64,000 nucleotides of DNA, from assembly GCF_007971025.1 (NCBI RefSeq), contig NZ_CP042436.1:372001-436000 (forward strand), in the 5' to 3' direction. A program made the position numbers and the translations under genes. Numbering within the stretch: position 1 is the first letter of the stretch; each line of letters opens with the position of its first letter. The notes below the pieces were generated by a model that saw only the letters and a list, made by a program, of their open reading frames with translations, made no database searches and had not been told where the DNA came from. The stretch comes from Mucilaginibacter ginsenosidivorans. Its GTDB lineage: Bacteria; Bacteroidota; Bacteroidia; Sphingobacteriales; Sphingobacteriaceae. Below are positions 1 through 64,000 of the stretch, piece by piece.

Positions 1-403
1 TCTGGAACATCCCCACAACCTCAACCACCTGCTGCCGGCTATCCAGCACCTTGAATAATATCTGCGACGATATGTTGTAAGGGAAATTACCAATAATGCC
101 AAACTTCCCCGGGAAAACCTTACCAAAATCCATTTCCAGAAAGTCGTCATTGATCAGGCGCTCGCCTAACTGGGGGTACTTTTTTTGCAGGAACTCGTAC
201 GACTCCGTATCAATATCTATCAGGTAAGTTTCCAAATCGAGGCGCTGTAACAGAAAGTCGGAAAGGATGCCCATTCCGGGACCCACCTCCAGTACCTGGC
301 TGTAGCCACCGGTAAGCTGAAGGCTGCCAACTATCTTAGCGGCTATATTTTTATCCGTCAAAAAGTGCTGGCCCAGGTGCTTCTTTGCCCTTACTACTGT
401 CAT
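1..403 (-). CDS. rsmA: 16S rRNA dimethyladenosine transferase RsmA/KsgA (N-terminal part, cut by window edge)
   Basis: The 134 visible residues are the start of the SAM-dependent enzyme that dimethylates two adjacent adenines near the 3' end of 16S rRNA during small-subunit maturation. I see the family opening KKHLGQHFLTDKNIA, SAM motif I as LEVGPGMGILSDFLL, an acidic residue after the second strand (LIDIDTESYEFL), DDFLEMDF, and the catalytic motif NFPYNISSQILFK. The ATG at 403 places the KKHLGQ motif at residues 7-12, as in the family. It is divergent from pdxA, a common neighbour in bacteria. The C-terminal half lies outside the window. Confidence 0.96.
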   Translation of the reverse strand, partial: MTVVRAKKHLGQHFLTDKNIAAKIVGSLQLTGGYSQVLEVGPGMGILSDFLLQRLDLETYLIDIDTESYEFLQKKYPQLGERLINDDFLEMDFGKVFPGKFGIIGNFPYNISSQILFKVLDSRQQVVEVVGMFQ

Positions 404-455
404 TTTTACCTCAATTACAGGCGCAAATTATGCATATTTGCGCTTTAATCAGGAA

Positions 456-488
456 TTTGCATACCTAAATTCTTTATTTGCATCTTTG
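456..488 (+). promoter_or_regulatory. probable pdxA promoter (Bacteroidota type)
   Basis: TTTG at 456-459 is followed after 21 bases by CATCTTTG at 481-488. The second box matches the Bacteroidota -7 consensus TAnnTTTG at five of six fixed positions. It lies in the 211-base gap between the divergent rsmA and pdxA and points to pdxA. Inferred from consensus only. Confidence 0.4.
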
Positions 489-506
489 TGAAGTTGTACG
501 TGTGAC

Positions 507-567
507 GTTATACGTTGTACGTAATAAGCAGATCAAAACGTAAAACGTCCAACGTAGAACGTATAAC
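507..567. repeat. inverted repeat with ACGT-rich arms
   Basis: Two 16-base arms, 507-522 and 552-567, are inverted copies with one mismatch, and the 29-base loop also contains ACGT words. The element lies between the probable pdxA promoter and the pdxA ATG, so it would be in the transcript leader. It resembles a short dispersed palindromic element rather than an operator, but no second copy is in this window. Confidence 0.55.
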
Positions 568-614
568 AAGCTAATCGGTGCAATCAAAAAATCATCGGTG
601 AAATCATAACAATA

Positions 615-1670
615 ATGAGCGAGAAACTAAAAATAGGCATAAGTATAGGCGATGTTAACGGCATAGGGCTCGAGGTGATCATCAAAACCCTGGCCGACTC
701 TAAAGTACTGGATTACTGCACACCCATAGTTTACGGCCAAACCAAAATAGCCTCCTTTCACCGCCGGGCTATCAATATCAACGACTTCAATTTCCATGTC
801 ATCAACCACGCTTCGCAGGCGCAGCACCGCAAGGCAAACATGATCAATTGCTGGGAGGAGGACGTAAAGATAGACCTGGGGCAGATAAACGAAACCGGGG
901 GTAAATACGCCCTTATATCATTACAGCGCGCCACCGACGACCTGCTGCGCGGCGACATCGACGCGCTGGTGACCGCCCCTATCAATAAGGACAACATCCA
1001 GGGCGAGGAGTTTAAGTTCCCCGGCCATACCGAATATTTGCAGGAACGCGCCGGCGCCACCGAATCGCTGATGTTTTTGGTGAGCGACACCCTGCGCGTG
1101 GGCGTGGTTACCGGGCATATCCCCCTCCATTCCGTTGCGCAAAGCGTTACCACCGAAAAGATACTGGCCAAGCTGAAGCTGATGGACGCCAGCCTGCGTA
1201 ACGATTTTTGGATACAGCGCCCCAAAATAGCCGTGCTGGGCCTTAACCCCCATGCCGGCGACAACGGCCTGATCGGCGACGAGGAGCAAACCACCATCAT
1301 CCCCGCCATACAGGAGGCTAAGGCCAACGATATACTGGCCTTTGGCCCCTACCCGGCCGACGGCTTTTTCGCCAATGCATCGTACCATAAGTTTGATGCC
1401 GTACTGGCCATGTACCACGACCAGGGCCTGGTACCGTTCAAACAGATAGCCTTCGAATCGGGGGTGAACTTTACGGCGGGATTAAGCTTTGTGCGTACCT
1501 CGCCCGACCATGGCACCGCTTACGACATTGCCGGCCAGAACCTTGCCTCCGCCGACTCGTTCCGCGAGGCGCTGTTTACCGCCATCCACATTGTCAAACA
1601 CCGCCGCGAAACCGCTGTACTCACCGAAAACCCATTAGTGATAACCAAGCTGAGCCGCGACCGGGATTGA
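615..1670 (+). CDS. pdxA: 4-hydroxythreonine-4-phosphate dehydrogenase PdxA
   Basis: The enzyme oxidises 4-phosphohydroxy-L-threonine to a product that decarboxylates and condenses with deoxyxylulose phosphate to give pyridoxine phosphate (DXP-dependent vitamin B6 synthesis, cytosol). At 351 residues it is slightly longer than the usual ~330. Motifs are the N-terminal ISIGDVNGIGLEV, the central TAPINKD with FPGHTEYLQ (metal-ligand His), and the C-terminal MYHDQGLVPFK (second metal His) followed by FTAGLSFVRTSPDHGTAYDIAG. The ATG at 615 puts the first motif at residue 10. It is divergent from rsmA and 1.1 kb upstream of the rpmF cluster. The other B6 genes are not in the window. Confidence 0.96.
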   Translation: MSEKLKIGISIGDVNGIGLEVIIKTLADSKVLDYCTPIVYGQTKIASFHRRAININDFNFHVINHASQAQHRKANMINCWEEDVKIDLGQINETGGKYALISLQRATDDLLRGDIDALVTAPINKDNIQGEEFKFPGHTEYLQERAGATESLMFLVSDTLRVGVVTGHIPLHSVAQSVTTEKILAKLKLMDASLRNDFWIQRPKIAVLGLNPHAGDNGLIGDEEQTTIIPAIQEAKANDILAFGPYPADGFFANASYHKFDAVLAMYHDQGLVPFKQIAFESGVNFTAGLSFVRTSPDHGTAYDIAGQNLASADSFREALFTAIHIVKHRRETAVLTENPLVITKLSRDRD

Positions 1671-1775
1671 GCGGAAAGCTAAAGGCAGAAAGCGTAAAGC
1701 TTTTACATACTAAAGACCAAAGCAGAAGGATAAACAAGCTTTCTGCTTTGGTCTTTCCGCTTTCAGCTTAAGGGA
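1669..1775. repeat. dispersed AAAGC-type hairpin element, copy 1
   Basis: The core is a perfect 16-base inverted repeat (AAAGACCAAAGCAGAA at 1712-1727 against 1741-1756) with a 13-base loop, flanked by outer AAAGCTT-rich arms. It begins at the stop codon of pdxA, so it probably also serves as its 3' stem-loop. A related copy sits at 17028-17110 and starts with the same 12 bases, GAGCGGAAAGCT. Confidence 0.7.
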
Positions 1776-2779
1776 GGGTTAACATGGTTTACACTTTCTC
1801 GTGCACGCATCTGTTTAAAATATTGATTATCAGTTAATTAAGTAAATTTTACACCAAAAGGTGTTAACCATAAAATTGCAGCGCGGGCGGCCATTTTATA
1901 AATTACGGCGCGGGCGGCGGCCGGATGCCCCCGGAAGCTGCCAGGGCGAAATTTCATTTTTTTGACTGTTTCTGCCCCAGGTTGGCTAATGCTGCCTCAA
2001 GCTGCCGGATGATAAATTTTTAGTGGCTAAGGGCGTTCCCCTCGTTCCCTGCCGGCAGGCAGGCTTAGCATCACAATTGTGGTGATGAATGTTAGCCCGT
2101 GCGGTGGCGGGGGTGGGTGAGCGCAAGCCCTGCGCGAAACTCTGTCACTGCTACTCAATAACAGGGCCGGTACCCGATTTAGTCCTCAATGTACGCTCTC
2201 ATAAGATTCATTATAAGCAATTTTAAATGTGGCGTTTTCGGAATTGCCATAATTCATTTTGGAAAGATACGCCTCTCTTGAATTTTGCAATTTATTTTGG
2301 ATTGATTCGGTACTCATGTTTGAAGGATTTTAATTAGTAAACTAAAATTATTTAATCTTTATTTTTAAATATTTAATTCAAGTATTATTTACATGATTTA
2401 GACATTTCATTTTGTTACTGTTTTTATCTGTCTCCTCCCCCCTGTTAGTCCGGATTTGAAATCCGGGCTCCATAAATTTAAAGATTTGCAATCTGCGGGG
2501 CGGCATCAGTTAATCGTCTAAATCCGTTTGATCCTGGTTCAGACAAAATGCAGCCGCGACAAGGCGTTTAAGTTTTCTCCTCGCTGCGCTCGTTCGAAAT
2601 GACATTGTTTTTTAAAATCCAGGTTCAGACAACCACCATAGCGGCGAAACCCCGCCCCGCCACTTCGCTGCCAGCCGCACCCCTCCCGGTGGGAGGGAGT
2701 TATAGTTCCCGCCCCGTAATCCCCAACTTTCGGACTTATGCCGACTTCCGGACTTCCCGACTCCCCATATTTCAACTTT
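1776..2779. other. gene-poor stretch of about 1 kb with short repeats
   Basis: No convincing long gene lies here. It contains GC-rich repeats of GCGCGGGCGGC near 1880-1920, a GCCTGCCGGCAGGC-type palindrome at 2048-2063, an inverted repeat around 2451-2468 (CGGATTTGAAATCCG), an AT-rich segment at 2330-2440, and a possible 43-codon minus-strand reading frame listed separately. Longer reading frames at 2539-2790 and 2599-2796 are low-complexity and overlap each other on opposite strands, so they are not called. Confidence 0.6.
2186..2317 (-). CDS. possible small protein of 43 residues, unknown
   Basis: ATG at 2317 to TGA at 2186-2188. The product is hydrophilic, rich in Asn, Ser, Tyr and Glu, starts MSTESIQNKLQNSREAYL and ends NESYESVH. 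It has no signal peptide, membrane segment or motif I recognise. The codons look like ordinary coding sequence, and the upstream 100 bases are strongly AT-rich, as expected of a promoter region, but I see no clear TAnnTTTG box. It could be a real small peptide, a gene remnant or chance. Confidence 0.3.
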   Translation of the reverse strand: MSTESIQNKLQNSREAYLSKMNYGNSENATFKIAYNESYESVH

Positions 2780-2812
2780 TTTTTCCACATTCCTAAAAAT
2801 TCCCTACATTTG
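2780..2812 (+). promoter_or_regulatory. promoter of the DUF177-rpmF-plsX-fabH cluster
   Basis: TACATTTG at 2805-2812 is a perfect match to TAnnTTTG, with a T-run at the -33 position. Transcription would begin near 2819, about 12 bases before the TTG at 2831. This argues that DUF177 starts at 2831 and not at the upstream ATG at 2738. Confidence 0.6.
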
Positions 2813-2830
2813 CGGGCTAATTATCGCTCA

Positions 2831-3352
2831 TTGAAATCGCTAAAAACATATTCAATTCCGTTCACCGGGCTAAAGCTGGGGAAACATGATTTTGATTATG
2901 AGGTGGGCAATGCTTTTTTCGACGAGTTTGAATACTCGCTGGTGAAGAAGGCCGACCTGGTTTGCAAGGTTGAACTGGAAAAGCAGGAAACCATGCTTAT
3001 CCTCAGTTTCGACATTAAAGGTACCATTACCCTTACCTGCGATAAATGCCTTGCCGAGTACCCGCAGCCTGTGGATATTAAGGAACAGCAGATAGCCAAA
3101 TTTAGCGGCGGGGAGATTGATGAGGACGAAGAAATTATTACCCTGACAAAGAACGATCACGAGATCGACATTGCCGGGCTGATATATGAATACGTAAATG
3201 TTGCCGCGCCGTTTATTGCGATTTGCAGCGACGAGGGCAAAACACCTTATTGTGATAAGGAGATGCTTGACCGGTTGAACGCCCTGGCGTCCAGCAACGA
3301 TCAAAACACAAAAACGGACCCACGGTGGGACGTTTTGAAAAAAATTAAATGA
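2831..3352 (+). CDS. DUF177 (YceD-type) protein linked to rpmF
   Basis: A 173-residue protein of the DUF177/YceD family, which in most bacteria is encoded just upstream of rpmF and is implicated in 23S rRNA metabolism or ribosome assembly. It shows the family Cys pair in LTCDKCLAEY near residue 90 and an acidic stretch (GGEIDEDEEIITL). I chose the TTG at 2831, which gives MKSLKTYSIPFTGLKLGKH. An ATG at 2738 in the same frame would add 31 residues without family features and would lie upstream of the predicted promoter. rpmF follows 17 bases downstream, so the two are almost surely cotranscribed. Confidence 0.88.
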   Translation: MKSLKTYSIPFTGLKLGKHDFDYEVGNAFFDEFEYSLVKKADLVCKVELEKQETMLILSFDIKGTITLTCDKCLAEYPQPVDIKEQQIAKFSGGEIDEDEEIITLTKNDHEIDIAGLIYEYVNVAAPFIAICSDEGKTPYCDKEMLDRLNALASSNDQNTKTDPRWDVLKKIK

Positions 3353-3369
3353 TATAATTACAGGAAGTT

Positions 3370-3561
3370 ATGCCACATCCAAAACGGAAATTTTCAAAAT
3401 CGAGAACAGCGAAACGCAGAACGCATTACAAAGCTGAGGCTCCAACTTTAACCACTTGCAAAACAACCGGTGCCGTACATTTGCCACACAGAGCTTATAC
3501 TGTTGATGGTAACGTGTATTACAACGGTAAGATCCTTATCGAAAACGCCGCAACTGCCTAA
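3370..3561 (+). CDS. rpmF: 50S ribosomal protein bL32
   Basis: A 63-residue basic protein opening MPHPKRKFSKSRTAKRRTH, the standard bL32 N-terminus, with LTTCKTTGAVHLPHRAYTVDG after it. It binds near the peptidyl transferase side of the large subunit. It retains a single Cys (TTCKTTG) and lacks the four zinc-binding Cys of C+ forms, as is usual for Bacteroidota. It sits between DUF177 and plsX with gaps of 17 and 15 bases, the conserved arrangement that links ribosome and lipid synthesis. Confidence 0.97.
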   Translation: MPHPKRKFSKSRTAKRRTHYKAEAPTLTTCKTTGAVHLPHRAYTVDGNVYYNGKILIENAATA

Positions 3562-3576
3562 GTTTAATTTTCTGAA

Positions 3577-4515
3577 ATGAAGATTGGCTTGGATATAATG
3601 GGCGGCGATTTCGCTCCAAAGGCTACTGTTTTAGGGGCAATTGAAGCCGCTAAAATACTGCCCGAAGGCCAGCAACTTGTTCTTATCGGCGATAAGGACG
3701 TGGCCCTGTCCATTCTTCAGGAAAATAATTTCAGCGCCGAAAATTTCGAGTTCGTTCACACTACCGAGGTTATCGGCATGGGCGAACATCCGGCCAAGGC
3801 GGTAATCAAAAAACCAGGTTCAAGCATAAGCGTTGGTTTCCAGCTGTTGAAAGACGGCGGTATCGACGCTTTTTCGTCTGCGGGCAATACCGGCGCCATG
3901 CTGGTGGGTTCGGTGCTGAGCGTGAAAACCATCGAGGGTGTTATACGCCCCGCCATGTCGACCAACGTACCCAAACTGACGGGTGGCTTTGGCATTTTAG
4001 TGGATGTTGGCGCCAATGCCGATTGCAAACCCGAATACCTGCCGCAATTTGGCGTGCTGGGCAGCTTGTTTGCCGAGTCGGTTTATGGCATGGTTAGCCC
4101 ACGCGTTTCGTTACTGAACATTGGCGAAGAGGAGGAGAAGGGCAACGCCCTTTGCCAGGCCGTTTACCCGCTGATGAAGGAAAACAAAAACTTCAACTTT
4201 GTAGGCAATATCGAGGGCCGCGATCTGTTTAGCGACCATGCCGATGTTTACGTTACCGATGGCTTTACCGGCAACGTTGCCTTAAAAATGGCGGAGTCGT
4301 TTTATGTGATATCACTCAAAAAACAAATAAAGGACGAATTCTTCGCCCGCTTTAACTATGAACAATATGGTGGCAGCCCTATCCTCGGCATTAACGCGCC
4401 GGTAGTGGTGGGGCATGGCATATCAAGCCCCGAGGCCATCAAAAACATGGTGCTTTTATCAAGGGACATGGCGCAAAGCGGCCTTGTCGAAAAAATTAAA
4501 AACGCATTTCAGTAA
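3577..4515 (+). CDS. plsX: phosphate acyltransferase PlsX
   Basis: PlsX converts acyl-ACP and phosphate to acyl-phosphate, the donor for PlsY in phosphatidic acid synthesis, as a peripheral membrane enzyme. It has 312 residues, normal for the family. Seen motifs are the N-terminal IGLDIMGGDFAPKATVLGAIEA, FSSAGNTGAMLVGSV, LVDVGANADCKPEYL, NIGEEEEKGN and DGFTGNVALKMAE. It is 17 bases before fabH, the classical plsX-fabH pair. Confidence 0.97.
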   Translation: MKIGLDIMGGDFAPKATVLGAIEAAKILPEGQQLVLIGDKDVALSILQENNFSAENFEFVHTTEVIGMGEHPAKAVIKKPGSSISVGFQLLKDGGIDAFSSAGNTGAMLVGSVLSVKTIEGVIRPAMSTNVPKLTGGFGILVDVGANADCKPEYLPQFGVLGSLFAESVYGMVSPRVSLLNIGEEEEKGNALCQAVYPLMKENKNFNFVGNIEGRDLFSDHADVYVTDGFTGNVALKMAESFYVISLKKQIKDEFFARFNYEQYGGSPILGINAPVVVGHGISSPEAIKNMVLLSRDMAQSGLVEKIKNAFQ

Positions 4516-4532
4516 TTCTACCCCTATAATAG

Positions 4533-5522
4533 ATGAATAAAATTCATGCTGCTATTACTGCTGTAAATGGATACGTTCCCGATTATGTGCTGACCAACCA
4601 CGAACTGGAAACCATGGTTGATACGAACGACGAATGGATAACCAGTCGTACCGGGATAAAAGAACGCAGGATACTTAAAGGCGAGGGCCTTGCCACATCA
4701 GACCTGGCCGTACCGGCCGTTGAAGGTTTGCTGAAGAAAAGAGGCATTTCCGCCGAAGAAATAGAACTGATAATTTTTTGTACCACCACGCCCGATATGC
4801 CTTTCCCGGCAACGGCCAATATATTGGCGGATAAAATTGGCGCCAAAAATGCCTGGGGTTACGATCTGCAGGCGGCCTGCTCGGGGTTTATCTTCGGGTT
4901 GGCTACCGGGGCGCAGTTTATCGAGAGCGGCAAGCATACCAAGGTTTTGGTTGTGGGCGGCGATAAAATGTCGGCCATTATTAATTATAAGGATCGTGCA
5001 ACCTGCATCATTTTCGGTGACGGCTGCGGCGCGGTACTGCTGGAACCAGATACCGAAGGTTATGGTGTGATAGATTCGGTGCTGAAAAGCGATGGCGCGG
5101 GTCGTGCGTTCCTGCACCAAAAGGCAGGCGGATCTTTAAAACCGGCCACGCACGAGACCATTGATGCGATGGAGCACTACGCTTACCAGGAAGGGCAGGC
5201 GGTATTCAAATTTGCCGTAACCAATATGGCCGATGTGGCAGCCGAGGTTATGGAGCGCAATGGTTTGGAGTCGGAAGATATTGCATGGCTGGTACCGCAC
5301 CAGGCCAACAAACGCATTATCGATGCCACGGCAAACCGTACCGGCGTTAGCGCCGATAAGGTGATCATTAATATCGAGCGATACGGCAACACGACCAACG
5401 GTACCATACCGCTGTGCCTGTGGGAGTGGGAAGATAAATTCAAAAAAGGCGATAACCTGATACTGGCCGCATTTGGCGGGGGCTTTACCTGGGGATCGAT
5501 CTATTTGAAATGGGCGTATTAA
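4533..5522 (+). CDS. fabH: beta-ketoacyl-ACP synthase III FabH
   Basis: Condenses acetyl-CoA (or branched starters) with malonyl-ACP to begin fatty acid synthesis. It has 329 residues. The catalytic triad is visible: Cys116 in [11 protein letters not shown], His in [16 protein letters not shown] and Asn in [13 protein letters not shown]. Sphingobacteriaceae make many iso fatty acids, so branched acyl-CoA use is likely, but that is inference. It follows plsX directly. A repeat-rich gap of about 200 bases separates it from accB. Confidence 0.97.
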
Positions 5523-5690
5523 TGTGCAAATGCCTGAACTTTTATAAATATGTTTTGTTTATTTGCTATTATAAAAATCCATTAAAACTATTAACCCTGA
5601 CTAATTAAAACATCTGCATATTTGCACGTCTGCACATTCACACATTTGAAAACTGCATATTTGCACATCTGCGCATTAAGATATAACTTA
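5522..5690. repeat. repeats of GCATATTTGCACATCTGCACAT type
   Basis: The fabH-accB gap carries several imperfect copies of the words CATCTGCATATTTGCAC and GCACATCTGCGCAT (5610-5682), plus an inverted partner near 5522-5533 (AATGTGCAAATGC). The same word recurs upstream of the thioredoxin-like gene at about 28002-28039. It looks like a dispersed intergenic repeat. Confidence 0.5.
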
Positions 5691-5724
5691 GAATAATTCT
5701 TTATCCAAAACCAATTCCAAACTT

Positions 5725-6204
5725 ATGGATATTAAACAGATTCAGGACCTGATACGCTTCGTTTCAAAATCGGGGGTAAATGAAGTTGCGATCGAACAGA
5801 AAGACTTCAAGATCACGATCAAAACCAACCAGGCGCCAACTTATGTTACGGCAACGTTGCCGGTTGAACCGGCCCATGCACCCGCAGCAATTGCAGCGGC
5901 TCCTGCAGCAGCGGCACCGGCAGCTGAGGCCCCGGCAGCAGCTCCTGCGGCTGATACATCAAAATATATTACCATTAAATCGCCGATGATAGGCACCTTC
6001 TACCGCTCGGCATCACCCGATAAACCGCTTTTCGTTAACGTTGGCGACGAGATAAAAGAAGGCAAGGTGCTTTGCATTATCGAGGCCATGAAACTGTTCA
6101 ACGAGATCGAATCGGAAGTATCGGGTCGTATAGTTAAGGTTTTGGTAGATAATGCATCGCCGGTTGAATACGACCAGCCGTTGTTCCTGGTTGAACCGGT
6201 ATAA
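5725..6204 (+). CDS. accB: acetyl-CoA carboxylase biotin carboxyl carrier protein
   Basis: Carries the biotin that shuttles CO2 from AccC to the carboxyltransferase in malonyl-CoA synthesis. It has 159 residues: an N-terminal helix-rich region ([21 protein letters not shown]), a flexible Ala/Pro-rich linker at about 50-77, and a C-terminal biotinyl domain with [11 protein letters not shown], where Lys123 is the biotin site. accC follows after about 110 bases. The carboxyltransferase genes are not in the window. Confidence 0.97.
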
Positions 6205-6314
6205 CATTTACACGCAAAGTTGCCTTGTGTAAAGGTTTGACTGGTGTAGATCAATTATCCAATTTATTTTAACCGATCAATATGGAATCCGGTGTAATCC
6301 CAAAAGGAAAGAAA

Positions 6315-7655
6315 ATGTTTAAGAAAATATTGATAGCTAACCGTGGCGAAATTGCCCTTCGTATTATCCGTACGTGTAAGGAAATGGGCATCAAAACTGT
6401 AGCTGTTTATTCAACTGTCGACAGGGACAGCCTGCATGTACGTTTTGCTGATGAAGCCGTATGCATAGGTCCGCCCCCAAGTAAAGACTCCTATTTAAGT
6501 ATCCCCAATATCATCTCCGCGGCTGAACTGACCAATGCCGACGCCATCCATCCGGGCTATGGTTTTCTGTCAGAAAATGCAAAGTTCTCGGCCATTTGCG
6601 CTGATTACGGCATCAAATTTATCGGCGCTACCTCCGACCAGATAAACGCCATGGGCGATAAGGCTTCGGCCAAGGCTACCATGAAAAAAGCCGGGGTACC
6701 AACTATCCCGGGTTCCGAAGGCTTGTTGAACGATGTAAAGGAAGGCATTGCCTTAGCCAATAAAATAGGCTATCCCGTAATTTTGAAAGCGACCGCTGGT
6801 GGCGGTGGCCGTGGTATGCGCCAGGTTTGGAAAGACGAGGAGTTTGAACCTGCCTGGGATTCGGCAAGGGCCGAGTCGGCAGCAGCTTTTGGCAACGATG
6901 GTTTATATCTTGAAAAATATGTGGTCGATCCGCGCCACATCGAAATACAGGTTGTGGGCGACCAGTACGGCAAGGTTTGTCACCTTTCCGAACGTGACTG
7001 CTCTATCCAGCGCCGTCACCAGAAACTGGTGGAGGAATCGCCATCGCCGTTCATGACGGAAAAACTGCGCAAGCGTATGGGCGATGCTGCCATCAAAGGC
7101 GCCAAAGCGGTAAAATATGAAGGGGCAGGTACCATAGAATTTTTGGTAGATAAGGACCGCAACTTCTATTTTATGGAAATGAACACCCGTATACAGGTGG
7201 AGCACCCGGTTACCGAAGAGGTGATCAACTTCGACCTGATAAAAGAGCAGATAAAAGTTGCCGCGGGCATACCTATCTCCGGGAAGAATTACGAGCCAAC
7301 CATGCACGCCATCGAATGCCGTATCAATGCCGAAGATCCTTTCAACAACTTCCGCCCGGCGCCGGGTAAGATCACCAATTTCCACTCACCGGGTGGCCAT
7401 GGTGTGCGTATCGATACCCATGTGTACTCGGGTTACGTAATACCGCCGAATTATGATTCGATGATAGCCAAAGTGATCTGCGTGGCGCAAACCCGCGAGG
7501 AGGCTTTAAGTACCATGGAACGTGCACTAAGCGAATTCGTTATCGAAGGGATAAAGACCACTATCCCCTTCCATCTAAAATTATTGCAGGACCCTAACTT
7601 CAGGGCGGGTAATTTTACCACCAAATTCATGGAGACCTTTGAATACACTAACTAA
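6315..7655 (+). CDS. accC: acetyl-CoA carboxylase biotin carboxylase subunit
   Basis: ATP-dependent carboxylation of the AccB biotin. It has 446 residues from the ATG at 6315, which gives the standard start [23 protein letters not shown] and has AAAGGAAAG just upstream. An ATG 33 bases upstream adds 11 residues not expected in the family. Motifs: biotin carboxylase N-terminal domain, ATP-grasp glycine loop [23 protein letters not shown], and the catalytic region [16 protein letters not shown]. Confidence 0.97.
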
Positions 7656-7730
7656 AAAAGTTACACTGCAATAATAAATTAAATCGTAAATAGCATACCG
7701 TAATTTCCGGGGTGCTATTTATACAAGGCA

Positions 7731-8600
7731 ATGAGCAAGATAAGCGATAAAATAATCAATACTGTCAAAGAGAAAAGTAAAAACCTCGAGGCAGAGATGT
7801 CATTTTTTGACCACCTGGAAGAACTAAGGTGGCACCTTATCCGCTCGGCGCTGGCTATTTGTGTGTTTACCATATTCGCATTTGCCTTTTACACCTGGAT
7901 ATACGACCATATCATTATGGCCCCCAGCCGGAAGGATTTCTGGACCTTCAGGGCAATGTGCCAGATCGGCGAATGGCTGCACCGCGATATGTGTATCAGC
8001 AGTATCAACATCCACCTCATCAATACCGAAATGGCGGGGCAGTTTACCCTGATGATCGACTCGTCGCTGATGATCGGCCTGGTTATGGGTATCCCGTACC
8101 TGTTATACGAACTATGGAGGTTTATAAAGCCCGCCCTGCACGAAAAAGAACGCAAAGCGGCAAGCGGCTTTGTTTTTTACGCCTCACTTCTTTTTATATG
8201 CGGTGTGTTGTTCGGTTATTTCATTATCACACCTGTATCGCTTAATTTCCTGTCGAGCTTTACCGTAAGCGGCCAGATACAAAATCTGTTTTCTGTCGAC
8301 TCATACCTATCGTCCGTTTCCACGCTGACACTGGCCACCGGCCTGGTTTTCGAACTGCCCATTTTGGTGTATATACTTGCCAACATAGGCATACTTACAC
8401 CCAAGTTTATGCGCGATACAAGGCGCTATGCCATCGTTATCATCATGATCATAGCAGCTATTGTTACCCCAACCCCGGATATGCTTACCATGACCGTAGT
8501 TGCTATCCCGCTGCTGTTACTTTACGAGTTGAGTATCAGCGTTGCATCGATGGTTGAGCGCCGGCGCAAGAAAAGAAATGCCGATGCAGAAGCCAGCTAA
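7731..8600 (+). CDS. tatC: Sec-independent protein translocase TatC
   Basis: The membrane component that binds twin-arginine signal peptides. It has 289 residues with about six hydrophobic segments. Family signatures are FFDHLEELRWHLIRSA at the N-terminus, LYELWRFIKPALHEKERK after the second segment, and FVFYASLLFICGVLFGYF. The extra-long first periplasmic loop is typical of Bacteroidota. tatA is not adjacent. A probable Tat substrate (DUF1259, 37.9 kb) is in the same window. Confidence 0.95.
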   Translation: MSKISDKIINTVKEKSKNLEAEMSFFDHLEELRWHLIRSALAICVFTIFAFAFYTWIYDHIIMAPSRKDFWTFRAMCQIGEWLHRDMCISSINIHLINTEMAGQFTLMIDSSLMIGLVMGIPYLLYELWRFIKPALHEKERKAASGFVFYASLLFICGVLFGYFIITPVSLNFLSSFTVSGQIQNLFSVDSYLSSVSTLTLATGLVFELPILVYILANIGILTPKFMRDTRRYAIVIIMIIAAIVTPTPDMLTMTVVAIPLLLLYELSISVASMVERRRKKRNADAEAS

Positions 8601-8664
8601 TTAGCTGTTGGTTTCCAACAAAATCTTTACCTTCGTTGCTTGATTTTTATAATAGCTTTGAGCA

Positions 8665-9096
8665 ATGAATGATCTCAGGATAGCCATTGGCGCCGACCAT
8701 GCAGGCTTTGAATACAAGCAAGCGATAGCCAAATGGCTCGGCCAGGATAATTTAAAAGATTTCGGCACTTACTCGGCTGATTCGGCCGATTACCCCGACT
8801 TTGCTCATCCGGTAGCTTCAGCCGTTGAAAATGGCGAATTTGACTTCGGCATCTTGGTTTGCGGCAGCGCCAACGGCGTGGCTATAACAGCGAACAAACA
8901 CCAGGGCATACGTGCCGCCATTTGCTGGAATGAAGAGCTGGCAGCACTGGCACGCAAGCATAACAATGCCAACATCGTGTGCATCCCTGCCCGCTTTATT
9001 TCGATAGAAGAAGCCGAAAAGATAGTTCAAACATTTCTGAATACTGAATTTGAAGGCGGACGTCACGCCACCAGGGTAAACAAAATAGCTTGCTGA
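8665..9096 (+). CDS. rpiB: ribose-5-phosphate isomerase B
   Basis: Interconverts ribose 5-phosphate and ribulose 5-phosphate (RpiB/LacAB family). It has 143 residues with IAIGADHAGFEYK at the N-terminus, the active-site Cys in LVCGSANGVAITANKHQGIRAA, and NIVCIPARFIS. The ATG at 8665 gives the usual N-terminus. It follows tatC after 64 bases. Confidence 0.95.
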   Translation: MNDLRIAIGADHAGFEYKQAIAKWLGQDNLKDFGTYSADSADYPDFAHPVASAVENGEFDFGILVCGSANGVAITANKHQGIRAAICWNEELAALARKHNNANIVCIPARFISIEEAEKIVQTFLNTEFEGGRHATRVNKIAC

Positions 9097-9119
9097 GGTG
9101 AAGGGGGAAGGTTTAAAAA

Positions 9120-9205
9120 CAAATCACTAATTAACAAATCACCAGTCAACCAATCACAGGTTGACCAATCACAAGTAACTAATCACCAGTTAACTAATCT
9201 CAATA
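9120..9205. repeat. AATCACnAGT-type short direct repeats
   Basis: The rpiB-peptidase gap is built from about six imperfect copies of a 13-15 base word resembling AATCACCAGTTAACT. It looks like slipped-strand intergenic repetition. No protein or RNA gene is evident. Confidence 0.55.
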
Positions 9206-9222
9206 ATTAACAAAATACATAC

Positions 9223-10761
9223 ATGAAAAAAACTTACTTAATCATCGGCGCGCTTGCTATCGGGACATACGCCAGCGCGCAAAAAATCGCAGACCCGACC
9301 AAATACGCGAAGTTGATAACAGCTGAGGATGCCAAAAAGCATTTGAGCATTATCGCTTCGGATGCCTTCGAAGGACGCGAAACCGGCAAACCCGGCGCCG
9401 ACAAAGCGGCGCATTACATCGAAGCCGAATTTAAAAGGCTTGGATTGCAGCCGCCCGTAAATGGTTCATATTTCCTTGATATCCCATTAGTGGAAAATTC
9501 GATGGAAATTACTTTTACTGCCAATGGTGAAGCGGCTGCCAACGGGGTCGATTTCTTCACCCGGTCCAATGCAACTGACAATTCTATAACTGCCAGCGAA
9601 ATTGTTTTTGTGGGTTACGGTACCGAAGCCGAATTGGGCAACATCGATATTGCCAACAAGATAATTTTATTGATAAACGAGGATAAGCCCGAAGCCGGCA
9701 AGGAAACCAACACCAGCTACCGCGCGACAGCCGCCCGCACCGCTATATTAAATAACCTGAAAAGCAAGAACCCTGCTTTGATACTGGCCGCCAACGGCGA
9801 AATTGCCAACCTCATGAAACGTTTTGGATCGTCGGTAAGGGGCGGGCGCTTAAGCATAAAAACACCCGAAAGCAAGAACGTAACACAGCAAATACCTGTT
9901 ATGCATATTACCACGGCCCTGGCCGACCAACTGGTAAAAGCGAGCGGAAAATCTTATGCCGATCTGAAAGGCTCGGGCGCACAGGTTATCAAAGCCGATG
10001 TAAAGGTCGATTTTCATACGGTAAATAAAGACGTTAAAGCAGTTGACGTATTGGGCTACATGCCGGGTACCGACCTGAAAGATGAGGTGCTTGTTTTCTC
10101 GGCACATTACGACCATATCGGCTTAAACCCGAACGGTAAAGATAAAGTGAACAACGGCGCCGACGACGACGGCTCGGGCACTACCGGGATACTGGAAATA
10201 GCCAAAGCATTTTCACAGGCTAAAAAAGACGGTCACGGCCCGCGCAGGAGCGTCCTGTTCCTGGGTAACGTTGGCGAAGAAAAAGGCCTGTTGGGCTCCG
10301 AATATTATACCGATCATCCGGTGTTCCCGTTGGCTAACACCATTACCGATCTTAATATCGATATGATCGGTCGCGTGGGCGAAGAATACATCGGCAAGCC
10401 CGATTCGGCCAACTATGTTTATACTATTGGTTCGGCAATGCTAAGCAAGGAACTGCACCAGATAAACGAGGATGCGAACGCGAAATACACCCACTTGGAC
10501 CAGGACTATAAATACGACGATCCGAAAGATCCGAACAGGTTCTACTACCGTTCAGATCATTACAACTTTGCCAAGCATGGGGTGCCTATCATTTTCTACT
10601 TCAACGGCGTACATGCCGATTACCACCAGCCCGGCGACGAAGTGAGCAAGATCAACTTCCCCCTATTAGCCAAACGTGCACAACTGGTATTTTATACCGG
10701 CTGGGAACTGGCCAACAGGGACAAGAGACCGATAGTAGATGGCACCCCATCTTCGGAATAA
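9223..10761 (+). CDS. secreted M28-family zinc aminopeptidase
   Basis: A 512-residue exported peptidase. The signal peptide MKKTYLIIGALAIGTYASAQ is followed by a PA-like insert (roughly 100-270) and an M28 catalytic domain. Zinc-ligand motifs are HYDHIGLN, GADDDGSGTTGILEIA, GEEKGLLGSEYY (catalytic Glu pair), NIDMIGRVGEE and RSDHYNFAKHGVP. Likely removes N-terminal residues from peptides in the periplasm or outside the cell. It stands alone, with a terminator after it. Confidence 0.92.
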   Translation: MKKTYLIIGALAIGTYASAQKIADPTKYAKLITAEDAKKHLSIIASDAFEGRETGKPGADKAAHYIEAEFKRLGLQPPVNGSYFLDIPLVENSMEITFTANGEAAANGVDFFTRSNATDNSITASEIVFVGYGTEAELGNIDIANKIILLINEDKPEAGKETNTSYRATAARTAILNNLKSKNPALILAANGEIANLMKRFGSSVRGGRLSIKTPESKNVTQQIPVMHITTALADQLVKASGKSYADLKGSGAQVIKADVKVDFHTVNKDVKAVDVLGYMPGTDLKDEVLVFSAHYDHIGLNPNGKDKVNNGADDDGSGTTGILEIAKAFSQAKKDGHGPRRSVLFLGNVGEEKGLLGSEYYTDHPVFPLANTITDLNIDMIGRVGEEYIGKPDSANYVYTIGSAMLSKELHQINEDANAKYTHLDQDYKYDDPKDPNRFYYRSDHYNFAKHGVPIIFYFNGVHADYHQPGDEVSKINFPLLAKRAQLVFYTGWELANRDKRPIVDGTPSSE

Positions 10762-10784
10762 GGCCATTTCGGATTAAGATATTT

Positions 10785-10816
10785 AAAGGGCGGCTGTTGG
10801 GCTGCCCTTTTGTTTT
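10785..10816 (+). terminator. rho-independent terminator of the M28 peptidase
   Basis: AAAGGGCGGC pairs with GCTGCCCTTT through one G-U pair across a TGTTGG loop, followed by TGTTTT. It lies 24 bases after the stop codon. Confidence 0.7.
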
Positions 10817-10833
10817 AAAACACATGCATAACC

Positions 10834-10872
10834 AGGCTTACGAAGTTTTTAAAAATTTCGTAAGCCTTTTTT
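10834..10872. terminator. strong palindromic hairpin with T-tail
   Basis: AGGCTTACGAA (10834-10844) pairs perfectly with TTCGTAAGCCT (10857-10867) around an AT-rich centre, followed by TTTTT on the plus strand. It is a second, stronger hairpin after the M28 gene and insulates the next gene. Confidence 0.65.
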
Positions 10873-10879
10873 ATACCCT

Positions 10880-10925
10880 GTTTGAACCTGTCAACTTAAT
10901 CTAACTTATTCAACCCAATCAACTG
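10880..10925. repeat. CAACTTAATCTAACTTATTCAACC-type repeat
   Basis: This low-complexity word recurs, with variants in both orientations, in the sdhA-sdhC gap at 35980-36065. It looks like a dispersed intergenic repeat. Confidence 0.5.
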
Positions 10926-10957
10926 TCCTTAAACATAAAATCCTTATTTTCGCAACC

Positions 10958-12343
10958 ATGGGACACATCGCAGAAGAGTTTTTGGTTGCCTCTGAGGATA
11001 AGGCTTTTGATATGAGCCATCGCCATATCATAAACTACAATATTGCCAAATATGATACAGCTGTGGACAGGGGCCTGTCGCGGCTCATCAACCTCGACAA
11101 TTCCAAAAAGAAGGGCCATGTGATCAAATGGCGGGTGATGGAGAACCTGGATAAGTTCCTGCCCGAGTTTGAGGCCAATTTTCAAAAACGGGGCGGTAAA
11201 GTAATATGGGCGAACGACGCCGAAGAGGCCAACCGCGAGATACTGAACATCATCCAAAAGGCGGGCGCCAAAACTGTTGTCAAATCCAAGTCGATGGTGA
11301 CCGAGGAGATCGAGCTGAATGAGTTCCTCGAACATAACGGTATCGAATCGCTTGAGACCGACCTGGGGGAATATATTGTTCAACTTTTGGGCCAGCGGCC
11401 ATACCATATCGTTACCCCGGCCATGCACCTGTCCAAAGAGGACATCGCCAAATTATTCAATGAAAAATTCGGTACACCGCTGGATTTTACACCCGAACAA
11501 CTAACCGCAAAGGCACGAGAGCTGCTGCGCGACAAATATGTGCAGGCCGATGTGGGTATTACAGGCGCCAATTTTTTGCTGGCCGATACCGGCAGCATTG
11601 CGATAAGCGAGAACGAAGGTAACGCCAGGCTAAGCACCAGCTTTCCGAAGATACATATTGCCGTTGTCGGCATCGAAAAGATTATACCTTCCATTGCAGA
11701 TCTCGACCTTTTCTGGCCGATGCTCTCAACCCACGGAACCGGGCAAAACCTGACGGTTTATAATACCATTTTAAGCGGACCGCGCCAGGGCGATGAAACC
11801 GATGGCCCCGAAGAAATGTACGTTGTGCTGCTGGATAATGGCCGTACCAACCTGCTTGCACAAAAGGACCAGCGCCAGGGGCTTTACTGCATCCGCTGCG
11901 GCGCCTGTTTGAATGCCTGCCCGGTTTATAAGAATATCGGCGGGCATACTTACGAAACCACCTACAGCGGGCCGATAGGCTCCATCATTACGCCGCACAC
12001 GCGCGGCATGGAGGAATTTAAACACCTGAGCTATGCATCCAGCCTTTGTGGCAAATGCAGCGAGGTTTGCCCGGTAAAGATCGACATACACAAAATGCTG
12101 CTGCTGAACCGCCGCGATTCTGTTAAGCAGCACGTAGTTACCAAAAAAGAAGAATGGGGCTGGGCGCTTTGGAAAACCGGGATGTTGAACCGTAAATGGA
12201 TGGACTTCTTCAGCGGAAAGACCAAGAACTTCTTCCTCAAAACCCTGTTCAGGAAAACCTGGGGCAAACTGCGCGAAATGCCCAAAGTAGCCGATAAGTC
12301 GTTCAGCAAAATGTGGGCGGAGAAGAACCAATCCGAAATGTAG
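10958..12343 (+). CDS. LutB-type iron-sulfur oxidoreductase subunit (lactate utilisation)
   Basis: A 461-residue protein with an N-terminal LUD domain (about 60-290, with GITGANFLLADTGSIAI) and a C-terminal pair of 4Fe-4S motifs: CIRCGACLNACPVY near residue 312 and CGKCSEVCPV near 364. This is the LutB/YkgF layout, where LutABC oxidises L-lactate to pyruvate in the cytosol. LutA and LutC are not adjacent, so the partners must lie elsewhere or the protein has another role. The ATG at 10958 gives the family start MGHIAEEFLVASEDKAFD. Confidence 0.88.
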   Translation: MGHIAEEFLVASEDKAFDMSHRHIINYNIAKYDTAVDRGLSRLINLDNSKKKGHVIKWRVMENLDKFLPEFEANFQKRGGKVIWANDAEEANREILNIIQKAGAKTVVKSKSMVTEEIELNEFLEHNGIESLETDLGEYIVQLLGQRPYHIVTPAMHLSKEDIAKLFNEKFGTPLDFTPEQLTAKARELLRDKYVQADVGITGANFLLADTGSIAISENEGNARLSTSFPKIHIAVVGIEKIIPSIADLDLFWPMLSTHGTGQNLTVYNTILSGPRQGDETDGPEEMYVVLLDNGRTNLLAQKDQRQGLYCIRCGACLNACPVYKNIGGHTYETTYSGPIGSIITPHTRGMEEFKHLSYASSLCGKCSEVCPVKIDIHKMLLLNRRDSVKQHVVTKKEEWGWALWKTGMLNRKWMDFFSGKTKNFFLKTLFRKTWGKLREMPKVADKSFSKMWAEKNQSEM

Positions 12344-12410
12344 AGACGCATAATCATGCGTCTCCCAGGGTAATATCTACCAGTAAAGACGCATAATCAT
12401 GCGTCTCTAC
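12343..12410. repeat. two tandem GAGACGCAT-hairpin repeats
   Basis: Two copies of AGACGCATAATCATGCGTCT (12345-12364 and 12387-12406), each a perfect palindrome with 8-base arms, lie between the convergent LutB-like and DUF4198 genes. The second ends GTCTCTAC. A variant of the same family lies at 63771-63798. They may also act as terminators for both genes. Confidence 0.75.
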
Positions 12411-12415
12411 GTGGT

Positions 12416-13267
12416 TTAATGTATGTTCCCGAAACCAAATTCCTTGTAAGTATTCGGCATCTCGTTGCTGCTCACAAAAGCGAACGTATAGGTGGTCAGC
12501 CAGGTGTCGTAATCGGCGCTTTTATCTTTGGATGGCTCCATATGCAGCGACCGCAGCATGTACACCCCTTCCCTGCTCAGTTTAAAATAGATCTGCCCCG
12601 CTTTATCCGTAGATAATTTCTGAACGAACACATTACCGCCATGCGATTTGATGTAAAAGACCACCACAGCGTTCACGACAGGTTTGCCCTTAAAGTTCAC
12701 GAGGCCGATTATATCATCGCCGTAATTGCCTTTGTATGGGTTGTCTTTTAAAATGATCTCGTAATCCTGGTCCTGGCTCTTGTTAAAGTCGTTGGCGCTT
12801 TCCTTATCCACCTTCACCAATGTTTTCAGGTACCAGGTAAACCGTTCCCTGAAAATATCCTTACTGCCGTTTTTTACTTTTTCCGAATATTGGGTAAGCC
12901 CCTCGTCGTCGAGCTCGCGCGTAAAATCTTCGCGTTCCACGTCGTCAATTACCGGTTTGCGGGTCATGGTTATCATGTTCAGGCCGTCCTTTTCGGCTGT
13001 AACGGTTGCAATGGTATCGCTGCTTTTGGTGGCAATATCTTTATCCGACTTTTTTGAACCCGCGCTGATATTGAACTTATCGATCTTCGCCGGGTCGAAA
13101 TTAAGCCTGTCCTGAATCACAAACTGGTTCGCACTAAACAAATGCACTTTCAGCTCATCGCCCTTATGCAAATAAAAGTGCTGCGGCACCAGCATGTAAT
13201 CCTGGGCGCAGGCCTCTTGAACCGTAAGAAAAAGCAGGGAAAAGAGACAGCAATAGATATATTTCAT
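12416..13267 (-). CDS. secreted DUF4198-type protein
   Basis: A 283-residue protein from the ATG at 13267, with signal peptide MKYIYCCLFSLLFLTVQEACAQ. The C-terminal half matches the DUF4198 / NikM-like pattern: LKDNPYKGNYGDDIIGLVNFKGKPVVNAVVVFYI, TDKAGQIYFKLSREGVYMLRSLHM, and ADYDTWLTTYTFAFV. Members of this family are periplasmic and often associated with metal uptake, but no transporter is adjacent. An ATG 24 bases upstream is possible. Function unproven. Confidence 0.75.
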   Translation of the reverse strand: MKYIYCCLFSLLFLTVQEACAQDYMLVPQHFYLHKGDELKVHLFSANQFVIQDRLNFDPAKIDKFNISAGSKKSDKDIATKSSDTIATVTAEKDGLNMITMTRKPVIDDVEREDFTRELDDEGLTQYSEKVKNGSKDIFRERFTWYLKTLVKVDKESANDFNKSQDQDYEIILKDNPYKGNYGDDIIGLVNFKGKPVVNAVVVFYIKSHGGNVFVQKLSTDKAGQIYFKLSREGVYMLRSLHMEPSKDKSADYDTWLTTYTFAFVSSNEMPNTYKEFGFGNIH

Positions 13268-13328
13268 AGCGATGATTATTGATTTGCCCAAACATACAAA
13301 GTTTTAAAAACTTCAGTAGTTTCGCTTC

Positions 13329-15305
13329 ATGATTTTCGAACGTAAAAACGTTGATAATGACAAATTAGTGTCGTTTTACAAGGCTTTGCTGTGGCCAAGG
13401 CTGATCGAGGAGAAAATGCTGATCCTTTTGAGGCAGGGGCGCATAGGCAAATGGTTCTCCGGTATCGGGCAGGAGGCCATAGCGGTAGGCAGCACTTTGG
13501 CCATGCAGCCTTACGAATATATCCTGCCGATGCACCGCAACCTGGGCGTCTTTACAACCCGCGATATCCCACTTTCGCGGTTAATGGCGCAATGGCAGGG
13601 AAAAGCGTCGGGCTTTACCAAAGGACGCGACCGTTCCTTTCATTTCGGTACGCAGGAATATAAGATCATCGGGATGATATCGCACCTGGGTCCGCAAATG
13701 GCCCTGGCCGACGGTATCGCCCTGGCCGATGTGTTAAGCAAAAGAAAAAGGGCCACCCTGGTTTTTACCGGCGAGGGCGGCACGAGCGAAGGCGATTTTC
13801 ACGAAGCGCTGAATGTGGCATCGGTATGGAATTTACCGGTAATATTTTTGATCGAAAATAACGGCTACGGGCTCTCGACGCCCGTGAACGAGCAATATAA
13901 ATGTGAAAAACTAAGCGACCGCGCAATTGGTTATGGCATTGAAGGCCGTACCGTAGATGGCAATAACATCCTGGAAGTTTATCACACCATTAGCGAACTG
14001 GCGGAAGACATCCGCCAAAACCCGAGGCCTGTGTTATTGGAATGTATGACGTTCAGGATGCGCGGGCACGAGGAAGCATCGGGTGTCAAATATGTACCGC
14101 AGCAGTTATTTGATGAATGGAAGGAAAAGGACCCCATTGCTAATTTTGAGCAGTTTTTACTGGATGAAGGTGTGCTTGACGCCGAAAAAATAAAGGTGAT
14201 CAAAAGCGGTTTTACTTCGATGATCGATATCCAGATCGAAAGGGTATTCAATGAGCCCGACATCATCCCCGATATGGAAACCGAGTTGGCTGATATGTAT
14301 AAACCATACAGCAATCCAACAATACAACCATCTGACAATAAAACAACCAAACGTTATATCGACGCCATAAGCGACGGCCTGCGCCAGGGTATGCGAAAGC
14401 ATCCGAACCTGGTTCTGATGGGCCAGGATATTGCCGAATACGGCGGTGCATTCAAAATAACCCAGGGGTTTGTTGAAGAATTCGGCCGCGAACGCGTACG
14501 CAACACGCCGATATGCGAGTCGGGCATAGTGGGTGCGGCAATGGGTTTGTCTATCAATGGCTATAAATCCGTTGTCGAAATGCAGTTTGCCGATTTTGTC
14601 ACCTGCGCCTTTAACCAGGTGATCAACAACCTGGCAAAAACGCATTACCGCTGGGGCGAGAACGTGGACGTAGTGGTACGCATGCCTACGGGCGCGGGCA
14701 CGGGCGCCGGGCCGTTCCATTCGCAAAGCAACGAGGCCTGGTTCACCAAAACACCGGGCCTGAAAGTAGTTTACCCGGCTTTCCCTTCGGATGCTAAAGG
14801 TCTGCTATTAGCAGCCATTGACGATCCGAACCCGGTCATCTATTTCGAACATAAATACCTATACCGCAGCATAAGCGAAGATATTGCCGATGACGAATAC
14901 ACCATCGAAATAGGCAAGGCCCGTGTGGTACAGGAAGGCACCCGGGCCAGCATCATCACCTATGGGCTGGGTGTACATTGGGCATTGGAATATGTAAAAC
15001 AGCATAGCGATCTGTCCATCGAGATCGTCGACCTGCGCAGCCTGCAGCCCTGGGATAAGGAAGCTGTGGAAGTAAGCGTAAAAAAGACCGGCAAGGCTTT
15101 GATATTACACGAAGACACCCTAACCAACGGTTTCGGCGGAGAAATAGCGGCCCATTTAGCCGAACATTGCTTCACTTACCTGGATGCCCCTGTTATGCGC
15201 TGCGCCAGCATGGATACTGCCATCCCGATGAACAAAGCATTGGAGGACCAGTTTTTGGCGAAAGGAAGATTAGCGAAAATGATGGAGAAGTTGCTGAGTT
15301 ATTGA
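13329..15305 (+). CDS. fused alpha/beta E1 component of a 2-oxo acid dehydrogenase
   Basis: One 658-residue chain holding both E1 subunits. Residues about 10-330 are the alpha part, with the thiamine diphosphate motif beginning GEGGTSEGDFHEAL near 148 and closing ENNGYG near 176, and the phosphorylation-loop-like FRMRGHEEASG. Residues about 345-658 are the transketolase-like beta part (MGQDIAEYGGAFKITQGF, TPICESGIVGAAMGLSING, MPTGAGTGAGPFHSQSNEAWF). It decarboxylates a 2-oxo acid and passes the acyl group to lipoyl-E2. The substrate is probably branched-chain 2-oxo acids, as in related fused proteins, but pyruvate is not excluded. E2 and E3 are not nearby. The first GDG residue is GEG here. 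Confidence 0.9.
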   Translation: MIFERKNVDNDKLVSFYKALLWPRLIEEKMLILLRQGRIGKWFSGIGQEAIAVGSTLAMQPYEYILPMHRNLGVFTTRDIPLSRLMAQWQGKASGFTKGRDRSFHFGTQEYKIIGMISHLGPQMALADGIALADVLSKRKRATLVFTGEGGTSEGDFHEALNVASVWNLPVIFLIENNGYGLSTPVNEQYKCEKLSDRAIGYGIEGRTVDGNNILEVYHTISELAEDIRQNPRPVLLECMTFRMRGHEEASGVKYVPQQLFDEWKEKDPIANFEQFLLDEGVLDAEKIKVIKSGFTSMIDIQIERVFNEPDIIPDMETELADMYKPYSNPTIQPSDNKTTKRYIDAISDGLRQGMRKHPNLVLMGQDIAEYGGAFKITQGFVEEFGRERVRNTPICESGIVGAAMGLSINGYKSVVEMQFADFVTCAFNQVINNLAKTHYRWGENVDVVVRMPTGAGTGAGPFHSQSNEAWFTKTPGLKVVYPAFPSDAKGLLLAAIDDPNPVIYFEHKYLYRSISEDIADDEYTIEIGKARVVQEGTRASIITYGLGVHWALEYVKQHSDLSIEIVDLRSLQPWDKEAVEVSVKKTGKALILHEDTLTNGFGGEIAAHLAEHCFTYLDAPVMRCASMDTAIPMNKALEDQFLAKGRLAKMMEKLLSY

Positions 15306-15318
15306 TCACGCAAGGCGT

Positions 15319-15460
15319 CGACCCCATCGGGGTCAAACGTCGGTAGAAAAAATTGATTTGACGTATTTTCCGTGCCGTAGGTACGGAACTAATGTCGCGT
15401 ACTTATGGCACGTTACGTCTTTTTGTTAAATTCTCTACTGGCGTTTTGCATCTACGATGC
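15319..15460. repeat. nested palindromic element, degenerate copy
   Basis: Inner arms GTGCCGTAGGTACG (15372-15385) and CGTACTTATGGCAC (15398-15411) pair with two mismatches. Outside them lie GTCGGTAGAAAA and its partner TTCTCTACTGGCG, and outermost small palindromes (ACCCCATCGGGGT, GCATCTACGATGC). Same plan as 32437-32583, but more decayed. Confidence 0.7.
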
Positions 15461-15506
15461 AACTGAATATTCGCTATCTTTAAAATATTAGTGGTAATTT
15501 AGTATT

Positions 15507-15758
15507 ATGGTAACGCTGGAAGATATTTATAAAGAAGATCCCACTCAACGGATCATAGATGAAGGAGCTGGCTGGGGCGCCGAGCAGATGCTGAAAGCGG
15601 GGGTGCCTATCTTTTACCGGAACGAAAAATATCCAGAGTCATTAAAAGGCGACTTGTTTGTTAAAGAGTATCCAAATGGCGCCAAATTTTTAGTCCGGAA
15701 AGAACTTACAAGCGACTACCGCCTGCTTGAAGAGATCATTAAACCTTTGGATAAATAA
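15507..15758 (+). CDS. small protein paired with zeta-toxin-like kinase
   Basis: An 83-residue acidic, soluble protein (MVTLEDIYKEDPTQRIIDEGAGWGAEQM). I recognise no domain. Its stop overlaps the ATG of the next gene by one base (TAATG), so the two are translationally coupled. The position and size fit an antitoxin or chaperone for the P-loop protein downstream, but that is inference from context. Confidence 0.75.
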   Translation: MVTLEDIYKEDPTQRIIDEGAGWGAEQMLKAGVPIFYRNEKYPESLKGDLFVKEYPNGAKFLVRKELTSDYRLLEEIIKPLDK

Positions 15759-16327
15759 TGCCCTCTTTAGTTGTCATTGGTGGTCCGAATGGTTCAGGAA
15801 AGACTACGCTTACATCGTACCTAATTCAAAAAGGGACGATTAAATCCGATGTAATCAATCCTGATGAAATCGCCTATAAAGAATTCGGAGACTATGGGTT
15901 CCATGTAAAGGCAGCCAGGATCGCTTTAGAACGAAGAAAGCAAGCAGTCGAAAAAAAAGTAGACTTCGCTTTTGAAACGACTTTTTCCGGCAATTCAGAG
16001 GTCAATGAAATAATAGCCGCAAAGTCTGCCGGCTATAAAACGATCCTATATTATGTTGCCCTGGAGTCTATGCTCGATAATCTAACAAGGGTTGAAGAAC
16101 GCACGACCAATTTAGGCCATCATGTAGAAAGAGAAGATATTATAAGAAGACATGATAAAAGCCGGATCAATTTATTAAAACACATTACCTTGTTTGATAA
16201 GGCATACTTGTTCGACAATTCAGACACAGAACGTTCACGCGTTGCTATTTTTGAAAAAGGAATATTAAGATGGTTAAACGAGAAACTTCTCAATCATCCC
16301 TTTTACAATGAACTTTTAAGAAAGTAA
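15758..16327 (+). CDS. zeta-toxin-like P-loop kinase
   Basis: A 189-residue protein with Walker A GGPNGSGKTTLTSYL at residues 8-22, NPDEIAY near 40 and FETTFSGNSEV near 75. This is the zeta toxin / UNAG-kinase-like fold in a short form. Zeta toxins phosphorylate UDP-N-acetylglucosamine, blocking wall synthesis, but small relatives of this type are often unassigned kinases. It is coupled to the preceding 83-residue gene. Both lie between palindromic repeats at 15319-15460 and 16344-16363, consistent with a mobile accessory insertion. Confidence 0.8.
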   Translation: MPSLVVIGGPNGSGKTTLTSYLIQKGTIKSDVINPDEIAYKEFGDYGFHVKAARIALERRKQAVEKKVDFAFETTFSGNSEVNEIIAAKSAGYKTILYYVALESMLDNLTRVEERTTNLGHHVEREDIIRRHDKSRINLLKHITLFDKAYLFDNSDTERSRVAIFEKGILRWLNEKLLNHPFYNELLRK

Positions 16328-16343
16328 AATAAAACCTTTCGCC

Positions 16344-16363
16344 CCTGCCTGCCGGCAGGCGGG
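16344..16363. repeat. GCCTGCCGGCAGGC palindrome
   Basis: A perfect 14-base GC-rich palindrome in the gap between convergent genes. Matching palindromes are at 2048-2063 (partial) and 30586-30604. The last two are preceded by the same AAAACCTTTCG word. Confidence 0.6.
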
Positions 16364-16386
16364 TTTTACCCTTTCCACCTTTCGCC

Positions 16387-17022
16387 TCATCCCTCCACCA
16401 ACTCCACCTCAGCCACCGGGCTAAACAAATAGATCCTCCGCGTAGCTATCTCCGTGCATTTAAACCGTTTGCGCAACTGCTCATCTTTACGAAAAACACG
16501 GCCATTTTTTAGTTTGAACAAAGCTTTCATGGGCACCTTATCCACCGTCAGGTGCGCCGGTTTTGGGGCGTCGTAGGACCGGAGTGTTTTATACAAATTC
16601 AGGTCCGAGCAGCTCGAGGCCGCCGGGTTATTCAAATAGCTTACAATGGCTCGCTTCACGTCAAACGGGAATATCTCCTGTTCAAAAAAAGGCTGCATCA
16701 TCTTTTTGAAATTGGCTTTCCACTCGGCGCCGTGCGGTTTGGCTTTATGCTTATGCTGGTTCCAGGTATGCAGGTGAGCAAACTCGTGTACCGTAGTTAC
16801 CAGGAAGGCGTAGGGGTTCAGATCAAAATTGACCGATATGCGGTGACCCTTGCCGCCATGCGGCGGGCGGTAATCGCCAAACTTGCTGTTTCGGTTTCGG
16901 GAAACCTTAAACTCACACTTAAAGTAATCTATCCAGCGGCCTATCAGCGGGGCAGCCGCCGGCGGAAGATACATCTCTAATACTTTTACTTTATCCAATT
17001 TTACCTCTTTCCAAAAATACAT
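16387..17022 (-). CDS. SprT-like metalloprotein
   Basis: A 211-residue protein with a zinc metallopeptidase-type motif HEFAHLHTWNQH (HExxH at residues 79-83) and a downstream His in KPHGAEWKANF as probable third ligand. This is the SprT/SprT-like layout related to the Spartan proteases, though bacterial members have no proven substrate. No signal peptide. The C-terminal 90 residues are basic and could bind nucleic acid. It stands alone. Confidence 0.85.
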   Translation of the reverse strand: MYFWKEVKLDKVKVLEMYLPPAAAPLIGRWIDYFKCEFKVSRNRNSKFGDYRPPHGGKGHRISVNFDLNPYAFLVTTVHEFAHLHTWNQHKHKAKPHGAEWKANFKKMMQPFFEQEIFPFDVKRAIVSYLNNPAASSCSDLNLYKTLRSYDAPKPAHLTVDKVPMKALFKLKNGRVFRKDEQLRKRFKCTEIATRRIYLFSPVAEVELVEG

Positions 17023-17027
17023 TTTTG

Positions 17028-17110
17028 GAGCGGAAAGCTGAAAGCTTAAAGTCTAAAGCTTTTTTTAATCCGGGACAAGCTTTCAGCTTTGGTCCTTCCG
17101 CTTTAAGCTT
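17028..17110. repeat. dispersed AAAGC-type hairpin element, copy 2
   Basis: Begins GAGCGGAAAGCT exactly as copy 1 at 1669. It ends with AAGCTTTCAGCTTTGGTCCTTCCGCTTTAAGCTT, which is the reverse complement of its own start with few mismatches. Inside is TAAAGCTTTTTTTAATCC. Confidence 0.7.
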
Positions 17111-17990
17111 AAAAAAGATACTTTGCGGCAAGCAAAATACTTTGCGATATCTTGTATACATGGCCGCTTACATATACATCGGATAATTCTCCGCTACTCA
17201 TTCCTGTTTTTACAAAAAGCTGGCTCGGTCGGCCGAGATGCACTCCCTGGTTCAACTGTATTTGCGTACCCGAACTTTGGAATCCTTTTTTAACCAGGTA
17301 AGCGCCCGAGGGGCCGGCAAGACTGCCCGTAGCAATATCTTCCACCGAACCGAGGTTGTCCCATGTCCGAATGGTCAGTGTTGGAATGTCCAGTATACCG
17401 ACAAACATCGCCCCAAGCTGCCTGATCTTTTCTTCCAGGTCATTGACCCTTATCTTTGCCTGCAAACCGTTCCGCCGCAAGGGAACAATAAGATAAGGCA
17501 GCCCTGTTGAAACGATAACCGGCCGGCAACCTTCATACAGATCATCCTTATTTAAACTGATGGCATCCATCAGCCAATCCGTTTCGGTTTCGCCCAGTTC
17601 TTTGCCAAATTCGGCCCGCCCCTGGTTCATCGTTGCTTTAAAGGATCCTTCTCCTTTTTCAGTGGTCACCTGCACCGTCTTTTTATTTAAAACGAATTCC
17701 CATTCGGCTTTTTGTTTTTCGGGATAATAAAGATCGTGCAAGGTTGCGGCAGCGCCAAGCACAGGGTGCCCGGCGAAATCCAATTCTTCTCCCACCGTAA
17801 AAATATAGGCCCTCACTTTGGTGCCTTCTATCCGCTGTAAAAAGATACTTTCAAACTGCCGCATTTCCTGAGTCAGTCTCAGCATTGCCTCTTTGCTCAG
17901 TCCTTCGGATTCCGTAAATACGGTAAGCCCGTTGCCCGAAAAAGGCCTGTCGGAAAAAACGTCGACGTGATAATAGGGTAGCGTTTTCAT
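17109..17990 (-). CDS. PhzF-family isomerase
   Basis: A 293-residue protein from the ATG at 17990 (MKTLPYYHVDVFSDRPFSGN). Family signatures are DVFSDRPFSGNGLTVF, the catalytic Glu in MRQFESIFLQ, DFAGHPVLGAAATLH and the C-terminal EDIATGSLAGPSGAYLV with GVHLGRPSQLFV. PhzF itself isomerises a phenazine precursor, but most relatives are isomerases or epimerases of unknown substrate. No phenazine genes are here. It lies 19 bases after the SnoaL-RidA gene in one operon. An earlier ATG at 18041 would overlap that gene and is less likely. Confidence 0.9.
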   Translation of the reverse strand: MKTLPYYHVDVFSDRPFSGNGLTVFTESEGLSKEAMLRLTQEMRQFESIFLQRIEGTKVRAYIFTVGEELDFAGHPVLGAAATLHDLYYPEKQKAEWEFVLNKKTVQVTTEKGEGSFKATMNQGRAEFGKELGETETDWLMDAISLNKDDLYEGCRPVIVSTGLPYLIVPLRRNGLQAKIRVNDLEEKIRQLGAMFVGILDIPTLTIRTWDNLGSVEDIATGSLAGPSGAYLVKKGFQSSGTQIQLNQGVHLGRPSQLFVKTGMSSGELSDVYVSGHVYKISQSILLAAKYLF

Positions 17991-18009
17991 AATACCTGCT
18001 TCTATAGTT

Positions 18010-18882
18010 TTAATAAGATCTGTTTTGGGCGATGCCGGCAATTTCGATGCGGGCGTTCATAGGCAATTCTTTTACTGCGATGCATACCCTTGCCGGGAAG
18101 CGTCCGTTAAAATATTTCTTGTACACCTCGTTTGTCGCGTTATAATTGTCCATCGAGGTTAGATAGATGGTAACGTTTACAAGGTCCTTATAGCTTAGAT
18201 TATGCTCTTTTAGTACATCACCCAGGTTTTTCATCACCTGGCCGGCCTCCGCACTAAAATCAGGGCCGGCTAAGTGGGCGGCGCCGTTTGTACCAATTTG
18301 TCCGGATATGTATACCGTACCGCCTGTGCCAACGGCGTCCGAAAATGGCAGCTTGTCCGAGTGATCTGTTATTGCCTGCTTCTCGTTTTGCTGGAGCTGC
18401 AACTCAAATCCCCGACGGTCCAGTTGTATCCAATACTCAGCTATCTTCCCATTTGCTATGCGGTATACGGCGCTTCCAATTTCCGTCAAGGGTAGGTTTG
18501 TCGCCTTATGCCCGTCAATATCCTGCAGGTGTTTTCCAGTTTGCTTCCATCGGGCGTACACCTTGTTACCGTTGGCTATCAATTCGGTCACCTCCAGGTC
18601 GTACCGGCCATACAAGGCCAGGAACTCCTTAACGTGATCCGCATAGTTTTGCGGGCTGCGTTTTACAACTTCCGGATTCTCCGAGTTCATTTGATGAGCC
18701 AGGACGGTATCGGCCATAAACTCCGCTGCCCTATCGGGTTCCCTGCCCGACCTGACTACCTCGAAAAATGCACTGACAATTTTTTCAGATTCTTCCGTTT
18801 GGGTGGTGCTCATCTTTTGTGCTGTTGTTATTTGTATTGAAACTGTTAATATGGATAAGCAGGCAAAAAGTATCTTTTTCAT
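18010..18882 (-). CDS. exported SnoaL-like / RidA fusion protein
   Basis: A 290-residue protein with a signal peptide (MKKILFACLSILTVSIQITTAQ), a SnoaL-like/ester-cyclase fold domain at about 28-150 (EKIVSAFFEVVRSGR, KVYARWKQTGKH, GKIAEYWIQLDR), and a RidA domain at about 168-290 (GTVYISGQIGTNGAAHL, VNVTIYLTSMDNYNATNEVY, RVCIAVKELPMNARIEIAGIA). RidA proteins hydrolyse reactive enamine/imine intermediates. The catalytic Arg is present (PARVCIAV). Export of a RidA domain is unusual. Divergent from the MocR regulator and upstream of the PhzF gene. Confidence 0.88.
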   Translation of the reverse strand: MKKILFACLSILTVSIQITTAQKMSTTQTEESEKIVSAFFEVVRSGREPDRAAEFMADTVLAHQMNSENPEVVKRSPQNYADHVKEFLALYGRYDLEVTELIANGNKVYARWKQTGKHLQDIDGHKATNLPLTEIGSAVYRIANGKIAEYWIQLDRRGFELQLQQNEKQAITDHSDKLPFSDAVGTGGTVYISGQIGTNGAAHLAGPDFSAEAGQVMKNLGDVLKEHNLSYKDLVNVTIYLTSMDNYNATNEVYKKYFNGRFPARVCIAVKELPMNARIEIAGIAQNRSY

Positions 18883-18974
18883 TATCTGTTATCTCTTTTA
18901 TATCCGCAACAAAATTGCTTAGTTTTGAAAATATATAACAGATACAAAATTTGAATATTTTACTGTAACAGATT
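18883..18974. promoter_or_regulatory. likely MocR operator (three TAACAGAT sites)
   Basis: The 100-base divergent gap holds TATCTGTTAT at 18883-18892, its exact inverse ATAACAGATA at 18935-18944, and GTAACAGATT at 18965-18974. The two same-strand copies are 30 bases apart, close to three helical turns. A TAGTTTTG box (TAnnTTTG) at 18920-18927 lies between the sites on the plus strand. Confidence 0.6.
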
Positions 18975-18982
18975 TTAATGCA

Positions 18983-20437
18983 ATGAAAGAGCCGATATAT
19001 CTTGCTATGGCAAATAAGATTACCTCAATGATCGGGGACGATGTCTATAAAGCGGGCGACAAATTGCCTTCGCTGCGCAGCCTGCACAGAGAAAACGGGA
19101 TCAGCATAGGCACTGTATTGCAGGCATTTAATCACCTGGTGAATAAGGGCTTGATCGTATCGCGCGAAAAATCAGGGTATTTTGTTAGCTACGGGTCCGG
19201 GCGCAAACTTGCGTCGCCGCAAACCATACCGGCGTCGTTATCCGAAAGAACGGTCCGTATCGACGGCCTTTTGCAGAAGCTCAGGGCAGACGGTACCGGG
19301 AGGGATTTTGTCTCCTTCGCCAACGCACTTCCCGATCATCGCCTGTTGCCATTCAACGGCATTAAGCGTGCTTTGCAAACCGTTTCGAGGGATATCAGTG
19401 GCAGCTACCTGGCCATCGAAGAGCGTAAAGGAAATTTGAAGCTGCGCGAAGAGATAGCCAAACGATCGTTTGCCTGGAATGGCTCGTTACACGCCGATGA
19501 CCTGGTTATAACCAATGGTGCTATGGAGGCTGTGATACTTTGCCTTAAAGCAATAACCAAAGAAGGCGACACTATCCTGGTGCAGGACCCCTGTTATTAC
19601 GGCATTATGCAAACCCTCGAATACCTGAACCTGAAAGTAGTAACCGTCCCCTGCCATTCCGATACAGGTATCGACGTAGCCGTTGTAGAAGCAGCCTGCG
19701 ATAAGTTTGATATAAAAGCCTGTGTGCTGGTTGCAAATTTTAACAACCCGGATGGGGCGTGTCTGAATAGCGGTCAAAAACGCCGATTGGCAGAGCTGGC
19801 CAACCTTAGAAAATTGCCGGTGATAGAAGACGACCTGTACGGCGACATCTTTTTTCGCGGGAATCGCCCGGATACCATAAAAACCTACGATAAGGATGGA
19901 TGGGTGATGTATTGCAACTCGTTCTCAAAGTCGCTGGTTCCGGGTTTCCGTATCGGCTGGTGCGCACCGGGCAGGTTTGCTTACGAAGTGGCACGGCTTA
20001 AATCGATGCACAACGGGCCGGTGTGTAATTTCACCCAACGGGCGCTGCATCAGCTATTGGCCTCAGGGTTGTATGACAGGCATTTGAAAAAGTACCGGGT
20101 CGAGCTCCAAAAGAACATGTTACGGACCATCCATCTTATAGAAAAGCATTTCCCTGGTGATACCAAGATCAGCTCGCCCTTTGGCGGACTGGTGATATGG
20201 GCCGAACTTTCACCTGAAATCAATACTGTAAACTTGCAGGACGAGGCTTTTTCACAAGGCATAAGCTACGCGCCGGGTGAAATTTTTTCGGCAAAGGGAG
20301 ATTACAAAAATTACCTGCGCATAAGCTTTTGCCGGCTTTGGGACACCAAAACAGAAAATGCTTTAGTCAGGCTTGGGGAACTATTCAGGTTGCAAGCTGG
20401 GAAGCAAAGGGGCCATGGGCAAAACAAACATCTCTGA
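18983..20437 (+). CDS. MocR/PdxR-type PLP-dependent transcriptional regulator
   Basis: A 484-residue protein: a GntR winged helix at about 1-75 (IYLAMANKITSMIGDDVYKAGDKLPSLRSLHRENGISIGTVLQAFNHLVNKGLIVSREKSGYF region) and an aminotransferase fold-type I domain at about 110-470. The PLP lysine is in CNSFSKSLVPGFRIGWC. MocR proteins sense PLP or amines and often control the divergent genes, here the SnoaL-RidA and PhzF pair. The start is the ATG at 18983. Confidence 0.93.
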   Translation: MKEPIYLAMANKITSMIGDDVYKAGDKLPSLRSLHRENGISIGTVLQAFNHLVNKGLIVSREKSGYFVSYGSGRKLASPQTIPASLSERTVRIDGLLQKLRADGTGRDFVSFANALPDHRLLPFNGIKRALQTVSRDISGSYLAIEERKGNLKLREEIAKRSFAWNGSLHADDLVITNGAMEAVILCLKAITKEGDTILVQDPCYYGIMQTLEYLNLKVVTVPCHSDTGIDVAVVEAACDKFDIKACVLVANFNNPDGACLNSGQKRRLAELANLRKLPVIEDDLYGDIFFRGNRPDTIKTYDKDGWVMYCNSFSKSLVPGFRIGWCAPGRFAYEVARLKSMHNGPVCNFTQRALHQLLASGLYDRHLKKYRVELQKNMLRTIHLIEKHFPGDTKISSPFGGLVIWAELSPEINTVNLQDEAFSQGISYAPGEIFSAKGDYKNYLRISFCRLWDTKTENALVRLGELFRLQAGKQRGHGQNKHL

Positions 20438-20488
20438 TACTTTTAAACAAATTAAAGTAAAAACCTTTGCCCTTTAGCCTTTATCCTT

Positions 20489-22599
20489 TTACCTTAATAA
20501 ATGATAGGTTATAAAACTCGCCACATAGGCAAGTCCCGTCATGTAGGCAAACTGCGCCGCCGGCCAGCGCCAGTTTTTTGTTTCGCGGTAAACTACTGCC
20601 ACCGTGCTGGCGCACTGCATGGCGAAGGCATAAAACATCATTAACGAGAAAGCTACAGCCGCGGTAAACACCGGCGTACCATCAGGGTTTTTAGCGGTAT
20701 GCATTTTCTGCTGAACGGATTCCATCTTTTCAGCATCGCCATCCACACTGTATATGGTTGCCATCGTCCCCACGAAAACTTCGCGTGCGGCAAATGAGGT
20801 AATTAGCGCGATACCTATTTTCCAGTCGAACCCAAGCGGTCTTATTACCGGTTCAATTGCATGACCCAAAGCGCCTGCATACGAGTTTTCGAGTTTTTCC
20901 GAAGCGATAGCATGGTTCAGGTCGACTGCATTTAAATGCTGGGTATACTGCGGCTGTTTATATTTCTCTTCGATGCGCTGGAAGCGGTCGCCGGGACCGT
21001 ATGAGGCCAGTACCCACAATATCACCGAAACGGCAATGATCACCTTCCCGGCCTGCAGTACAAAAGCTTTGGCCCTGTCGTACATGGAATGACCCACATT
21101 TTTCCAGCGGGGCATACGGTAAACCGGCAGTTCCATAATAAAATAGCCGCGTTCGCGGGCCTTCAAAATAAATTTCATCACAAACGCTACCGTGACCGCC
21201 GATACCAGGCTGAACAGGTACATGCCGGTAAGCGCCAATCCCTTCATATTAAATATCCACCACACATTGCGGTCAGGCACCACCAAAGCGATAAGCAGGG
21301 TATAAACAGGCAAACGCGCCGAACAGGTAACCAGCGGCGTCACCATAATGGTAATCATCCGGTCCTTCCAGTTCTCGATGTTCCGGGTACTCATAATGGA
21401 TGGCACCGCGCAGGCAAAACCGCCAATTAGCGGCACTACCGACTTACCGTTCAAACCAACCTTACGCATAATGCGGTCCATCATAAATGTCACGCGCGAC
21501 ATGTAGCCGGTATCTTCCAGTATCGAAATAAAACCGAACAGGATAGCGATCTGCGGGATAAAAACCATTACGCCGCTAAGGCCGCCTAATACCCCATCAA
21601 CAATAAGGCTGGTTGCCGGGCCTGACGGAAGCAGGCTATGTAAACTGCTCTGCAGCCAAACAAAAAAATCGGCTATCAGCTGCATAGGGTAAGCCGACCA
21701 GGCGAATATCGACTGGAAAATGAATAGTAGGATAGCAAAAAATATAATAAACCCGAACGTTTTGTGGGTTAGTATCTTATCGATCTTATTACTGATGGTT
21801 TGGTCGTGCGCGGTTTCTTTTTTGGTAACCGTGTCGTACAGCAGGTCGTTGATAAAATTGTATCGTGCAATTGTTTCCGATGCCTGTGCCTTTTGCGAAT
21901 GAAAGCTGAATTCGTGCTCCAACTCTTCAATACGGTCGCTTTGCGATGGTGTCAGAAAAGTAAGCGTCTCGTGCTGGTGTGCCAGTTGCAGGGCGAAATA
22001 AGGGTTCTCAACTTCTATCTCTTTCCCTATCTGTGCTATCAATTGCGGGGCAAGTGCCTCCACATCAATGGTGTCTTCCTGCAGGGCAATTTTATTGGCA
22101 AAAGCGATGGCTTGCTTTAATTTATCGATACCTTCTATCTTTCTTGCCGATATTGGCACCACCGGCACGCCGAGTTTTTGGGCAAAGGCATCAACGTCGA
22201 TACTGATATCTGATTTCTTCGCCAGGTCCATCATGTTGAGGGCAACGATGACGGGGATCTTCAGGTCAGCTACCTGGGTGTAGAGTAAGAGATTTCGCTT
22301 CAGGTTCGAGGCATCCAATATCACCACAACAAGATCAGGTCGCAGTGCGTTCGACCGGTCGGCTAATACAGAAAAAACAATGGATTCGTCCCTGCTTTTG
22401 GGATATAAACTGTAGGTACCGGGCAGGTCGATAATTTGCGCGTGACGCCCGTCGGGCAGATCGCAAATACCTGTCTTTTTATCGACGGTAACCCCGGGAA
22501 ATTGCCTATTTTTTGATTGAGCCCGGTTAAGACATTAAAAAGCGTTGATTTACCGGTATTTGGATTGCCTACAAGCGCGACTTTCAGATCAATGTTCAC
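20489..22599 (-). pseudogene. feoB: ferrous iron transporter FeoB, frameshifted
   Basis: The reading frame is broken by loss of one base in a G run (C run 22492-22495 on the plus strand). The N-terminal piece (22599 inward) has G1 GNPNTGKST and NQKIGNFPG, then drifts. Adding one G restores [23 protein letters not shown], and joins the long second piece. That piece carries NMMD (G4), SARKIEG (G5) and about eight membrane segments with both Gate regions, including GFACAVPSIMSTR. The repaired length is 703 residues, normal for FeoB, a GTP-dependent inner-membrane Fe(II) importer. feoA is 12 bases upstream. It could be a true recent mutation or a homopolymer sequencing error. Confidence 0.93.
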
Positions 22600-22611
22600 T
22601 TGTTAACAAAA

Positions 22612-22827
22612 CTACTGCAGGATGATGGTCGAGGCTTCTCTTTTGCGTAAACTTAACTGGTAGCCCGAAACATGTATGGCTATCGGGTCGCCAAGGGGGG
22701 CAATCCGCGAAACCCTCACTTCTTCACCGGGTAAACAACCCATCTCCATCAATTTTACCGACATTTCCAAATCGGTAAATTCCTTAACTATACCTGTTTC
22801 CCCTACCTCAAGTTGTGAAAGTCTCAT
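22612..22827 (-). CDS. feoA: ferrous iron transport protein FeoA
   Basis: A 71-residue SH3-like protein that supports FeoB. It starts MRLSQLEVGETGIVKEF at the ATG at 22827 and has the family EMGCLPGEEVRVSRIAPLGDPIAIHVSGYQLSLRKREA. Directly upstream of feoB and likely cotranscribed. An upstream in-frame ATG at 22890 overlaps the promoter and is rejected. Confidence 0.93.
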   Translation of the reverse strand: MRLSQLEVGETGIVKEFTDLEMSVKLMEMGCLPGEEVRVSRIAPLGDPIAIHVSGYQLSLRKREASTIILQ

Positions 22828-22849
22828 GTCCTTATTCTTTATAACTGAA

Positions 22850-22906
22850 CAAATGTATACCTTATTTAAATTAAATCCAAATAAGAACAAGTGATCTTCG
22901 TCACTT
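22850..22906 (-). promoter_or_regulatory. feoAB promoter with CRP/FNR-type palindrome
   Basis: On the minus strand TTTG (22878-22881) and TACATTTG (22850-22857) lie 20 bases apart, a near-ideal Bacteroidota promoter. Just upstream is AAGTGA-N6-TCACTT (22889-22906), a perfect 12-position dyad of the CRP/FNR family type, centred about 50-55 bases before the probable start site. Regulation of feo by an oxygen- or iron-responsive FNR/CRP relative is plausible. Confidence 0.65.
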
Positions 22907-22924
22907 TTTACAATGTTGTTAGAA

Positions 22925-23068
22925 TTATACGTATTTAACCTGTTTCGCAGTTTTTACAGGGGAGATATTTCGGCTGAAATGCGGGCAATGGCAGTCCTTT
23001 TTAAATATGCCGCACGATGAAAGACCGGTAACTGCAAGGGCCAATAATAGATACTTTATTTTTTTCAT
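22925..23068 (-). CDS. small Cys/His-rich lipoprotein, 47 residues
   Basis: Starts at the ATG at 23068 (MKKIKYLLLALAVTG) with lipobox LSSC, so the mature protein is about 29 residues tethered to the membrane: CGIFKKDCHCPHF followed by a basic tail. The CxCPH cluster after the lipid anchor could bind a metal. A clear Shine-Dalgarno AGGAG lies six or so bases before the start, which is uncommon in this phylum. It ends 98 bases before feoA and just before the feo operator. Function unknown. Confidence 0.75.
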   Translation of the reverse strand: MKKIKYLLLALAVTGLSSCGIFKKDCHCPHFSRNISPVKTAKQVKYV

Positions 23069-23149
23069 GCCTGTCTCCTTTCTATTGTCTTGTATACGGC
23101 AAATATGTACGGCTTTGTTTCCTGCTATTCAAAAGTATGCAAAAAAATA

Positions 23150-23168
23150 AGGCCCGTTTTGCGGGCCT
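23150..23168 (-). terminator. gcvH terminator
   Basis: AGGCCCG-TTTTG-CGGGCCT palindrome followed on the minus strand by TATTTTTTT. It lies 22 bases after the gcvH stop. Confidence 0.8.
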
Positions 23169-23189
23169 GACAATTTCTTTACCGGTTAT

Positions 23190-23570
23190 TTAAACCCCGA
23201 TGAGGGTTTTATAAGCATCTGCCGAAAGCAGGCCGTCAACTTCCGAAGCATCCTTAATAGTTATTTTCACCATCCAGCCTTCGCCGTATGGGTCGGTGTT
23301 AACCAGTTCGGGCTGGCTGTCCAATGCAGGGTTAAGCGTTGTTACCGTTCCGGTAAGCGGCATAAACAGGTCCGAAACCGTTTTTACAGCTTCAACGGTG
23401 CCAAAAACCTCTTCGCGGGCCACCTCTTTTCCTACCGAAGAAACGTCAACATATACAATATCACCCAGTTCGCCCTGGGCAAATTCAGTAATGCCAACAG
23501 TGGCAGTGTCGCCTTCTATTTTTATCCACTCGTGGTCCTTAGTGTATTTAAGTTCAGCAGGAAAATTCAT
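23190..23570 (-). CDS. gcvH: glycine cleavage system H protein
   Basis: Lipoyl carrier of the glycine cleavage system, moving the aminomethyl group between P, T and L proteins. It has 126 residues, with lipoylation site Lys63 in [16 protein letters not shown] and family start [17 protein letters not shown]. The other gcv genes are not adjacent. A TATTTTTG box on the minus strand at 23594-23601 is the likely -7 promoter. Confidence 0.97.
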
Positions 23571-23593
23571 ATTGCTCCGTTTTTTTTGAGTCT

Positions 23594-23601
23594 CAAAAAT
23601 A
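23594..23601 (-). promoter_or_regulatory. gcvH promoter -7 box
   Basis: TATTTTTG matches TAnnTTTG exactly, 24 bases upstream of the gcvH ATG. The -33 TTTG is not obvious. Confidence 0.4.
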
Positions 23602-23708
23602 GTAAAACTTTACTGAAGAAAAACCTAAAAAAAGTCTTACCAAAAAAGAAAAAACCTTAACTAAAAGGTATTGTTAAGTAAATGTAATATCAATTAAAAA
23701 CATTCACT

Positions 23709-24296
23709 ATGAAAAGATTAAGCTTAATAATGATGGTAGTTTTTACGGCATTTGCCTTCCAGGCATGTCAAAACAAAGCCAAAGACTCCACAGACAGCGC
23801 CGACAGCGCCAACATGACCAAAGATACATCGACGAATGCTGCGGCTACCGGCGGCATAGCAGTTGATGAGAACGATGCCAAATTTGTTACAACAGCCGCC
23901 AACGACGGGATGACTGAAGTTACTTTAGGGAAAGTAGCGGAGCAAAAAGCAGCAAATAGTCGCGTTAAGGGATTTGCCGATATGATGGTTACCGATCATA
24001 CCAAAGCCGGGGAGGCATTAGCTGCTTTAGCTAAGACAAAAAACATTACGCTGCCTGCAGCGCCAAACGCCGATTCGCAGAAAGCGATAGACGATCTGTC
24101 AAAAAAATCCGGAAAGGATTTTGATAAAGCATATGTCGACGCCATGGTTGACGGTCACGAGAAAGCAGTCAAACTGTTTACCGATGCATCGGAGAATTGC
24201 AAGGATGCCGATCTGAAAGCGTTCGCCACAAACACACTGCCTACATTGAAAATGCATTTGGATTCTATCAAGGCCATAAAAGCCAGCATGAAATAA
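23709..24296 (+). CDS. DUF4142 lipoprotein
   Basis: A 195-residue protein, with a signal peptide ending at a lipobox (FAFQAC), a Ser/Asp/Thr-rich linker and a DUF4142 domain at about 55-190. Pattern: FVTTAANDGMTEVTLGKVAEQKAANSRVKGFADMMVTDHTKAGEALAALA, then FDKAYVDAMVDGHEKAVKLF. DUF4142 folds as a ferritin-like four-helix bundle. Conserved Asp-His (TDH, DGHEKA) could bind metal. Often stress-linked, but function is not settled. Confidence 0.9.
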   Translation: MKRLSLIMMVVFTAFAFQACQNKAKDSTDSADSANMTKDTSTNAAATGGIAVDENDAKFVTTAANDGMTEVTLGKVAEQKAANSRVKGFADMMVTDHTKAGEALAALAKTKNITLPAAPNADSQKAIDDLSKKSGKDFDKAYVDAMVDGHEKAVKLFTDASENCKDADLKAFATNTLPTLKMHLDSIKAIKASMK

Positions 24297-24327
24297 ATAA
24301 AAGCATTAAAGACATTGTTCATTAAAG

Positions 24328-24356
24328 AGACCGGGGTCAGCTCCGGTCTTTTTTTA
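24328..24356 (+). terminator. DUF4142 gene terminator
   Basis: AGACCGG pairs with CCGGTCT around GGTCAGCT, followed by seven T's. It is 31 bases after the stop. Confidence 0.8.
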
Positions 24357-24475
24357 TGCCCTTGCCGCTAAGTGTCAAAAAACAACCTGTTTTATTCGGC
24401 AAAATATCGCAATTTAGGGAGCACTTATAGGTGCAGCTTTTCGTAAGCTTACTGATCCGCTTAAACTAAAACATT

Positions 24476-26914
24476 ATGAAAAAAATCAGCCTGTTCCTGT
24501 TGCTTGTTTGTTCCTTTCAAATCGTCAAAGCACAAAAACCGAACGATATCGAATCCAAAACCAAAGGGCTGAGCAAATACAGCGGCTACTTTAATTTTTA
24601 CTGGAACGAGAAAACTGGTCAGGTTTTACTGGAGGTCGACCGCCTGAATGACGAGTTTTTATACGTTAACTCCTTACCCGCCGGGGTCGGCTCGAACGAC
24701 CTGGGGCTGGATCGCGGGCAGATAGGCGATTCGCGCATTGTAAAATTCATCCGCAGCGGCGATAAAGTGTTGCTTATACAGCCCAACTACAGCTACCGCG
24801 CGGTAAGCAGCAACCCGGATGAGCGGAAATCGGTTGAGGAGGCGTTCGCGCAGTCGGTGATATGGGGTTTTAAAGTGGAAGCTGAGGATAGCGGCAGGGT
24901 TTTGATAGATATTACCAATTTTCTGCTTCGCGACAGTCACCAGATAGCGCGCAAACTGGGCAACAGCAACCAGGGAAATTATCATGCCGACGACTCCCGT
25001 TCGGCCATCTATCTGCCCAATACCAAAAGCTTTCCTGAAAATACCGAGTTCGAGGCCATTATTACCTTAGCCGGAACAGGCATAGGCTCCGAGATCAGGT
25101 CGGTAACACCCGATGCAAATTATGTAACGGTACGGATGCACCATTCCTTTATTAAGCTTCCCGACAATAACTATAAGCCCCGTAAGTTCGACCCGCGCTC
25201 GGGTTATTACGACAATGAATATATGGACTATGCAACGCCTATAGATGAACCGATAGTAAAAAGATTTATAGCGCGGCACAGGCTCGAAAAAAAGGATCCT
25301 AATGCTGCCATGAGTGAGCCTGTAAAACCAATAGTTTATTACCTCGACCGTGGCGCCCCGGAGCCTGTTCGTTCGGCGTTGATGGAAGGCGCTTCGTGGT
25401 GGAACCAGGCCTTTGAAGCGGCCGGGTATAAAAATGCGTTCCAGGTAAAACTGCTGCCCGAAGATGCCGACCCGATGGACATCCGGTATAACCTTATCCA
25501 GTGGGTTCACCGCTCCACCCGCGGCTGGTCGTACGGCGAATCCATACTTGATCCCCGCACCGGCGAGATTATCAAGGGGCAGGTAAGTTTGGGGTCGCTG
25601 CGGGTGAGACAGGACTTTCTGATCGCGGAAGGATTGGTGCAACCTTACGAGGATGGCAAACCCGTGAGCGATAAAATGATGAAAATGGCCCTGGCCCGCC
25701 TTCGCCAGCTTGCGGCGCACGAGGTTGGGCACACCTTGGGATTGCAGCATAATTTTACGGCAAGCGTAAATAACCGGGCATCGGTAATGGACTATCCGCC
25801 GCCTGTTTTCAGTTTGAATACGGACGGCACCATCGACCTGTCAAATGCTTACGCGACGGGTATTGGCGGATGGGATAAGCGCGCAATACTGTTTGGTTAC
25901 CAGGATTTTCCGGCGGGAACAAACGAGGACGAAGCGCTAAAAAACATCATGGTGGAAACTTTAAAAGAGGGTTATCTATATATTTCGGACGATGACGCCC
26001 GACCTGCCGGAAGCGCGCACCCGCAGGCCCATTTGTGGGATGCAGGAACCAATGCCGCCGATGAGCTGAACCGCCTGATGGTGATACGGAAACATGTGCT
26101 TGACAATTTCTCTGAAAAGGCCATACGGCAGGATGCCCCGATGGCCACTATCGAGGAAGTGCTGGTGCCCATGTACCTGGTGCAGCGTTACCAGGTTGAA
26201 GCGGCCTCGAAAATGCTCGGTGGTTTGTATTATACCTTTGCTATAAAAAACGACGGGCAAACCGTTACCAGATTTGTTCCGCCTGCCGAACAATGGAAAG
26301 CTTTTAACGCATTGATGGGTACCATTACGCCCGAAGCGCTGGCCCTGCCCGAAAAACTGATCGAAAAAATACCTCCCCGGCCGATAGGTTACCCGCGGAC
26401 AAGGGAAACATTTAAATCGCGCACCGGGTTAACTTTCGACCCGATGTCGGCGGCCGAATCTGCCGCGGGCAATACGCTTGAATTTATGCTGCAGCCCGAA
26501 CGCGCGGCGCGTTTGGTAGAGTATCATGCGAGAGACGAAAAACAACCGGGCCTCGAAGCTGTATTAAATAAACTGGTGGCTCAAACCTGGAAGGCTCCGC
26601 AATTAACAGGTTACAAAGGCGAGCTGCAAAGGCTTGTGAACGACCTGGCATTGAAGCAACTGCTTACGCTGGCCGCCACAACATCGGCGCCTGAAAGCGT
26701 TCGTGGGATGGCGCTGCTTCAGATCACCGAATTGAAAAAATGGATGAGCAAAGCAGTCCTAACCTCCGGGGGCGAGCAGAAAGCCAGCCTTTTGTTCGGC
26801 CTGGCACAGCTTAATGAGTTTGAAAAGAACCCGGATAAATTTAAGCCCGCGCCGGTTGTAAACATGCCCGACGGTTCGCCTATTGGGACTGATGATTTTG
26901 GCTGCGGAATGTAA
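24476..26914 (+). CDS. secreted zinc metalloprotease with DUF5117/DUF5118/DUF4953 domains
   Basis: An 812-residue exported protein. Signal peptide MKKISLFLLLVCSFQIVKAQ, an N-terminal DUF5118/DUF5117-type beta-rich region (about 30-280), then a metzincin-like catalytic region with AHEVGHTLGLQHNF (HExxHxxGxxH, about residues 414-424) and a downstream Met-turn-like VMDYPPP. Likely a periplasmic or surface endopeptidase. It stands alone, with the oxidoreductase 24 bases behind it. Confidence 0.88.
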   Translation: MKKISLFLLLVCSFQIVKAQKPNDIESKTKGLSKYSGYFNFYWNEKTGQVLLEVDRLNDEFLYVNSLPAGVGSNDLGLDRGQIGDSRIVKFIRSGDKVLLIQPNYSYRAVSSNPDERKSVEEAFAQSVIWGFKVEAEDSGRVLIDITNFLLRDSHQIARKLGNSNQGNYHADDSRSAIYLPNTKSFPENTEFEAIITLAGTGIGSEIRSVTPDANYVTVRMHHSFIKLPDNNYKPRKFDPRSGYYDNEYMDYATPIDEPIVKRFIARHRLEKKDPNAAMSEPVKPIVYYLDRGAPEPVRSALMEGASWWNQAFEAAGYKNAFQVKLLPEDADPMDIRYNLIQWVHRSTRGWSYGESILDPRTGEIIKGQVSLGSLRVRQDFLIAEGLVQPYEDGKPVSDKMMKMALARLRQLAAHEVGHTLGLQHNFTASVNNRASVMDYPPPVFSLNTDGTIDLSNAYATGIGGWDKRAILFGYQDFPAGTNEDEALKNIMVETLKEGYLYISDDDARPAGSAHPQAHLWDAGTNAADELNRLMVIRKHVLDNFSEKAIRQDAPMATIEEVLVPMYLVQRYQVEAASKMLGGLYYTFAIKNDGQTVTRFVPPAEQWKAFNALMGTITPEALALPEKLIEKIPPRPIGYPRTRETFKSRTGLTFDPMSAAESAAGNTLEFMLQPERAARLVEYHARDEKQPGLEAVLNKLVAQTWKAPQLTGYKGELQRLVNDLALKQLLTLAATTSAPESVRGMALLQITELKKWMSKAVLTSGGEQKASLLFGLAQLNEFEKNPDKFKPAPVVNMPDGSPIGTDDFGCGM

Positions 26915-26938
26915 ATATTTCTATAAGTAATTTTGACT

Positions 26939-27955
26939 ATGGCAGATACGATCAAAACAGGTTTAATGGCTTACGGCATGTCGGGAAGGATATTTCATGC
27001 ACCCTTTGTTGCCCTGCATCCCGGCTTTGACTTGAAAGCGGTGGTTGAGCGGCATGAGAAAAAAGCCGCGGCTGATTACCCGGGCATTACAAGCTACAAC
27101 AGCGTTGATGAATTACTCGCAGATAAGGAGATCGAATTCGTCATCGTCAATACGCCTCCCTATACCCACTTCGAGCTGGCTCAGAAAGCGCTGGAAGCAA
27201 ATAAGCATGTGTTGATCGAAAAACCAATAGCCACCAGCTCCAAAGAAGTGAAAACACTTTTTGATCTGGGCAGGGAAGTTGGGAAGCACGTCATGGTTTA
27301 TCAAAACCGGCGCTGGGACAGCGATTTTACATCGGTCAGAAAAGTGATAGAAAGCGGCCGGCTGGGCGAACTGATAGAGGTGCATTTCCGGTTCGACCGG
27401 TATAAAGCGGCATTGAGCCCGAAGGTATTTAAGGAAACAAAGAACACTCCCGGCAGCGGCCTGGTTTACGACCTCGGTCCGCATTTGATCGATCAGGCGA
27501 TCAGCCTGTTCGGGCGACCGCTTTCGTTTAAAAAGACAAGCGGCATTTACCGCGAAAATTCGCAAGTGCCGGATTATTTCCATTTCCACCTGGAATACCC
27601 GCATCAGCTGAATGTTTATCTTACATCGGGCCTGCTCATTGCTCAGCCAACACCATCCTTCGTGGTACACGGCACATTGGGCAGCTACCTCAAAAACCGG
27701 GTGGATGTGCAGGAGGCGCAACTGGACAAAATGATGCGGCCGGATGATCCCAAATATGGGGTCGAGCCTGCCGGCGAAGAAGGCTTGCTGGTGACAGTGG
27801 GCGCCGATACCCAAAAAACAACAGAAATTATTTCTTCGGAAAAAGGCGACTATTCACATTTATTTGAAGCTGTTTATCAGACTATCAGGAATAATGCGTT
27901 ATATCCCATAACCGAAGAACATATTGCCTGGCAAATGGAATTGCTGGAAGCTTAG
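26939..27955 (+). CDS. Gfo/Idh/MocA-family NAD(P)-dependent oxidoreductase
   Basis: A 338-residue protein with N-terminal Rossmann fold (GLMAYGMSGRIFHAPFVALHPGF), the EKPIATSSKEVKTLF motif with the conserved Lys of the EKP signature, and a C-terminal alpha/beta domain with GSGLVYDLGPHLIDQAISLFG (catalytic Asp/His). It likely oxidises a sugar or inositol derivative. The start is the ATG at 26939. A TTG six bases upstream is less likely. Confidence 0.92.
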   Translation: MADTIKTGLMAYGMSGRIFHAPFVALHPGFDLKAVVERHEKKAAADYPGITSYNSVDELLADKEIEFVIVNTPPYTHFELAQKALEANKHVLIEKPIATSSKEVKTLFDLGREVGKHVMVYQNRRWDSDFTSVRKVIESGRLGELIEVHFRFDRYKAALSPKVFKETKNTPGSGLVYDLGPHLIDQAISLFGRPLSFKKTSGIYRENSQVPDYFHFHLEYPHQLNVYLTSGLLIAQPTPSFVVHGTLGSYLKNRVDVQEAQLDKMMRPDDPKYGVEPAGEEGLLVTVGADTQKTTEIISSEKGDYSHLFEAVYQTIRNNALYPITEEHIAWQMELLEA

Positions 27956-28001
27956 GAGCAGATTTCTGATATGCAGATATCAAGTGTATAAAAACACTAA
28001 A

Positions 28002-28039
28002 TCATTTGCACATCTGCATATTCGCACATCTGCACATCA
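28002..28039. repeat. CATTTGCACATCTGCATATTCGCACATCTGCACATC repeat
   Basis: Two imperfect copies of a ~18-base word, same family as the repeats at 5522-5690. Lies just before the thioredoxin-like gene. Confidence 0.5.
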
Positions 28040-28065
28040 ATAAGAATTGTTACTTTTATCGCATA

Positions 28066-28566
28066 ATGAAAAAACTACTTGTCCTTTTTAGCCTGATCAT
28101 AGCAGCAGGTTGTTCCAATGCTCAGAATAAGGCCGCTCAAAACATTGAAAACATACCGCCTTTCAAAATAATGAAGGCCGACAGCACCTGGTTCACCGTT
28201 AAGGACCTGAAAGCGCATAAGCCGGTGATGATCATCTATTTTTCGCCCGATTGCAGCCACTGCCAGCACCTGATGTACGAAATGAAGCCGAAAATGAAGG
28301 AATTTGCCAACACACAGATCGTGATGGTAACTTTTACCGATTACAACAGGCTGGCGATGATCCGGAATTTTAACCGCGACTTCGACCTGAAAAAATACCC
28401 GAATATAACTGTAGGTACAGAGGCACGTACGTACCTTGTGCAGCAATATTATCATGTGGCAACCACGCCTTATATTGCCATTTATGGCAAAAACGGCAAG
28501 CTGGTAAGGGCTTTTGAAAAGGCGCCGAGCATTGATACCCTGGCCGAGACGGTAAAAAAATCCTGA
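28066..28566 (+). CDS. thioredoxin-like lipoprotein
   Basis: A 166-residue protein starting at the ATG at 28066 (MKKLLVLFSLIIAAGC), with lipobox IIAAGC. The thioredoxin-fold domain has the redox motif CSHC in SPDCSHCQHLMYEM and the cis-Pro region TTPYIAIYGKNGKLVRAF. It resembles TlpA/ResA-type periplasmic thiol-disulfide proteins or AhpC-like redoxins. Its substrate is unknown. The repeat upstream lies between the oxidoreductase and this gene. Confidence 0.87.
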   Translation: MKKLLVLFSLIIAAGCSNAQNKAAQNIENIPPFKIMKADSTWFTVKDLKAHKPVMIIYFSPDCSHCQHLMYEMKPKMKEFANTQIVMVTFTDYNRLAMIRNFNRDFDLKKYPNITVGTEARTYLVQQYYHVATTPYIAIYGKNGKLVRAFEKAPSIDTLAETVKKS

Positions 28567-28569
28567 TCA

Positions 28570-29547
28570 TTATTGTTGCTGCTGTTGTTGCTGCAGCATC
28601 TCCATATAAACCTGGTAACTGTTTTTAGGGCGATCGTCCACGGGTTTAAATTCCGGCGTTTTAGTTTCTTCCTGTACCGAATGAGAACTGTGTACCTCGT
28701 CCTCGTACCCTACTGACACGGCTACTTCCAGCACATGGTCCGACGATCCTTTATAAACGCCCCGCACAGGCGAGCAATCCAAAAAATTACGGCCTACTGC
28801 CAGCCGCACGTGTGTTTCGTTGGCCACGCAGTTATTTGTCGGGTCGATGCCCAGCCAGCCGTAGTCGGGTATATAGGCTTCGGCCCAGGCATGGGTGGCT
28901 CCCTCGCCGCGCATGTTGGTATTCCGGTGGGTGCAAATGTACCCGCTTACATAACGCGCCGGAATATTCACCAGGCGCAGCATGAGGGTAAGAATATGGG
29001 CAAAGTCCTGGCATACTCCTGCCTTTAATTTCCATATCTCGTCCATCGTTGTTTCAACCGTAGTTACACCCTTTATGTATTTAAAATTATCGTACACATA
29101 CCGGCAAAAGCGCAGCGCAACCTGGTACGGGGTGTCGTCCTTTGATTTTTCAGCCTGGACGATGGCCAGCAATTCATCCACGCCTTCAAAATATTCCGGT
29201 TTCAGAAAATCGATATAGGGCACCATGTGTGCAAGGTGTTTCAATGCCTCCCATTGCTGCCCCGGGAAAATATCGTTGCCCGGTAACTGCCTGTGGTGCG
29301 TGGTGACCCACAGCCTCGAACTGATGGTTAACGAAGTATGCGGCTCGCTGTGTGTAAAGGTGCCAACCTCGTTGCCGTAATAGTCGATAAAAGTGTCGAT
29401 AACGGGGTCGCCGGTTATGGTAAGTTCCTGCCTGGTAACCTCCTGGAAAATATCTTTTATAGGATACAGGATGATCTGGTTGGCGCTATCGCGCACCGGG
29501 GCAGGATAGGTATATCGGGTAATATGTTCAATTCTAAAATCAGGCAT
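28570..29547 (-). CDS. transglutaminase-like cysteine protease-fold protein
   Basis: A 325-residue protein with an N-terminal bacterial transglutaminase-like domain (RIEHITRYTYPAPVRDSANQ) and a core with the triad: Cys in LKAGVCQDFAHILTLML, His in GATHAWAEAYIPDYGW and Asp in GIDPTNN. Third gene of the alpha-E / ATP-grasp set; it ends with a Gln tract (about seven Gln). Such triads likely build or process a peptide-like modification in the cytosol, but the product is unknown. Confidence 0.9.
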   Translation of the reverse strand: MPDFRIEHITRYTYPAPVRDSANQIILYPIKDIFQEVTRQELTITGDPVIDTFIDYYGNEVGTFTHSEPHTSLTISSRLWVTTHHRQLPGNDIFPGQQWEALKHLAHMVPYIDFLKPEYFEGVDELLAIVQAEKSKDDTPYQVALRFCRYVYDNFKYIKGVTTVETTMDEIWKLKAGVCQDFAHILTLMLRLVNIPARYVSGYICTHRNTNMRGEGATHAWAEAYIPDYGWLGIDPTNNCVANETHVRLAVGRNFLDCSPVRGVYKGSSDHVLEVAVSVGYEDEVHSSHSVQEETKTPEFKPVDDRPKNSYQVYMEMLQQQQQQQ

Positions 29548-29571
29548 ACGGGTATTATATCAACAGGTTTA

Positions 29572-30504
29572 TCAGGAATTGGCAAAATAGTGATTATTCA
29601 ATGCATCGCCAATGCTAAAAAGCTGGCTTCGTATCTGCGTCAGGAAGGTATGCAAACCTTCATCTTCTATCGTTTTTACCGAACTATACCGTATATGGCT
29701 CTGCAACCTGCCGATAAAGAATGATAACTGGCGGAAACTGTCCATGTTACTATCACTCTTCAGCCGTTCAAAATAACGCTGTATGTGATTAACGGCATAA
29801 ATAACCGACCGCGGGAAATCGTTATTCAGCACAACCTGTTCCAAAACGTTCTCGGCCTCAAAACCCGTACGGTAAGTTTTCAGGTAGATCTCGTACCCGC
29901 CAAGCGACAACAATAAGTGTTTCCAGTAAGTGGTATCGCGCAACAGGTCGGGGTTGTGGTCTATCGAACCGAATTTGGTATCCAGTATATCCACGGATTG
30001 TATGCCGCGCTCCAGGTATTTCCCAAGGTTCATAAAACTACGGCCCTCGCCGCGTTCCATCGTAATTTCGACGGTACCGTAATAAAGCATTACCTGCTTG
30101 ATCAGGATATCCAGAACGGTTATCGGGTCGTCCTTCCGCAGCGCAGTGTCCAGTTTTGGGTCCTTAACAGTATGATAATACTCGTTCAGGCATTGCCAAA
30201 GGTCCTTGGTGATGTGTTCCTGCACGCCGCGGGCGTTCTCGCGCGCAAAGGTGATGATATTCAGGATCGAATTGGGATTATTCTTGCCGGTTACCATATA
30301 CCGGATAACGGCCCGGCTGTCGTTGCCGAGTTTCTCCGTTTCCTCGTCGTGTCCCGAAAATATGCGGACCACGGGTTCCCAGGTAAACTCCTGCACCGTA
30401 TCCTGCGATGATGCATAGTTGATCTTGAGCATACGCAAAATACCGTCGCTGCGCTCCACGTAACGGCTTAACCAATATAAACTTGCTGCAACCCTGCTTA
30501 ACAT
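29572..30504 (-). CDS. alpha-E domain-containing protein
   Basis: A 310-residue, all-helical protein beginning MLSRVAASLYWLSRYVERSDGILRML, the hallmark of the alpha-E (DUF403) family. It lies between the circularly permuted ATP-grasp gene and the transglutaminase-like gene. The three occur together in many bacteria and are proposed to form a peptide-ligation system. Confidence 0.92.
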   Translation of the reverse strand: MLSRVAASLYWLSRYVERSDGILRMLKINYASSQDTVQEFTWEPVVRIFSGHDEETEKLGNDSRAVIRYMVTGKNNPNSILNIITFARENARGVQEHITKDLWQCLNEYYHTVKDPKLDTALRKDDPITVLDILIKQVMLYYGTVEITMERGEGRSFMNLGKYLERGIQSVDILDTKFGSIDHNPDLLRDTTYWKHLLLSLGGYEIYLKTYRTGFEAENVLEQVVLNNDFPRSVIYAVNHIQRYFERLKSDSNMDSFRQLSFFIGRLQSHIRYSSVKTIEDEGLHTFLTQIRSQLFSIGDALNNHYFANS

Positions 30505-30585
30505 ATCTTTTATTTCGAATTTCGAAGGTTCAATTTCGAATTTATACCAGTTATTAATCTATTTCGAACTACAAAACCTTTCGAC

Positions 30586-30604
30586 CCTGCCTGCCGGCAG
30601 GCAG
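30586..30604. repeat. GCCTGCCGGCAGGC palindrome
   Basis: Matches 16344-16363 and 2048-2063. Preceded by AAAACCTTTCG as at 16332. Confidence 0.6.
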
Positions 30605-30626
30605 ATTTATCCTTTCAGCTTTCACT

Positions 30627-32072
30627 TTAGGCAAGCACCCACGTATCCTTACTCCCTCCGCCCTGCGAGCTGTTCACCACCAGCGAACCTTCCTTCAGCG
30701 CCACGCGCGTCAATCCACCCGGTACGATCTCGATCCCGTCGGGGCCGCATAAGGCATAGGGCCTCAGATCTATCCTGCGCGGGTGCAATGCACCCTGTAT
30801 ATAACACGGCGCTGCCGACAGGCTTATGGTTGGCTGCGCGATAAAATTGCGCGGCGCCTTCAGTATCTCTTTTTTATAAGCTGCTATTTCCTCGTCCGAT
30901 GCTGCGTGCCCCATCAGCATGCCGTAGCCACCACTCTCGTTGGTTTTTTTGATCACCATTTTATTGATGTTCGCAAAAACATGCTTACGTTCATCATCAT
31001 TACCCAATTGGTAGGTTGGCACGTTCTTCAATATAGGCTCCTCGTTCAGGTAATATTTGATCATCTCGGGCACGTAAATGTATATCGCCTTATCGTCGGC
31101 CACGCCGTTACCAATGGCATTTACTATCGCGACGTTCCCTTTACGGTATGCGCCCATGATACCCGCCACACCTAAAATGCTCGACGGGTTAAACACCAGC
31201 GGATCGAGGTATTCGTCATCCACGCGGCGGTATATTACGTCAACCTGCTGCAGCCCGACGGTGGTTTTCATATAAACCTTCTGGTCCTTAACCACCAGGT
31301 CGCGGCCCTCTACCAGCTCAACACCCATTAAACGGGCCAAGGTGGTATGCTCAAAATAGGCCGAATTGTAAATACCCGGACTAAGCAAAACGATGGTCGG
31401 GTTATTGGTTTGCCGCGGCGAAAGTGACAGCAGGTTCTTGTACAGTATGGATGGGTATTCCATCACGCTGCGTACGCCGCATTGCGGCAGCAGGTCGGGG
31501 AACAGGCGCTTGGTTATCTCCCGGTTCTCCAGCATATAGCTCACACCCGACGGCGTGCGCAGGTTATCTTCCAGTACATAAAATGTACCGTCGAAATCAC
31601 GGATCAGGTCGATGCCTGCAATGTGTACATAAATATCGTACGGCACCTCAAGACGGTACATTTCGCGAAGAAAATGCGGGCAGGAGTAGATAATGTCGAT
31701 GGGAACTATACCATCCTTTACAATGAACTGGTTATTATAAATATCTTTCAGGAAAAGGTTAAGCGCCTTAAGCCGCTGCTTGATGCCTTTTTCCACGAAT
31801 GCCCATTCATCAGCGGTAATAATGCGCGGAATAATATCAAAGGGAAATATCTTTTCGATACCCTCGCCGCTGCTGTAAACCGTAAAGGTAATACCCTGGC
31901 TCATGAACAGCCTTTTTGCCAGTTCTTCCTTGCGGGTCAGGTCATCAGATGATTCCCTCGACAGGTAATCGATAACTTTACTGTAATGCGAACGGATACC
32001 TTCCGGCTCGTACATCTCGTCCCATGTGCCTTTTATGGGGTCGTAATCATTAAAATAACCTGATTCCTGCAT
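30627..32072 (-). CDS. circularly permuted type 2 ATP-grasp protein
   Basis: A 481-residue protein of the CP_ATPgrasp_2 (DUF404/DUF407) family: FTVYSSGEGIEKIFPFDIIPRII, AGIDLIRDFDGTFYVLEDNLRTPSGVSYMLENRE, GRDLVVKDQKVYMKTT, and KTNESGGYGMLMG. Likely an ATP-dependent peptide or carboxylate-amine ligase. First gene in the set with alpha-E and transglutaminase-like proteins. The substrate is unknown. Confidence 0.92.
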   Translation of the reverse strand: MQESGYFNDYDPIKGTWDEMYEPEGIRSHYSKVIDYLSRESSDDLTRKEELAKRLFMSQGITFTVYSSGEGIEKIFPFDIIPRIITADEWAFVEKGIKQRLKALNLFLKDIYNNQFIVKDGIVPIDIIYSCPHFLREMYRLEVPYDIYVHIAGIDLIRDFDGTFYVLEDNLRTPSGVSYMLENREITKRLFPDLLPQCGVRSVMEYPSILYKNLLSLSPRQTNNPTIVLLSPGIYNSAYFEHTTLARLMGVELVEGRDLVVKDQKVYMKTTVGLQQVDVIYRRVDDEYLDPLVFNPSSILGVAGIMGAYRKGNVAIVNAIGNGVADDKAIYIYVPEMIKYYLNEEPILKNVPTYQLGNDDERKHVFANINKMVIKKTNESGGYGMLMGHAASDEEIAAYKKEILKAPRNFIAQPTISLSAAPCYIQGALHPRRIDLRPYALCGPDGIEIVPGGLTRVALKEGSLVVNSSQGGGSKDTWVLA

Positions 32073-32608
32073 AATTCCTTCTCTGAAACATTATAAATTG
32101 ATCAGTTATTTCTAAAAAAATGTAATTTATGAAGTATTTGATCAAAAAAACAAATGATTTTTAATAAATTTTCATAAATAATAGCTTAAATGTATGAATT
32201 TATTATATAAATAGTTTAAATATCAAATATATTGCTGAAAAATAGTTAGATTTTTAACGAAAATGCTAAAACAAAATGAGGCTTAGGTTGTGACCGCCCT
32301 ATTGCATTTTGATTTATAGCGAAACCAGGTGTTTTTAACTGGACTTGTAAGACGTTTCCGGCGAGGCTTCAAATTCTTAAGATAGAGAGTGAATTACCCC
32401 AATAGCATGAGGCAAGAAAAGGTGCATGCTCAATTAGCGCCATCAGGTGCTAAAGGTCGGTAGAAAATCAATTTATTAAATAGGTTAGCGTGCCATCGGT
32501 ACGCAACCTCGCGAAGTTCCGTACCGATGGCACGGCTTTTTTGGGGAATTTATTTTCTACCAACCTTTGACCCCTACGGGGTCAGCTTTGGATTAATGAC
32601 ATTAAAGT
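32073..32608. other. 536-base intergenic region
   Basis: The first 200 bases are strongly AT-rich and hold the promoter region for the ATP-grasp gene, with two TGATCA words (near 32099 and 32140). The second half is the nested palindrome at 32437-32583. No gene is evident. Confidence 0.6.
32437..32583. repeat. nested palindromic element, intact copy
   Basis: Three layers of inverted repeat: outer GCGCCATCAGGTGC and GACCCCTACGGGGTC, middle AAAGGTCGGTAGAAAATCAATT (32452-32473) against AATTTATTTTCTACCAACCTTT (two mismatches), and inner CGTGCCATCGGTACG (32489-32503) exactly inverse to CGTACCGATGGCACG (32520-32534), followed by GCTTTTTT. Same architecture as 15319-15460. No transposase gene. Confidence 0.85.
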
Positions 32609-33403
32609 TTATCCTTCCCCGTGCCCCTGCTCGTGCAGCTCTTCCTGCCTGAAAAGCTTGGCGCTGAAGTAATCGTTATTCATGCGGGATATATTGGTTA
32701 AGCTGATCTCTTTAGGGCATTCGGCTTCGCAGGCTCCGGTATTGGTACAGTTACCAAAACCTTCTTCGTCCATTTGCGCCACCATGGATTGTACACGACG
32801 GTAACGTTCGGGCTGTCCCTGCGGCAGCATGCCTAACTGGGATATCTTAGCTGATACGAACAACATAGCCGATGCATTTTTACAAGCCGCCACGCAGGCG
32901 CCGCAGCCAATGCAGGTAGCTGAGTTGAAAGCCTCGTCGGCGATCACCTTGGGGATTGGAATTTCGTTAGCATCCGGAACACCGCCTGTATTTACCGATA
33001 CATAACCACCGGCCTGCTGTATCCTGTCGAACGCAGAACGGTCGACCGCAAGGTCCTTAATGATCGGGAAAGGTGCAGCGCGCCATGGTTCAATCGTGAT
33101 GGTTTGCCCGTCATGAAAGCTGCGCATGTGCAGCTGGCAGGTAGTGATGGCGCGTTTCGGTCCGTGCGGATGGCCGTTGATATACAGCGAACACATGCCG
33201 CAGATACCTTCGCGGCAATCGTGGTCGAAATGTATCGGGTCCTCGCCTTTGTGGATCAGGCTTTCATTCACCACGTCCAGCATCTCCAGGAACGACATAT
33301 CCGGCGAAATACCATCCGCCTTATAGGTCACAAATTTTCCCGCTGTCTGCGCATTTTTCTGGCGCCATACTTTCAGCGTCAGGTTCATGTTTCCGTTACT
33401 CAT
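32609..33403 (-). CDS. sdhB: succinate dehydrogenase iron-sulfur subunit
   Basis: A 264-residue protein carrying electrons from SdhA to the quinone site. It has an N-terminal 2Fe-2S domain ([28 protein letters not shown]), then a 4Fe-4S motif [18 protein letters not shown] and a third cluster [17 protein letters not shown]. Third structural gene of the operon after the four-helix gene. The short gap upstream carries the inverted repeat at 33412-33535. Confidence 0.96.
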
Positions 33404-33411
33404 TCTTCGTT

Positions 33412-33535
33412 AGATTTGAGATTTGAGATTTGAGATTTGAGACAAATGCCTGTCGTCGAATCTTTTAATGTCAAATCCATAAAAATTAATAATCATGACA
33501 GATATGTGATTGTAAACTCAAATCTCATATCTATT
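33412..33535. repeat. AGATTTGAGATTTGAG inverted-repeat element between sdhB and four-helix gene
   Basis: Three tandem copies of GAGATTT (33416-33443) and the inverse AAACTCAAATCTCATATCT (33515-33533) bracket an AT-rich 70-base loop. A related pair lies on the other side of the four-helix gene at 33891-34033, so the gene is framed by matching elements. Confidence 0.7.
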
Positions 33536-33884
33536 TATTCAGCGTCTGCTGAAATGCATAATTCATTTTCTGCAATTCATCAATTTGACCTAATAAATCA
33601 TTTAACACTTCATCACCCAATAGATTCAATCGATTTGAGATCACCAACTGAGTTTGTAACTCATAAGACGAGCCATTTGCAATTCCTAAAAAATTTGCAA
33701 ACTCCTTTTTCGAATTTCTACCAGCGCCTTCCGCAATATTTGAAGGGATAGAAACGGCTGATCTTCTTGACTGACTTATCAAACCAAAACGCTCATCAGA
33801 CGGAAAAGATGACGTGGCCTTATAAACATCGACTGTTAGGTCGATTGCTTTGCTCCAAATTTTTAACTCCTTTAAGTTGTTCAT
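33531..33884 (-). CDS. four-helix-bundle protein (S23 / 23S rRNA intervening-sequence type)
   Basis: A 117-residue protein, with MNNLKELKIWSKAIDLTVDVYKATSSFPSDERFGLISQSRRSAVSIPSNIAEGAGR and ELQTQLVISNRLNLL in the typical pattern of the TIGR02436 / S23 family. Relatives are found in rRNA intervening sequences, in diversity-generating retroelements (Avd), and as stand-alone genes in Bacteroidota. Here it sits between sdhA and sdhB, in the same direction. Function unknown. Confidence 0.92.
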   Translation of the reverse strand: MNNLKELKIWSKAIDLTVDVYKATSSFPSDERFGLISQSRRSAVSIPSNIAEGAGRNSKKEFANFLGIANGSSYELQTQLVISNRLNLLGDEVLNDLLGQIDELQKMNYAFQQTLNK

Positions 33885-33890
33885 GTTATT

Positions 33891-34033
33891 TAGATGTGAG
33901 ATATGAGATTTAAGATTTGAGACAAAACTTTAATATTTCATATAAGACGATACATCAAAAATTCTTTTTTAATACTTAAAACAAATTGAAAACAAACAAA
34001 AACTCACGTCTCATATCTCACATCTCAAATCTT
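33891..34033. repeat. inverted-repeat element between four-helix gene and sdhA
   Basis: AGATGTGAGATATGAGATTTAAGATTTGAGAC (33891-33922) is the inverse, with few mismatches, of ACTCACGTCTCATATCTCACATCTCAAATCT (34003-34033). The same motif family as 33412-33535. Confidence 0.7.
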
Positions 34034-35966
34034 ACTTATAGCTTCTCTGCGTTAAATGAACATTCTCGAAAACCAGTTCTTCCTTATGTAACTCCTCCGG
34101 CTGGTTATCACCTTTGTATTCCCATGCGGCTACGAATGCAAAATGATCGTCATCGCGCAATGCTTCGCCTTCATCCGTCTGCGATTCTATCCTGAAGTGA
34201 CCGCCGCATGATTCTTTGCGCATCAGCGCGTCGTCTACCATCAGTTCGCCCAGTTCAAGGAAGTCGGCCACACGACCCGCTTTTTCCAATGACGAGTTGA
34301 ATTCTTCATTCTCACCAAGCACAATGGCGTTCTTCCAGAAATCGGCGCGCAGGTTTTGTATCAAACCCTTGGCTTTTTTCAGGCCCTCTTCGTTACGCGC
34401 CATACCGCAGTATTCCCACATAATATGACCCAGTTCGCGGTGATATTCGTCAACCGTTTTGGTGCCTTTCAGGCTGAGCAGCTTTTTGATGCGCTCTTCC
34501 ACGTCCTTTTTGGCATTGGCGAAGGCTGGATTATTCGCATCTATTGGCTTAGGTCCTATTGTAGCCAAATAATCACCTAAAGTATATGGTATAACGAAAT
34601 AACCGTCAGCCAAACCCTGCATCAGTGCAGATGCCCCGAGTCGGTTAGCGCCGTGGTCGGAAAAGTTGGCCTCGCCCAGGGCGTACAAGCCGGGTACGGA
34701 TGTCATCAGGTTATAGTCAACCCACAGGCCACCCATGGTATAATGCACCGCCGGGTAAATGCGCATAGGCACCTTGTACGGGTTCTCATCTGTGATCTGG
34801 TAATACATATCGAACAGGTTACCGTATTTGGCACGCACCGCATCTTCACCCAGGCGTTTTATGGCGTCAGCAAAATCAAGGAACACGGCGATACCGGTAG
34901 AACCTACGCCCCTGCCTTCGTCTACCATTTCCTTACCGTTACGCGAAGCCACGTCGCGCGGTACGAGGTTACCGAATGCCGGGTATTTTCTTTCGAGGAA
35001 GTAATCCCTGTCTTCTTCTTTCAGATCGACCGCTTTCAGTTCGCCTTTTCGCAATTTCTGCGCAAGCTCCACTGTTTTCGGCGCCCAAACACGACCGTCG
35101 TTACGCAGCGATTCGGACATCAAAGTCAGCTTCGACTGGTGGTCGCCCGTTACCGGGATACAGGTTGGGTGAATTTGCGTATAGCATGGGTTACCGAAAT
35201 AGGCGCCACGTTTATGCGCCCGCCATGCTGCGGTAACGTTACAGCCCATGGCATTGGTAGACAGGTAGAACACGTTGCCGTAGCCACCGGTACATAACAA
35301 TACCGCATGGCCCGAATGGGTCTCTATTTTTCCGTTCTCTAAATTCCTTGTAACTATACCCTGAGCTTTGCCATCAACCAAAACCACATCCAGCATTTCG
35401 GTGCGGGTATACATTTTTACTTTGCCGGCATTTATCTGGCGGTTTAGGGCCGAATATGCTCCCAGCAACAATTGCTGTCCCGTTTGACCGCGGGCGTAAA
35501 AAGTTCGCGATACCTGCGCGCCACCGAACGAACGGTTGTCCAGCAAGCCGCCATATTCGCGGGCGAAAGGCACACCCTGTGCAACGCACTGGTCGATGAT
35601 ATTAACCGACACCTGGGCCAGGCGGTAAACATTGCCTTCGCGGGCGCGGTAGTCGCCTCCTTTAATGGTATCGTAAAACAGGCGGTAAACGCTGTCGCCA
35701 TCGTTGCGATAGTTTTTTGCCGCATTGATACCACCCTGCGCCGCAATAGAGTGCGCACGGCGCGGACTATCCTGGAAACAAAATGCTTTTACATTATAGC
35801 CCAGCTCGGCCAGCGAAGCCGCCGCCGAAGCGCCTGCCAAACCGGTACCGACAACGATCACGTCGTATTTACGTTTGTTGGCCGGGTTCACCAGTTTCAG
35901 GTTGAACTTATGCTTGCTCCATTTTTCGGCTAAAGGGCCGGCAGGAATTTTAGCATCTAAAGTCAT
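34032..35966 (-). CDS. sdhA: succinate dehydrogenase/fumarate reductase flavoprotein subunit
   Basis: A 644-residue FAD protein that oxidises succinate. It has an N-terminal Rossmann motif [19 protein letters not shown], the covalent-FAD His in [17 protein letters not shown] (about residue 70), [14 protein letters not shown], and the [27 protein letters not shown] flavin loop. Length and motif details match the Bacteroidota class. Preceded by sdhC (100 bases away). Confidence 0.96.
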
Positions 35967-35979
35967 GTTTTTTATATTT

Positions 35980-36065
35980 AGTGAGTGGTTGATTGGGTTG
36001 ATTAAGTGAGTGGTTTTCTCACTAACAACTGAATCAACTTAGTCCAACTTATTCAACTTAATCTA
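35980..36065. repeat. GTTGATTGGGTTGATTAAG inverted repeats
   Basis: The sdhA-sdhC gap is made of GTTGATTGGGTTGATTAAGTGAG and its inverse CTCACTAACAACTGAATCAACTTAGTCCAAC, plus CAACTTAATCTAAC as at 10880-10925. Confidence 0.55.
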
Positions 36066-36066
36066 A

Positions 36067-36843
36067 CTATTTCTTAAAATAATACACGATCGGCATCAGC
36101 GCGAAGGCGACCGGAACAATAACCGCGAAAAACCAGGTGCCGATAAATTCGACTATCGGCGTGTACTTGCGGTGCGTCCATCCCAATGTACGGAAGGCGC
36201 TCTGGAAACCATGCAGCAAGTGGAACGATACAGCCACCATCGCTATCACGTAAAATATATCATATACCGGGTTTGCGAAACTCGCAGCTACACGCAGGTG
36301 CAGGTCCTTCACCCTTACGATCTCGATGTTGTTCTCGGTCGATATGGAATGTTCAAAGTCGGCCGACTTAGGCACAAATTCAACCGATTGCGTAACGCCC
36401 GACGACAGATCGGTGCGGTACTCCTTAAACTGAACCGCATCCGTGAACTTATAATGGTACCAGAAATCGCCCATGTGGATGACGATGAACAGGAACAGGA
36501 TGGAGCCCAAAAGGCCCATGTTCTTTGACGACCAGGAAGCATTGTCCGATGCTTTTACAGCATAGCCCACCGGGCGCGCCCTGCGGTTTTTTACAGTTAG
36601 TATAAGGGCATACAGGGCATGCACCAAAATACAGGCATATAATATATAGGCGATAACTTCTATCGGCGGAAAATGCGTCAGGAAGTTAGCATACATATTA
36701 AAGGCATAGCCGTCGTCATTTTTGAACAGCAGCGCGTTACCGCCAACATGCACGATAAGGAAAGTACACAAAAACAGGCCGGTAAGGGCCATGATGAGTT
36801 TCTTTCCCAGCGAGGAGTTAAAGGTTTCCTTAAATTCGCTCAT
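36067..36843 (-). CDS. sdhC: succinate dehydrogenase cytochrome b subunit
   Basis: A 258-residue integral membrane protein with five predicted helices: opening ETFNSSLGKKLIMALTGLFLCTFLIVHVGGN, heme-ligand His in FLIVHVGGN, ILVHALYAL, FIVIHMGDFWYHYKF and VSFHLLHGFQSAFRTLGW. This is the diheme cytochrome b558 type that serves a menaquinone, with sdhC-sdhA-sdhB order typical of Bacteroidota. A TACTTTTG box (36864-36871, minus) is the likely promoter. Confidence 0.95.
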   Translation of the reverse strand: MSEFKETFNSSLGKKLIMALTGLFLCTFLIVHVGGNALLFKNDDGYAFNMYANFLTHFPPIEVIAYILYACILVHALYALILTVKNRRARPVGYAVKASDNASWSSKNMGLLGSILFLFIVIHMGDFWYHYKFTDAVQFKEYRTDLSSGVTQSVEFVPKSADFEHSISTENNIEIVRVKDLHLRVAASFANPVYDIFYVIAMVAVSFHLLHGFQSAFRTLGWTHRKYTPIVEFIGTWFFAVIVPVAFALMPIVYYFKK

Positions 36844-37202
36844 TATGAATTAGATTTATTCGGCAAAAGTATTTATTAAATAATAATTAGGACGGGGAAA
36901 TGCCACAGTAAACATTTATTTAGAAACGTTCTAAAATAAGTACTGCCAATTGCACTGCGGTTTGACTCACCCAGCGTAGCGTAGGTCGGGTGAGTCAAAT
37001 AGTCGCGCGCCAGTTCGCAAACAACCCTCTTTACCGCTCACGGTAGAGAGGGTGACCCAGCGAAGCGTAGGTCGGGTGAGTCAAACAGCCGTACATTCGC
37101 TTCCTTTCTCAAAAAATGACCCCGCATAAACGAAACAGATTTGCTATCTTTTTATCCTGTTTATATTTTAGGGCACACAAAAAGATCATCATAAACCGCC
37201 AA
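36844..37202. other. intergenic region with palindromic repeats
   Basis: Contains the sdhC promoter box, then TTTGACTCACCC ... GGGTGAGTCAAA (36961-36999, 12-base perfect arms), a hairpin ACCCTCTTTACCG/CGGTAGAGAGGGT (37023-37052), and a second copy of the CCAGCG(T/A)AGCGTAGGTCGGGTGAGTCAAA word at 37056-37085. No gene evident. Confidence 0.65.
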
Positions 37203-37667
37203 ATGATCACCTACCAAATAGCTGCAACTTCCCAGGATTTCGAGACCGGTAAAAAACTTTTTGAAGAATATGCCGCGTCCTTAAATGTCGACCTGTCCTT
37301 CCAGAACTTTTCAAAAGAGCTGGATACCATCAGCGAACAATACAACGAACCTGCCGGTGCGTTACTGCTTGCCCGGGATGGTGAAACATTTGTTGGTTGC
37401 TCGGGCGTCCGCAGGCTGGACGAACAAACGGCCGAACTTAAACGCATGTATGTGAAAACTGAATACCGGGGTTACCAGGTAGGGTTGAATTTATTGGAAC
37501 GGTCAATTGAACTGGCGAAGAAACTCGGGTACAAAAAGATCCGCCTGGATACGCTGGAAAATATGACCAAAGCGCAGCAGCTTTACCGCTCGTTCGGGTT
37601 TTATGAGATACCTTCCTACCGTTTTAATCCGTTACACGGAACCATATATATGGAGAAGGACCTGTAA
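37203..37667 (+). CDS. GNAT-family N-acetyltransferase
   Basis: A 154-residue acetyltransferase with the acetyl-CoA loop in AELKRMYVKTEYRGYQVGLNLLERSIELAKKLGY and the C-terminal KAQQLYRSFGFYEIPSYRFNP. Starts at the ATG at 37203. Substrate unknown. An upstream ATG at 37116 would add 29 residues without family match. Confidence 0.9.
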   Translation: MITYQIAATSQDFETGKKLFEEYAASLNVDLSFQNFSKELDTISEQYNEPAGALLLARDGETFVGCSGVRRLDEQTAELKRMYVKTEYRGYQVGLNLLERSIELAKKLGYKKIRLDTLENMTKAQQLYRSFGFYEIPSYRFNPLHGTIYMEKDL

Positions 37668-37869
37668 CTTTTTGGAAGCGCAAATCGCTCTTTAAAAGGC
37701 TCCGAACTGCAATTTATTCACCAGAATTTTTCCAGAATTTAATTCGTAATTAGTATATCACTGGAAATTATATTACCGGTATTACCTGGTTACGCCGCCA
37801 TCATTAAATCGGTCCAATTGGAGTTATTATTCGCATATTCGTAAATGTCAAAGTAGAATTCGCACCACG

Positions 37870-38850
37870 ATGAAAAGTCCGATATTTTTTTCACGTAGAA
37901 CAATGTTAAAAACAGGTGCTCTCCTTGCTGGTACCAGCCTGGTGGGATTAACCAAGGCAGATGAGATTTCGCGAGTTTTTGGGGTAACGCCGGCGCTAAC
38001 AGCGGCCGAAATTGCGGCTATAGAGTCGGCCATTGGGAAAAAAGGCACCTATAAGGATGCCGAAGCAACCTACACGATTCCCTTCCCGCGCAACGACCTG
38101 AAAGTAACGGTAAAGGGCCAACCTGTACCAATATCATTTGGTTTTGGGGGTTGGGTGTCGTTAAAAAAGACGATGGACGGAAAATCGGCCGTATTAATGA
38201 GCGATAATGTATTACTCCAGGATGAAGTAAACCAATTAATAACCGCTGTACAGGCAAATGGTCTGGAAGTAGGGGCCATCCATAATCATTTTTTTTTCGA
38301 AGAACCACGTGTATTTTATATGCATGTGCACGGCATGGGAACGGTTGAAGAATTGGCTCAGAAATATGGTAAGGCTATTGCGGAAACGAAAATATCACCC
38401 AAGAACCAGCCATCAGTTGCCCCGTCATCTGCCAGATCAGGCAAGGATATTTTTGACGTGGCACAATTGAACAGTATCATTCAGTATGAAGCGGCCATAA
38501 ATGGTCCTACAATAAAATATACCATAGGCCGCAAGGACCTCACCGTGGTAGCTATGGGCGCTGAAATGACACCATCAATAGGCTTAAATACGTGGGCTTC
38601 ATTTACCGGTTCAATGGATAATGCCTTTGTGGCGGGTGACATCGCCATGCTTGACCACGAAGTAAACAATGTCATCAAAGCTCTAAGGGCTAACAACCTT
38701 GAGGTCGTCGCGGTTCACAATCATATGCTTGGTGATGACCCACACATGATCTTTTTGCATTATTTGGGAGGCGGCCCGGCATTAACGCTGGCAAAATCGT
38801 TCCGGTCAGCTATTGACCAGTTGGGCAAAACCGGGAAAATGAAAATGTAA
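37870..38850 (+). CDS. Tat-exported DUF1259 protein
   Basis: A 326-residue protein. The N-terminus MKSPIFFSRRTMLKTGALLAGTSLVG is a twin-arginine signal peptide (SRRTMLK). The mature part is a tandem duplication of the DUF1259 (LppY/LpqO-like) unit. Each half ends with a conserved His pattern: AIHNHFFFEEPRVFYMHVHG and AVHNHMLGDDPHMIFLHYLG. The duplicated HNH-x(5)-P and following His suggest a metal site, not proven. Stands alone. Confidence 0.9.
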   Translation: MKSPIFFSRRTMLKTGALLAGTSLVGLTKADEISRVFGVTPALTAAEIAAIESAIGKKGTYKDAEATYTIPFPRNDLKVTVKGQPVPISFGFGGWVSLKKTMDGKSAVLMSDNVLLQDEVNQLITAVQANGLEVGAIHNHFFFEEPRVFYMHVHGMGTVEELAQKYGKAIAETKISPKNQPSVAPSSARSGKDIFDVAQLNSIIQYEAAINGPTIKYTIGRKDLTVVAMGAEMTPSIGLNTWASFTGSMDNAFVAGDIAMLDHEVNNVIKALRANNLEVVAVHNHMLGDDPHMIFLHYLGGGPALTLAKSFRSAIDQLGKTGKMKM

Positions 38851-38860
38851 GGTGCGGCCC

Positions 38861-39544
38861 TTAGTTTCCTTCCTCCGCCTGTTTCCGCATGTGCTCATTC
38901 GCGATGATAACGATCTCGACCCTGCGGTTCTGCGCACGCCCCGCAACGGTTTTATTATCAGCTATCGGTTCCGTTTCGCCCCGCCCCATCGGGCTTAAGC
39001 GGGCGGTATCGATGCCATTGGCGGCAAGGTAATTTTTAACCGACTTAGCCCGTTGCAGGGAAAGGGTGACGTTACCCAAAGTACTGCCCTCGGTATTATC
39101 CGTATGCCCGATGATCAGCACATTAGTGGCGTTATTTTTTTGCAGCGAGCCGGCCAGGTTTTGAAGATTTGTTTTAGCGGCGGGTTTAAGTTCGGTTTTG
39201 CCGGCATCGAACAAGATGCCTGAATCAAACTTGACGATTATCCCTTCGCCAACGCGCAGCACCGAAGCTCCCGGTATAGTTTCCTTCAGTTCGTCGGCCT
39301 GCTTGTCCATATTTTTCCCAATAAAGGCCCCTGCTGTACCGCCGACAGCCCCGCCTATTATGGCGCCCATAGCAGTGTTGCCCGCCGATTTTCCAATAAA
39401 CGCGCCTACCGTGCCACCTGTACCGGCGCCGATTGCCGCACCGCGCTGCGCTTTGTTACGGGCATGGCAACCCATAGCCAGCATTAGCGCCGCGCCTGCT
39501 CCAAAAATGATAATACAAAGCAAACATCTCTTCACGTATTTCAT
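38861..39544 (-). CDS. OmpA-family lipoprotein with glycine-zipper domain
   Basis: A 227-residue lipoprotein (signal peptide ending LAMGC), a glycine-zipper region (GAAIGAGTGGTVGAFIGKSAGNTAMGAIIGGAVGGTAG) and a C-terminal OmpA-like peptidoglycan-binding domain with IIGHTDNTEGSTLGNVTLSLQRAKSVKNYL and NRRVEIVI. Convergent with the DUF1259 gene, stops ten bases apart. Confidence 0.93.
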   Translation of the reverse strand: MKYVKRCLLCIIIFGAGAALMLAMGCHARNKAQRGAAIGAGTGGTVGAFIGKSAGNTAMGAIIGGAVGGTAGAFIGKNMDKQADELKETIPGASVLRVGEGIIVKFDSGILFDAGKTELKPAAKTNLQNLAGSLQKNNATNVLIIGHTDNTEGSTLGNVTLSLQRAKSVKNYLAANGIDTARLSPMGRGETEPIADNKTVAGRAQNRRVEIVIIANEHMRKQAEEGN

Positions 39545-39711
39545 ACAGGGTTTATTATCGGCAGGGCCGTTATCACATATCTAATTTACAATTTTGCCAT
39601 CGAATTTCGGCAACAGGCCTTACAGGCACCACCACCTACCAACCCAAAAATGCAGCGAATTGTTTTAAGCGCGTGCGGCATGAATAAAAGTTAGGGTATG
39701 GGCAAAAAAAA

Positions 39712-39728
39712 GCCCCGGTAAACGGGGC
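39712..39728 (-). terminator. terminator after DUF6515 gene 1
   Basis: GCCCCG-TTTAC-CGGGGC on the minus strand followed by TTTTTTTT. About 28 bases after the stop at 39756. Confidence 0.8.
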
Positions 39729-39755
39729 CATTGGGTATTTAAAAACAACTCACAA

Positions 39756-40922
39756 TCAATACTGACCCTGGTCAGTTCCCTGGCCGGGAACGCTTGCTAC
39801 GCGGTAGCCTTTCCCGTCAGCATCTTTAAATTCTTCATAAAAAACATTATCAGGCGAAACATAATATTTCTTGTTGTTCAATGTCACCTTGCGGCAATCG
39901 GCCGGCAATTCATTTACCACGTCGCCAACTTTTACGGTAACCTTTACAGCTTCCGCTGCAGCTGCGCTGGCAGAATTATCGGTTGTAGCCGCATCATTGT
40001 CAACCATCGGGTCGTCGTTATCATTCATGGGCTGATAACTGTCGTCGGCCCCGGCATCGCCGGTGTTCAAAACCCCATCTTTTCCTACAACCACATACAC
40101 CGTTTTGCCGTTGCCGTCAACATTTTCCTGGTAGTAAACCCCATTCGATTCATAATACTGTACACCATCTATCACGATAGACTGTGCATTGGATGGCAGG
40201 TCAGGCACTGCTGCGCCCAGCGGAGGCGTGGTAACTTCGTAACCGTCGTTATAGGGCCTGTAGAAAACGCCGCCGTAATAGTAGTATGGTAAAGAGTTCC
40301 AATAGAATGGGTAGTAGTCATAAGGCAGGTATCCGAAATATAAACCCAGGTGAGGATATCCCCAGCCAAAACCGAACCTGAAACGGGAGCCATAACCATG
40401 GTAATAATTATAACCATACCCGCGGTAATAGCCGCCGCGGTAATAAGTGCGCCCGTTGTAAACATAGCGACCGCCCCTATAGCCGTACCGGGCATTAACA
40501 CCGGCACGCACGCCAACACCGCCACGATAAGCAGTTACGCCGCGATAGCCCGCATTGCCCCGGTAACCTATGGCGCCACGAGTGGCAAAACCACTTCTTA
40601 CAGCACCTGCCGACCCGCGATAACCTACAGCACCGCGGTTAAATGTTGCCCCGCGGCTAAAGCCTGCGGTATTGCCACGGTACGCACTGCTGCCACCGCC
40701 ATGAAAGCTCACGCTGCCACCGCCACCACGGTATGCACTACCGCCGCCTCCGCCGCCGTGGAAACCGCCGCCACCGCCGTGAAATCCGCCGCCACCTCCG
40801 CCGTGAGATCCACCGCCACCGCCACCGCTGTGGCCGCGCTGCGCATATACGTTACCTGTTAGTGCCATTGCCAGTATGCCCGTAAAGGCGAATGCCGACA
40901 TATATTTATTTAACCTTTTCAT
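39756..40922 (-). CDS. secreted glycine-rich DUF6515-type protein, copy 1
   Basis: A 388-residue exported protein (start at the ATG at 40922, MKRLNKYMSAFAFTGILAMALTGNVYAQ). After the signal peptide comes a Gly-rich low-complexity region with GG-SHGG-FHGG repeats (about 30-90) and Arg/Gly/Tyr-rich repeats (about 90-180), then Tyr-rich YLPYDYYPFYWNSLPYYYYGG, and a C-terminal domain with QSIVIDGVQYYESNGVYYQ repeated in form near the end (KVTLNNKKYYVSPDNVFYEEF). It shares this structure with the next gene. Role unknown, likely surface exposed. Confidence 0.85.
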   Translation of the reverse strand: MKRLNKYMSAFAFTGILAMALTGNVYAQRGHSGGGGGGSHGGGGGGFHGGGGGFHGGGGGGSAYRGGGGSVSFHGGGSSAYRGNTAGFSRGATFNRGAVGYRGSAGAVRSGFATRGAIGYRGNAGYRGVTAYRGGVGVRAGVNARYGYRGGRYVYNGRTYYRGGYYRGYGYNYYHGYGSRFRFGFGWGYPHLGLYFGYLPYDYYPFYWNSLPYYYYGGVFYRPYNDGYEVTTPPLGAAVPDLPSNAQSIVIDGVQYYESNGVYYQENVDGNGKTVYVVVGKDGVLNTGDAGADDSYQPMNDNDDPMVDNDAATTDNSASAAAAEAVKVTVKVGDVVNELPADCRKVTLNNKKYYVSPDNVFYEEFKDADGKGYRVASVPGQGTDQGQY

Positions 40923-40987
40923 ACTCCTCGTTAAATCGCTTTTATATATGACCAAACCGATCGCAAAAGGTTTAGTTTGATAAATAA

Positions 40988-41012
40988 AAAAGGGCCTCCT
41001 CAGCCCCTTTCT
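40988..41012 (-). terminator. terminator after DUF6515 gene 2
   Basis: AAAGGGGC ... GGCCC hairpin on the minus strand, followed by TTTTTTAT. About 12 bases after the stop at 41024. Confidence 0.55.
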
Positions 41013-41023
41013 GTATTTTTATT

Positions 41024-41830
41024 TCACTGCTGCTCATCCTGGTCGTTATCCGAAGGAACACTGACCACACGGTACGACTTGTAATTATGCGAGTCTTTAA
41101 ATTCTTCGTAATAAATGCCATCCGGCCCTACAAAATACTTTTTGCCATTAAGTTTCACCTTGCGCGACCCGTCGGGCAATTGGTTCACTATATCACCAAC
41201 CTGCGGCATTGCTGGTGCTTCATCTGCACTTTCGCCGTTGGTGTTCAGCACACCATCCTTACCGGCTACTACATACACAACCTTGCCCTGGTCGTTGGTG
41301 CTTTGCTGGTAGTAAACGCCGTTAAACTCAAAAAACTGCTGCCCGTCAATCACAATCGATTGGGCGCCTTTTGGTAATTCGGGCACTGCTGCGCCAAGCG
41401 GAGGGGTTGCAACTTCATAGCCCCCGTCGTCATCCGGACGATAGAAGGCCCCGCCATAATAATAGTACAGGTCGGACCCGAAATAGAACGGGTAATAACC
41501 GTAAGGCAGGTAACCAAAACGGAAACCGATAGTAGGGTAACCATAAAAATACCGGCCGCCATAATAACCGCCGCTATGGTAAACCCCGCCGCGGGCCGCT
41601 ACATTGGCTCCGGCACTCGCTCCCGGGCGATAACCTATACCGCTTCGTATACCCACACTCGAGCCGCCGCGGAAACCTCCGCCTCCGCCGATGCTTACGC
41701 CACCGCCTCCGGCGCGTACACCGCCGCCACCACCACCACGGCCGCGTTGTGCTTCAGCCGCAGGGACAAATAAGATAGAAAGTGCCCCGGCTAAAACTGC
41801 GCCGGCGGCATATTTATATAAGCTTTTCAT
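41024..41830 (-). CDS. secreted glycine-rich DUF6515-type protein, copy 2
   Basis: A 268-residue paralogue of copy 1 with the same order: signal peptide (ending SEAEAQ-like AAEAQ), Gly-rich repeats (GGGGGVRAGGGGVSIGGGGGFRGG), PYGYYPFYFGSDLYYYYGGAFYRP, and two YY...F/Y units, ATPPLGAAVPELPKGAQSIVIDGQQFFEFNGVYYQQ and KVKLNGKKYFVGPDGIYYEEF. The low-complexity region is shorter than in copy 1. They are separated by 100 bases and look like a duplication. Confidence 0.85.
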   Translation of the reverse strand: MKSLYKYAAGAVLAGALSILFVPAAEAQRGRGGGGGGVRAGGGGVSIGGGGGFRGGSSVGIRSGIGYRPGASAGANVAARGGVYHSGGYYGGRYFYGYPTIGFRFGYLPYGYYPFYFGSDLYYYYGGAFYRPDDDGGYEVATPPLGAAVPELPKGAQSIVIDGQQFFEFNGVYYQQSTNDQGKVVYVVAGKDGVLNTNGESADEAPAMPQVGDIVNQLPDGSRKVKLNGKKYFVGPDGIYYEEFKDSHNYKSYRVVSVPSDNDQDEQQ

Positions 41831-41991
41831 GATGTTATAAAAGAATTTTCAGGGTATTAAATTTTTCTCTTTTCAATTAGACCAATTGCCGTTCAAAAGG
41901 TTTAATTGCGACGGCTACTATTTATACAAATTTTATAATTTTCTTTGTCCGAAAACAACCGGCCGTTTATGTCCATTAACGTATAAAAACA

Positions 41992-42021
41992 GTGAACGGA
42001 TACAATGATGCACCCGTTCAC
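41992..42021 (-). terminator. terminator of the TonB-receptor/DUF4249 operon
   Basis: GTGAACGG ... CCGTTCAC 8-base perfect arms with a 14-base loop, followed on the minus strand by TGTTTTTAT. About 33 bases after the stop of the last gene at 42054. Confidence 0.7.
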
Positions 42022-42053
42022 AAAAAAATTACATTGCAGAGAAAAACGCAGCC

Positions 42054-44426
42054 TTATTTCTTCACTTCAAAATTGATATACTTAACGCCGGGTGTACCGG
42101 TTGCGGTTATACCCTGTATGATGCCGATATACTTCCCTTCCTGGTCGGAGGTGTAGAAGGAGACCTGGTTCTTGCCATCGGGCCCGGCCTTTATCGAAGG
42201 CGACCAGTACAATACATTCCTGAAATCGGGCACGCGACTGGCTGCCTCGGTTTCGGTATCATAAGTTGGCGAATAGAATACCCTTTGCAACTGCAATCCT
42301 TCGTAATCGAGCACCACGGCATGCGGGTCTATCTCTACTCCGCCAAGGTCGCCTTTATACGTGGTATAACTCATTATGCCTTCGGCATCGGCGGGTCCCC
42401 AGAAATAGCGCTCGCGCATTACATCCAGTTTCCTGATCTTTAACGGATCGAGGGCTATAACCTTATCCATATCAAATATCGGGATACCGTCCAGCATTAC
42501 CAGCGGGTCGCCTTCAAGAAAACCTTTTTCGCTGATGATCTTGATATGGTATTTTTTATCCTGCCTAACCACATAAAGCTCCCTGATGTATTCCCTCAAA
42601 ACCTCTTCCATGGTTGTAAACCGGGTATAATCGTCCAGTTTGTACGATTTATAGGGTTTGCCGAAAAAGCCGTTACTGTCAACCGGCGGGTTGTAGTATT
42701 TCCGGATGTTATCGCCCGAATAGATATTGAGCACCTGCATGCCGAGGCTGCTGTTTTCCAAAGCCTGCTGCATATCCTTGCTAACATAAAAAGGCGGCAT
42801 TGCTGTTTTTGAATATTGCTCGGAGAACGGGCTGGCTATGTCAATACGAAAGGTACTGTCGCGCTGGGTGTTGGTTTGCACTACAATTTCGCCCGGGCCA
42901 TAAAAATCTTTGGTGTTGAACATCAACCGGCCCGCGGTATCGCTTTTGGCAGTGAACAACTGCACCCTTTTCCCCGGAACACCAAAGTATGCAACCACGT
43001 CGGCTGTTGGTTTGTTGGTTTCTGTATTCACCAGCTTACCGGTAACCAAATGGCCATTGTATTCGGGCAGGAAAGAGAACGAAGCGGGTTTGTTGCTCAA
43101 TACGTCGTTCCACTGAAACCTCCGCCAGCCCTGGGTCAGCATCAGGTTATCGGCTGCTTCGTTTGCTTCGGGGGTATTGGCGGTAACATAGTATCCCGGT
43201 GATTCAACACTCCCTTTAAGGTCCGACCCGAGGTATAAATAACTTACGATATCAGTAGCATCCTCTGCCTGGAAATTATCCAGCCGGTAAACCGACATAG
43301 ACAGATCGGCATTTTGCGCCGCCGAAACGGAAACATTTACTTTTTTGCGGTTGCCATATTGCCTGCTGTCGGGCGCTGCATCTATCGCCAGCGTTTGGGC
43401 AGGGCGTTTAAAATAAAGCCGTTCGCAAACCGGCTTCCGGTCGCCGGTGAAAACGGTTAAATGAGACACGCCATCGCCAAGCGAATTTTTATCTACAGTA
43501 AAAGTAGCCAGCCCGTTGTTTAACACAACACGCTTTATGCTTTCCAGCGATTGCCGGGTATGGGTAAACAGGTACACATCCGGTTCGGGGTTGCTTACGT
43601 TGGTGTTGACGGTTATGGTCAGCTGGCCGGTATTGTTATCTGCAAGTTGCATCACATAGCCCTGGCTGCTTGCCGCCGGCAGGTCTTTTGTCACCGGCGC
43701 AACGCCGCCCGCTTTTACGACAGCTTTGTAGGTATTACCTGCATCAGGTTTAAGCGTAAAGCTGCCCATGCCAAATTTCAGCGATCTGAAACGAGCCACG
43801 GTGTCGTTTTTTGAATCGATAACGGCTCCCGATACGTCAACTCCCCGGCCATCTTTTCCAACTGCTTTAAACGCTACTTTGCTGCTGAGCCCGCTTACCA
43901 GGTTACCGCCCTCGGGGAAAAACTGCACGTCAAAAGCCGCAGGGTTAACAGCCGTAATCGGGCCCGGTGCTATCTGCGGGTTTACGATCATCAGCGGTTT
44001 TTCAAAATAATAATCTGCGCTAAAGTTCTTCATCCAGTTGGTGTAGGCCCTTAGCTTGTAATTACCGTTGCTCAATGTCACAGGTATATAAACCGATCCG
44101 CTGCCTTTGCCATTGTGCAATGCAACTTTCGTTTGCATCACAGGCACCTGGTTATTATCCAGCACATCCACATAAGCCACTTTGCTTATATCCAACGGCT
44201 TGTGGTAGGTGCCGTCGACCACGTACAGTTTAAACCAGATGATCTCGCCCGTCAGGTACGAAGCCTTGTCCGTATGAGCAAATACCTTTTCGTGTAAGGC
44301 GGTTTGCCTGTAGCTGTCAAAACTTTTCTGGATATCGCCTACCTGGGCCGAGCAATTGAGCGATAGCAGGAACGCAAGGGCCGTACAGCCGATAAAGTTT
44401 TTAAATAGACCTGTGATTCGTTTCAT
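42054..44426 (-). CDS. secreted MG2-like protein with TonB-plug-like domain
   Basis: A 790-residue exported protein from the ATG at 44426 (MKRITGLFKNFIGCTALAFLLSLNCSAQ). The N-terminal part (about 30-150) looks like an MG2/macroglobulin-type beta domain (EKVFAHTDKASYLTGEIIWFKLYVVDG). The middle is beta-rich, and the C-terminal part (about 610-720) resembles a TonB-plug module (EGDPLVMLDGIPIFDMDKVIALDPLKIRKLDVMRERYFWGP), but no 22-strand barrel follows. Found downstream of DUF4249 arrays here. Likely an envelope partner of the receptor, not a channel. Last gene of the operon, ends at a terminator. Confidence 0.8.
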   Translation of the reverse strand: MKRITGLFKNFIGCTALAFLLSLNCSAQVGDIQKSFDSYRQTALHEKVFAHTDKASYLTGEIIWFKLYVVDGTYHKPLDISKVAYVDVLDNNQVPVMQTKVALHNGKGSGSVYIPVTLSNGNYKLRAYTNWMKNFSADYYFEKPLMIVNPQIAPGPITAVNPAAFDVQFFPEGGNLVSGLSSKVAFKAVGKDGRGVDVSGAVIDSKNDTVARFRSLKFGMGSFTLKPDAGNTYKAVVKAGGVAPVTKDLPAASSQGYVMQLADNNTGQLTITVNTNVSNPEPDVYLFTHTRQSLESIKRVVLNNGLATFTVDKNSLGDGVSHLTVFTGDRKPVCERLYFKRPAQTLAIDAAPDSRQYGNRKKVNVSVSAAQNADLSMSVYRLDNFQAEDATDIVSYLYLGSDLKGSVESPGYYVTANTPEANEAADNLMLTQGWRRFQWNDVLSNKPASFSFLPEYNGHLVTGKLVNTETNKPTADVVAYFGVPGKRVQLFTAKSDTAGRLMFNTKDFYGPGEIVVQTNTQRDSTFRIDIASPFSEQYSKTAMPPFYVSKDMQQALENSSLGMQVLNIYSGDNIRKYYNPPVDSNGFFGKPYKSYKLDDYTRFTTMEEVLREYIRELYVVRQDKKYHIKIISEKGFLEGDPLVMLDGIPIFDMDKVIALDPLKIRKLDVMRERYFWGPADAEGIMSYTTYKGDLGGVEIDPHAVVLDYEGLQLQRVFYSPTYDTETEAASRVPDFRNVLYWSPSIKAGPDGKNQVSFYTSDQEGKYIGIIQGITATGTPGVKYINFEVKK

Positions 44427-44477
44427 AGCTTTATTTATTGTAACAATGATCATTCATTTTTTTTTAATTCCCGTTAG

Positions 44478-45686
44478 CTAAAATCGTTGTGGTATCGGCC
44501 AAAACGCGGGCGCCAGGTTAGTGCCGTAAGGGGCTTTTGTCCGACAGTCTGCACAGTTCCTGGCTGCGTAACCATATCCCAGCAAAACGCCCATACGATT
44601 ATATATACCATTCAGCAAAACTGTATCGCCCGTGCCTGTTAGCTGTTTCAGCCGGTATTGAAAGCTGACCTGCGGTTCAATCAGGATGGCGCCGCCCTTA
44701 CACTCATCTGCAGTGGGTGGTGCTATATAATCCGGAACAAACAAGCCAGCGATAAAATTATTGACAAATACCCTTTTTGATTTTACACTCGATGCACTGA
44801 CAAAGCCGATAACCGGCTTGCCCGGTTCGCTTAGGCAATGAATATTACTGGGCAATTCGGATGGCTGTGCATCAAATATGCTCCCTATCTCTTCCGTGTT
44901 CTTTTTCAGGTTTTCCCAGTAACTATATCCTGCTTCGGTAAGCGCATACTGACGCAGCAATAAGCTGTAGCCATGCGATATTTTACCCGATCCCTGGCTG
45001 ATAAAGTCAAGCGGTTGGTGAAGGACCACATCCTGGGATAATTTTGTTGTAGTGGCGGTTAATATCTGTACCCCCGGATTCGAACGGTAGCATCCGTAAA
45101 TTTTATCCTCCGGGGCCACGCGTAATTCCGGGTAACCATCACCACCGATCTTAAAATAGGACCGGGCGAATGCATGATATCCCCATGTTTCATCAAAATC
45201 CCAACGGTAATATCTCGTTTTATTGGCGGCATCGTGCGAGTTAACATAAAACTGTACACCATCATTCTGCACCTCGTAACTTACGCTGTCAATATCCGGC
45301 GTCTCCTTTGCTTCAACAAAATCAGAAAGGTACTCTTCGTTGCTGGCGGTCTTTACCCGTAAGCGGTATTTGGCATTGGTACCCAGGTAAAGCGGTGGCG
45401 ATTGATACAAGCCGCCTCCGGCCTCTGTTAGCTGATATGAGCTATTGTTATCGCCTTCAATAGTCACTGTAGCGTTCAGCTCGCCCGACGGTTTGGCAAT
45501 ATCCGATAGTTTAACTGTCCTTGTCAATTTAATAAAGGTCGAGTCAGGCCCGGTATTGATCAGCCCTTCGATAACCAGGTAACTATCTTTAGAAACAATA
45601 GCCGGGCCTAAATAGGGCTTTTTACAGCCCCATGCCATAGCAATCGCTAAAATAAATACACTCGTTACCACTATTATACTTTTCAT
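44478..45686 (-). CDS. DUF4249 lipoprotein 5
   Basis: A 402-residue lipoprotein with signal peptide and C-K-K-P-Y-L-G-P after the lipid Cys. Same domain plan as the next four but most diverged (LKKNTEEIGSIFDAQPSELPSNIHCL, final CADCRTKAPYGTNLAPAFW). Starts immediately after the stop of the preceding gene (TAAATG). Part of the TonB-receptor array. Confidence 0.9.
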   Translation of the reverse strand: MKSIIVVTSVFILAIAMAWGCKKPYLGPAIVSKDSYLVIEGLINTGPDSTFIKLTRTVKLSDIAKPSGELNATVTIEGDNNSSYQLTEAGGGLYQSPPLYLGTNAKYRLRVKTASNEEYLSDFVEAKETPDIDSVSYEVQNDGVQFYVNSHDAANKTRYYRWDFDETWGYHAFARSYFKIGGDGYPELRVAPEDKIYGCYRSNPGVQILTATTTKLSQDVVLHQPLDFISQGSGKISHGYSLLLRQYALTEAGYSYWENLKKNTEEIGSIFDAQPSELPSNIHCLSEPGKPVIGFVSASSVKSKRVFVNNFIAGLFVPDYIAPPTADECKGGAILIEPQVSFQYRLKQLTGTGDTVLLNGIYNRMGVLLGYGYAARNCADCRTKAPYGTNLAPAFWPIPQRF

Positions 45687-46871
45687 TTATCGGTCTATCC
45701 AAAACGACGGTCTTTTATTGCTGCCCCTTAACGTACAATCGGCACAGGCACGATCTTCCACGCCTGTATACCCTAATATCACGCTTCCCGGCGGTTGTAT
45801 TACCCCGGTAACAAATATTTGCCCGGTATAGATAAAATCGCGTACAGGGGTAGTGGGCCGCCCGGCGCTGTCGTGGTCATGAAATAAGTAGCCCTTTTCG
45901 GTGCATTCACTTGCCGGAACGGGCCAGGTAGGCAACTCGCTGTTGTCAATATATATCCTTAACTGCGATGTCGATCCGGCACTGATATAGCCTATAACAG
46001 GTTCCGAAGGGTTTGTTATGCAATGTATATTACCTTGTAATTCGGATGGCTGCGCGTCAAATACACTACCCAACTGCTCGGTATTTTTTTTCAGGTTTTG
46101 CCAGTAATTAAAGCCTTCGGCGGTAAGTGCGTCCTGCTTTACCAATATGCTGTAACGGGTCCTCATTTTTTCGTCGCCGGTATTTACATAAGTGAGCTGG
46201 CTTTGCGATATCACGTCCTCTTTTAATTTGGCCGATGAACCCAGTATCACGTTAACCGAGCTGTCGTTTTTCCAGCATTGATATACATATTCATCCAGCG
46301 AGCGAAGGACAACGGTATCGAAAGGTACATGGACCAATTTAACCGTCGAAACGTAGTCAGCGTGAATGATGTAGGTTTCTATATAGCTCCATTTGTAATA
46401 GGTGGTTTTGTTTTCCGGGTCGTGCGTATTTACATAAAGCTTTACGCCTGTGTTATCCAAACGGTAAGTTATACTGTCAATAGGCGGCGAGTTTTTTACC
46501 GTTACAAAGTCCGAAGCATACTCCTTGCTATCCGGGGTCAGTACCCGCAGGCGGTATTTATTTGACGCACTTAAATTTAAAGCTACGGTTTTATAATACC
46601 CGTTACCATATGAAGGCAGACCATAGCTGCCGCCCGCGTCACTTTCTACCATCATGGTTGCATCGGTTACCGGTTCCGACCGCCTGGCCGAACCTAATGG
46701 AACAGTACGGCTTACCCGGATAATGGTCGAATCGGCGCCGGTATTGATGGTGCCTTCAACAACCAAAAACCCTGTAGCAGCGGTATCAGATGACGCAGCC
46801 GGGCCCAGGTAGGGTTTTTTACAACCGAACCAGGTTATTATTGTGAGTGATATGAAGATGACCTTTCTCAT
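45687..46871 (-). CDS. DUF4249 lipoprotein 4
   Basis: A 394-residue lipoprotein from the ATG at 46871 (MRKVIFISLTIITWFGCKKPYLGP). Cys at the lipid anchor, YQCWKN, NIHCIT, SECTEKG and ACADCTLRG. Starts by an ATGA overlap with the gene before it. Its first ~95 codons are almost identical to those of copy 3. Confidence 0.92.
   Translation of the reverse strand: MRKVIFISLTIITWFGCKKPYLGPAASSDTAATGFLVVEGTINTGADSTIIRVSRTVPLGSARRSEPVTDATMMVESDAGGSYGLPSYGNGYYKTVALNLSASNKYRLRVLTPDSKEYASDFVTVKNSPPIDSITYRLDNTGVKLYVNTHDPENKTTYYKWSYIETYIIHADYVSTVKLVHVPFDTVVLRSLDEYVYQCWKNDSSVNVILGSSAKLKEDVISQSQLTYVNTGDEKMRTRYSILVKQDALTAEGFNYWQNLKKNTEQLGSVFDAQPSELQGNIHCITNPSEPVIGYISAGSTSQLRIYIDNSELPTWPVPASECTEKGYLFHDHDSAGRPTTPVRDFIYTGQIFVTGVIQPPGSVILGYTGVEDRACADCTLRGSNKRPSFWIDR
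46588..46871. repeat. direct repeat A1 (5' end of DUF4249-4)
   Basis: These 284 bases are repeated at 47772-48055 with no gaps and 10 differences by eye (about 96%). Copies are 1184 bases apart. Confidence 0.85.
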
Positions 46872-48055
46872 TCGTCTATCCAAAAACTCGGCCTTACATT
46901 AGTTCCCCTTAAAGTGCAGTCAACGCATTCAGGTACCGCAGCGCCATACCCTAATATATGGTTTGATCCAGGTGGCTCTATGGTGAAAATTCCCATATGA
47001 GCACCTGTATAAATATTGTCCTTAACTTCATTAATGACTTGACTCCCCTGGGGCCTGACAAACAAGTCTGTATCCAGTTTACAGCCGGTATAGGGGCTGT
47101 TTGTTATCCATGCCGGTAAATCCCTATTGTTAATGTAGATACGCTGCTGTGCCGAAGCGCCGGCTGTAATATATCCAAGCACAGGCTCCGCAGGGTTTGT
47201 GAGGCAGTGAATGTTCCCGGGCAGCTCCGATGGCTGCGCATCGAAAATGCTGCCTAATTGCTCCGTGTTTTTTTTCAGCTGTTGATAGTAATTAAATGCT
47301 TCCGGCGTCAACGCATATTGCTTTACCAAAATGCTATACCGGTCTTGCAGTTCTTCGGAACTCGACGGAATGAAGGCGATGGGATTTTGCGCTATCACGT
47401 CCTGTGTCAGTTTCGCCGATGAGTTGAGTAAAATAGTAGTAGCCTTGCTGCCACGGTAGCAAACATATATCTGGTCAGGCAGTATGCGGGGAAGCAAAGT
47501 ATCCTGCGGGCTGGTTACTAAACGGAGGAACGAATAAAAAGCGCTATGAAACTGGTAGGTGCTTTCATACTCCCAGCGATAATATTTGGTATTGTTAGAC
47601 GGGTCGTGCGTGTCAGCATATATCTCCACACCGTTATTCAGGATGCGGTAATATACGCTATCAATTGGCGGTGAGTTTTTAACTACAACAAAGTCAGACT
47701 GATAAGCTGTCCCATTCACGGTAGTGATCCTTAACCGGTATTTATTCAATGCACTTAAGTTCAGCGGCCCCGTTTTATAATACCCGTTACCATATGAAGG
47801 CAGACCATAGGTGCCACCCGCGTCGCTTTCTACCATCACGGTTGCATCGGTTACCGGTTCCGATCGCCTGGCCGAACCTAATGGAACAGTACGGCTTACC
47901 CGGATAATGGTCGAATCGGCGCCGGTGTTGATGGTACCTTCAACAACCAAAAACCCTGTCGCAGCGGTACCAGATGACGCAGCCGGGCCCAGGTAAGGTT
48001 TTTTACAACCGAACCAGGTTATTATTGTGAGTGATATGAAGATGACCTTTCTCAT
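46868..48055 (-). CDS. DUF4249 lipoprotein 3 (mosaic)
   Basis: A 395-residue lipoprotein from the ATG at 48055, the point of the ATGA overlap with the previous gene; an in-frame start 19 codons upstream is inside that gene. Its first ~95 residues are nearly the same as copy 4, while the rest (from NSPPIDSVYYRILNNGVEIYADTHDP) matches copy 2. Cys residues are those of the family. Confidence 0.92.
   Translation of the reverse strand: MRKVIFISLTIITWFGCKKPYLGPAASSGTAATGFLVVEGTINTGADSTIIRVSRTVPLGSARRSEPVTDATVMVESDAGGTYGLPSYGNGYYKTGPLNLSALNKYRLRITTVNGTAYQSDFVVVKNSPPIDSVYYRILNNGVEIYADTHDPSNNTKYYRWEYESTYQFHSAFYSFLRLVTSPQDTLLPRILPDQIYVCYRGSKATTILLNSSAKLTQDVIAQNPIAFIPSSSEELQDRYSILVKQYALTPEAFNYYQQLKKNTEQLGSIFDAQPSELPGNIHCLTNPAEPVLGYITAGASAQQRIYINNRDLPAWITNSPYTGCKLDTDLFVRPQGSQVINEVKDNIYTGAHMGIFTIEPPGSNHILGYGAAVPECVDCTLRGTNVRPSFWIDE
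47772..48055. repeat. direct repeat A2 (5' end of DUF4249-3)
   Basis: Partner of 46588-46871. Beyond its inner edge the similarity to copy 4 drops sharply and the gene resembles copy 2 instead. Confidence 0.85.
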
Positions 48056-49230
48056 TCGTCTACCCAAAACGCCGGCTTTATATTTGTGCCTCTCAGGGTA
48101 CAATCTACACATCCGGGTACCGAAGCTGTATAACCGTCTGGCTTGGGGGCACCCTGCGGCTGTATAACAAAAATCGGTATATGTACTCCTGTATAGATAT
48201 ATTCCTGCACTTCGTTAACAACGGTGCTACCCTGCGGCCGGGCAAACAGATCCGTATCCAGTTTGCAGCCGCTATAAGGGCTGTCCGTAAGCCATGCCGG
48301 CAGATCCCTGTTCCTGATATACATGCGCAACTGGGTCGGAGCGCCTGCCGTAATGTACCCAAGCACTGGTTCCGACGGGTTTGTCAGGCAGTGAATATTC
48401 CCGGGCAATTCGGATGGCTGCGCATCGAAAATACTACCCAGTTGCTCACTGTTTTTCTTCAATTGCTGGAAATAGCTAAATGCACCGGGAGTTAAGGCGT
48501 ATTGTTTTACCAGGATACTATAGCGGCTCTCTAACTCTTCGGCATTCGATGCGATAAAGGCAATAGGGTTTTGTGTGATCACATCCTGCGATAGTTTAGC
48601 GGATGAATTGATCAGGATCGTACTCGACTTATTGCCGCGGTAGCATACGTATATATGCTCTGGTATAGTACGGCCCAATACGGTGTCTTGCGGGGTGGTC
48701 ACCAACTTGAGGAACGAGTTGAAGGCACTGTGATACTGGTAAGTGCTTTCATACTCCCAGCGGTAATATTTGGTACTGTTGGTCGGGTCGTGCGTATCGG
48801 CGTATATCTCCACGCCGTTATTCAGGATGCGGTAATAAACACTGTCAATAGGCGGCGAATTCCTGGCTTCTATCAGGTCCGACTCGTAAGTTTTTCCCGT
48901 CGCCGTCGTTATCCTCAGGCGGTATTTGTTGGATGAACTTAAACCTAAGGGCCCTGCTTTATAATACCCGTTGCCTGCATCGGGTAAGCCGTAAGTGGCG
49001 CCCGCATCGCTTTCTATTATCACCATGGCATTCAGTTCAGGCGTCGATCGTTGCGAAGAAGAAACCTTCACCGTACGGCTCAGCCTGATTATAGTCGAAT
49101 CATTGCCGGTGTTGATAATGCCTTCCACAACCAGGTAATTACTATCCGTGGTTATAGCAACCGGCTGGTAAGGCTTTTTGCAACCCCACCACACCAGTAA
49201 AATAGTTAGTGTATAAATTATTTTCTTCAT
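48052..49230 (-). CDS. DUF4249 lipoprotein 2
   Basis: A 392-residue lipoprotein from the ATG at 49230 (MKKIIYTLTILLVWWGCKKPYQP), where it shares one base with the stop of copy 1 (TAATG). An ATG 9 bases upstream is possible. Same five Cys positions (anchor Cys, YVCYRG, NIHCL, SGCKL, CVDCTLRG). Confidence 0.92.
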   Translation of the reverse strand: MKKIIYTLTILLVWWGCKKPYQPVAITTDSNYLVVEGIINTGNDSTIIRLSRTVKVSSSQRSTPELNAMVIIESDAGATYGLPDAGNGYYKAGPLGLSSSNKYRLRITTATGKTYESDLIEARNSPPIDSVYYRILNNGVEIYADTHDPTNSTKYYRWEYESTYQYHSAFNSFLKLVTTPQDTVLGRTIPEHIYVCYRGNKSSTILINSSAKLSQDVITQNPIAFIASNAEELESRYSILVKQYALTPGAFSYFQQLKKNSEQLGSIFDAQPSELPGNIHCLTNPSEPVLGYITAGAPTQLRMYIRNRDLPAWLTDSPYSGCKLDTDLFARPQGSTVVNEVQEYIYTGVHIPIFVIQPQGAPKPDGYTASVPGCVDCTLRGTNIKPAFWVDE

Positions 49231-50414
49231 TATTTCCAAAAATCAGGCTTTTGTGTTTTTCCGTTCAGGTGATACCGGCAATTCACGCAATCGTAATAGC
49301 CAACGGGCACACTGTAGGTGCTGTCCTTCGCTATCGGGTCATATCCGGTCATTATCGGGCCCAGCGGTATAAAAACGCTGTCTGCCAGTTCAGCCGGTAC
49401 ATTTTCCTTCTTTTTCCAGCCCAAACCGGTTGGTTTGCATTGCGGAGGGTCGAAAGGCCAGGCCGGCAATTCGGTACGGTCAATAAATATCCTTTTTTTC
49501 GAAATGGTGCCTGCGCTTATGTACCCGATAACGGGTTCTTTAGGGTCGGATGCGCAATGCAGGTTACCGACTATTCCCGAAGGCTGTGCATCGAAGATGG
49601 TGCCCAACTGCTCCGTATTTTTTTTCAGCAACGTCCAAAACTCGTAGGCTTTTTGAGTAAGCGCATATTGCCGTACGATTATACTATACCGGTAATAGAT
49701 CTTTTCCGAGCTTGATGATATTTGCGTTATAGGATTATCGTTTATCACATCCTCGCGAAGCTTTGCCGACGAATTCAAAATAACCGTAGTTGAATTGAGG
49801 CTTACATAACAGGTATGTATCAATTCAGACGGTTTTCGGCTGATGACACGATTTGCAAAATAAAAGGGGTACGGGATATATTTATAAAGCGAAACCAGCG
49901 GGGTAAGAAATAAATAGGTCTCTGTATAATCCCACCGGTAAAAGTGTGTTTTGTTTGCCGGGTCGTGCGCGTTGGTAAAAAAACTAAGCCCGTCGGCGGT
50001 TACATCATATCTGAGCGTATCTATCGGCGGTGTCACCATAACTGGTTCAAAATCGGACTCATACGTGCGGCCGTCAGCTGTCCTGATCAGCAATTTATAC
50101 TTGCGGTTGTTATCCAGGTTCAAAGGCGCCGATGCGTATCTGCCGCTGTCTGTTTGGGTAAGCGAATAGCTTACACCCTGGTCGCTTTGTACAGTTACTG
50201 TCGCGCCCCATTCCGGATGGTGAGTATTCTTTTGGCCTATATTTACTGACCGGGTTAGTGTTATCACTGTTGAATCTTGCCCGGCCGCTATTATACCCTC
50301 AACCACCAGGTAATTATTTGGCGCCGTAACGGCAGGAGGGCTGTAAGGCTTTTTGCAGGCAGCCAACATCATTGCCGAAACAGTCATCACGTATATGTAG
50401 CCCCGGGGTTCCAT
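49230..50414 (-). CDS. DUF4249 lipoprotein 1
   Basis: A 394-residue lipoprotein (MEPRGYIYVMTVSAMMLAAC, lipobox LAAC) with CKKPYSPP after the anchor. Cys in IHTCYVS, NLHCAS, PPQCKPTG and DCVNCRYHL. First lipoprotein after the TonB receptor; its start is 2 bases after the receptor stop. DUF4249 proteins accompany TonB receptors in Bacteroidota, probably as surface partners, but the substrate is unknown. Confidence 0.92.
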   Translation of the reverse strand: MEPRGYIYVMTVSAMMLAACKKPYSPPAVTAPNNYLVVEGIIAAGQDSTVITLTRSVNIGQKNTHHPEWGATVTVQSDQGVSYSLTQTDSGRYASAPLNLDNNRKYKLLIRTADGRTYESDFEPVMVTPPIDTLRYDVTADGLSFFTNAHDPANKTHFYRWDYTETYLFLTPLVSLYKYIPYPFYFANRVISRKPSELIHTCYVSLNSTTVILNSSAKLREDVINDNPITQISSSSEKIYYRYSIIVRQYALTQKAYEFWTLLKKNTEQLGTIFDAQPSGIVGNLHCASDPKEPVIGYISAGTISKKRIFIDRTELPAWPFDPPQCKPTGLGWKKKENVPAELADSVFIPLGPIMTGYDPIAKDSTYSVPVGYYDCVNCRYHLNGKTQKPDFWK

Positions 50415-50416
50415 TT

Positions 50417-53179
50417 TCAGAAACGGATGTTATAGTTGATAAATGGTATAGGCCTGGCGAATATGGACAACTGGTAACCGTTTATTGCACCTCCCTGTTC
50501 CTGGAAGAAGGTGGAATAGGCGTTTGCACGACCGGTAAGGTTGTAAACCCCGATAGACCAGGAATTATGTGTTAGCTGGTGTACCTTGTGGTTGCCTTCG
50601 ATGTTCATGGAAAGGTCGGTCCTGAAGTAATCCGGTATCCGGTAAGCGTTCCTGTCTGAATAATATACCCTTTCCGCTCCGCCATATTCATACTTTGCAA
50701 TAGGCAGCGTAATAGGGCGCCCGGTGCTGTAGGTAAGATCCACCGATACGCTGAACCTGTGGCTAAACCGGTAGTTGCCATTAAAGTTGAAATTATGCGG
50801 CTTATCGTAATTTGCGGGGTACCAGTTGCCGTTGTTGATCAGTTCGCCGGCTGTCGGGTCATCCTGTTTCAGGAAAGTGCGCGAGTAGGTATAGCTAACC
50901 CAACCGTTTGATTTACCCGCCGTTTTGCGAACCAGGAACTCGATCCCGTAAGCCTTGCCCTTAGTATTCACCACGTCCCGTTCGATGTGCTGGTTAAGCA
51001 AAAGCGTGGCGCCGCTTTTATAGTCCAGGTAATCGTCTATCTTTTTATAGTAAACCTCAACCGAGGTCTCAATCGTGTTCGATTTCGCATTGCGGTATAA
51101 ACCAAGTGATACCTGCTGCCCAAACTGCGGCTTAACATTAGGATCGCTCAGTTTATAGGTGTCGGTAGGTGAGATAGCTGTGGTGTTTGACAACAGGTGA
51201 ATGTATTGCCTTAACGTATTGTAAGCTGCCTTTACCGAGATATCGTCCGTTAAATTGTAACGTGCCGATACTCTTATTTCGGGCCCTTTATAAGTTTTCA
51301 TCACCTTGTTTTTACCATAAGTGACACTGTCGAGCACGTTCACGCTTTCTTTTGGCAGGTTAGGGGCATACCTGTCCACGGTTGCCGGGCCAAGCGACGC
51401 ATATAGCGAATACCTGATACCCGCGCTGATGGAAAGATCCTGTGTTATATCATATTTATCGCCGAGGTAAAGAGCGCTTTCCAACGCCTGCTCCTGCGGA
51501 ACCACCTGCGAAATAACCAGCGATTTTTCGCCGTTAGCTTCCTCATCACCGGGGTTCAGCTTATAATATATACCACTCAAACCAAAATCAACCGTATGCT
51601 TGGGGTTAGGGTAATAAGTGAAGTCGGTTTTGAAATTGCTTTGATTAACGCCGAACTTAAGCTTGTAGGCGTCCACCGGGTTTGCGCTGCTTGTGATGCT
51701 GTAATCGTAATGATCGACGCCGGCCATTATCACACTGTAGAGTTTGTTGCTGAAGTTGTGCTTCCATTTGATGTTGGCGTTTTTGTTGCTGTACGCATAG
51801 GCCGTATCGCTGTTCAGCCTGAACTTGTCCTGGCTCCAGTAACCCATCAGGTAAATGGTGTTTTTATCGTTTATCTGGTGGCTTATCCCCAGGTTAAGGT
51901 CGTAGAAGGAGGCGGAGCTATGTTTGTAGGCCTCGGGCAGTAAATGAAGCAGCCAGTCGGAATAGGTAGTACGGCCACCGAAAATAAAGGAAGTTTTATC
52001 CTTGATTATCGGGCCCTCCACGGCGAGCCGGCTTGTAAGCAGACCGATACCTGCCGAACCGGCAAACTTCTTTTTATTGCCTTCCCTGTCGGTAACATCC
52101 AGAACTGACGACAGGCGGCCTCCGTATTTCTCGGGGATGGTACTTTTATACAGCTCGATGTTTTTTACGATGTCGGGGTCAAAGGCCGAGAAAAAGCCGA
52201 AAAAGTGCGACGGATTATAAATGGTGGCATCATTGAAAAGGATCAGGTTCTGATCGGCGGCGCCGCCGCGTACGTTGAAACCTGTGGTCGCTTCGCCGAC
52301 CGATTGTACGCCCGGCAAAGTGAGTACCACCCGCAACACGTCAGCCTCGCCAAAGGCCGTCGGAATTTGCTTGATGCTGCGGATGTCGAGCTTGTTGACA
52401 CCCATTTGGGTGCTTTTCACATTAGCTACCTTTTCTGCCGATATCTGCACCTCTTTCAGCGAGGTAACCTGTTCCTGCATTTCTATGTTCAGTTTGCCGT
52501 CCGAATAAAGGATGATCCTGCGCCGGGTGTCTTTCATACCCAGCCCTTTGACGATCAGGGTTATCCTTCCGCGCGGCATGGTAAGCGAATAATACCCAAA
52601 CTGGTCAGTAGCGGTACCTACCCTTGTATCCGGGTTGTAAATGCTGGCCCCGATGATGGCCTCGCCGGTTTTTATATTGCGCACGTAACCTGCCAGTGTC
52701 GAATTGCCAGGTTTAATGGTGTTGGTGCGTATGCCGATGGTGTATAACTTGTTTTCCGTAGTTGCTTCCGGTACTTTCGTCTGCTTTTCTTCGGTGTAAT
52801 CGGTTACGGCAGCTGTTGCCGGGGCAGTAGCCTGCTCCGTATTGAAGAAACCCGGTGCCAGCGTCGCACTCACCTGGCGGCCTTTGGTCAGAAATACAAA
52901 CTGGTCCCTGATGGTATAATGAAAATCTGTTTTTTCAAAAGCCATGTTCAGCACGGCCTCAAGCGTTTTGCCGGTTGCTTCAACTGTAACCTTCAGGCTG
53001 TCAAACTGCGGCGGGTTGTAATAGAAATGATAGCCGGTCTTCGACTCCAGGTCCTTTACCACCTGCTCTATATTCGCCTGCTGAAAGTTGACACTGATCG
53101 TTTTTTTATTTGCATCCTGTGCCGTGGCCAGTTTGAAAATAAGTGCAAAGCACAAGCTTAAGAAGTAAACTTTTTTCAT
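50417..53179 (-). CDS. TonB-dependent receptor with STN and carboxypeptidase-like domains
   Basis: A 920-residue outer membrane protein: signal peptide to about 20, STN domain (about 25-100, ISVNFQQANIEQVVKDLESKTGYHFYY), a carboxypeptidase-regulatory-like domain (about 158-235), plug (about 270-370, DVLRVVLTLPGVQSVGEATTGFNVRGGAADQNLILFND), and a barrel ending YNIRF. The STN domain normally relays signal to a FecR/sigma pair, but none is adjacent. Starts the DUF4249 array. Confidence 0.95.
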   Translation of the reverse strand: MKKVYFLSLCFALIFKLATAQDANKKTISVNFQQANIEQVVKDLESKTGYHFYYNPPQFDSLKVTVEATGKTLEAVLNMAFEKTDFHYTIRDQFVFLTKGRQVSATLAPGFFNTEQATAPATAAVTDYTEEKQTKVPEATTENKLYTIGIRTNTIKPGNSTLAGYVRNIKTGEAIIGASIYNPDTRVGTATDQFGYYSLTMPRGRITLIVKGLGMKDTRRRIILYSDGKLNIEMQEQVTSLKEVQISAEKVANVKSTQMGVNKLDIRSIKQIPTAFGEADVLRVVLTLPGVQSVGEATTGFNVRGGAADQNLILFNDATIYNPSHFFGFFSAFDPDIVKNIELYKSTIPEKYGGRLSSVLDVTDREGNKKKFAGSAGIGLLTSRLAVEGPIIKDKTSFIFGGRTTYSDWLLHLLPEAYKHSSASFYDLNLGISHQINDKNTIYLMGYWSQDKFRLNSDTAYAYSNKNANIKWKHNFSNKLYSVIMAGVDHYDYSITSSANPVDAYKLKFGVNQSNFKTDFTYYPNPKHTVDFGLSGIYYKLNPGDEEANGEKSLVISQVVPQEQALESALYLGDKYDITQDLSISAGIRYSLYASLGPATVDRYAPNLPKESVNVLDSVTYGKNKVMKTYKGPEIRVSARYNLTDDISVKAAYNTLRQYIHLLSNTTAISPTDTYKLSDPNVKPQFGQQVSLGLYRNAKSNTIETSVEVYYKKIDDYLDYKSGATLLLNQHIERDVVNTKGKAYGIEFLVRKTAGKSNGWVSYTYSRTFLKQDDPTAGELINNGNWYPANYDKPHNFNFNGNYRFSHRFSVSVDLTYSTGRPITLPIAKYEYGGAERVYYSDRNAYRIPDYFRTDLSMNIEGNHKVHQLTHNSWSIGVYNLTGRANAYSTFFQEQGGAINGYQLSIFARPIPFINYNIRF

Positions 53180-53233
53180 CAGAATGATTATTCGTTCAAT
53201 AATTTGAGTTTGGTGATGTCTTTTGGGTAGCGG

Positions 53234-53989
53234 TTATAACTTATCATAGTAGGAAGCAACTGTTGCCATGACACCTTCGGGGTCGCGGCGGAACTTCAGG
53301 TTGTTGTCCTTCATATATTTTTGTATCAGGGCTTTCTTGTCTTTCATCACGTCCAGGAATGAGCCCTGGCCGCTTACTTTGTAATAGGTGTTCCCTTTTC
53401 GCATGTAGTACGAGTGGTTTTCGAGGAAGTAGGTTTCGAGTGTTGCACTGATATTGGTAGAGTTTTGGATCGTCTTTACCCTTTTAGCCAGCACTTCCAC
53501 TTTATCGCCATTGTACAACTGGTCGTAAAACCCCGTTGTTATGCCCGATTTGTCGTTAACCAGTGAATCGGCATTTACACGGACAAAGCGATGCCCCGAG
53601 AAGCTGAAATCGTGAACACGGTCTTCCAGCAAGGTGTACGCGGTAAAATGGTTATATAACAATACCACCAGTTTGTCCTTGTAAATGTCGTACATCATTG
53701 GCACGCCTTTGTATAGCAAGCCGTCGTATGTTACCTCGCCGGTGGCCCAGGTCTCGGCATCCAGCGGAAAGAGTGCATTACCCTTTATGCTCCTGTCGTA
53801 AGGAAAGTACTCCATACCATTATATAAGCGCGACTGCTGACCAATTGCGAGGTAAAAGTTGGAGACGAGCTGATCTTTTGCGCTTTTAAGATTTACACTA
53901 TCACTCAGGGGGCCCTGGCCAAATAATTTACCGGTCAGGAAAACACAGGCGAAGAGTAAAAACGTTTGTTTGGAAAAGGTTTTTTTCAT
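53234..53989 (-). CDS. secreted protein of unknown function, first gene of the receptor operon
   Basis: A 251-residue exported protein (MKKTFSKQTFLLFACVFLTGKLFGQ), no recognised domain. It is rich in Tyr, Lys and Asp, with KGVPMMYDIYKDKLVVLLYNHFTAYTLL and SYYMRKGNTYYKVSG. It lies 54 bases before the TonB receptor and after the probable promoter, so it is likely part of the same system. Confidence 0.85.
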   Translation of the reverse strand: MKKTFSKQTFLLFACVFLTGKLFGQGPLSDSVNLKSAKDQLVSNFYLAIGQQSRLYNGMEYFPYDRSIKGNALFPLDAETWATGEVTYDGLLYKGVPMMYDIYKDKLVVLLYNHFTAYTLLEDRVHDFSFSGHRFVRVNADSLVNDKSGITTGFYDQLYNGDKVEVLAKRVKTIQNSTNISATLETYFLENHSYYMRKGNTYYKVSGQGSFLDVMKDKKALIQKYMKDNNLKFRRDPEGVMATVASYYDKL

Positions 53990-54094
53990 GCGACAATAGT
54001 TACTTTAGGCTAATGGAACCGGAAAGTACGGCACTTCCCTTTAGAAATCAAGACGTTTCGCGAAAAACATACCAATACGTCCTGTTTCAGAAAT

Positions 54095-54124
54095 GAAATA
54101 TACTAAAAAATTAGTTAATCCAAA
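54095..54124 (-). promoter_or_regulatory. promoter of the receptor/DUF4249 operon
   Basis: On the minus strand TTTG (54121-54124) is followed 18 bases later by TATATTTC (54095-54102), one mismatch from TAnnTTTG. It lies about 105 bases before the start at 53989. Confidence 0.55.
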
Positions 54125-54162
54125 TTTTATCGAAAAAAAATTACATGCAGGGCAACAAAAAA

Positions 54163-54182
54163 GCCCCGGAATATTCCGGGGC
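54163..54182 (-). terminator. infB terminator
   Basis: GCCCCGGAATATTCCGGGGC, a perfect 20-base palindrome, with TTTTTTG next on the minus strand. About 28 bases after the infB stop. It separates infB from the receptor operon. Confidence 0.85.
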
Positions 54183-54209
54183 TTTTCATATTATAAGTGA
54201 AATTTTACT

Positions 54210-57074
54210 TTAGAGCTTACGCTTAACTTCCACATTTTCGTAGGCTTCAACTATGTCGCCTACTTCAATGTTGTTGTAGTTCAATATATTCAAACCGCAC
54301 TCATAACCTGCGTTAACTTCCTTCACGTCATCTTTGAAGCGTTTTAACGAGGCTAGTTCGCCGGTGAAAACAACCACGCCTTCGCGAATTACGCGTATCT
54401 TGCTGTTCCGGGTTATCTTGCCGTCGAGCACCATACAACCTGCAATGGTACCAACCTTGCTGATCTTGAAGGTTTCGCGTATTTCGACATTGGCAACTAT
54501 CTTCTCTTCGAATGTCGGTGCAAGCATGCCCTCCATAGCGGCCTTTATCTCGTTGATAGCATCGTAGATGATGGAGTAAAGCCTGATGTCGATCTGTTCC
54601 TGCTCGGCCAGTTTACGCGCACCGCCTGACGGGCGCACCTGGAAACCGATGATGATAGCATCCGAAGCCGAAGCAAGCAGTACGTCCGATTCGGATATCT
54701 GGCCAACGGCTTTGGATATAATGTTAACCTGTATCTGCTCGGTCGATAATTTCAGCAACGAGTCTGACAGGGCCTCTATCGAACCGTCAACGTCACCTTT
54801 TACAATGATGTTCAGTTCCTTAAAGTTACCCACTGCCAAACGGCGGCCGATCTCATCCAGCGTGATATGTTTCTGTGTACGCAGGCCTTGTTCGCGCTGC
54901 AATTGCATACGCTTGTTGGCTATCTCGCGTGCCTCAACCTCGCTTTCAAGCGAGTTGAATTTATCGCCCGCAGTTGGCGCACCCTGCATGCCCAGCACCT
55001 GTATCGGTGTCGATGGCCCTGCCTGGTCAACACGCTGGCCGCGTTCGTTGGTCAATGCTTTTACACGCCCGCTGTAGCAGCCTGCCAATATCGGGTCGCC
55101 CACTCTAAGCGTACCGGCCTGCACCAATACAGTGGTTACTATGCCGCGGCCCTTATCCAGCGCTGCTTCTATGACCGTACCAATGGCCCGTTTGTTCGGG
55201 TTAGCGGTCAGTTCAAGCAATTCGGCCTCAAGCAATACTTTTTCGAGCAGTTTATCTACGTTAAGTCCTGTCTTCGCTGATATCTCCTGCGACTGGTATT
55301 TGCCTCCCCATTCCTCCACCAGGATATTCATTTGCGAAAGCTGTTCGCGAATCTTGTCGGTATTGGCTCCCGGTTTATCTATCTTGTTAAAGGCAAATAT
55401 CATTGGTGCACCTGCTGCCTGGGCGTGGTTAATAGCCTCGCGTGTTTGAGGCATCACGCTGTCGTCAGCAGCAATAACGATGATCACAATATCTGTTACC
55501 TGGGCGCCCCTGGCACGCATAGCGGTAAACGCTTCGTGGCCCGGTGTATCCAGGAAGGTGATCTTGCCTTTATTTTCGGGCAGGGTCACTTCGTATGCGC
55601 CTATATGCTGGGTTATGCCCCCGGCCTCACCGGCTATTACATTTGTTTTGCGTATAAAATCGAGCAGCGATGTTTTACCATGATCGACGTGACCCATGAT
55701 AGTTACTATCGGTGCACGCGGCTTCAGGTCCTTCGGATCATCCGGGGTATCCAGGTTGGCCTCTTCATCCTGCGGTTTAACAAACTCAACCTGGTAGCCA
55801 AATTCGTCGGCCACAATGGCCAGGGTCTCAGCATCCAGCCTTTGGTTGATGGATACGAACATACCCAGGCTCATACAGGTGGATATGATCTGCGTAACCG
55901 GAACGTCCATCATCGAGGCCAGTTCGTTTGCCGTAACAAACTCGGTAACCTTTAATACTTTGGATTGCAGTTCCTGTTCCAGTGCCAGCTCTTCTGCCGA
56001 AGCAGCAACATCGTCACGTTTTTGCCTGCGGAACTTGGCCCGCTGTGCAAATTTGCCCGATTTACCTGCGCCGCTTAAGCGTGCAAGCGTTGCCTTGATC
56101 TGGTCCTGTATCTCTTTTTCTGATGGTTCTTCCTTTGGCGTTCCCGGAGCAGCGTTCCTGTTCCTGAAATCACCGCGCCCGTTTCCACCCGGGCCCGCGC
56201 CACGGTTGCCGGCAAAGCCGCCCGGACGGTTTTGACCGCCCCCGCCTTGCTGCGGATTCTGGCCATTGCCGGGTCCGCCACCCTGCGGATGGTCCTTGCG
56301 TTTTCTTTTGCGCTTATGGTCGGCTGCATTACCCGCCGTGTTCGACGACGAGGCAACCGGCTGGTTTCTGCGAGAAGGGTCGACAGGCAGTTGTATCTTA
56401 CCTACCACGTTCGGCCCGGTAAGCTTGGCCGCTTTTGCCCGTATTACGTCATCCTCTTCCGGTTGTTCAACAACAGGTTTCGGTGCCGGTGGCGGTGTTA
56501 CCGCAGCCGGCGGTTTTATTTCTTCCTTCGTCTCTTTTACAGGCTCAGGTTTCGGAGCTTCCGGCTTAGGTTCAATTTTAACCTCCGGTTCCGGTTCTTT
56601 TTTTGCAACTACTGCCGGTTCCTCTTTCTTTTCAGGCTGAGGGGCAGGTGCATCCAGGTCGATCTTACCAATAACTTTAACGCCCGGCAAAGTAACCTCG
56701 GCCCGTTCTTCAGCCTTCGGCTGTTCGGTCTTTGGTTTTTCAACCGGCGGTACAAAATTGGTTACGCCTTTTATCAGGATCTCTTCGTTCTCGAAATCCC
56801 TCGACCGGCGCGGCGCCTCATTAGGTTTTTCAGGGACAAAGCCAGGCTCGTCCTTACGGATCTTCCCGATAGCGATCTGCTTGGCTTCTTCCTTGATGAT
56901 TTTGTCGGCCGAAAATTCCTTGAGCAGGGCATTGTACATATCACCGTCCAATTTGGCCATAGGGTGCTTATCTACTTTAAAGCCCTTGGTAGCCAAAAAA
57001 TCGACAATGGTACCCATACCAATGTTCAGTTCCTTTACTGCCTTTATTAATTTTATGGATTTGTCGTCTGACAT
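54210..57074 (-). CDS. infB: translation initiation factor IF-2
   Basis: A 954-residue GTPase that brings fMet-tRNA to the 30S subunit. N-terminal IF2_N (1-55, [28 protein letters not shown]), a long charged Pro/Glu/Lys- and Gly/Arg/Asn-rich linker (about 60-350), second IF2_N-like part (about 375-430), G1 [11 protein letters not shown] at residues 459-469, DTPGHEAF (G3), NKID (G4) and SAKTG (G5), then domains II-IV. Last gene of the rimP-nusA-infB operon. Confidence 0.97.
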
Positions 57075-57135
57075 TAAATACTTCTTTTCTCTTTTGTTTT
57101 TTGCAAAAATACGATTTTAATTTTGCTTATCCTGT

Positions 57136-58371
57136 TTATTCGAACTCTGCCTGCAGAATTGCCATCACTTCTTTAATGGTTTCTTCTTCCAGGTCGGTAC
57201 GTTTTACCAGTTCTCCAACCGATAATGCCAATACCGATTTTGCCGTATCCAAACCGATGCGTTTAAATTCATCGATTATCCAGCCGTCGATCTCGTCTGA
57301 GAATTCTTCGATATCCACATCCTCATCCTGTTCGTCCGCCTCGCGGTAAACGTCTATCTCATAGCCGGTTAGTTTACCAGCCAGTTTGATATTGTGTCCG
57401 CCGCGACCGATAGCCAGGGATACCTGGTCGGGTTTTAGGTACACCGCTGCCGTTTTTTTCTCGTCATCCAGTTTGATGGATGTGATCTTGGCAGGCGATA
57501 AAGCACGCTGAATATACAACTGCAAATTATTCGTATAGTTAATTACGTCTATATTTTCATTTTTTAGTTCGCGAACGATACCGTGTATGCGCGATCCCTT
57601 CATACCTACGCAGGCGCCCACCGGATCGATACGGTCATCATACGATTCTACAGCAACTTTCGCCCTTTCGCCCGGTTCGCGTACTATCTTTTTAATGGTG
57701 ATCAATCCGTCGAATATTTCAGGTACTTCCAGTTCGAACAAACGCTGCAGGAAATCAGGCGCGGTACGCGATATGATGATCTTAGGGTTGCTGTTCAGCA
57801 TATCAACCTTGCTAACCACCGCTTTCACGCTGTCGCCTTTTTTGAAATAATCCGCAGGTATCTGTTCCGATTTTGGAAGCAACAATTCGTTACCCTCATC
57901 ATCAAGCACCAGGGTTTCTTTTTTCCAAACCTGGTAAACCTCGCCGGTAACTATCTCACCAACACGGTCCTTATATTTCTTGAATATCTCATCTTTTTCA
58001 AGCTCAAGTATCTTCGATACCAGTGTCTGGCGTGCCGCTAATATCGCGCGGCGACCAAAACTTTCCAGTGTTATCTGTTCCACAAACTCATCGCCCACTT
58101 CCAGGTCCTCATCAACCTTATGTGCTTCGGCCAGTTCTATTTCCAGGTCGTCATCCTCCGAAAAACCGTCTTCCATAACGGTACGGGTGCGCCAAATTTC
58201 AAGGTCACCGTTGTCGGTGTTTACGATCACGTCGCAATTTTCGTCGGTGCCATACTTTTTCCTGATCATGCTTCTGAATACATCCTCAAGCACGCTCATC
58301 ATCGTCGGGCGGTCAATGTTTTTGAAATCTTTAAATTCCTGGAAGGAATCGATCAAATTAATATTGCTCAT
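57136..58371 (-). CDS. nusA: transcription termination/antitermination factor NusA
   Basis: A 411-residue RNA polymerase-binding protein: N-terminal domain (1-130, MSNINLIDSFQEFKDFKNIDRPTMMSVLEDVFRSMIRKKYG), an S1 domain (about 135-200, DRVGEIVTGEVYQV), and two KH domains with IDPVGACVGMKGSRIHGIVREL and SLAIGRGGHNIKLAGKLTGYEIDV. Between rimP and infB, same direction. Confidence 0.97.
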   Translation of the reverse strand: MSNINLIDSFQEFKDFKNIDRPTMMSVLEDVFRSMIRKKYGTDENCDVIVNTDNGDLEIWRTRTVMEDGFSEDDDLEIELAEAHKVDEDLEVGDEFVEQITLESFGRRAILAARQTLVSKILELEKDEIFKKYKDRVGEIVTGEVYQVWKKETLVLDDEGNELLLPKSEQIPADYFKKGDSVKAVVSKVDMLNSNPKIIISRTAPDFLQRLFELEVPEIFDGLITIKKIVREPGERAKVAVESYDDRIDPVGACVGMKGSRIHGIVRELKNENIDVINYTNNLQLYIQRALSPAKITSIKLDDEKKTAAVYLKPDQVSLAIGRGGHNIKLAGKLTGYEIDVYREADEQDEDVDIEEFSDEIDGWIIDEFKRIGLDTAKSVLALSVGELVKRTDLEEETIKEVMAILQAEFE

Positions 58372-58453
58372 TTTGCATTGAAATTATTTGTTTTTTTAAC
58401 TGTAATGCAGCTATCATGAGCTTGTTTATTAAGCGGCCGCTCATGATGGTTTC

Positions 58454-58918
58454 TTACTTAAATGATATTACAACTTTTGTTTCTGTTATTTGTCCCATCG
58501 GGATAACGCTTTCAATCTGTTCAGCTTTTTCCCCTTTTTCTTTTTTTGTCTCCTCAATTACAATGGCATCTTCCGTTAGCCCGGTAAGTGTACCTTCCCG
58601 TTTGCTTCCATCGGCCATTTTCAGTGCCAGCGTCCTGCCCACGTTCTTCACAAACTGGCGCGGCATGGTAAGCGGCAGATCGATACCCGGCGACGATACC
58701 TCGAGGTTATAGGCCGTCTCTATCACATTTTCCTCTTCCAAATGAAAGCCTACATGCCTGCTTATCGCTACACAATCGGCAATGCCTATCCCTTTATCGC
58801 CATCTACCAGTATCACCAGTTTGCCATTGGGCAGCATTTTCACGCTCACCACAAACAGGTCGGGCCGGTCGGCTATTTTCTCTTCAACAAGTTCTGATAC
58901 TCTCTTTTCGATATCCAT
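58454..58918 (-). CDS. rimP: ribosome maturation factor RimP
   Basis: A 154-residue protein needed for 30S maturation. From the ATG at 58918 it starts MDIEKRVSELVEEKI. Family pattern: GKLVILVDGDKGIGIADCVAISRHVGFHLEEE and YNLEVSSPGIDLPLTMPRQFVKNVGRTLALK. Upstream extension in the same frame to 58987 covers the hairpin and is rejected. First of rimP-nusA-infB. Confidence 0.95.
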   Translation of the reverse strand: MDIEKRVSELVEEKIADRPDLFVVSVKMLPNGKLVILVDGDKGIGIADCVAISRHVGFHLEEENVIETAYNLEVSSPGIDLPLTMPRQFVKNVGRTLALKMADGSKREGTLTGLTEDAIVIEETKKEKGEKAEQIESVIPMGQITETKVVISFK

Positions 58919-58959
58919 TGCCGGCTTTCTCTTTCGACAGGGTTTGACATTGGTAAAAT

Positions 58960-58983
58960 AAAAGAGGGGGCTCCGGCCCCCTC
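58960..58983 (-). terminator. terminator-like hairpin in the rimP leader (possible attenuator)
   Basis: On the minus strand GAGGGGGC-CGGA-GCCCCCTC (58983-58964), eight perfect pairs with six or more G-C, followed by TTTTATTTTACC. It lies 46 bases before the rimP ATG and downstream of the probable operon promoter (59004-59034), so it could terminate the lipoprotein gene upstream, the operon leader, or both. Confidence 0.75.
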
Positions 58984-59003
58984 GCATTCTTTAAATTACG
59001 GTG

Positions 59004-59034
59004 CAAATATAGGAAATATTATTTAAAAATCAAG
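59004..59034 (-). promoter_or_regulatory. probable promoter of rimP-nusA-infB
   Basis: CTTG (59031-59034) and TATATTTG (59004-59011), 19 bases apart on the minus strand. The -7 box is a perfect TAnnTTTG. Start would be near 58997, upstream of the hairpin at 58964-58983. Confidence 0.6.
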
Positions 59035-59038
59035 GGCT

Positions 59039-59458
59039 TTAATACCTAAAAAGCAAATCTTTATGGGTTGCCCCGCCTGTGCCTTTCTTTTTCTGAACAT
59101 ATTGCCAGGCATCCTTCGAACCACTATAATTATAATGCCTCAAAAAATAGGTTTTCCCTTTTGCGAAGGGGGTATCAGGCGTAAACATTACCAAACTATC
59201 CTGTATGTTATAATGGCCGGGCTGCGCGTTTTGAAAGTCCTTCATATCGGTATCCTGTGGCATACGGTAAACCGGCAATAAGCTTTGCCACACCTGGTCG
59301 CTGGTATCCCGGCCTATTTCATTGATAATGGCCCTGTCAAAGCCTGAAATTTTGAGCGAATGATGGTCGCCTGTCAGTGCTATCACAACATCCCTGTCGC
59401 GGGGCTTACTACCACAGCCCATGCAGATCAATACCAAAAGCAAAAAACGGGGTCTCAT
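59039..59458 (-). CDS. lipoprotein of unknown function, 139 residues
   Basis: Lipobox in LLVLICMGCGSKP, then a soluble domain of about 120 residues with no motif I recognise (VVIALTGDHHSLKISGFDRAIINEIGRDTSDQVWQSLLPVYR). C-terminal half basic. Located upstream of rimP in the same direction, but with a promoter and hairpin between them. Confidence 0.8.
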   Translation of the reverse strand: MRPRFLLLVLICMGCGSKPRDRDVVIALTGDHHSLKISGFDRAIINEIGRDTSDQVWQSLLPVYRMPQDTDMKDFQNAQPGHYNIQDSLVMFTPDTPFAKGKTYFLRHYNYSGSKDAWQYVQKKKGTGGATHKDLLFRY

Positions 59459-59598
59459 TTTATAACGCTAAGATAGCAAGGAATAAATGGTTATGACAAA
59501 AAGGCATTTCAATAACTTAAAGTAATGGGGCATCAGCACAAACAATTTGCCCTGCCGAAAGCCTATCCTCAATTTTGTGGCACTCAATAATTAACAAA

Positions 59599-60567
59599 AT
59601 GGATGCTCATTACACCAAAACGGCCGGATTTAAATTTGCAATGAATCCCGCTGCCCGCAAAATAATTTTTCTTTCGGTTGCATTTTTATGCTTTTTCCCG
59701 TTTGTCAATCCCCCATTGGCATTATTACTTGGAATTATATTAGCACAGATTATCGAACACCCGTTTGCGCAGGCAAGTCACAAAGCAACGGGGTGGCTGC
59801 TCAAAATAGCCGTCGTGGGCTTAGGATTTGGTATGAATATCCACAGCGCTATAAGCGCGGGCCGAAGCGGGTTTTTATTTACATCCGTATCCATCATCAG
59901 CGTGTTATCGGTGGGCCTGGTAGCCGGGCGCCTGATGAAGATAGATAAAAAAACATCCTTCCTTATTTCGGCAGGAACGGCCATCTGCGGCGGCAGCGCA
60001 ATAGCGGCCTTATCGCCTGTTATACAGGCAAAAGAAAAACAGATAAGCGTGGCTATGGGAACTATTTTCATCCTCAATTCCATCGCCCTGTTCCTTTTCC
60101 CGCCGATAGGGCATAAGCTTCACTTGTCTCAAAACCAATTTGGCTTGTGGTGCGCCATTGCCATACACGATACCAGTTCGGTTGTAGGGGCCGCCTCGCA
60201 CTACGGGCAGCAGGCTTTACAGGTAGCAACCACAGTGAAACTGGCGCGCGCCCTCTGGATAATACCGGTAGCCTTTCTTACTTCGGCGCTGTTCAAAACG
60301 GGGAGCAGCAAGATAAGCATACCTTATTTTATCGGTTTATTTGTCTTTGCCATGCTCGTAAATACCTATGTTCCTTTTATAAAACCGGCAATACCTTATA
60401 TTACTTCGGTGTCCAAAACCGGGCTTACACTTACCTTGTTTTTGATAGGCACCAGCTTGTCATTCAAAACCCTGAAGGCAGTCGGGTTAGTGCCTTTGCT
60501 GCAAGGCGTTTTGCTTTGGGGACTTATTTCAGTAACATCACTATGGGTGATTATAACGTTTTCCTGA
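59599..60567 (+). CDS. YeiH/UPF0324-family membrane transporter
   Basis: A 322-residue integral membrane protein with about ten helices. Signatures are LLLGIILAQI, GLGFGMNIHSAISAG, SAGTAICGGSAIAALSPVIQAKEKQISVAMGTIF and CAIAIHDTSSVVGAASHYGQQALQVATTVKL. Family members are called putative sulfate exporters, though transport is not proven. From the ATG at 59599 (MDAHYTKTAGF). Convergent with the nucleotidyltransferase gene. Confidence 0.9.
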   Translation: MDAHYTKTAGFKFAMNPAARKIIFLSVAFLCFFPFVNPPLALLLGIILAQIIEHPFAQASHKATGWLLKIAVVGLGFGMNIHSAISAGRSGFLFTSVSIISVLSVGLVAGRLMKIDKKTSFLISAGTAICGGSAIAALSPVIQAKEKQISVAMGTIFILNSIALFLFPPIGHKLHLSQNQFGLWCAIAIHDTSSVVGAASHYGQQALQVATTVKLARALWIIPVAFLTSALFKTGSSKISIPYFIGLFVFAMLVNTYVPFIKPAIPYITSVSKTGLTLTLFLIGTSLSFKTLKAVGLVPLLQGVLLWGLISVTSLWVIITFS

Positions 60568-60632
60568 AGGAAGGCGTAATACCACTTAGCCGACAATGCT
60601 TTTGAAGGACGTTTACGGACGTATGCTAAAGT

Positions 60633-61112
60633 TTAAGAATCATTTCTCAATTTTCGTATTTGCTCCAAAGCCAATACATCTATCTTGTCCTTAGGACGAT
60701 TAACCTTTTTTTTATTCTCGATGAGTTGATTGATGTGCAAAAACGGGATATCTATATTTTCAATATTCGCCACTGACGCCATTTGTAAGCACTCATCAAA
60801 CGTATATCCCTCAAGCCCCTTCATGCCGGTAAGAATATCGAGTTGAAGGCCATTGTTTAGATGAAATTCGGTCCAGCCAGGCACAAACTCCATGGTCTCT
60901 ATCATTGCATAGTCCCCCATGTCGCAGCTTATAAAAGTTTCACGCAACAAACGCCGGTTTTCCAATGTGTCGTCTATCCATATATCCAGGTCGCCGGTAA
61001 AACGCTGGTACCCGTGAAGGTTAAGGGCATACCCGCCTACCATAATATACCGCACGTGATGATTATAGAGAGCCTTCCAGAAATTGAGTATTTCTTCATC
61101 AAAGATATCCAC
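60633..61112 (-). CDS. nucleotidyltransferase-like protein (NTase fold)
   Basis: A 159-residue protein with the NTase signature MVGGYALNLHGYQRFTGDLDIWID (GG...G.D.D) at about residues 21-44 and a likely third Asp in LQLDILTG. Relatives include DUF6036 and AbiEii/MNT-type toxins. Starts with GTG at 61110-61112. It lies 6 bases after a small basic protein, as in toxin-antitoxin pairs. Substrate unknown. Confidence 0.8.
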   Translation of the reverse strand: MDIFDEEILNFWKALYNHHVRYIMVGGYALNLHGYQRFTGDLDIWIDDTLENRRLLRETFISCDMGDYAMIETMEFVPGWTEFHLNNGLQLDILTGMKGLEGYTFDECLQMASVANIENIDIPFLHINQLIENKKKVNRPKDKIDVLALEQIRKLRNDS

Positions 61113-61118
61113 AAGTAC

Positions 61119-61283
61119 TTATTTACTGATAAAAGGCTTATGCAAAATTGAAGCTTTATTCATGGTCATTTGAACCTTGTACAAACGCGTAGCCATTTCG
61201 AAGCGTTCCTTGTAGCTCCTTTTCAACCCTTCCTTCAAAAATTCCAGGTCGGGTCCGGCAGGCAAATCCTTTTTCTTTTTCAT
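61119..61283 (-). CDS. small basic protein preceding the nucleotidyltransferase gene
   Basis: A 54-residue protein from the ATG at 61283, starting MKKKKDLPAGPDLEFLKEG and helical with many Lys/Arg. It ends 6 bases before the GTG of the NTase gene. Compact, coding-like composition. A plausible antitoxin or partner, unproven. Confidence 0.6.
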   Translation of the reverse strand: MKKKKDLPAGPDLEFLKEGLKRSYKERFEMATRLYKVQMTMNKASILHKPFISK

Positions 61284-61354
61284 TTCTTACGCGCTTTTAT
61301 AATATCAAATTTAGGCAAAAGATGCTGGTATAGAAAACATTTGAACACCGGCCG

Positions 61355-63757
61355 TCATTTCTTCAGCGTCTCCTCGAACAACTTAAATATCCGTTTATAT
61401 TCGTCTGTCCAACTGCTGGGCTGATGAAAATCATGATCTTCTACCGGGTAGGGAGCCAGCCACCAGTTGTCTTTATGCAGCTCGATCAGCTTTTGGGTAA
61501 GGCGTACAATGTCCTGGAAATTCACATTCTGGTCAACCATGCCGTGCAGCATCAGCAAATTGCCCTTCAGCCCATTGGCAAAATAAATAGGCGAGCTTTG
61601 GCGGTAAGCTTTTTCATCGGTATAAGGCAGGTTAAGGATATTTGCCGTGTAGCCGTTGTTATAATGTGCCCAATCGGTAACGGAGCGTATGGCTGCGCCC
61701 GATGTAAAAACATCCGGCTCGGTGAACATGGCCATCAGCGTCATAAACCCGCCGTACGAGCCTCCGTACATGCCCACATGTTTTGGGTTCACCCCATATT
61801 TTTCGATCAAATATTTTACACCGTCCACCTGGTCGCTCAGGTCGTTGCCGCCCATGTGTCGGTAAATACCCGTACGCCAGTCGCGCCCGTAACCGGCGCT
61901 GGCAGTATAGTCAATATCCATCACATAGTAGCCGTTATCGGCCAGCAGGTTGTTGAACATGTACTCCCTGAAATAGTGCGTCCAAGAGTAGGTAGCGTTT
62001 TGCAGGTAGCCTGCCCCGTGCACAAATAACACTGCCGGCTTAGCCGGATCAGGCGTCTTAGGTTCATACACCCGCGCGTACACATCGCTGCCATAACGGT
62101 TTTTGAAGGTAATGATCTCCGGCGTGCGCCATGGGTACGATTTGAACTCGTCGCTCACCGAGTTGGTCAACTCGACTGCTTTTGCGCCCGGTTTGTTGGG
62201 CTGCAGGTACAGGTCGAACGGTTTATTGGTGTAGGAATAACGTATCGCCAGCCATTTCTCGTCCGGTGACAGCGTAACTTCATTACCCCCCTTCATCGAC
62301 GTAAGTTTGACCGGTGTACCGCCTGTAACCGGCATGCGGTAATAATCGGTTACACCGGGGTGTTCCATATTGGCAGTAAAGTAAAAGGTCTTTTTGTCCC
62401 TCGAAAGGTCGAGGGTTTGCACTTCCCATTTGCCGCTCGTCAGTTGTTTCTTCTCGCCGGTGTTTACGTCGGTTACATAAATATGGGAGTAGCCGCTTGC
62501 CTCGCTCTGGAAGTAAAAATGCGTATTATCCAGCCACCCAACATTACCTTCATAATAAGTACCGCCTATACCCGGACCGCCTATCCAGGCGTCGTCGTGC
62601 TGGCGGTCCAACAGTTTAAGGTGCCCTGTTGCCGGGTCAAGTTTCATTATCCAGCGGTCCTTGTTATCGTCCGCAGCTATTACTACCACGGCATTTTTGC
62701 CGTCTTCGTTCCAAAAGGGCCCTTCAATAACCACATCCCTGTCGGCATTGCGTTTGGTGTATTCTTCCAGTTCTTTCGGGTAATCCTTAATATAAGCCGG
62801 GATATCCTTTATCCCGGGGATATCGCTGATGACCGGGCTGTAAACCGTATCTTTTTGCGTATCAAATATGAACGATTCAGATACCGACTGTGGCCCACCT
62901 ACCTTTTCGCGGTTCACAATATCTTCGGTAAAACCCGTAGAAGTTACAAAATCGTGCACAATGGTGCGTTTTTCATCCTTTGGCCGGGTGATGAGCCGGT
63001 AGGTGATGTAGCGGCCGTCGGGGCTTATGCCCAGGCGGTTGATACGCTTATCGTCGACGTTGATCTCTTTGAGTTTTTTTGGCTCCAGTTGCTTGCGTTC
63101 GGCCTCATCGGCTTTGGTTTCCTTATCTTCTTTTTTGATGATGTCGAACAATTCCAGCTGCTGCGCTTTCAGCCATTTTTCCTGCTGGCTGCTTGCGGAG
63201 GCCGTGCTGTTTGCCTGTTTGCCATGCCTGCCCGCAGATGCCTGCGAACCTGCTGCCGAATGGGTAAAATTGGTTAGCTGGTCCAGTTCGCCGCTAACCG
63301 GGTTCAGGCGGAATAAGTTATCGCCCCTGATGAACAGGATGCTGCTGTTATCCCCGCTGAAACGCGGATTGCTTTCCCGGTCGGTGGTATAGGTAAGCTG
63401 CACGCTTTTGTTTTTTGCAGCGTCGTACAAAAAAATATCGCCATACTTTTCATATACCTTAACCGTGTGTTTTTTGTTCCAGTCGCCATTTTCTGATGAC
63501 AGCGCCTTGCGGTCGGCAACGCTCACCCTAACCGGGGTGGTATTGTCAACAGATATCCTGTACAAAGTTTCGCGGCCGGTATCAGGGCTCCAATCGAAAT
63601 AAAGTGTTTTATTATCGTCGCCCCAATAGATATTTGAGGGCGACGTGCCTATCCATTTCGGATCGCGCATGATCTTTTCGACCGTAAGTTTATCTAATTT
63701 TTGGGCATAGCAATTGGCCGTTGCCGCCAGCAGTAGTAGCGTAAAGATTTTTTTCAT
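61355..63757 (-). CDS. S9 family peptidase (dipeptidyl peptidase IV-like)
   Basis: An 800-residue exported serine peptidase from the ATG at 63757 (MKKIFTLLLLAATANCYAQ). N-terminal beta-propeller region (about 50-540), including a Gln/Ser/Lys-rich linker near 170-210, then an alpha/beta hydrolase domain with catalytic Ser in GMYGGSYGGFMTLMAM, Asp in LLMLHGMVDQNVNFQD and His in VEDHDFHQPSSW. Likely periplasmic peptide degradation. An upstream ATG at 63787 is inside a repeat and is not used. Confidence 0.95.
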   Translation of the reverse strand: MKKIFTLLLLAATANCYAQKLDKLTVEKIMRDPKWIGTSPSNIYWGDDNKTLYFDWSPDTGRETLYRISVDNTTPVRVSVADRKALSSENGDWNKKHTVKVYEKYGDIFLYDAAKNKSVQLTYTTDRESNPRFSGDNSSILFIRGDNLFRLNPVSGELDQLTNFTHSAAGSQASAGRHGKQANSTASASSQQEKWLKAQQLELFDIIKKEDKETKADEAERKQLEPKKLKEINVDDKRINRLGISPDGRYITYRLITRPKDEKRTIVHDFVTSTGFTEDIVNREKVGGPQSVSESFIFDTQKDTVYSPVISDIPGIKDIPAYIKDYPKELEEYTKRNADRDVVIEGPFWNEDGKNAVVVIAADDNKDRWIMKLDPATGHLKLLDRQHDDAWIGGPGIGGTYYEGNVGWLDNTHFYFQSEASGYSHIYVTDVNTGEKKQLTSGKWEVQTLDLSRDKKTFYFTANMEHPGVTDYYRMPVTGGTPVKLTSMKGGNEVTLSPDEKWLAIRYSYTNKPFDLYLQPNKPGAKAVELTNSVSDEFKSYPWRTPEIITFKNRYGSDVYARVYEPKTPDPAKPAVLFVHGAGYLQNATYSWTHYFREYMFNNLLADNGYYVMDIDYTASAGYGRDWRTGIYRHMGGNDLSDQVDGVKYLIEKYGVNPKHVGMYGGSYGGFMTLMAMFTEPDVFTSGAAIRSVTDWAHYNNGYTANILNLPYTDEKAYRQSSPIYFANGLKGNLLMLHGMVDQNVNFQDIVRLTQKLIELHKDNWWLAPYPVEDHDFHQPSSWTDEYKRIFKLFEETLKK

Positions 63758-63770
63758 AATTATTGAGAAA

Positions 63771-63798
63771 GCAGGGACGCAATGCATTGCATCTCTAC
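63771..63798. repeat. GTAGAGATGCAATGCATTGCGTCCCTGC hairpin repeat
   Basis: A palindrome of the same family as 12343-12410 (here with AATGCATT at the centre), just upstream of the S9 peptidase gene and before the GNAT gene at 63827. Confidence 0.7.
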
Positions 63799-63826
63799 AG
63801 GCAATATTACTACTTTTAGCAATTAA

Positions 63827-64000
63827 ATGGGTACTGAACTAAAAGGTAACGGGTTTGTTATACGCGGCTGGAAAAAAGGCGATCAGATATCCCTGCAAAA
63901 ACATGCCGATAATCCTAAAATATCCATGTATTTATTGGACAGGTTCCCTTCGCCTTACACCATGGAGGCTGCCAGCTGGTGGGTTGACAGGCTCTTTGAT
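63827..64000 (+). CDS. GNAT-family N-acetyltransferase (start only, cut by window edge)
   Basis: First 58 residues: MGTELKGNGFVIRGWKKGDQIS followed by LQKHADNPKISMYLLDRFPSPYT and WWVDRLFD. This matches the RimJ/RimL-like GNAT N-terminal part, which acetylates a protein N-terminus or a small amine. Substrate unknown. Confidence 0.8.
   Translation, partial: MGTELKGNGFVIRGWKKGDQISLQKHADNPKISMYLLDRFPSPYTMEAASWWVDRLFD

Follow-up and report, generated by a model that had tools for sequence, protein, structure and literature searches.

A lineage-specific expansion of DUF4249 lipoproteins behind one TonB-dependent receptor in Mucilaginibacter

Introduction

What use would one TonB-dependent receptor have for five lipoproteins? 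The question is raised by a 64,000-nt stretch of the genome of Mucilaginibacter ginsenosidivorans, a soil-type member of the Bacteroidota (hereafter, the window), in which a receptor gene is followed by five tandem genes encoding DUF4249 proteins. A sequence-only reading of this locus had described an operon-like unit with tight junctions, held one or two lipoproteins per receptor to be the usual number, and proposed that the five paralogs reflect stepwise substrate capture, several alternative ligands or a multi-lipoprotein complex.

Receptors that are paired with lipoproteins have been described in several systems. Four-component utilisomes are built on SusCD, with several lipoproteins per system (PMC7618045), and small ligands are handled by a receptor together with a surface lipoprotein in BtuB-BtuG (PMC10404256) and in XusA-XusB (PMC13142918); different siderophores are bound by XusB homologs (PMC13142918). 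In Bacteroides thetaiotaomicron, the BT2172-BT2173 pair places a receptor beside a DUF4249 protein; the published genetics, as summarized in PMC11003636, gave similar mutant consequences for the two, and joint action and adjacency across dozens of genera are reported. DUF4249 is widespread in Bacteroidota, yet a single paper names it in the open-access literature that we searched, where a query for PF14054 returned nothing relevant.

Results

Eight genes, all on the minus strand, run from 53989 to 42054 in the window, and every open reading frame lies at the position first noted. The first gene encodes X251 (53234..53989), a secreted protein whose Sec-type signal peptide was recognized by eye and which matches no Pfam family. 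It is followed by an STN-type TonB-dependent receptor (TBDR) of 920 aa (50417..53179); by five intact DUF4249 lipoproteins, L1 (49230..50414), L2 (48052..49230, its start taken from the junction), L3 (46868..48055), L4 (45687..46871) and L5 (44478..45686); and by an MG2/plug-like secreted protein (42054..44453, starting at 44453 or, more likely, at 44426). When lipobox-proximal starts are used, a 2-base gap separates TBDR from L1, L1 and L2 overlap by 1 base, L2/L3 and L3/L4 are joined by ATGA overlaps, and L4 abuts L5 as TAA-ATG. In all eight frames, their strand and their junctions, the first description proved exact. The terminator that it had placed at the end of the array was also confirmed, as a strong 13-bp stem with a T run (41992..42021, minus strand; -20.8 kcal/mol, z -8.0) that begins ~32 bases past the last stop codon.

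At the other boundary, a perfect palindrome with a T run (54157..54186, minus strand) forms a strong intrinsic terminator for infB and divides this gene from the operon. A candidate Bacteroidota-type promoter lies upstream of X251 (54095..54123, minus strand; TTG-N18-TATATTTC, a match to the consensus only, with one mismatch to TAnnTTTG). The sequence-only reading had named separate promoters for the lipoproteins as grounds for abandoning the unit; our search for the Bacteroidota-type consensus (TTG-N17-23-TAnnTTTG) found none inside the operon, and the single near-match was the one at 54123, 5' of X251. The other ground that it had named, an assembly artifact, is ruled out for the five copies, since the host genome was assembled into a single closed contig of 5.35 Mb, the copies are 39-73% identical to one another, and arrays of five are also present at two related loci (L010 and L011). 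Eight DUF4249 genes are found in this genome in total, five of them within the array. Just downstream of the operon, 39756-41830 (minus strand) encodes two adjoining Gly-rich secreted paralogs, one of which (41024-41830) matches DUF6515; Gly-rich relatives of these proteins are found near the operon in eight related loci also.

All five array proteins match DUF4249 (PF14054) far above the Pfam cut-off (164.6-184.5 bits versus 28.5; E 4e-48 to 4e-54, with 4.6e-48 for L1 and 9.3e-51 for L2), and none has a SusD-family Pfam match at E up to 1. They are ~395 aa long, with an extra Cys-containing C-terminal part; L1 has a pI of 8.3. Each carries a signal peptide with a lipobox Cys before KKPY, which marks the proteins as lipoproteins, and this Cys is invariant in 86 sequences; C17, C196, C322, C374 and C377 (L2 numbering) are invariant in the same sequences, and a cysteine at 281 is also conserved. 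All five have CKK at the lipid cysteine, as do most SusD-like lipoproteins encoded in this genome, and CKKPY has none of the acidic residues found in published export signals (C-X-K-(D/E)2-X, SDDDD, SDDFE). An AlphaFold2 model of L2 was confident (pLDDT 93) and, in a fold search, resembled tandem Ig/FnIII-like domains such as those of cytokine receptors (Z up to 7.7); the modeled arrangement is a common one and says nothing about DUF4249 function. Sequence searches for solved structural relatives found none for DUF4249 and none for the receptor. Elsewhere in the genome, a receptor that lacks the STN region adjoins a DUF4249 protein of the short type (269 aa).

The receptor has STN, CarboxypepD_reg-like and Plug domains at its N-terminus. 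The STN match exceeds the Pfam cut-off (31.5 bits versus 28.4), as expected of a FecA-type transducer domain, and the Plug match of the window protein, also above cut-off, identifies it as a TonB-dependent receptor. Among 26 receptor family members scanned, 19 had the STN domain and only 10 matched the beta-barrel model. The SusC/RagA model (TIGR04056) gave 42.7 bits, against a cut-off of 368.25. FecA-type transducer receptors combine an STN domain with FecR/FecI. The present receptor is like them in its N-terminal STN domain and unlike them in the absence of adjacent FecR/FecI genes; the genome encodes six FecR-type proteins, all of them elsewhere and none near the operon. The STN domain itself suggests a regulatory role.

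X251 showed no Pfam match in the window copy, and none that was consistent across 62 relatives, yet its linkage to the receptor is strict and its predicted fold is confident (pLDDT 89); a fold search against the PDB reached a Z of 3.5 at best, nothing convincing. In Mucilaginibacter pedocola, two tandem X251 homologs lie upstream of one receptor (L029:8115-8786), so X251 too is duplicated in at least one species. The MG2/plug-like protein of the window matches MG2 below the Pfam cut-off (25.6 bits versus 32.8; E 1.6e-5), and MG2 was matched in 35/35 family members scanned (E<=0.1). When alpha-2-macroglobulin domains were sought, the window protein matched MG2 only; the bait-region domain was present in one of the 35 family members and the thioester domain in none. 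Profile-profile comparison of the MG2 protein with the receptor plug gave no match, although Pfam Plug was found in 8 of the 35. Compared by sequence with solved structures, the MG2 part had a weak match to complement C3 (E 0.0035). A search of the open-access literature for MG2 with TonB returned nothing relevant.

Comparison of this neighborhood across genomes, a check that the sequence-only reading had suggested, showed a conserved core order with a variable number of lipoproteins. A receptor scan yielded 80 named loci, mostly from Mucilaginibacter, with others from Niastella, Pinibacter, Pedobacter, Daejeonella, Pontibacter, Spirosoma and further groups; their receptors are 56-82% identical to that of the window. 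Because these loci are the closest receptor relatives, the counts describe this receptor's neighborhood and not all Bacteroidota. Gene order at each locus was derived with hidden Markov models built on the window proteins. X251 was directly upstream of the receptor in 73/73 testable loci, a DUF4249 gene came directly after the receptor on the same strand in 69 of 71 (window included), and of 71 loci that could be tested for an MG2 gene downstream of the array, 70 had one (69 by script, plus L042, which the script missed). X251-TBDR-DUF4249-MG2 is the conserved core of the operon. Neither this four-gene core nor the L2-L4 triplet with its recombinant L3 (see below) was part of the first description.

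The partners of the receptor have diverged to different extents: at single-copy loci with 75-80% receptor identity, mean identity over ten pairs was 53% for DUF4249, 58% for MG2 and 43% for X251. In three loci (L039, L042 and L089) the order differs: X251, receptor and MG2 come first, and DUF4249 lies after them on the other strand. One of these (L089:3672-10707) gives the window's own genome a second system, with a receptor 71% identical, an X251-like gene and just one DUF4249 gene. A long-type DUF4249 gene that stands alone (L090:6447-7730) has no receptor of the operon's family beside it and is upstream of a cluster that looks like MoxR-type ATPase genes. Neighboring genes gave no indication of a substrate; the recurrent ones, named by eye, looked like infB/nusA/rimP, response regulators, ECF sigma factors and Gly-rich proteins, and near the operon we found no catabolic or glycan enzymes that would point to one.

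Among the 74 loci that hold both the receptor and the MG2 gene (window included), one DUF4249 gene was present in 50, two in 17, three in 2, four in 1, five in 3 and six in 1; one or two is indeed usual, as first supposed, and five is unusual. Eighteen loci, including the window, adjoin infB on its downstream side and therefore share one chromosomal site, at which eight have one copy, four have two, and the others have 3, 4, 5, 5, 5 and 6. Arrays of at least three copies fall into two separate clades of the receptor tree, with single-copy L013 nested beside five-copy L010 and L011, which makes both gain and loss likely. Parsimony on this tree counts at least five changes between fewer than three copies and three or more, and the infB site has undergone at least two separate expansions and one apparent contraction. 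Other genomes of the genus contain further arrays of two to four copies, and array members match the profile over its full length, except at contig ends. Judged from these comparisons, the window array is a lineage-specific lipoprotein expansion within a conserved operon, and not a new kind of system.

A FastTree phylogeny of the lipoproteins grouped L2, L3 and L4 as an in-genome triplet and placed the two copies of older type elsewhere, L1 with two copies from L009 and L5 with L032 across long branches. The grouping of L1 with the L009 copies implies that two lipoprotein types predate the split between the window and L009. L3 is a mosaic, with a 5' end like L4 and the rest like L2. DNA identity between L3 and L4 is 94-99% (~97%) over the first ~85 codons versus 67% overall, and the remainder of L3 is closest to L2. 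The longest identical L3/L4 run beat 1000/1000 shuffles, and 200/200 in a second run. At such DNA identity, synonymous sites in the tract (approximately 47800..48055, minus strand; L4 counterpart ~46616-46871) must be nearly identical too, against a mere 52% agreement at third positions across the full gene, a contrast that is hard to explain without recent gene conversion. The run shared by L2 and L3 was reached by 23 of 1000 shuffles and is only suggestive, because the shuffle disregards normal rate variation along the gene. Weaker, similar signs of conversion were seen in L020, L025, L036 and L012.

Recent paralogs had a dN/dS of 0.09-0.25 where synonymous change was unsaturated; this purifying selection, together with the full length of the copies, indicates that they are kept as functional proteins. 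In a rough comparison of non-independent pairs, made without significance tests, paralogs and orthologs of equal overall identity varied in the same segments, most of all in L2 residues 321-360, between conserved Cys 322 and 374. Along the protein, array paralogs diverge much like single-copy orthologs, so that divergence in ligands has left no clear footprint. The main exception is L2 residues 141-160, ~1.5x more variable among array paralogs (again from non-independent pairs, with no significance test); this is also the most conserved segment among single-copy orthologs.

Discussion

We looked to known systems for the role of the DUF4249 protein. The operon is like BT2172-BT2173 in that a TonB-dependent receptor gene adjoins a DUF4249 gene, a same-strand pairing in 69/71 loci here. 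By analogy with this pair and with SusCD, BtuBG and XusAB, the receptor most likely has its surface partner in the DUF4249 protein. One lipoprotein is described for BT2172-BT2173 (PMC11003636), versus five here, and the features on our side of the comparison are the STN receptor, ~395 aa lipoproteins with a Cys-containing C-terminal part, and X251 and MG2 in the unit. SusCD and utilisomes likewise co-encode a TonB-dependent barrel and a surface lipoprotein partner (PMC7618045), the surface location being assigned here by analogy; unlike them, this operon has no SusD match, a receptor far under the SusC/RagA cut-off and no glycan enzymes, and its extra lipoproteins are paralogs of one another. 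It differs from BtuBG and XusAB in having a lipoprotein of the DUF4249 family, with predicted tandem Ig/FnIII-like domains, in five copies. The BAM subunits BamG and BamH, a FadL-like barrel and a carbohydrate-binding-fold protein (PMC12611786), were set aside as not being this operon's system.

In the mechanism that we propose, the TonB receptor would be the energized channel of a conserved outer-membrane uptake operon, the DUF4249 lipoprotein would serve as a surface lid or capture protein in the manner of SusD, BtuG and XusB, and X251 and the MG2/plug-like protein would be periplasmic or secreted helpers. The usual unit would contain a single lipoprotein, duplicated in tandem in some Mucilaginibacter lineages, to five here. 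Unequal crossing-over and gene conversion between neighboring copies could alter their number and mix their parts, and the copies may take turns on one receptor, perhaps each with a different ligand. On balance, and with moderate confidence, we believe that the five are alternative lids or capture proteins whose effect is to widen or shift the range of ligands; a wider capture range is probably what the multiplied lipoprotein confers. Among the initial proposals, several alternative ligands would fit best. It is possible, but doubtful, that the array goes further and acts as a recombination-driven diversification cassette, which expands, contracts, swaps domains by gene conversion and repeatedly refits a near-invariant TonB receptor with new surface capture proteins; if true, this would be modular retuning of an outer-membrane transporter with the channel unchanged.

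A different arrangement would be a stoichiometric machine that seats several of the lipoproteins, or all five, on the receptor at once and hands substrate along them, as with the accessory lipoproteins of a utilisome. Genes joined so tightly suggest balanced synthesis, there are four-component utilisomes that have SusCD as their base, and two divergent types have been retained since before the window/L009 split. However, 50/74 loci have one lipoprotein, and so does the close relative L013; moreover, these copies are paralogs of one fold, whereas utilisomes are composed of different proteins. A single lipoprotein is the norm and generally enough; the additional copies are therefore not a structural necessity, and an obligate five-part complex is unlikely. 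Given that this operon carries anywhere from one to six copies of the gene at a single syntenic site, stepwise capture and a multi-lipoprotein complex, both among the initial proposals, are not supported as requirements, and we consider the machine itself unlikely.

Selection might instead have acted mainly on the exposed face of the receptor complex, copies and mosaics altering it against phages, predators or toxins while transport is unchanged. Such an account would accommodate the much faster evolution of DUF4249 (~53% identity) and X251 (~43%) where the receptor is 76% identical, the gene conversion between copies, and the position of L2 residues 321-360 as the most variable segment. We think it improbable, as there is no sign of silent cassettes, all copies being intact in one transcription-unit-like array, and dN/dS is well under 1. 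Nor do we give much credence to dosage alone, with functionally equivalent copies that simply supply more lipoprotein: copy number is labile, and paralogs and orthologs diverge in the same regions, but dosage would favor near-identical copies, and identity among these is 39-73%, with at least two old types retained. There is very little chance that the system serves mainly for sensing or for biogenesis/secretion, with STN as signaling module and lipoproteins sensing surface ligands; STN in the window receptor and in 19/26 family members scanned, and the absence of nearby catabolic genes, would suit it, but the six FecR-type proteins are all encoded away from the operon, although a partner could act in trans.

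The reading of the five copies as alternative lids is one that the family itself may help to examine. A syntenic series of one to six lipoproteins behind a conserved receptor is a natural experiment on whether one TonB receptor can use alternative lids, a question beyond the reach of single-lid systems such as SusCD, BtuBG and XusAB. The core supplies two uncharacterized partners, X251 and MG2/plug, to study alongside, and the series, together with the recombinant L3, makes this operon a useful test case.
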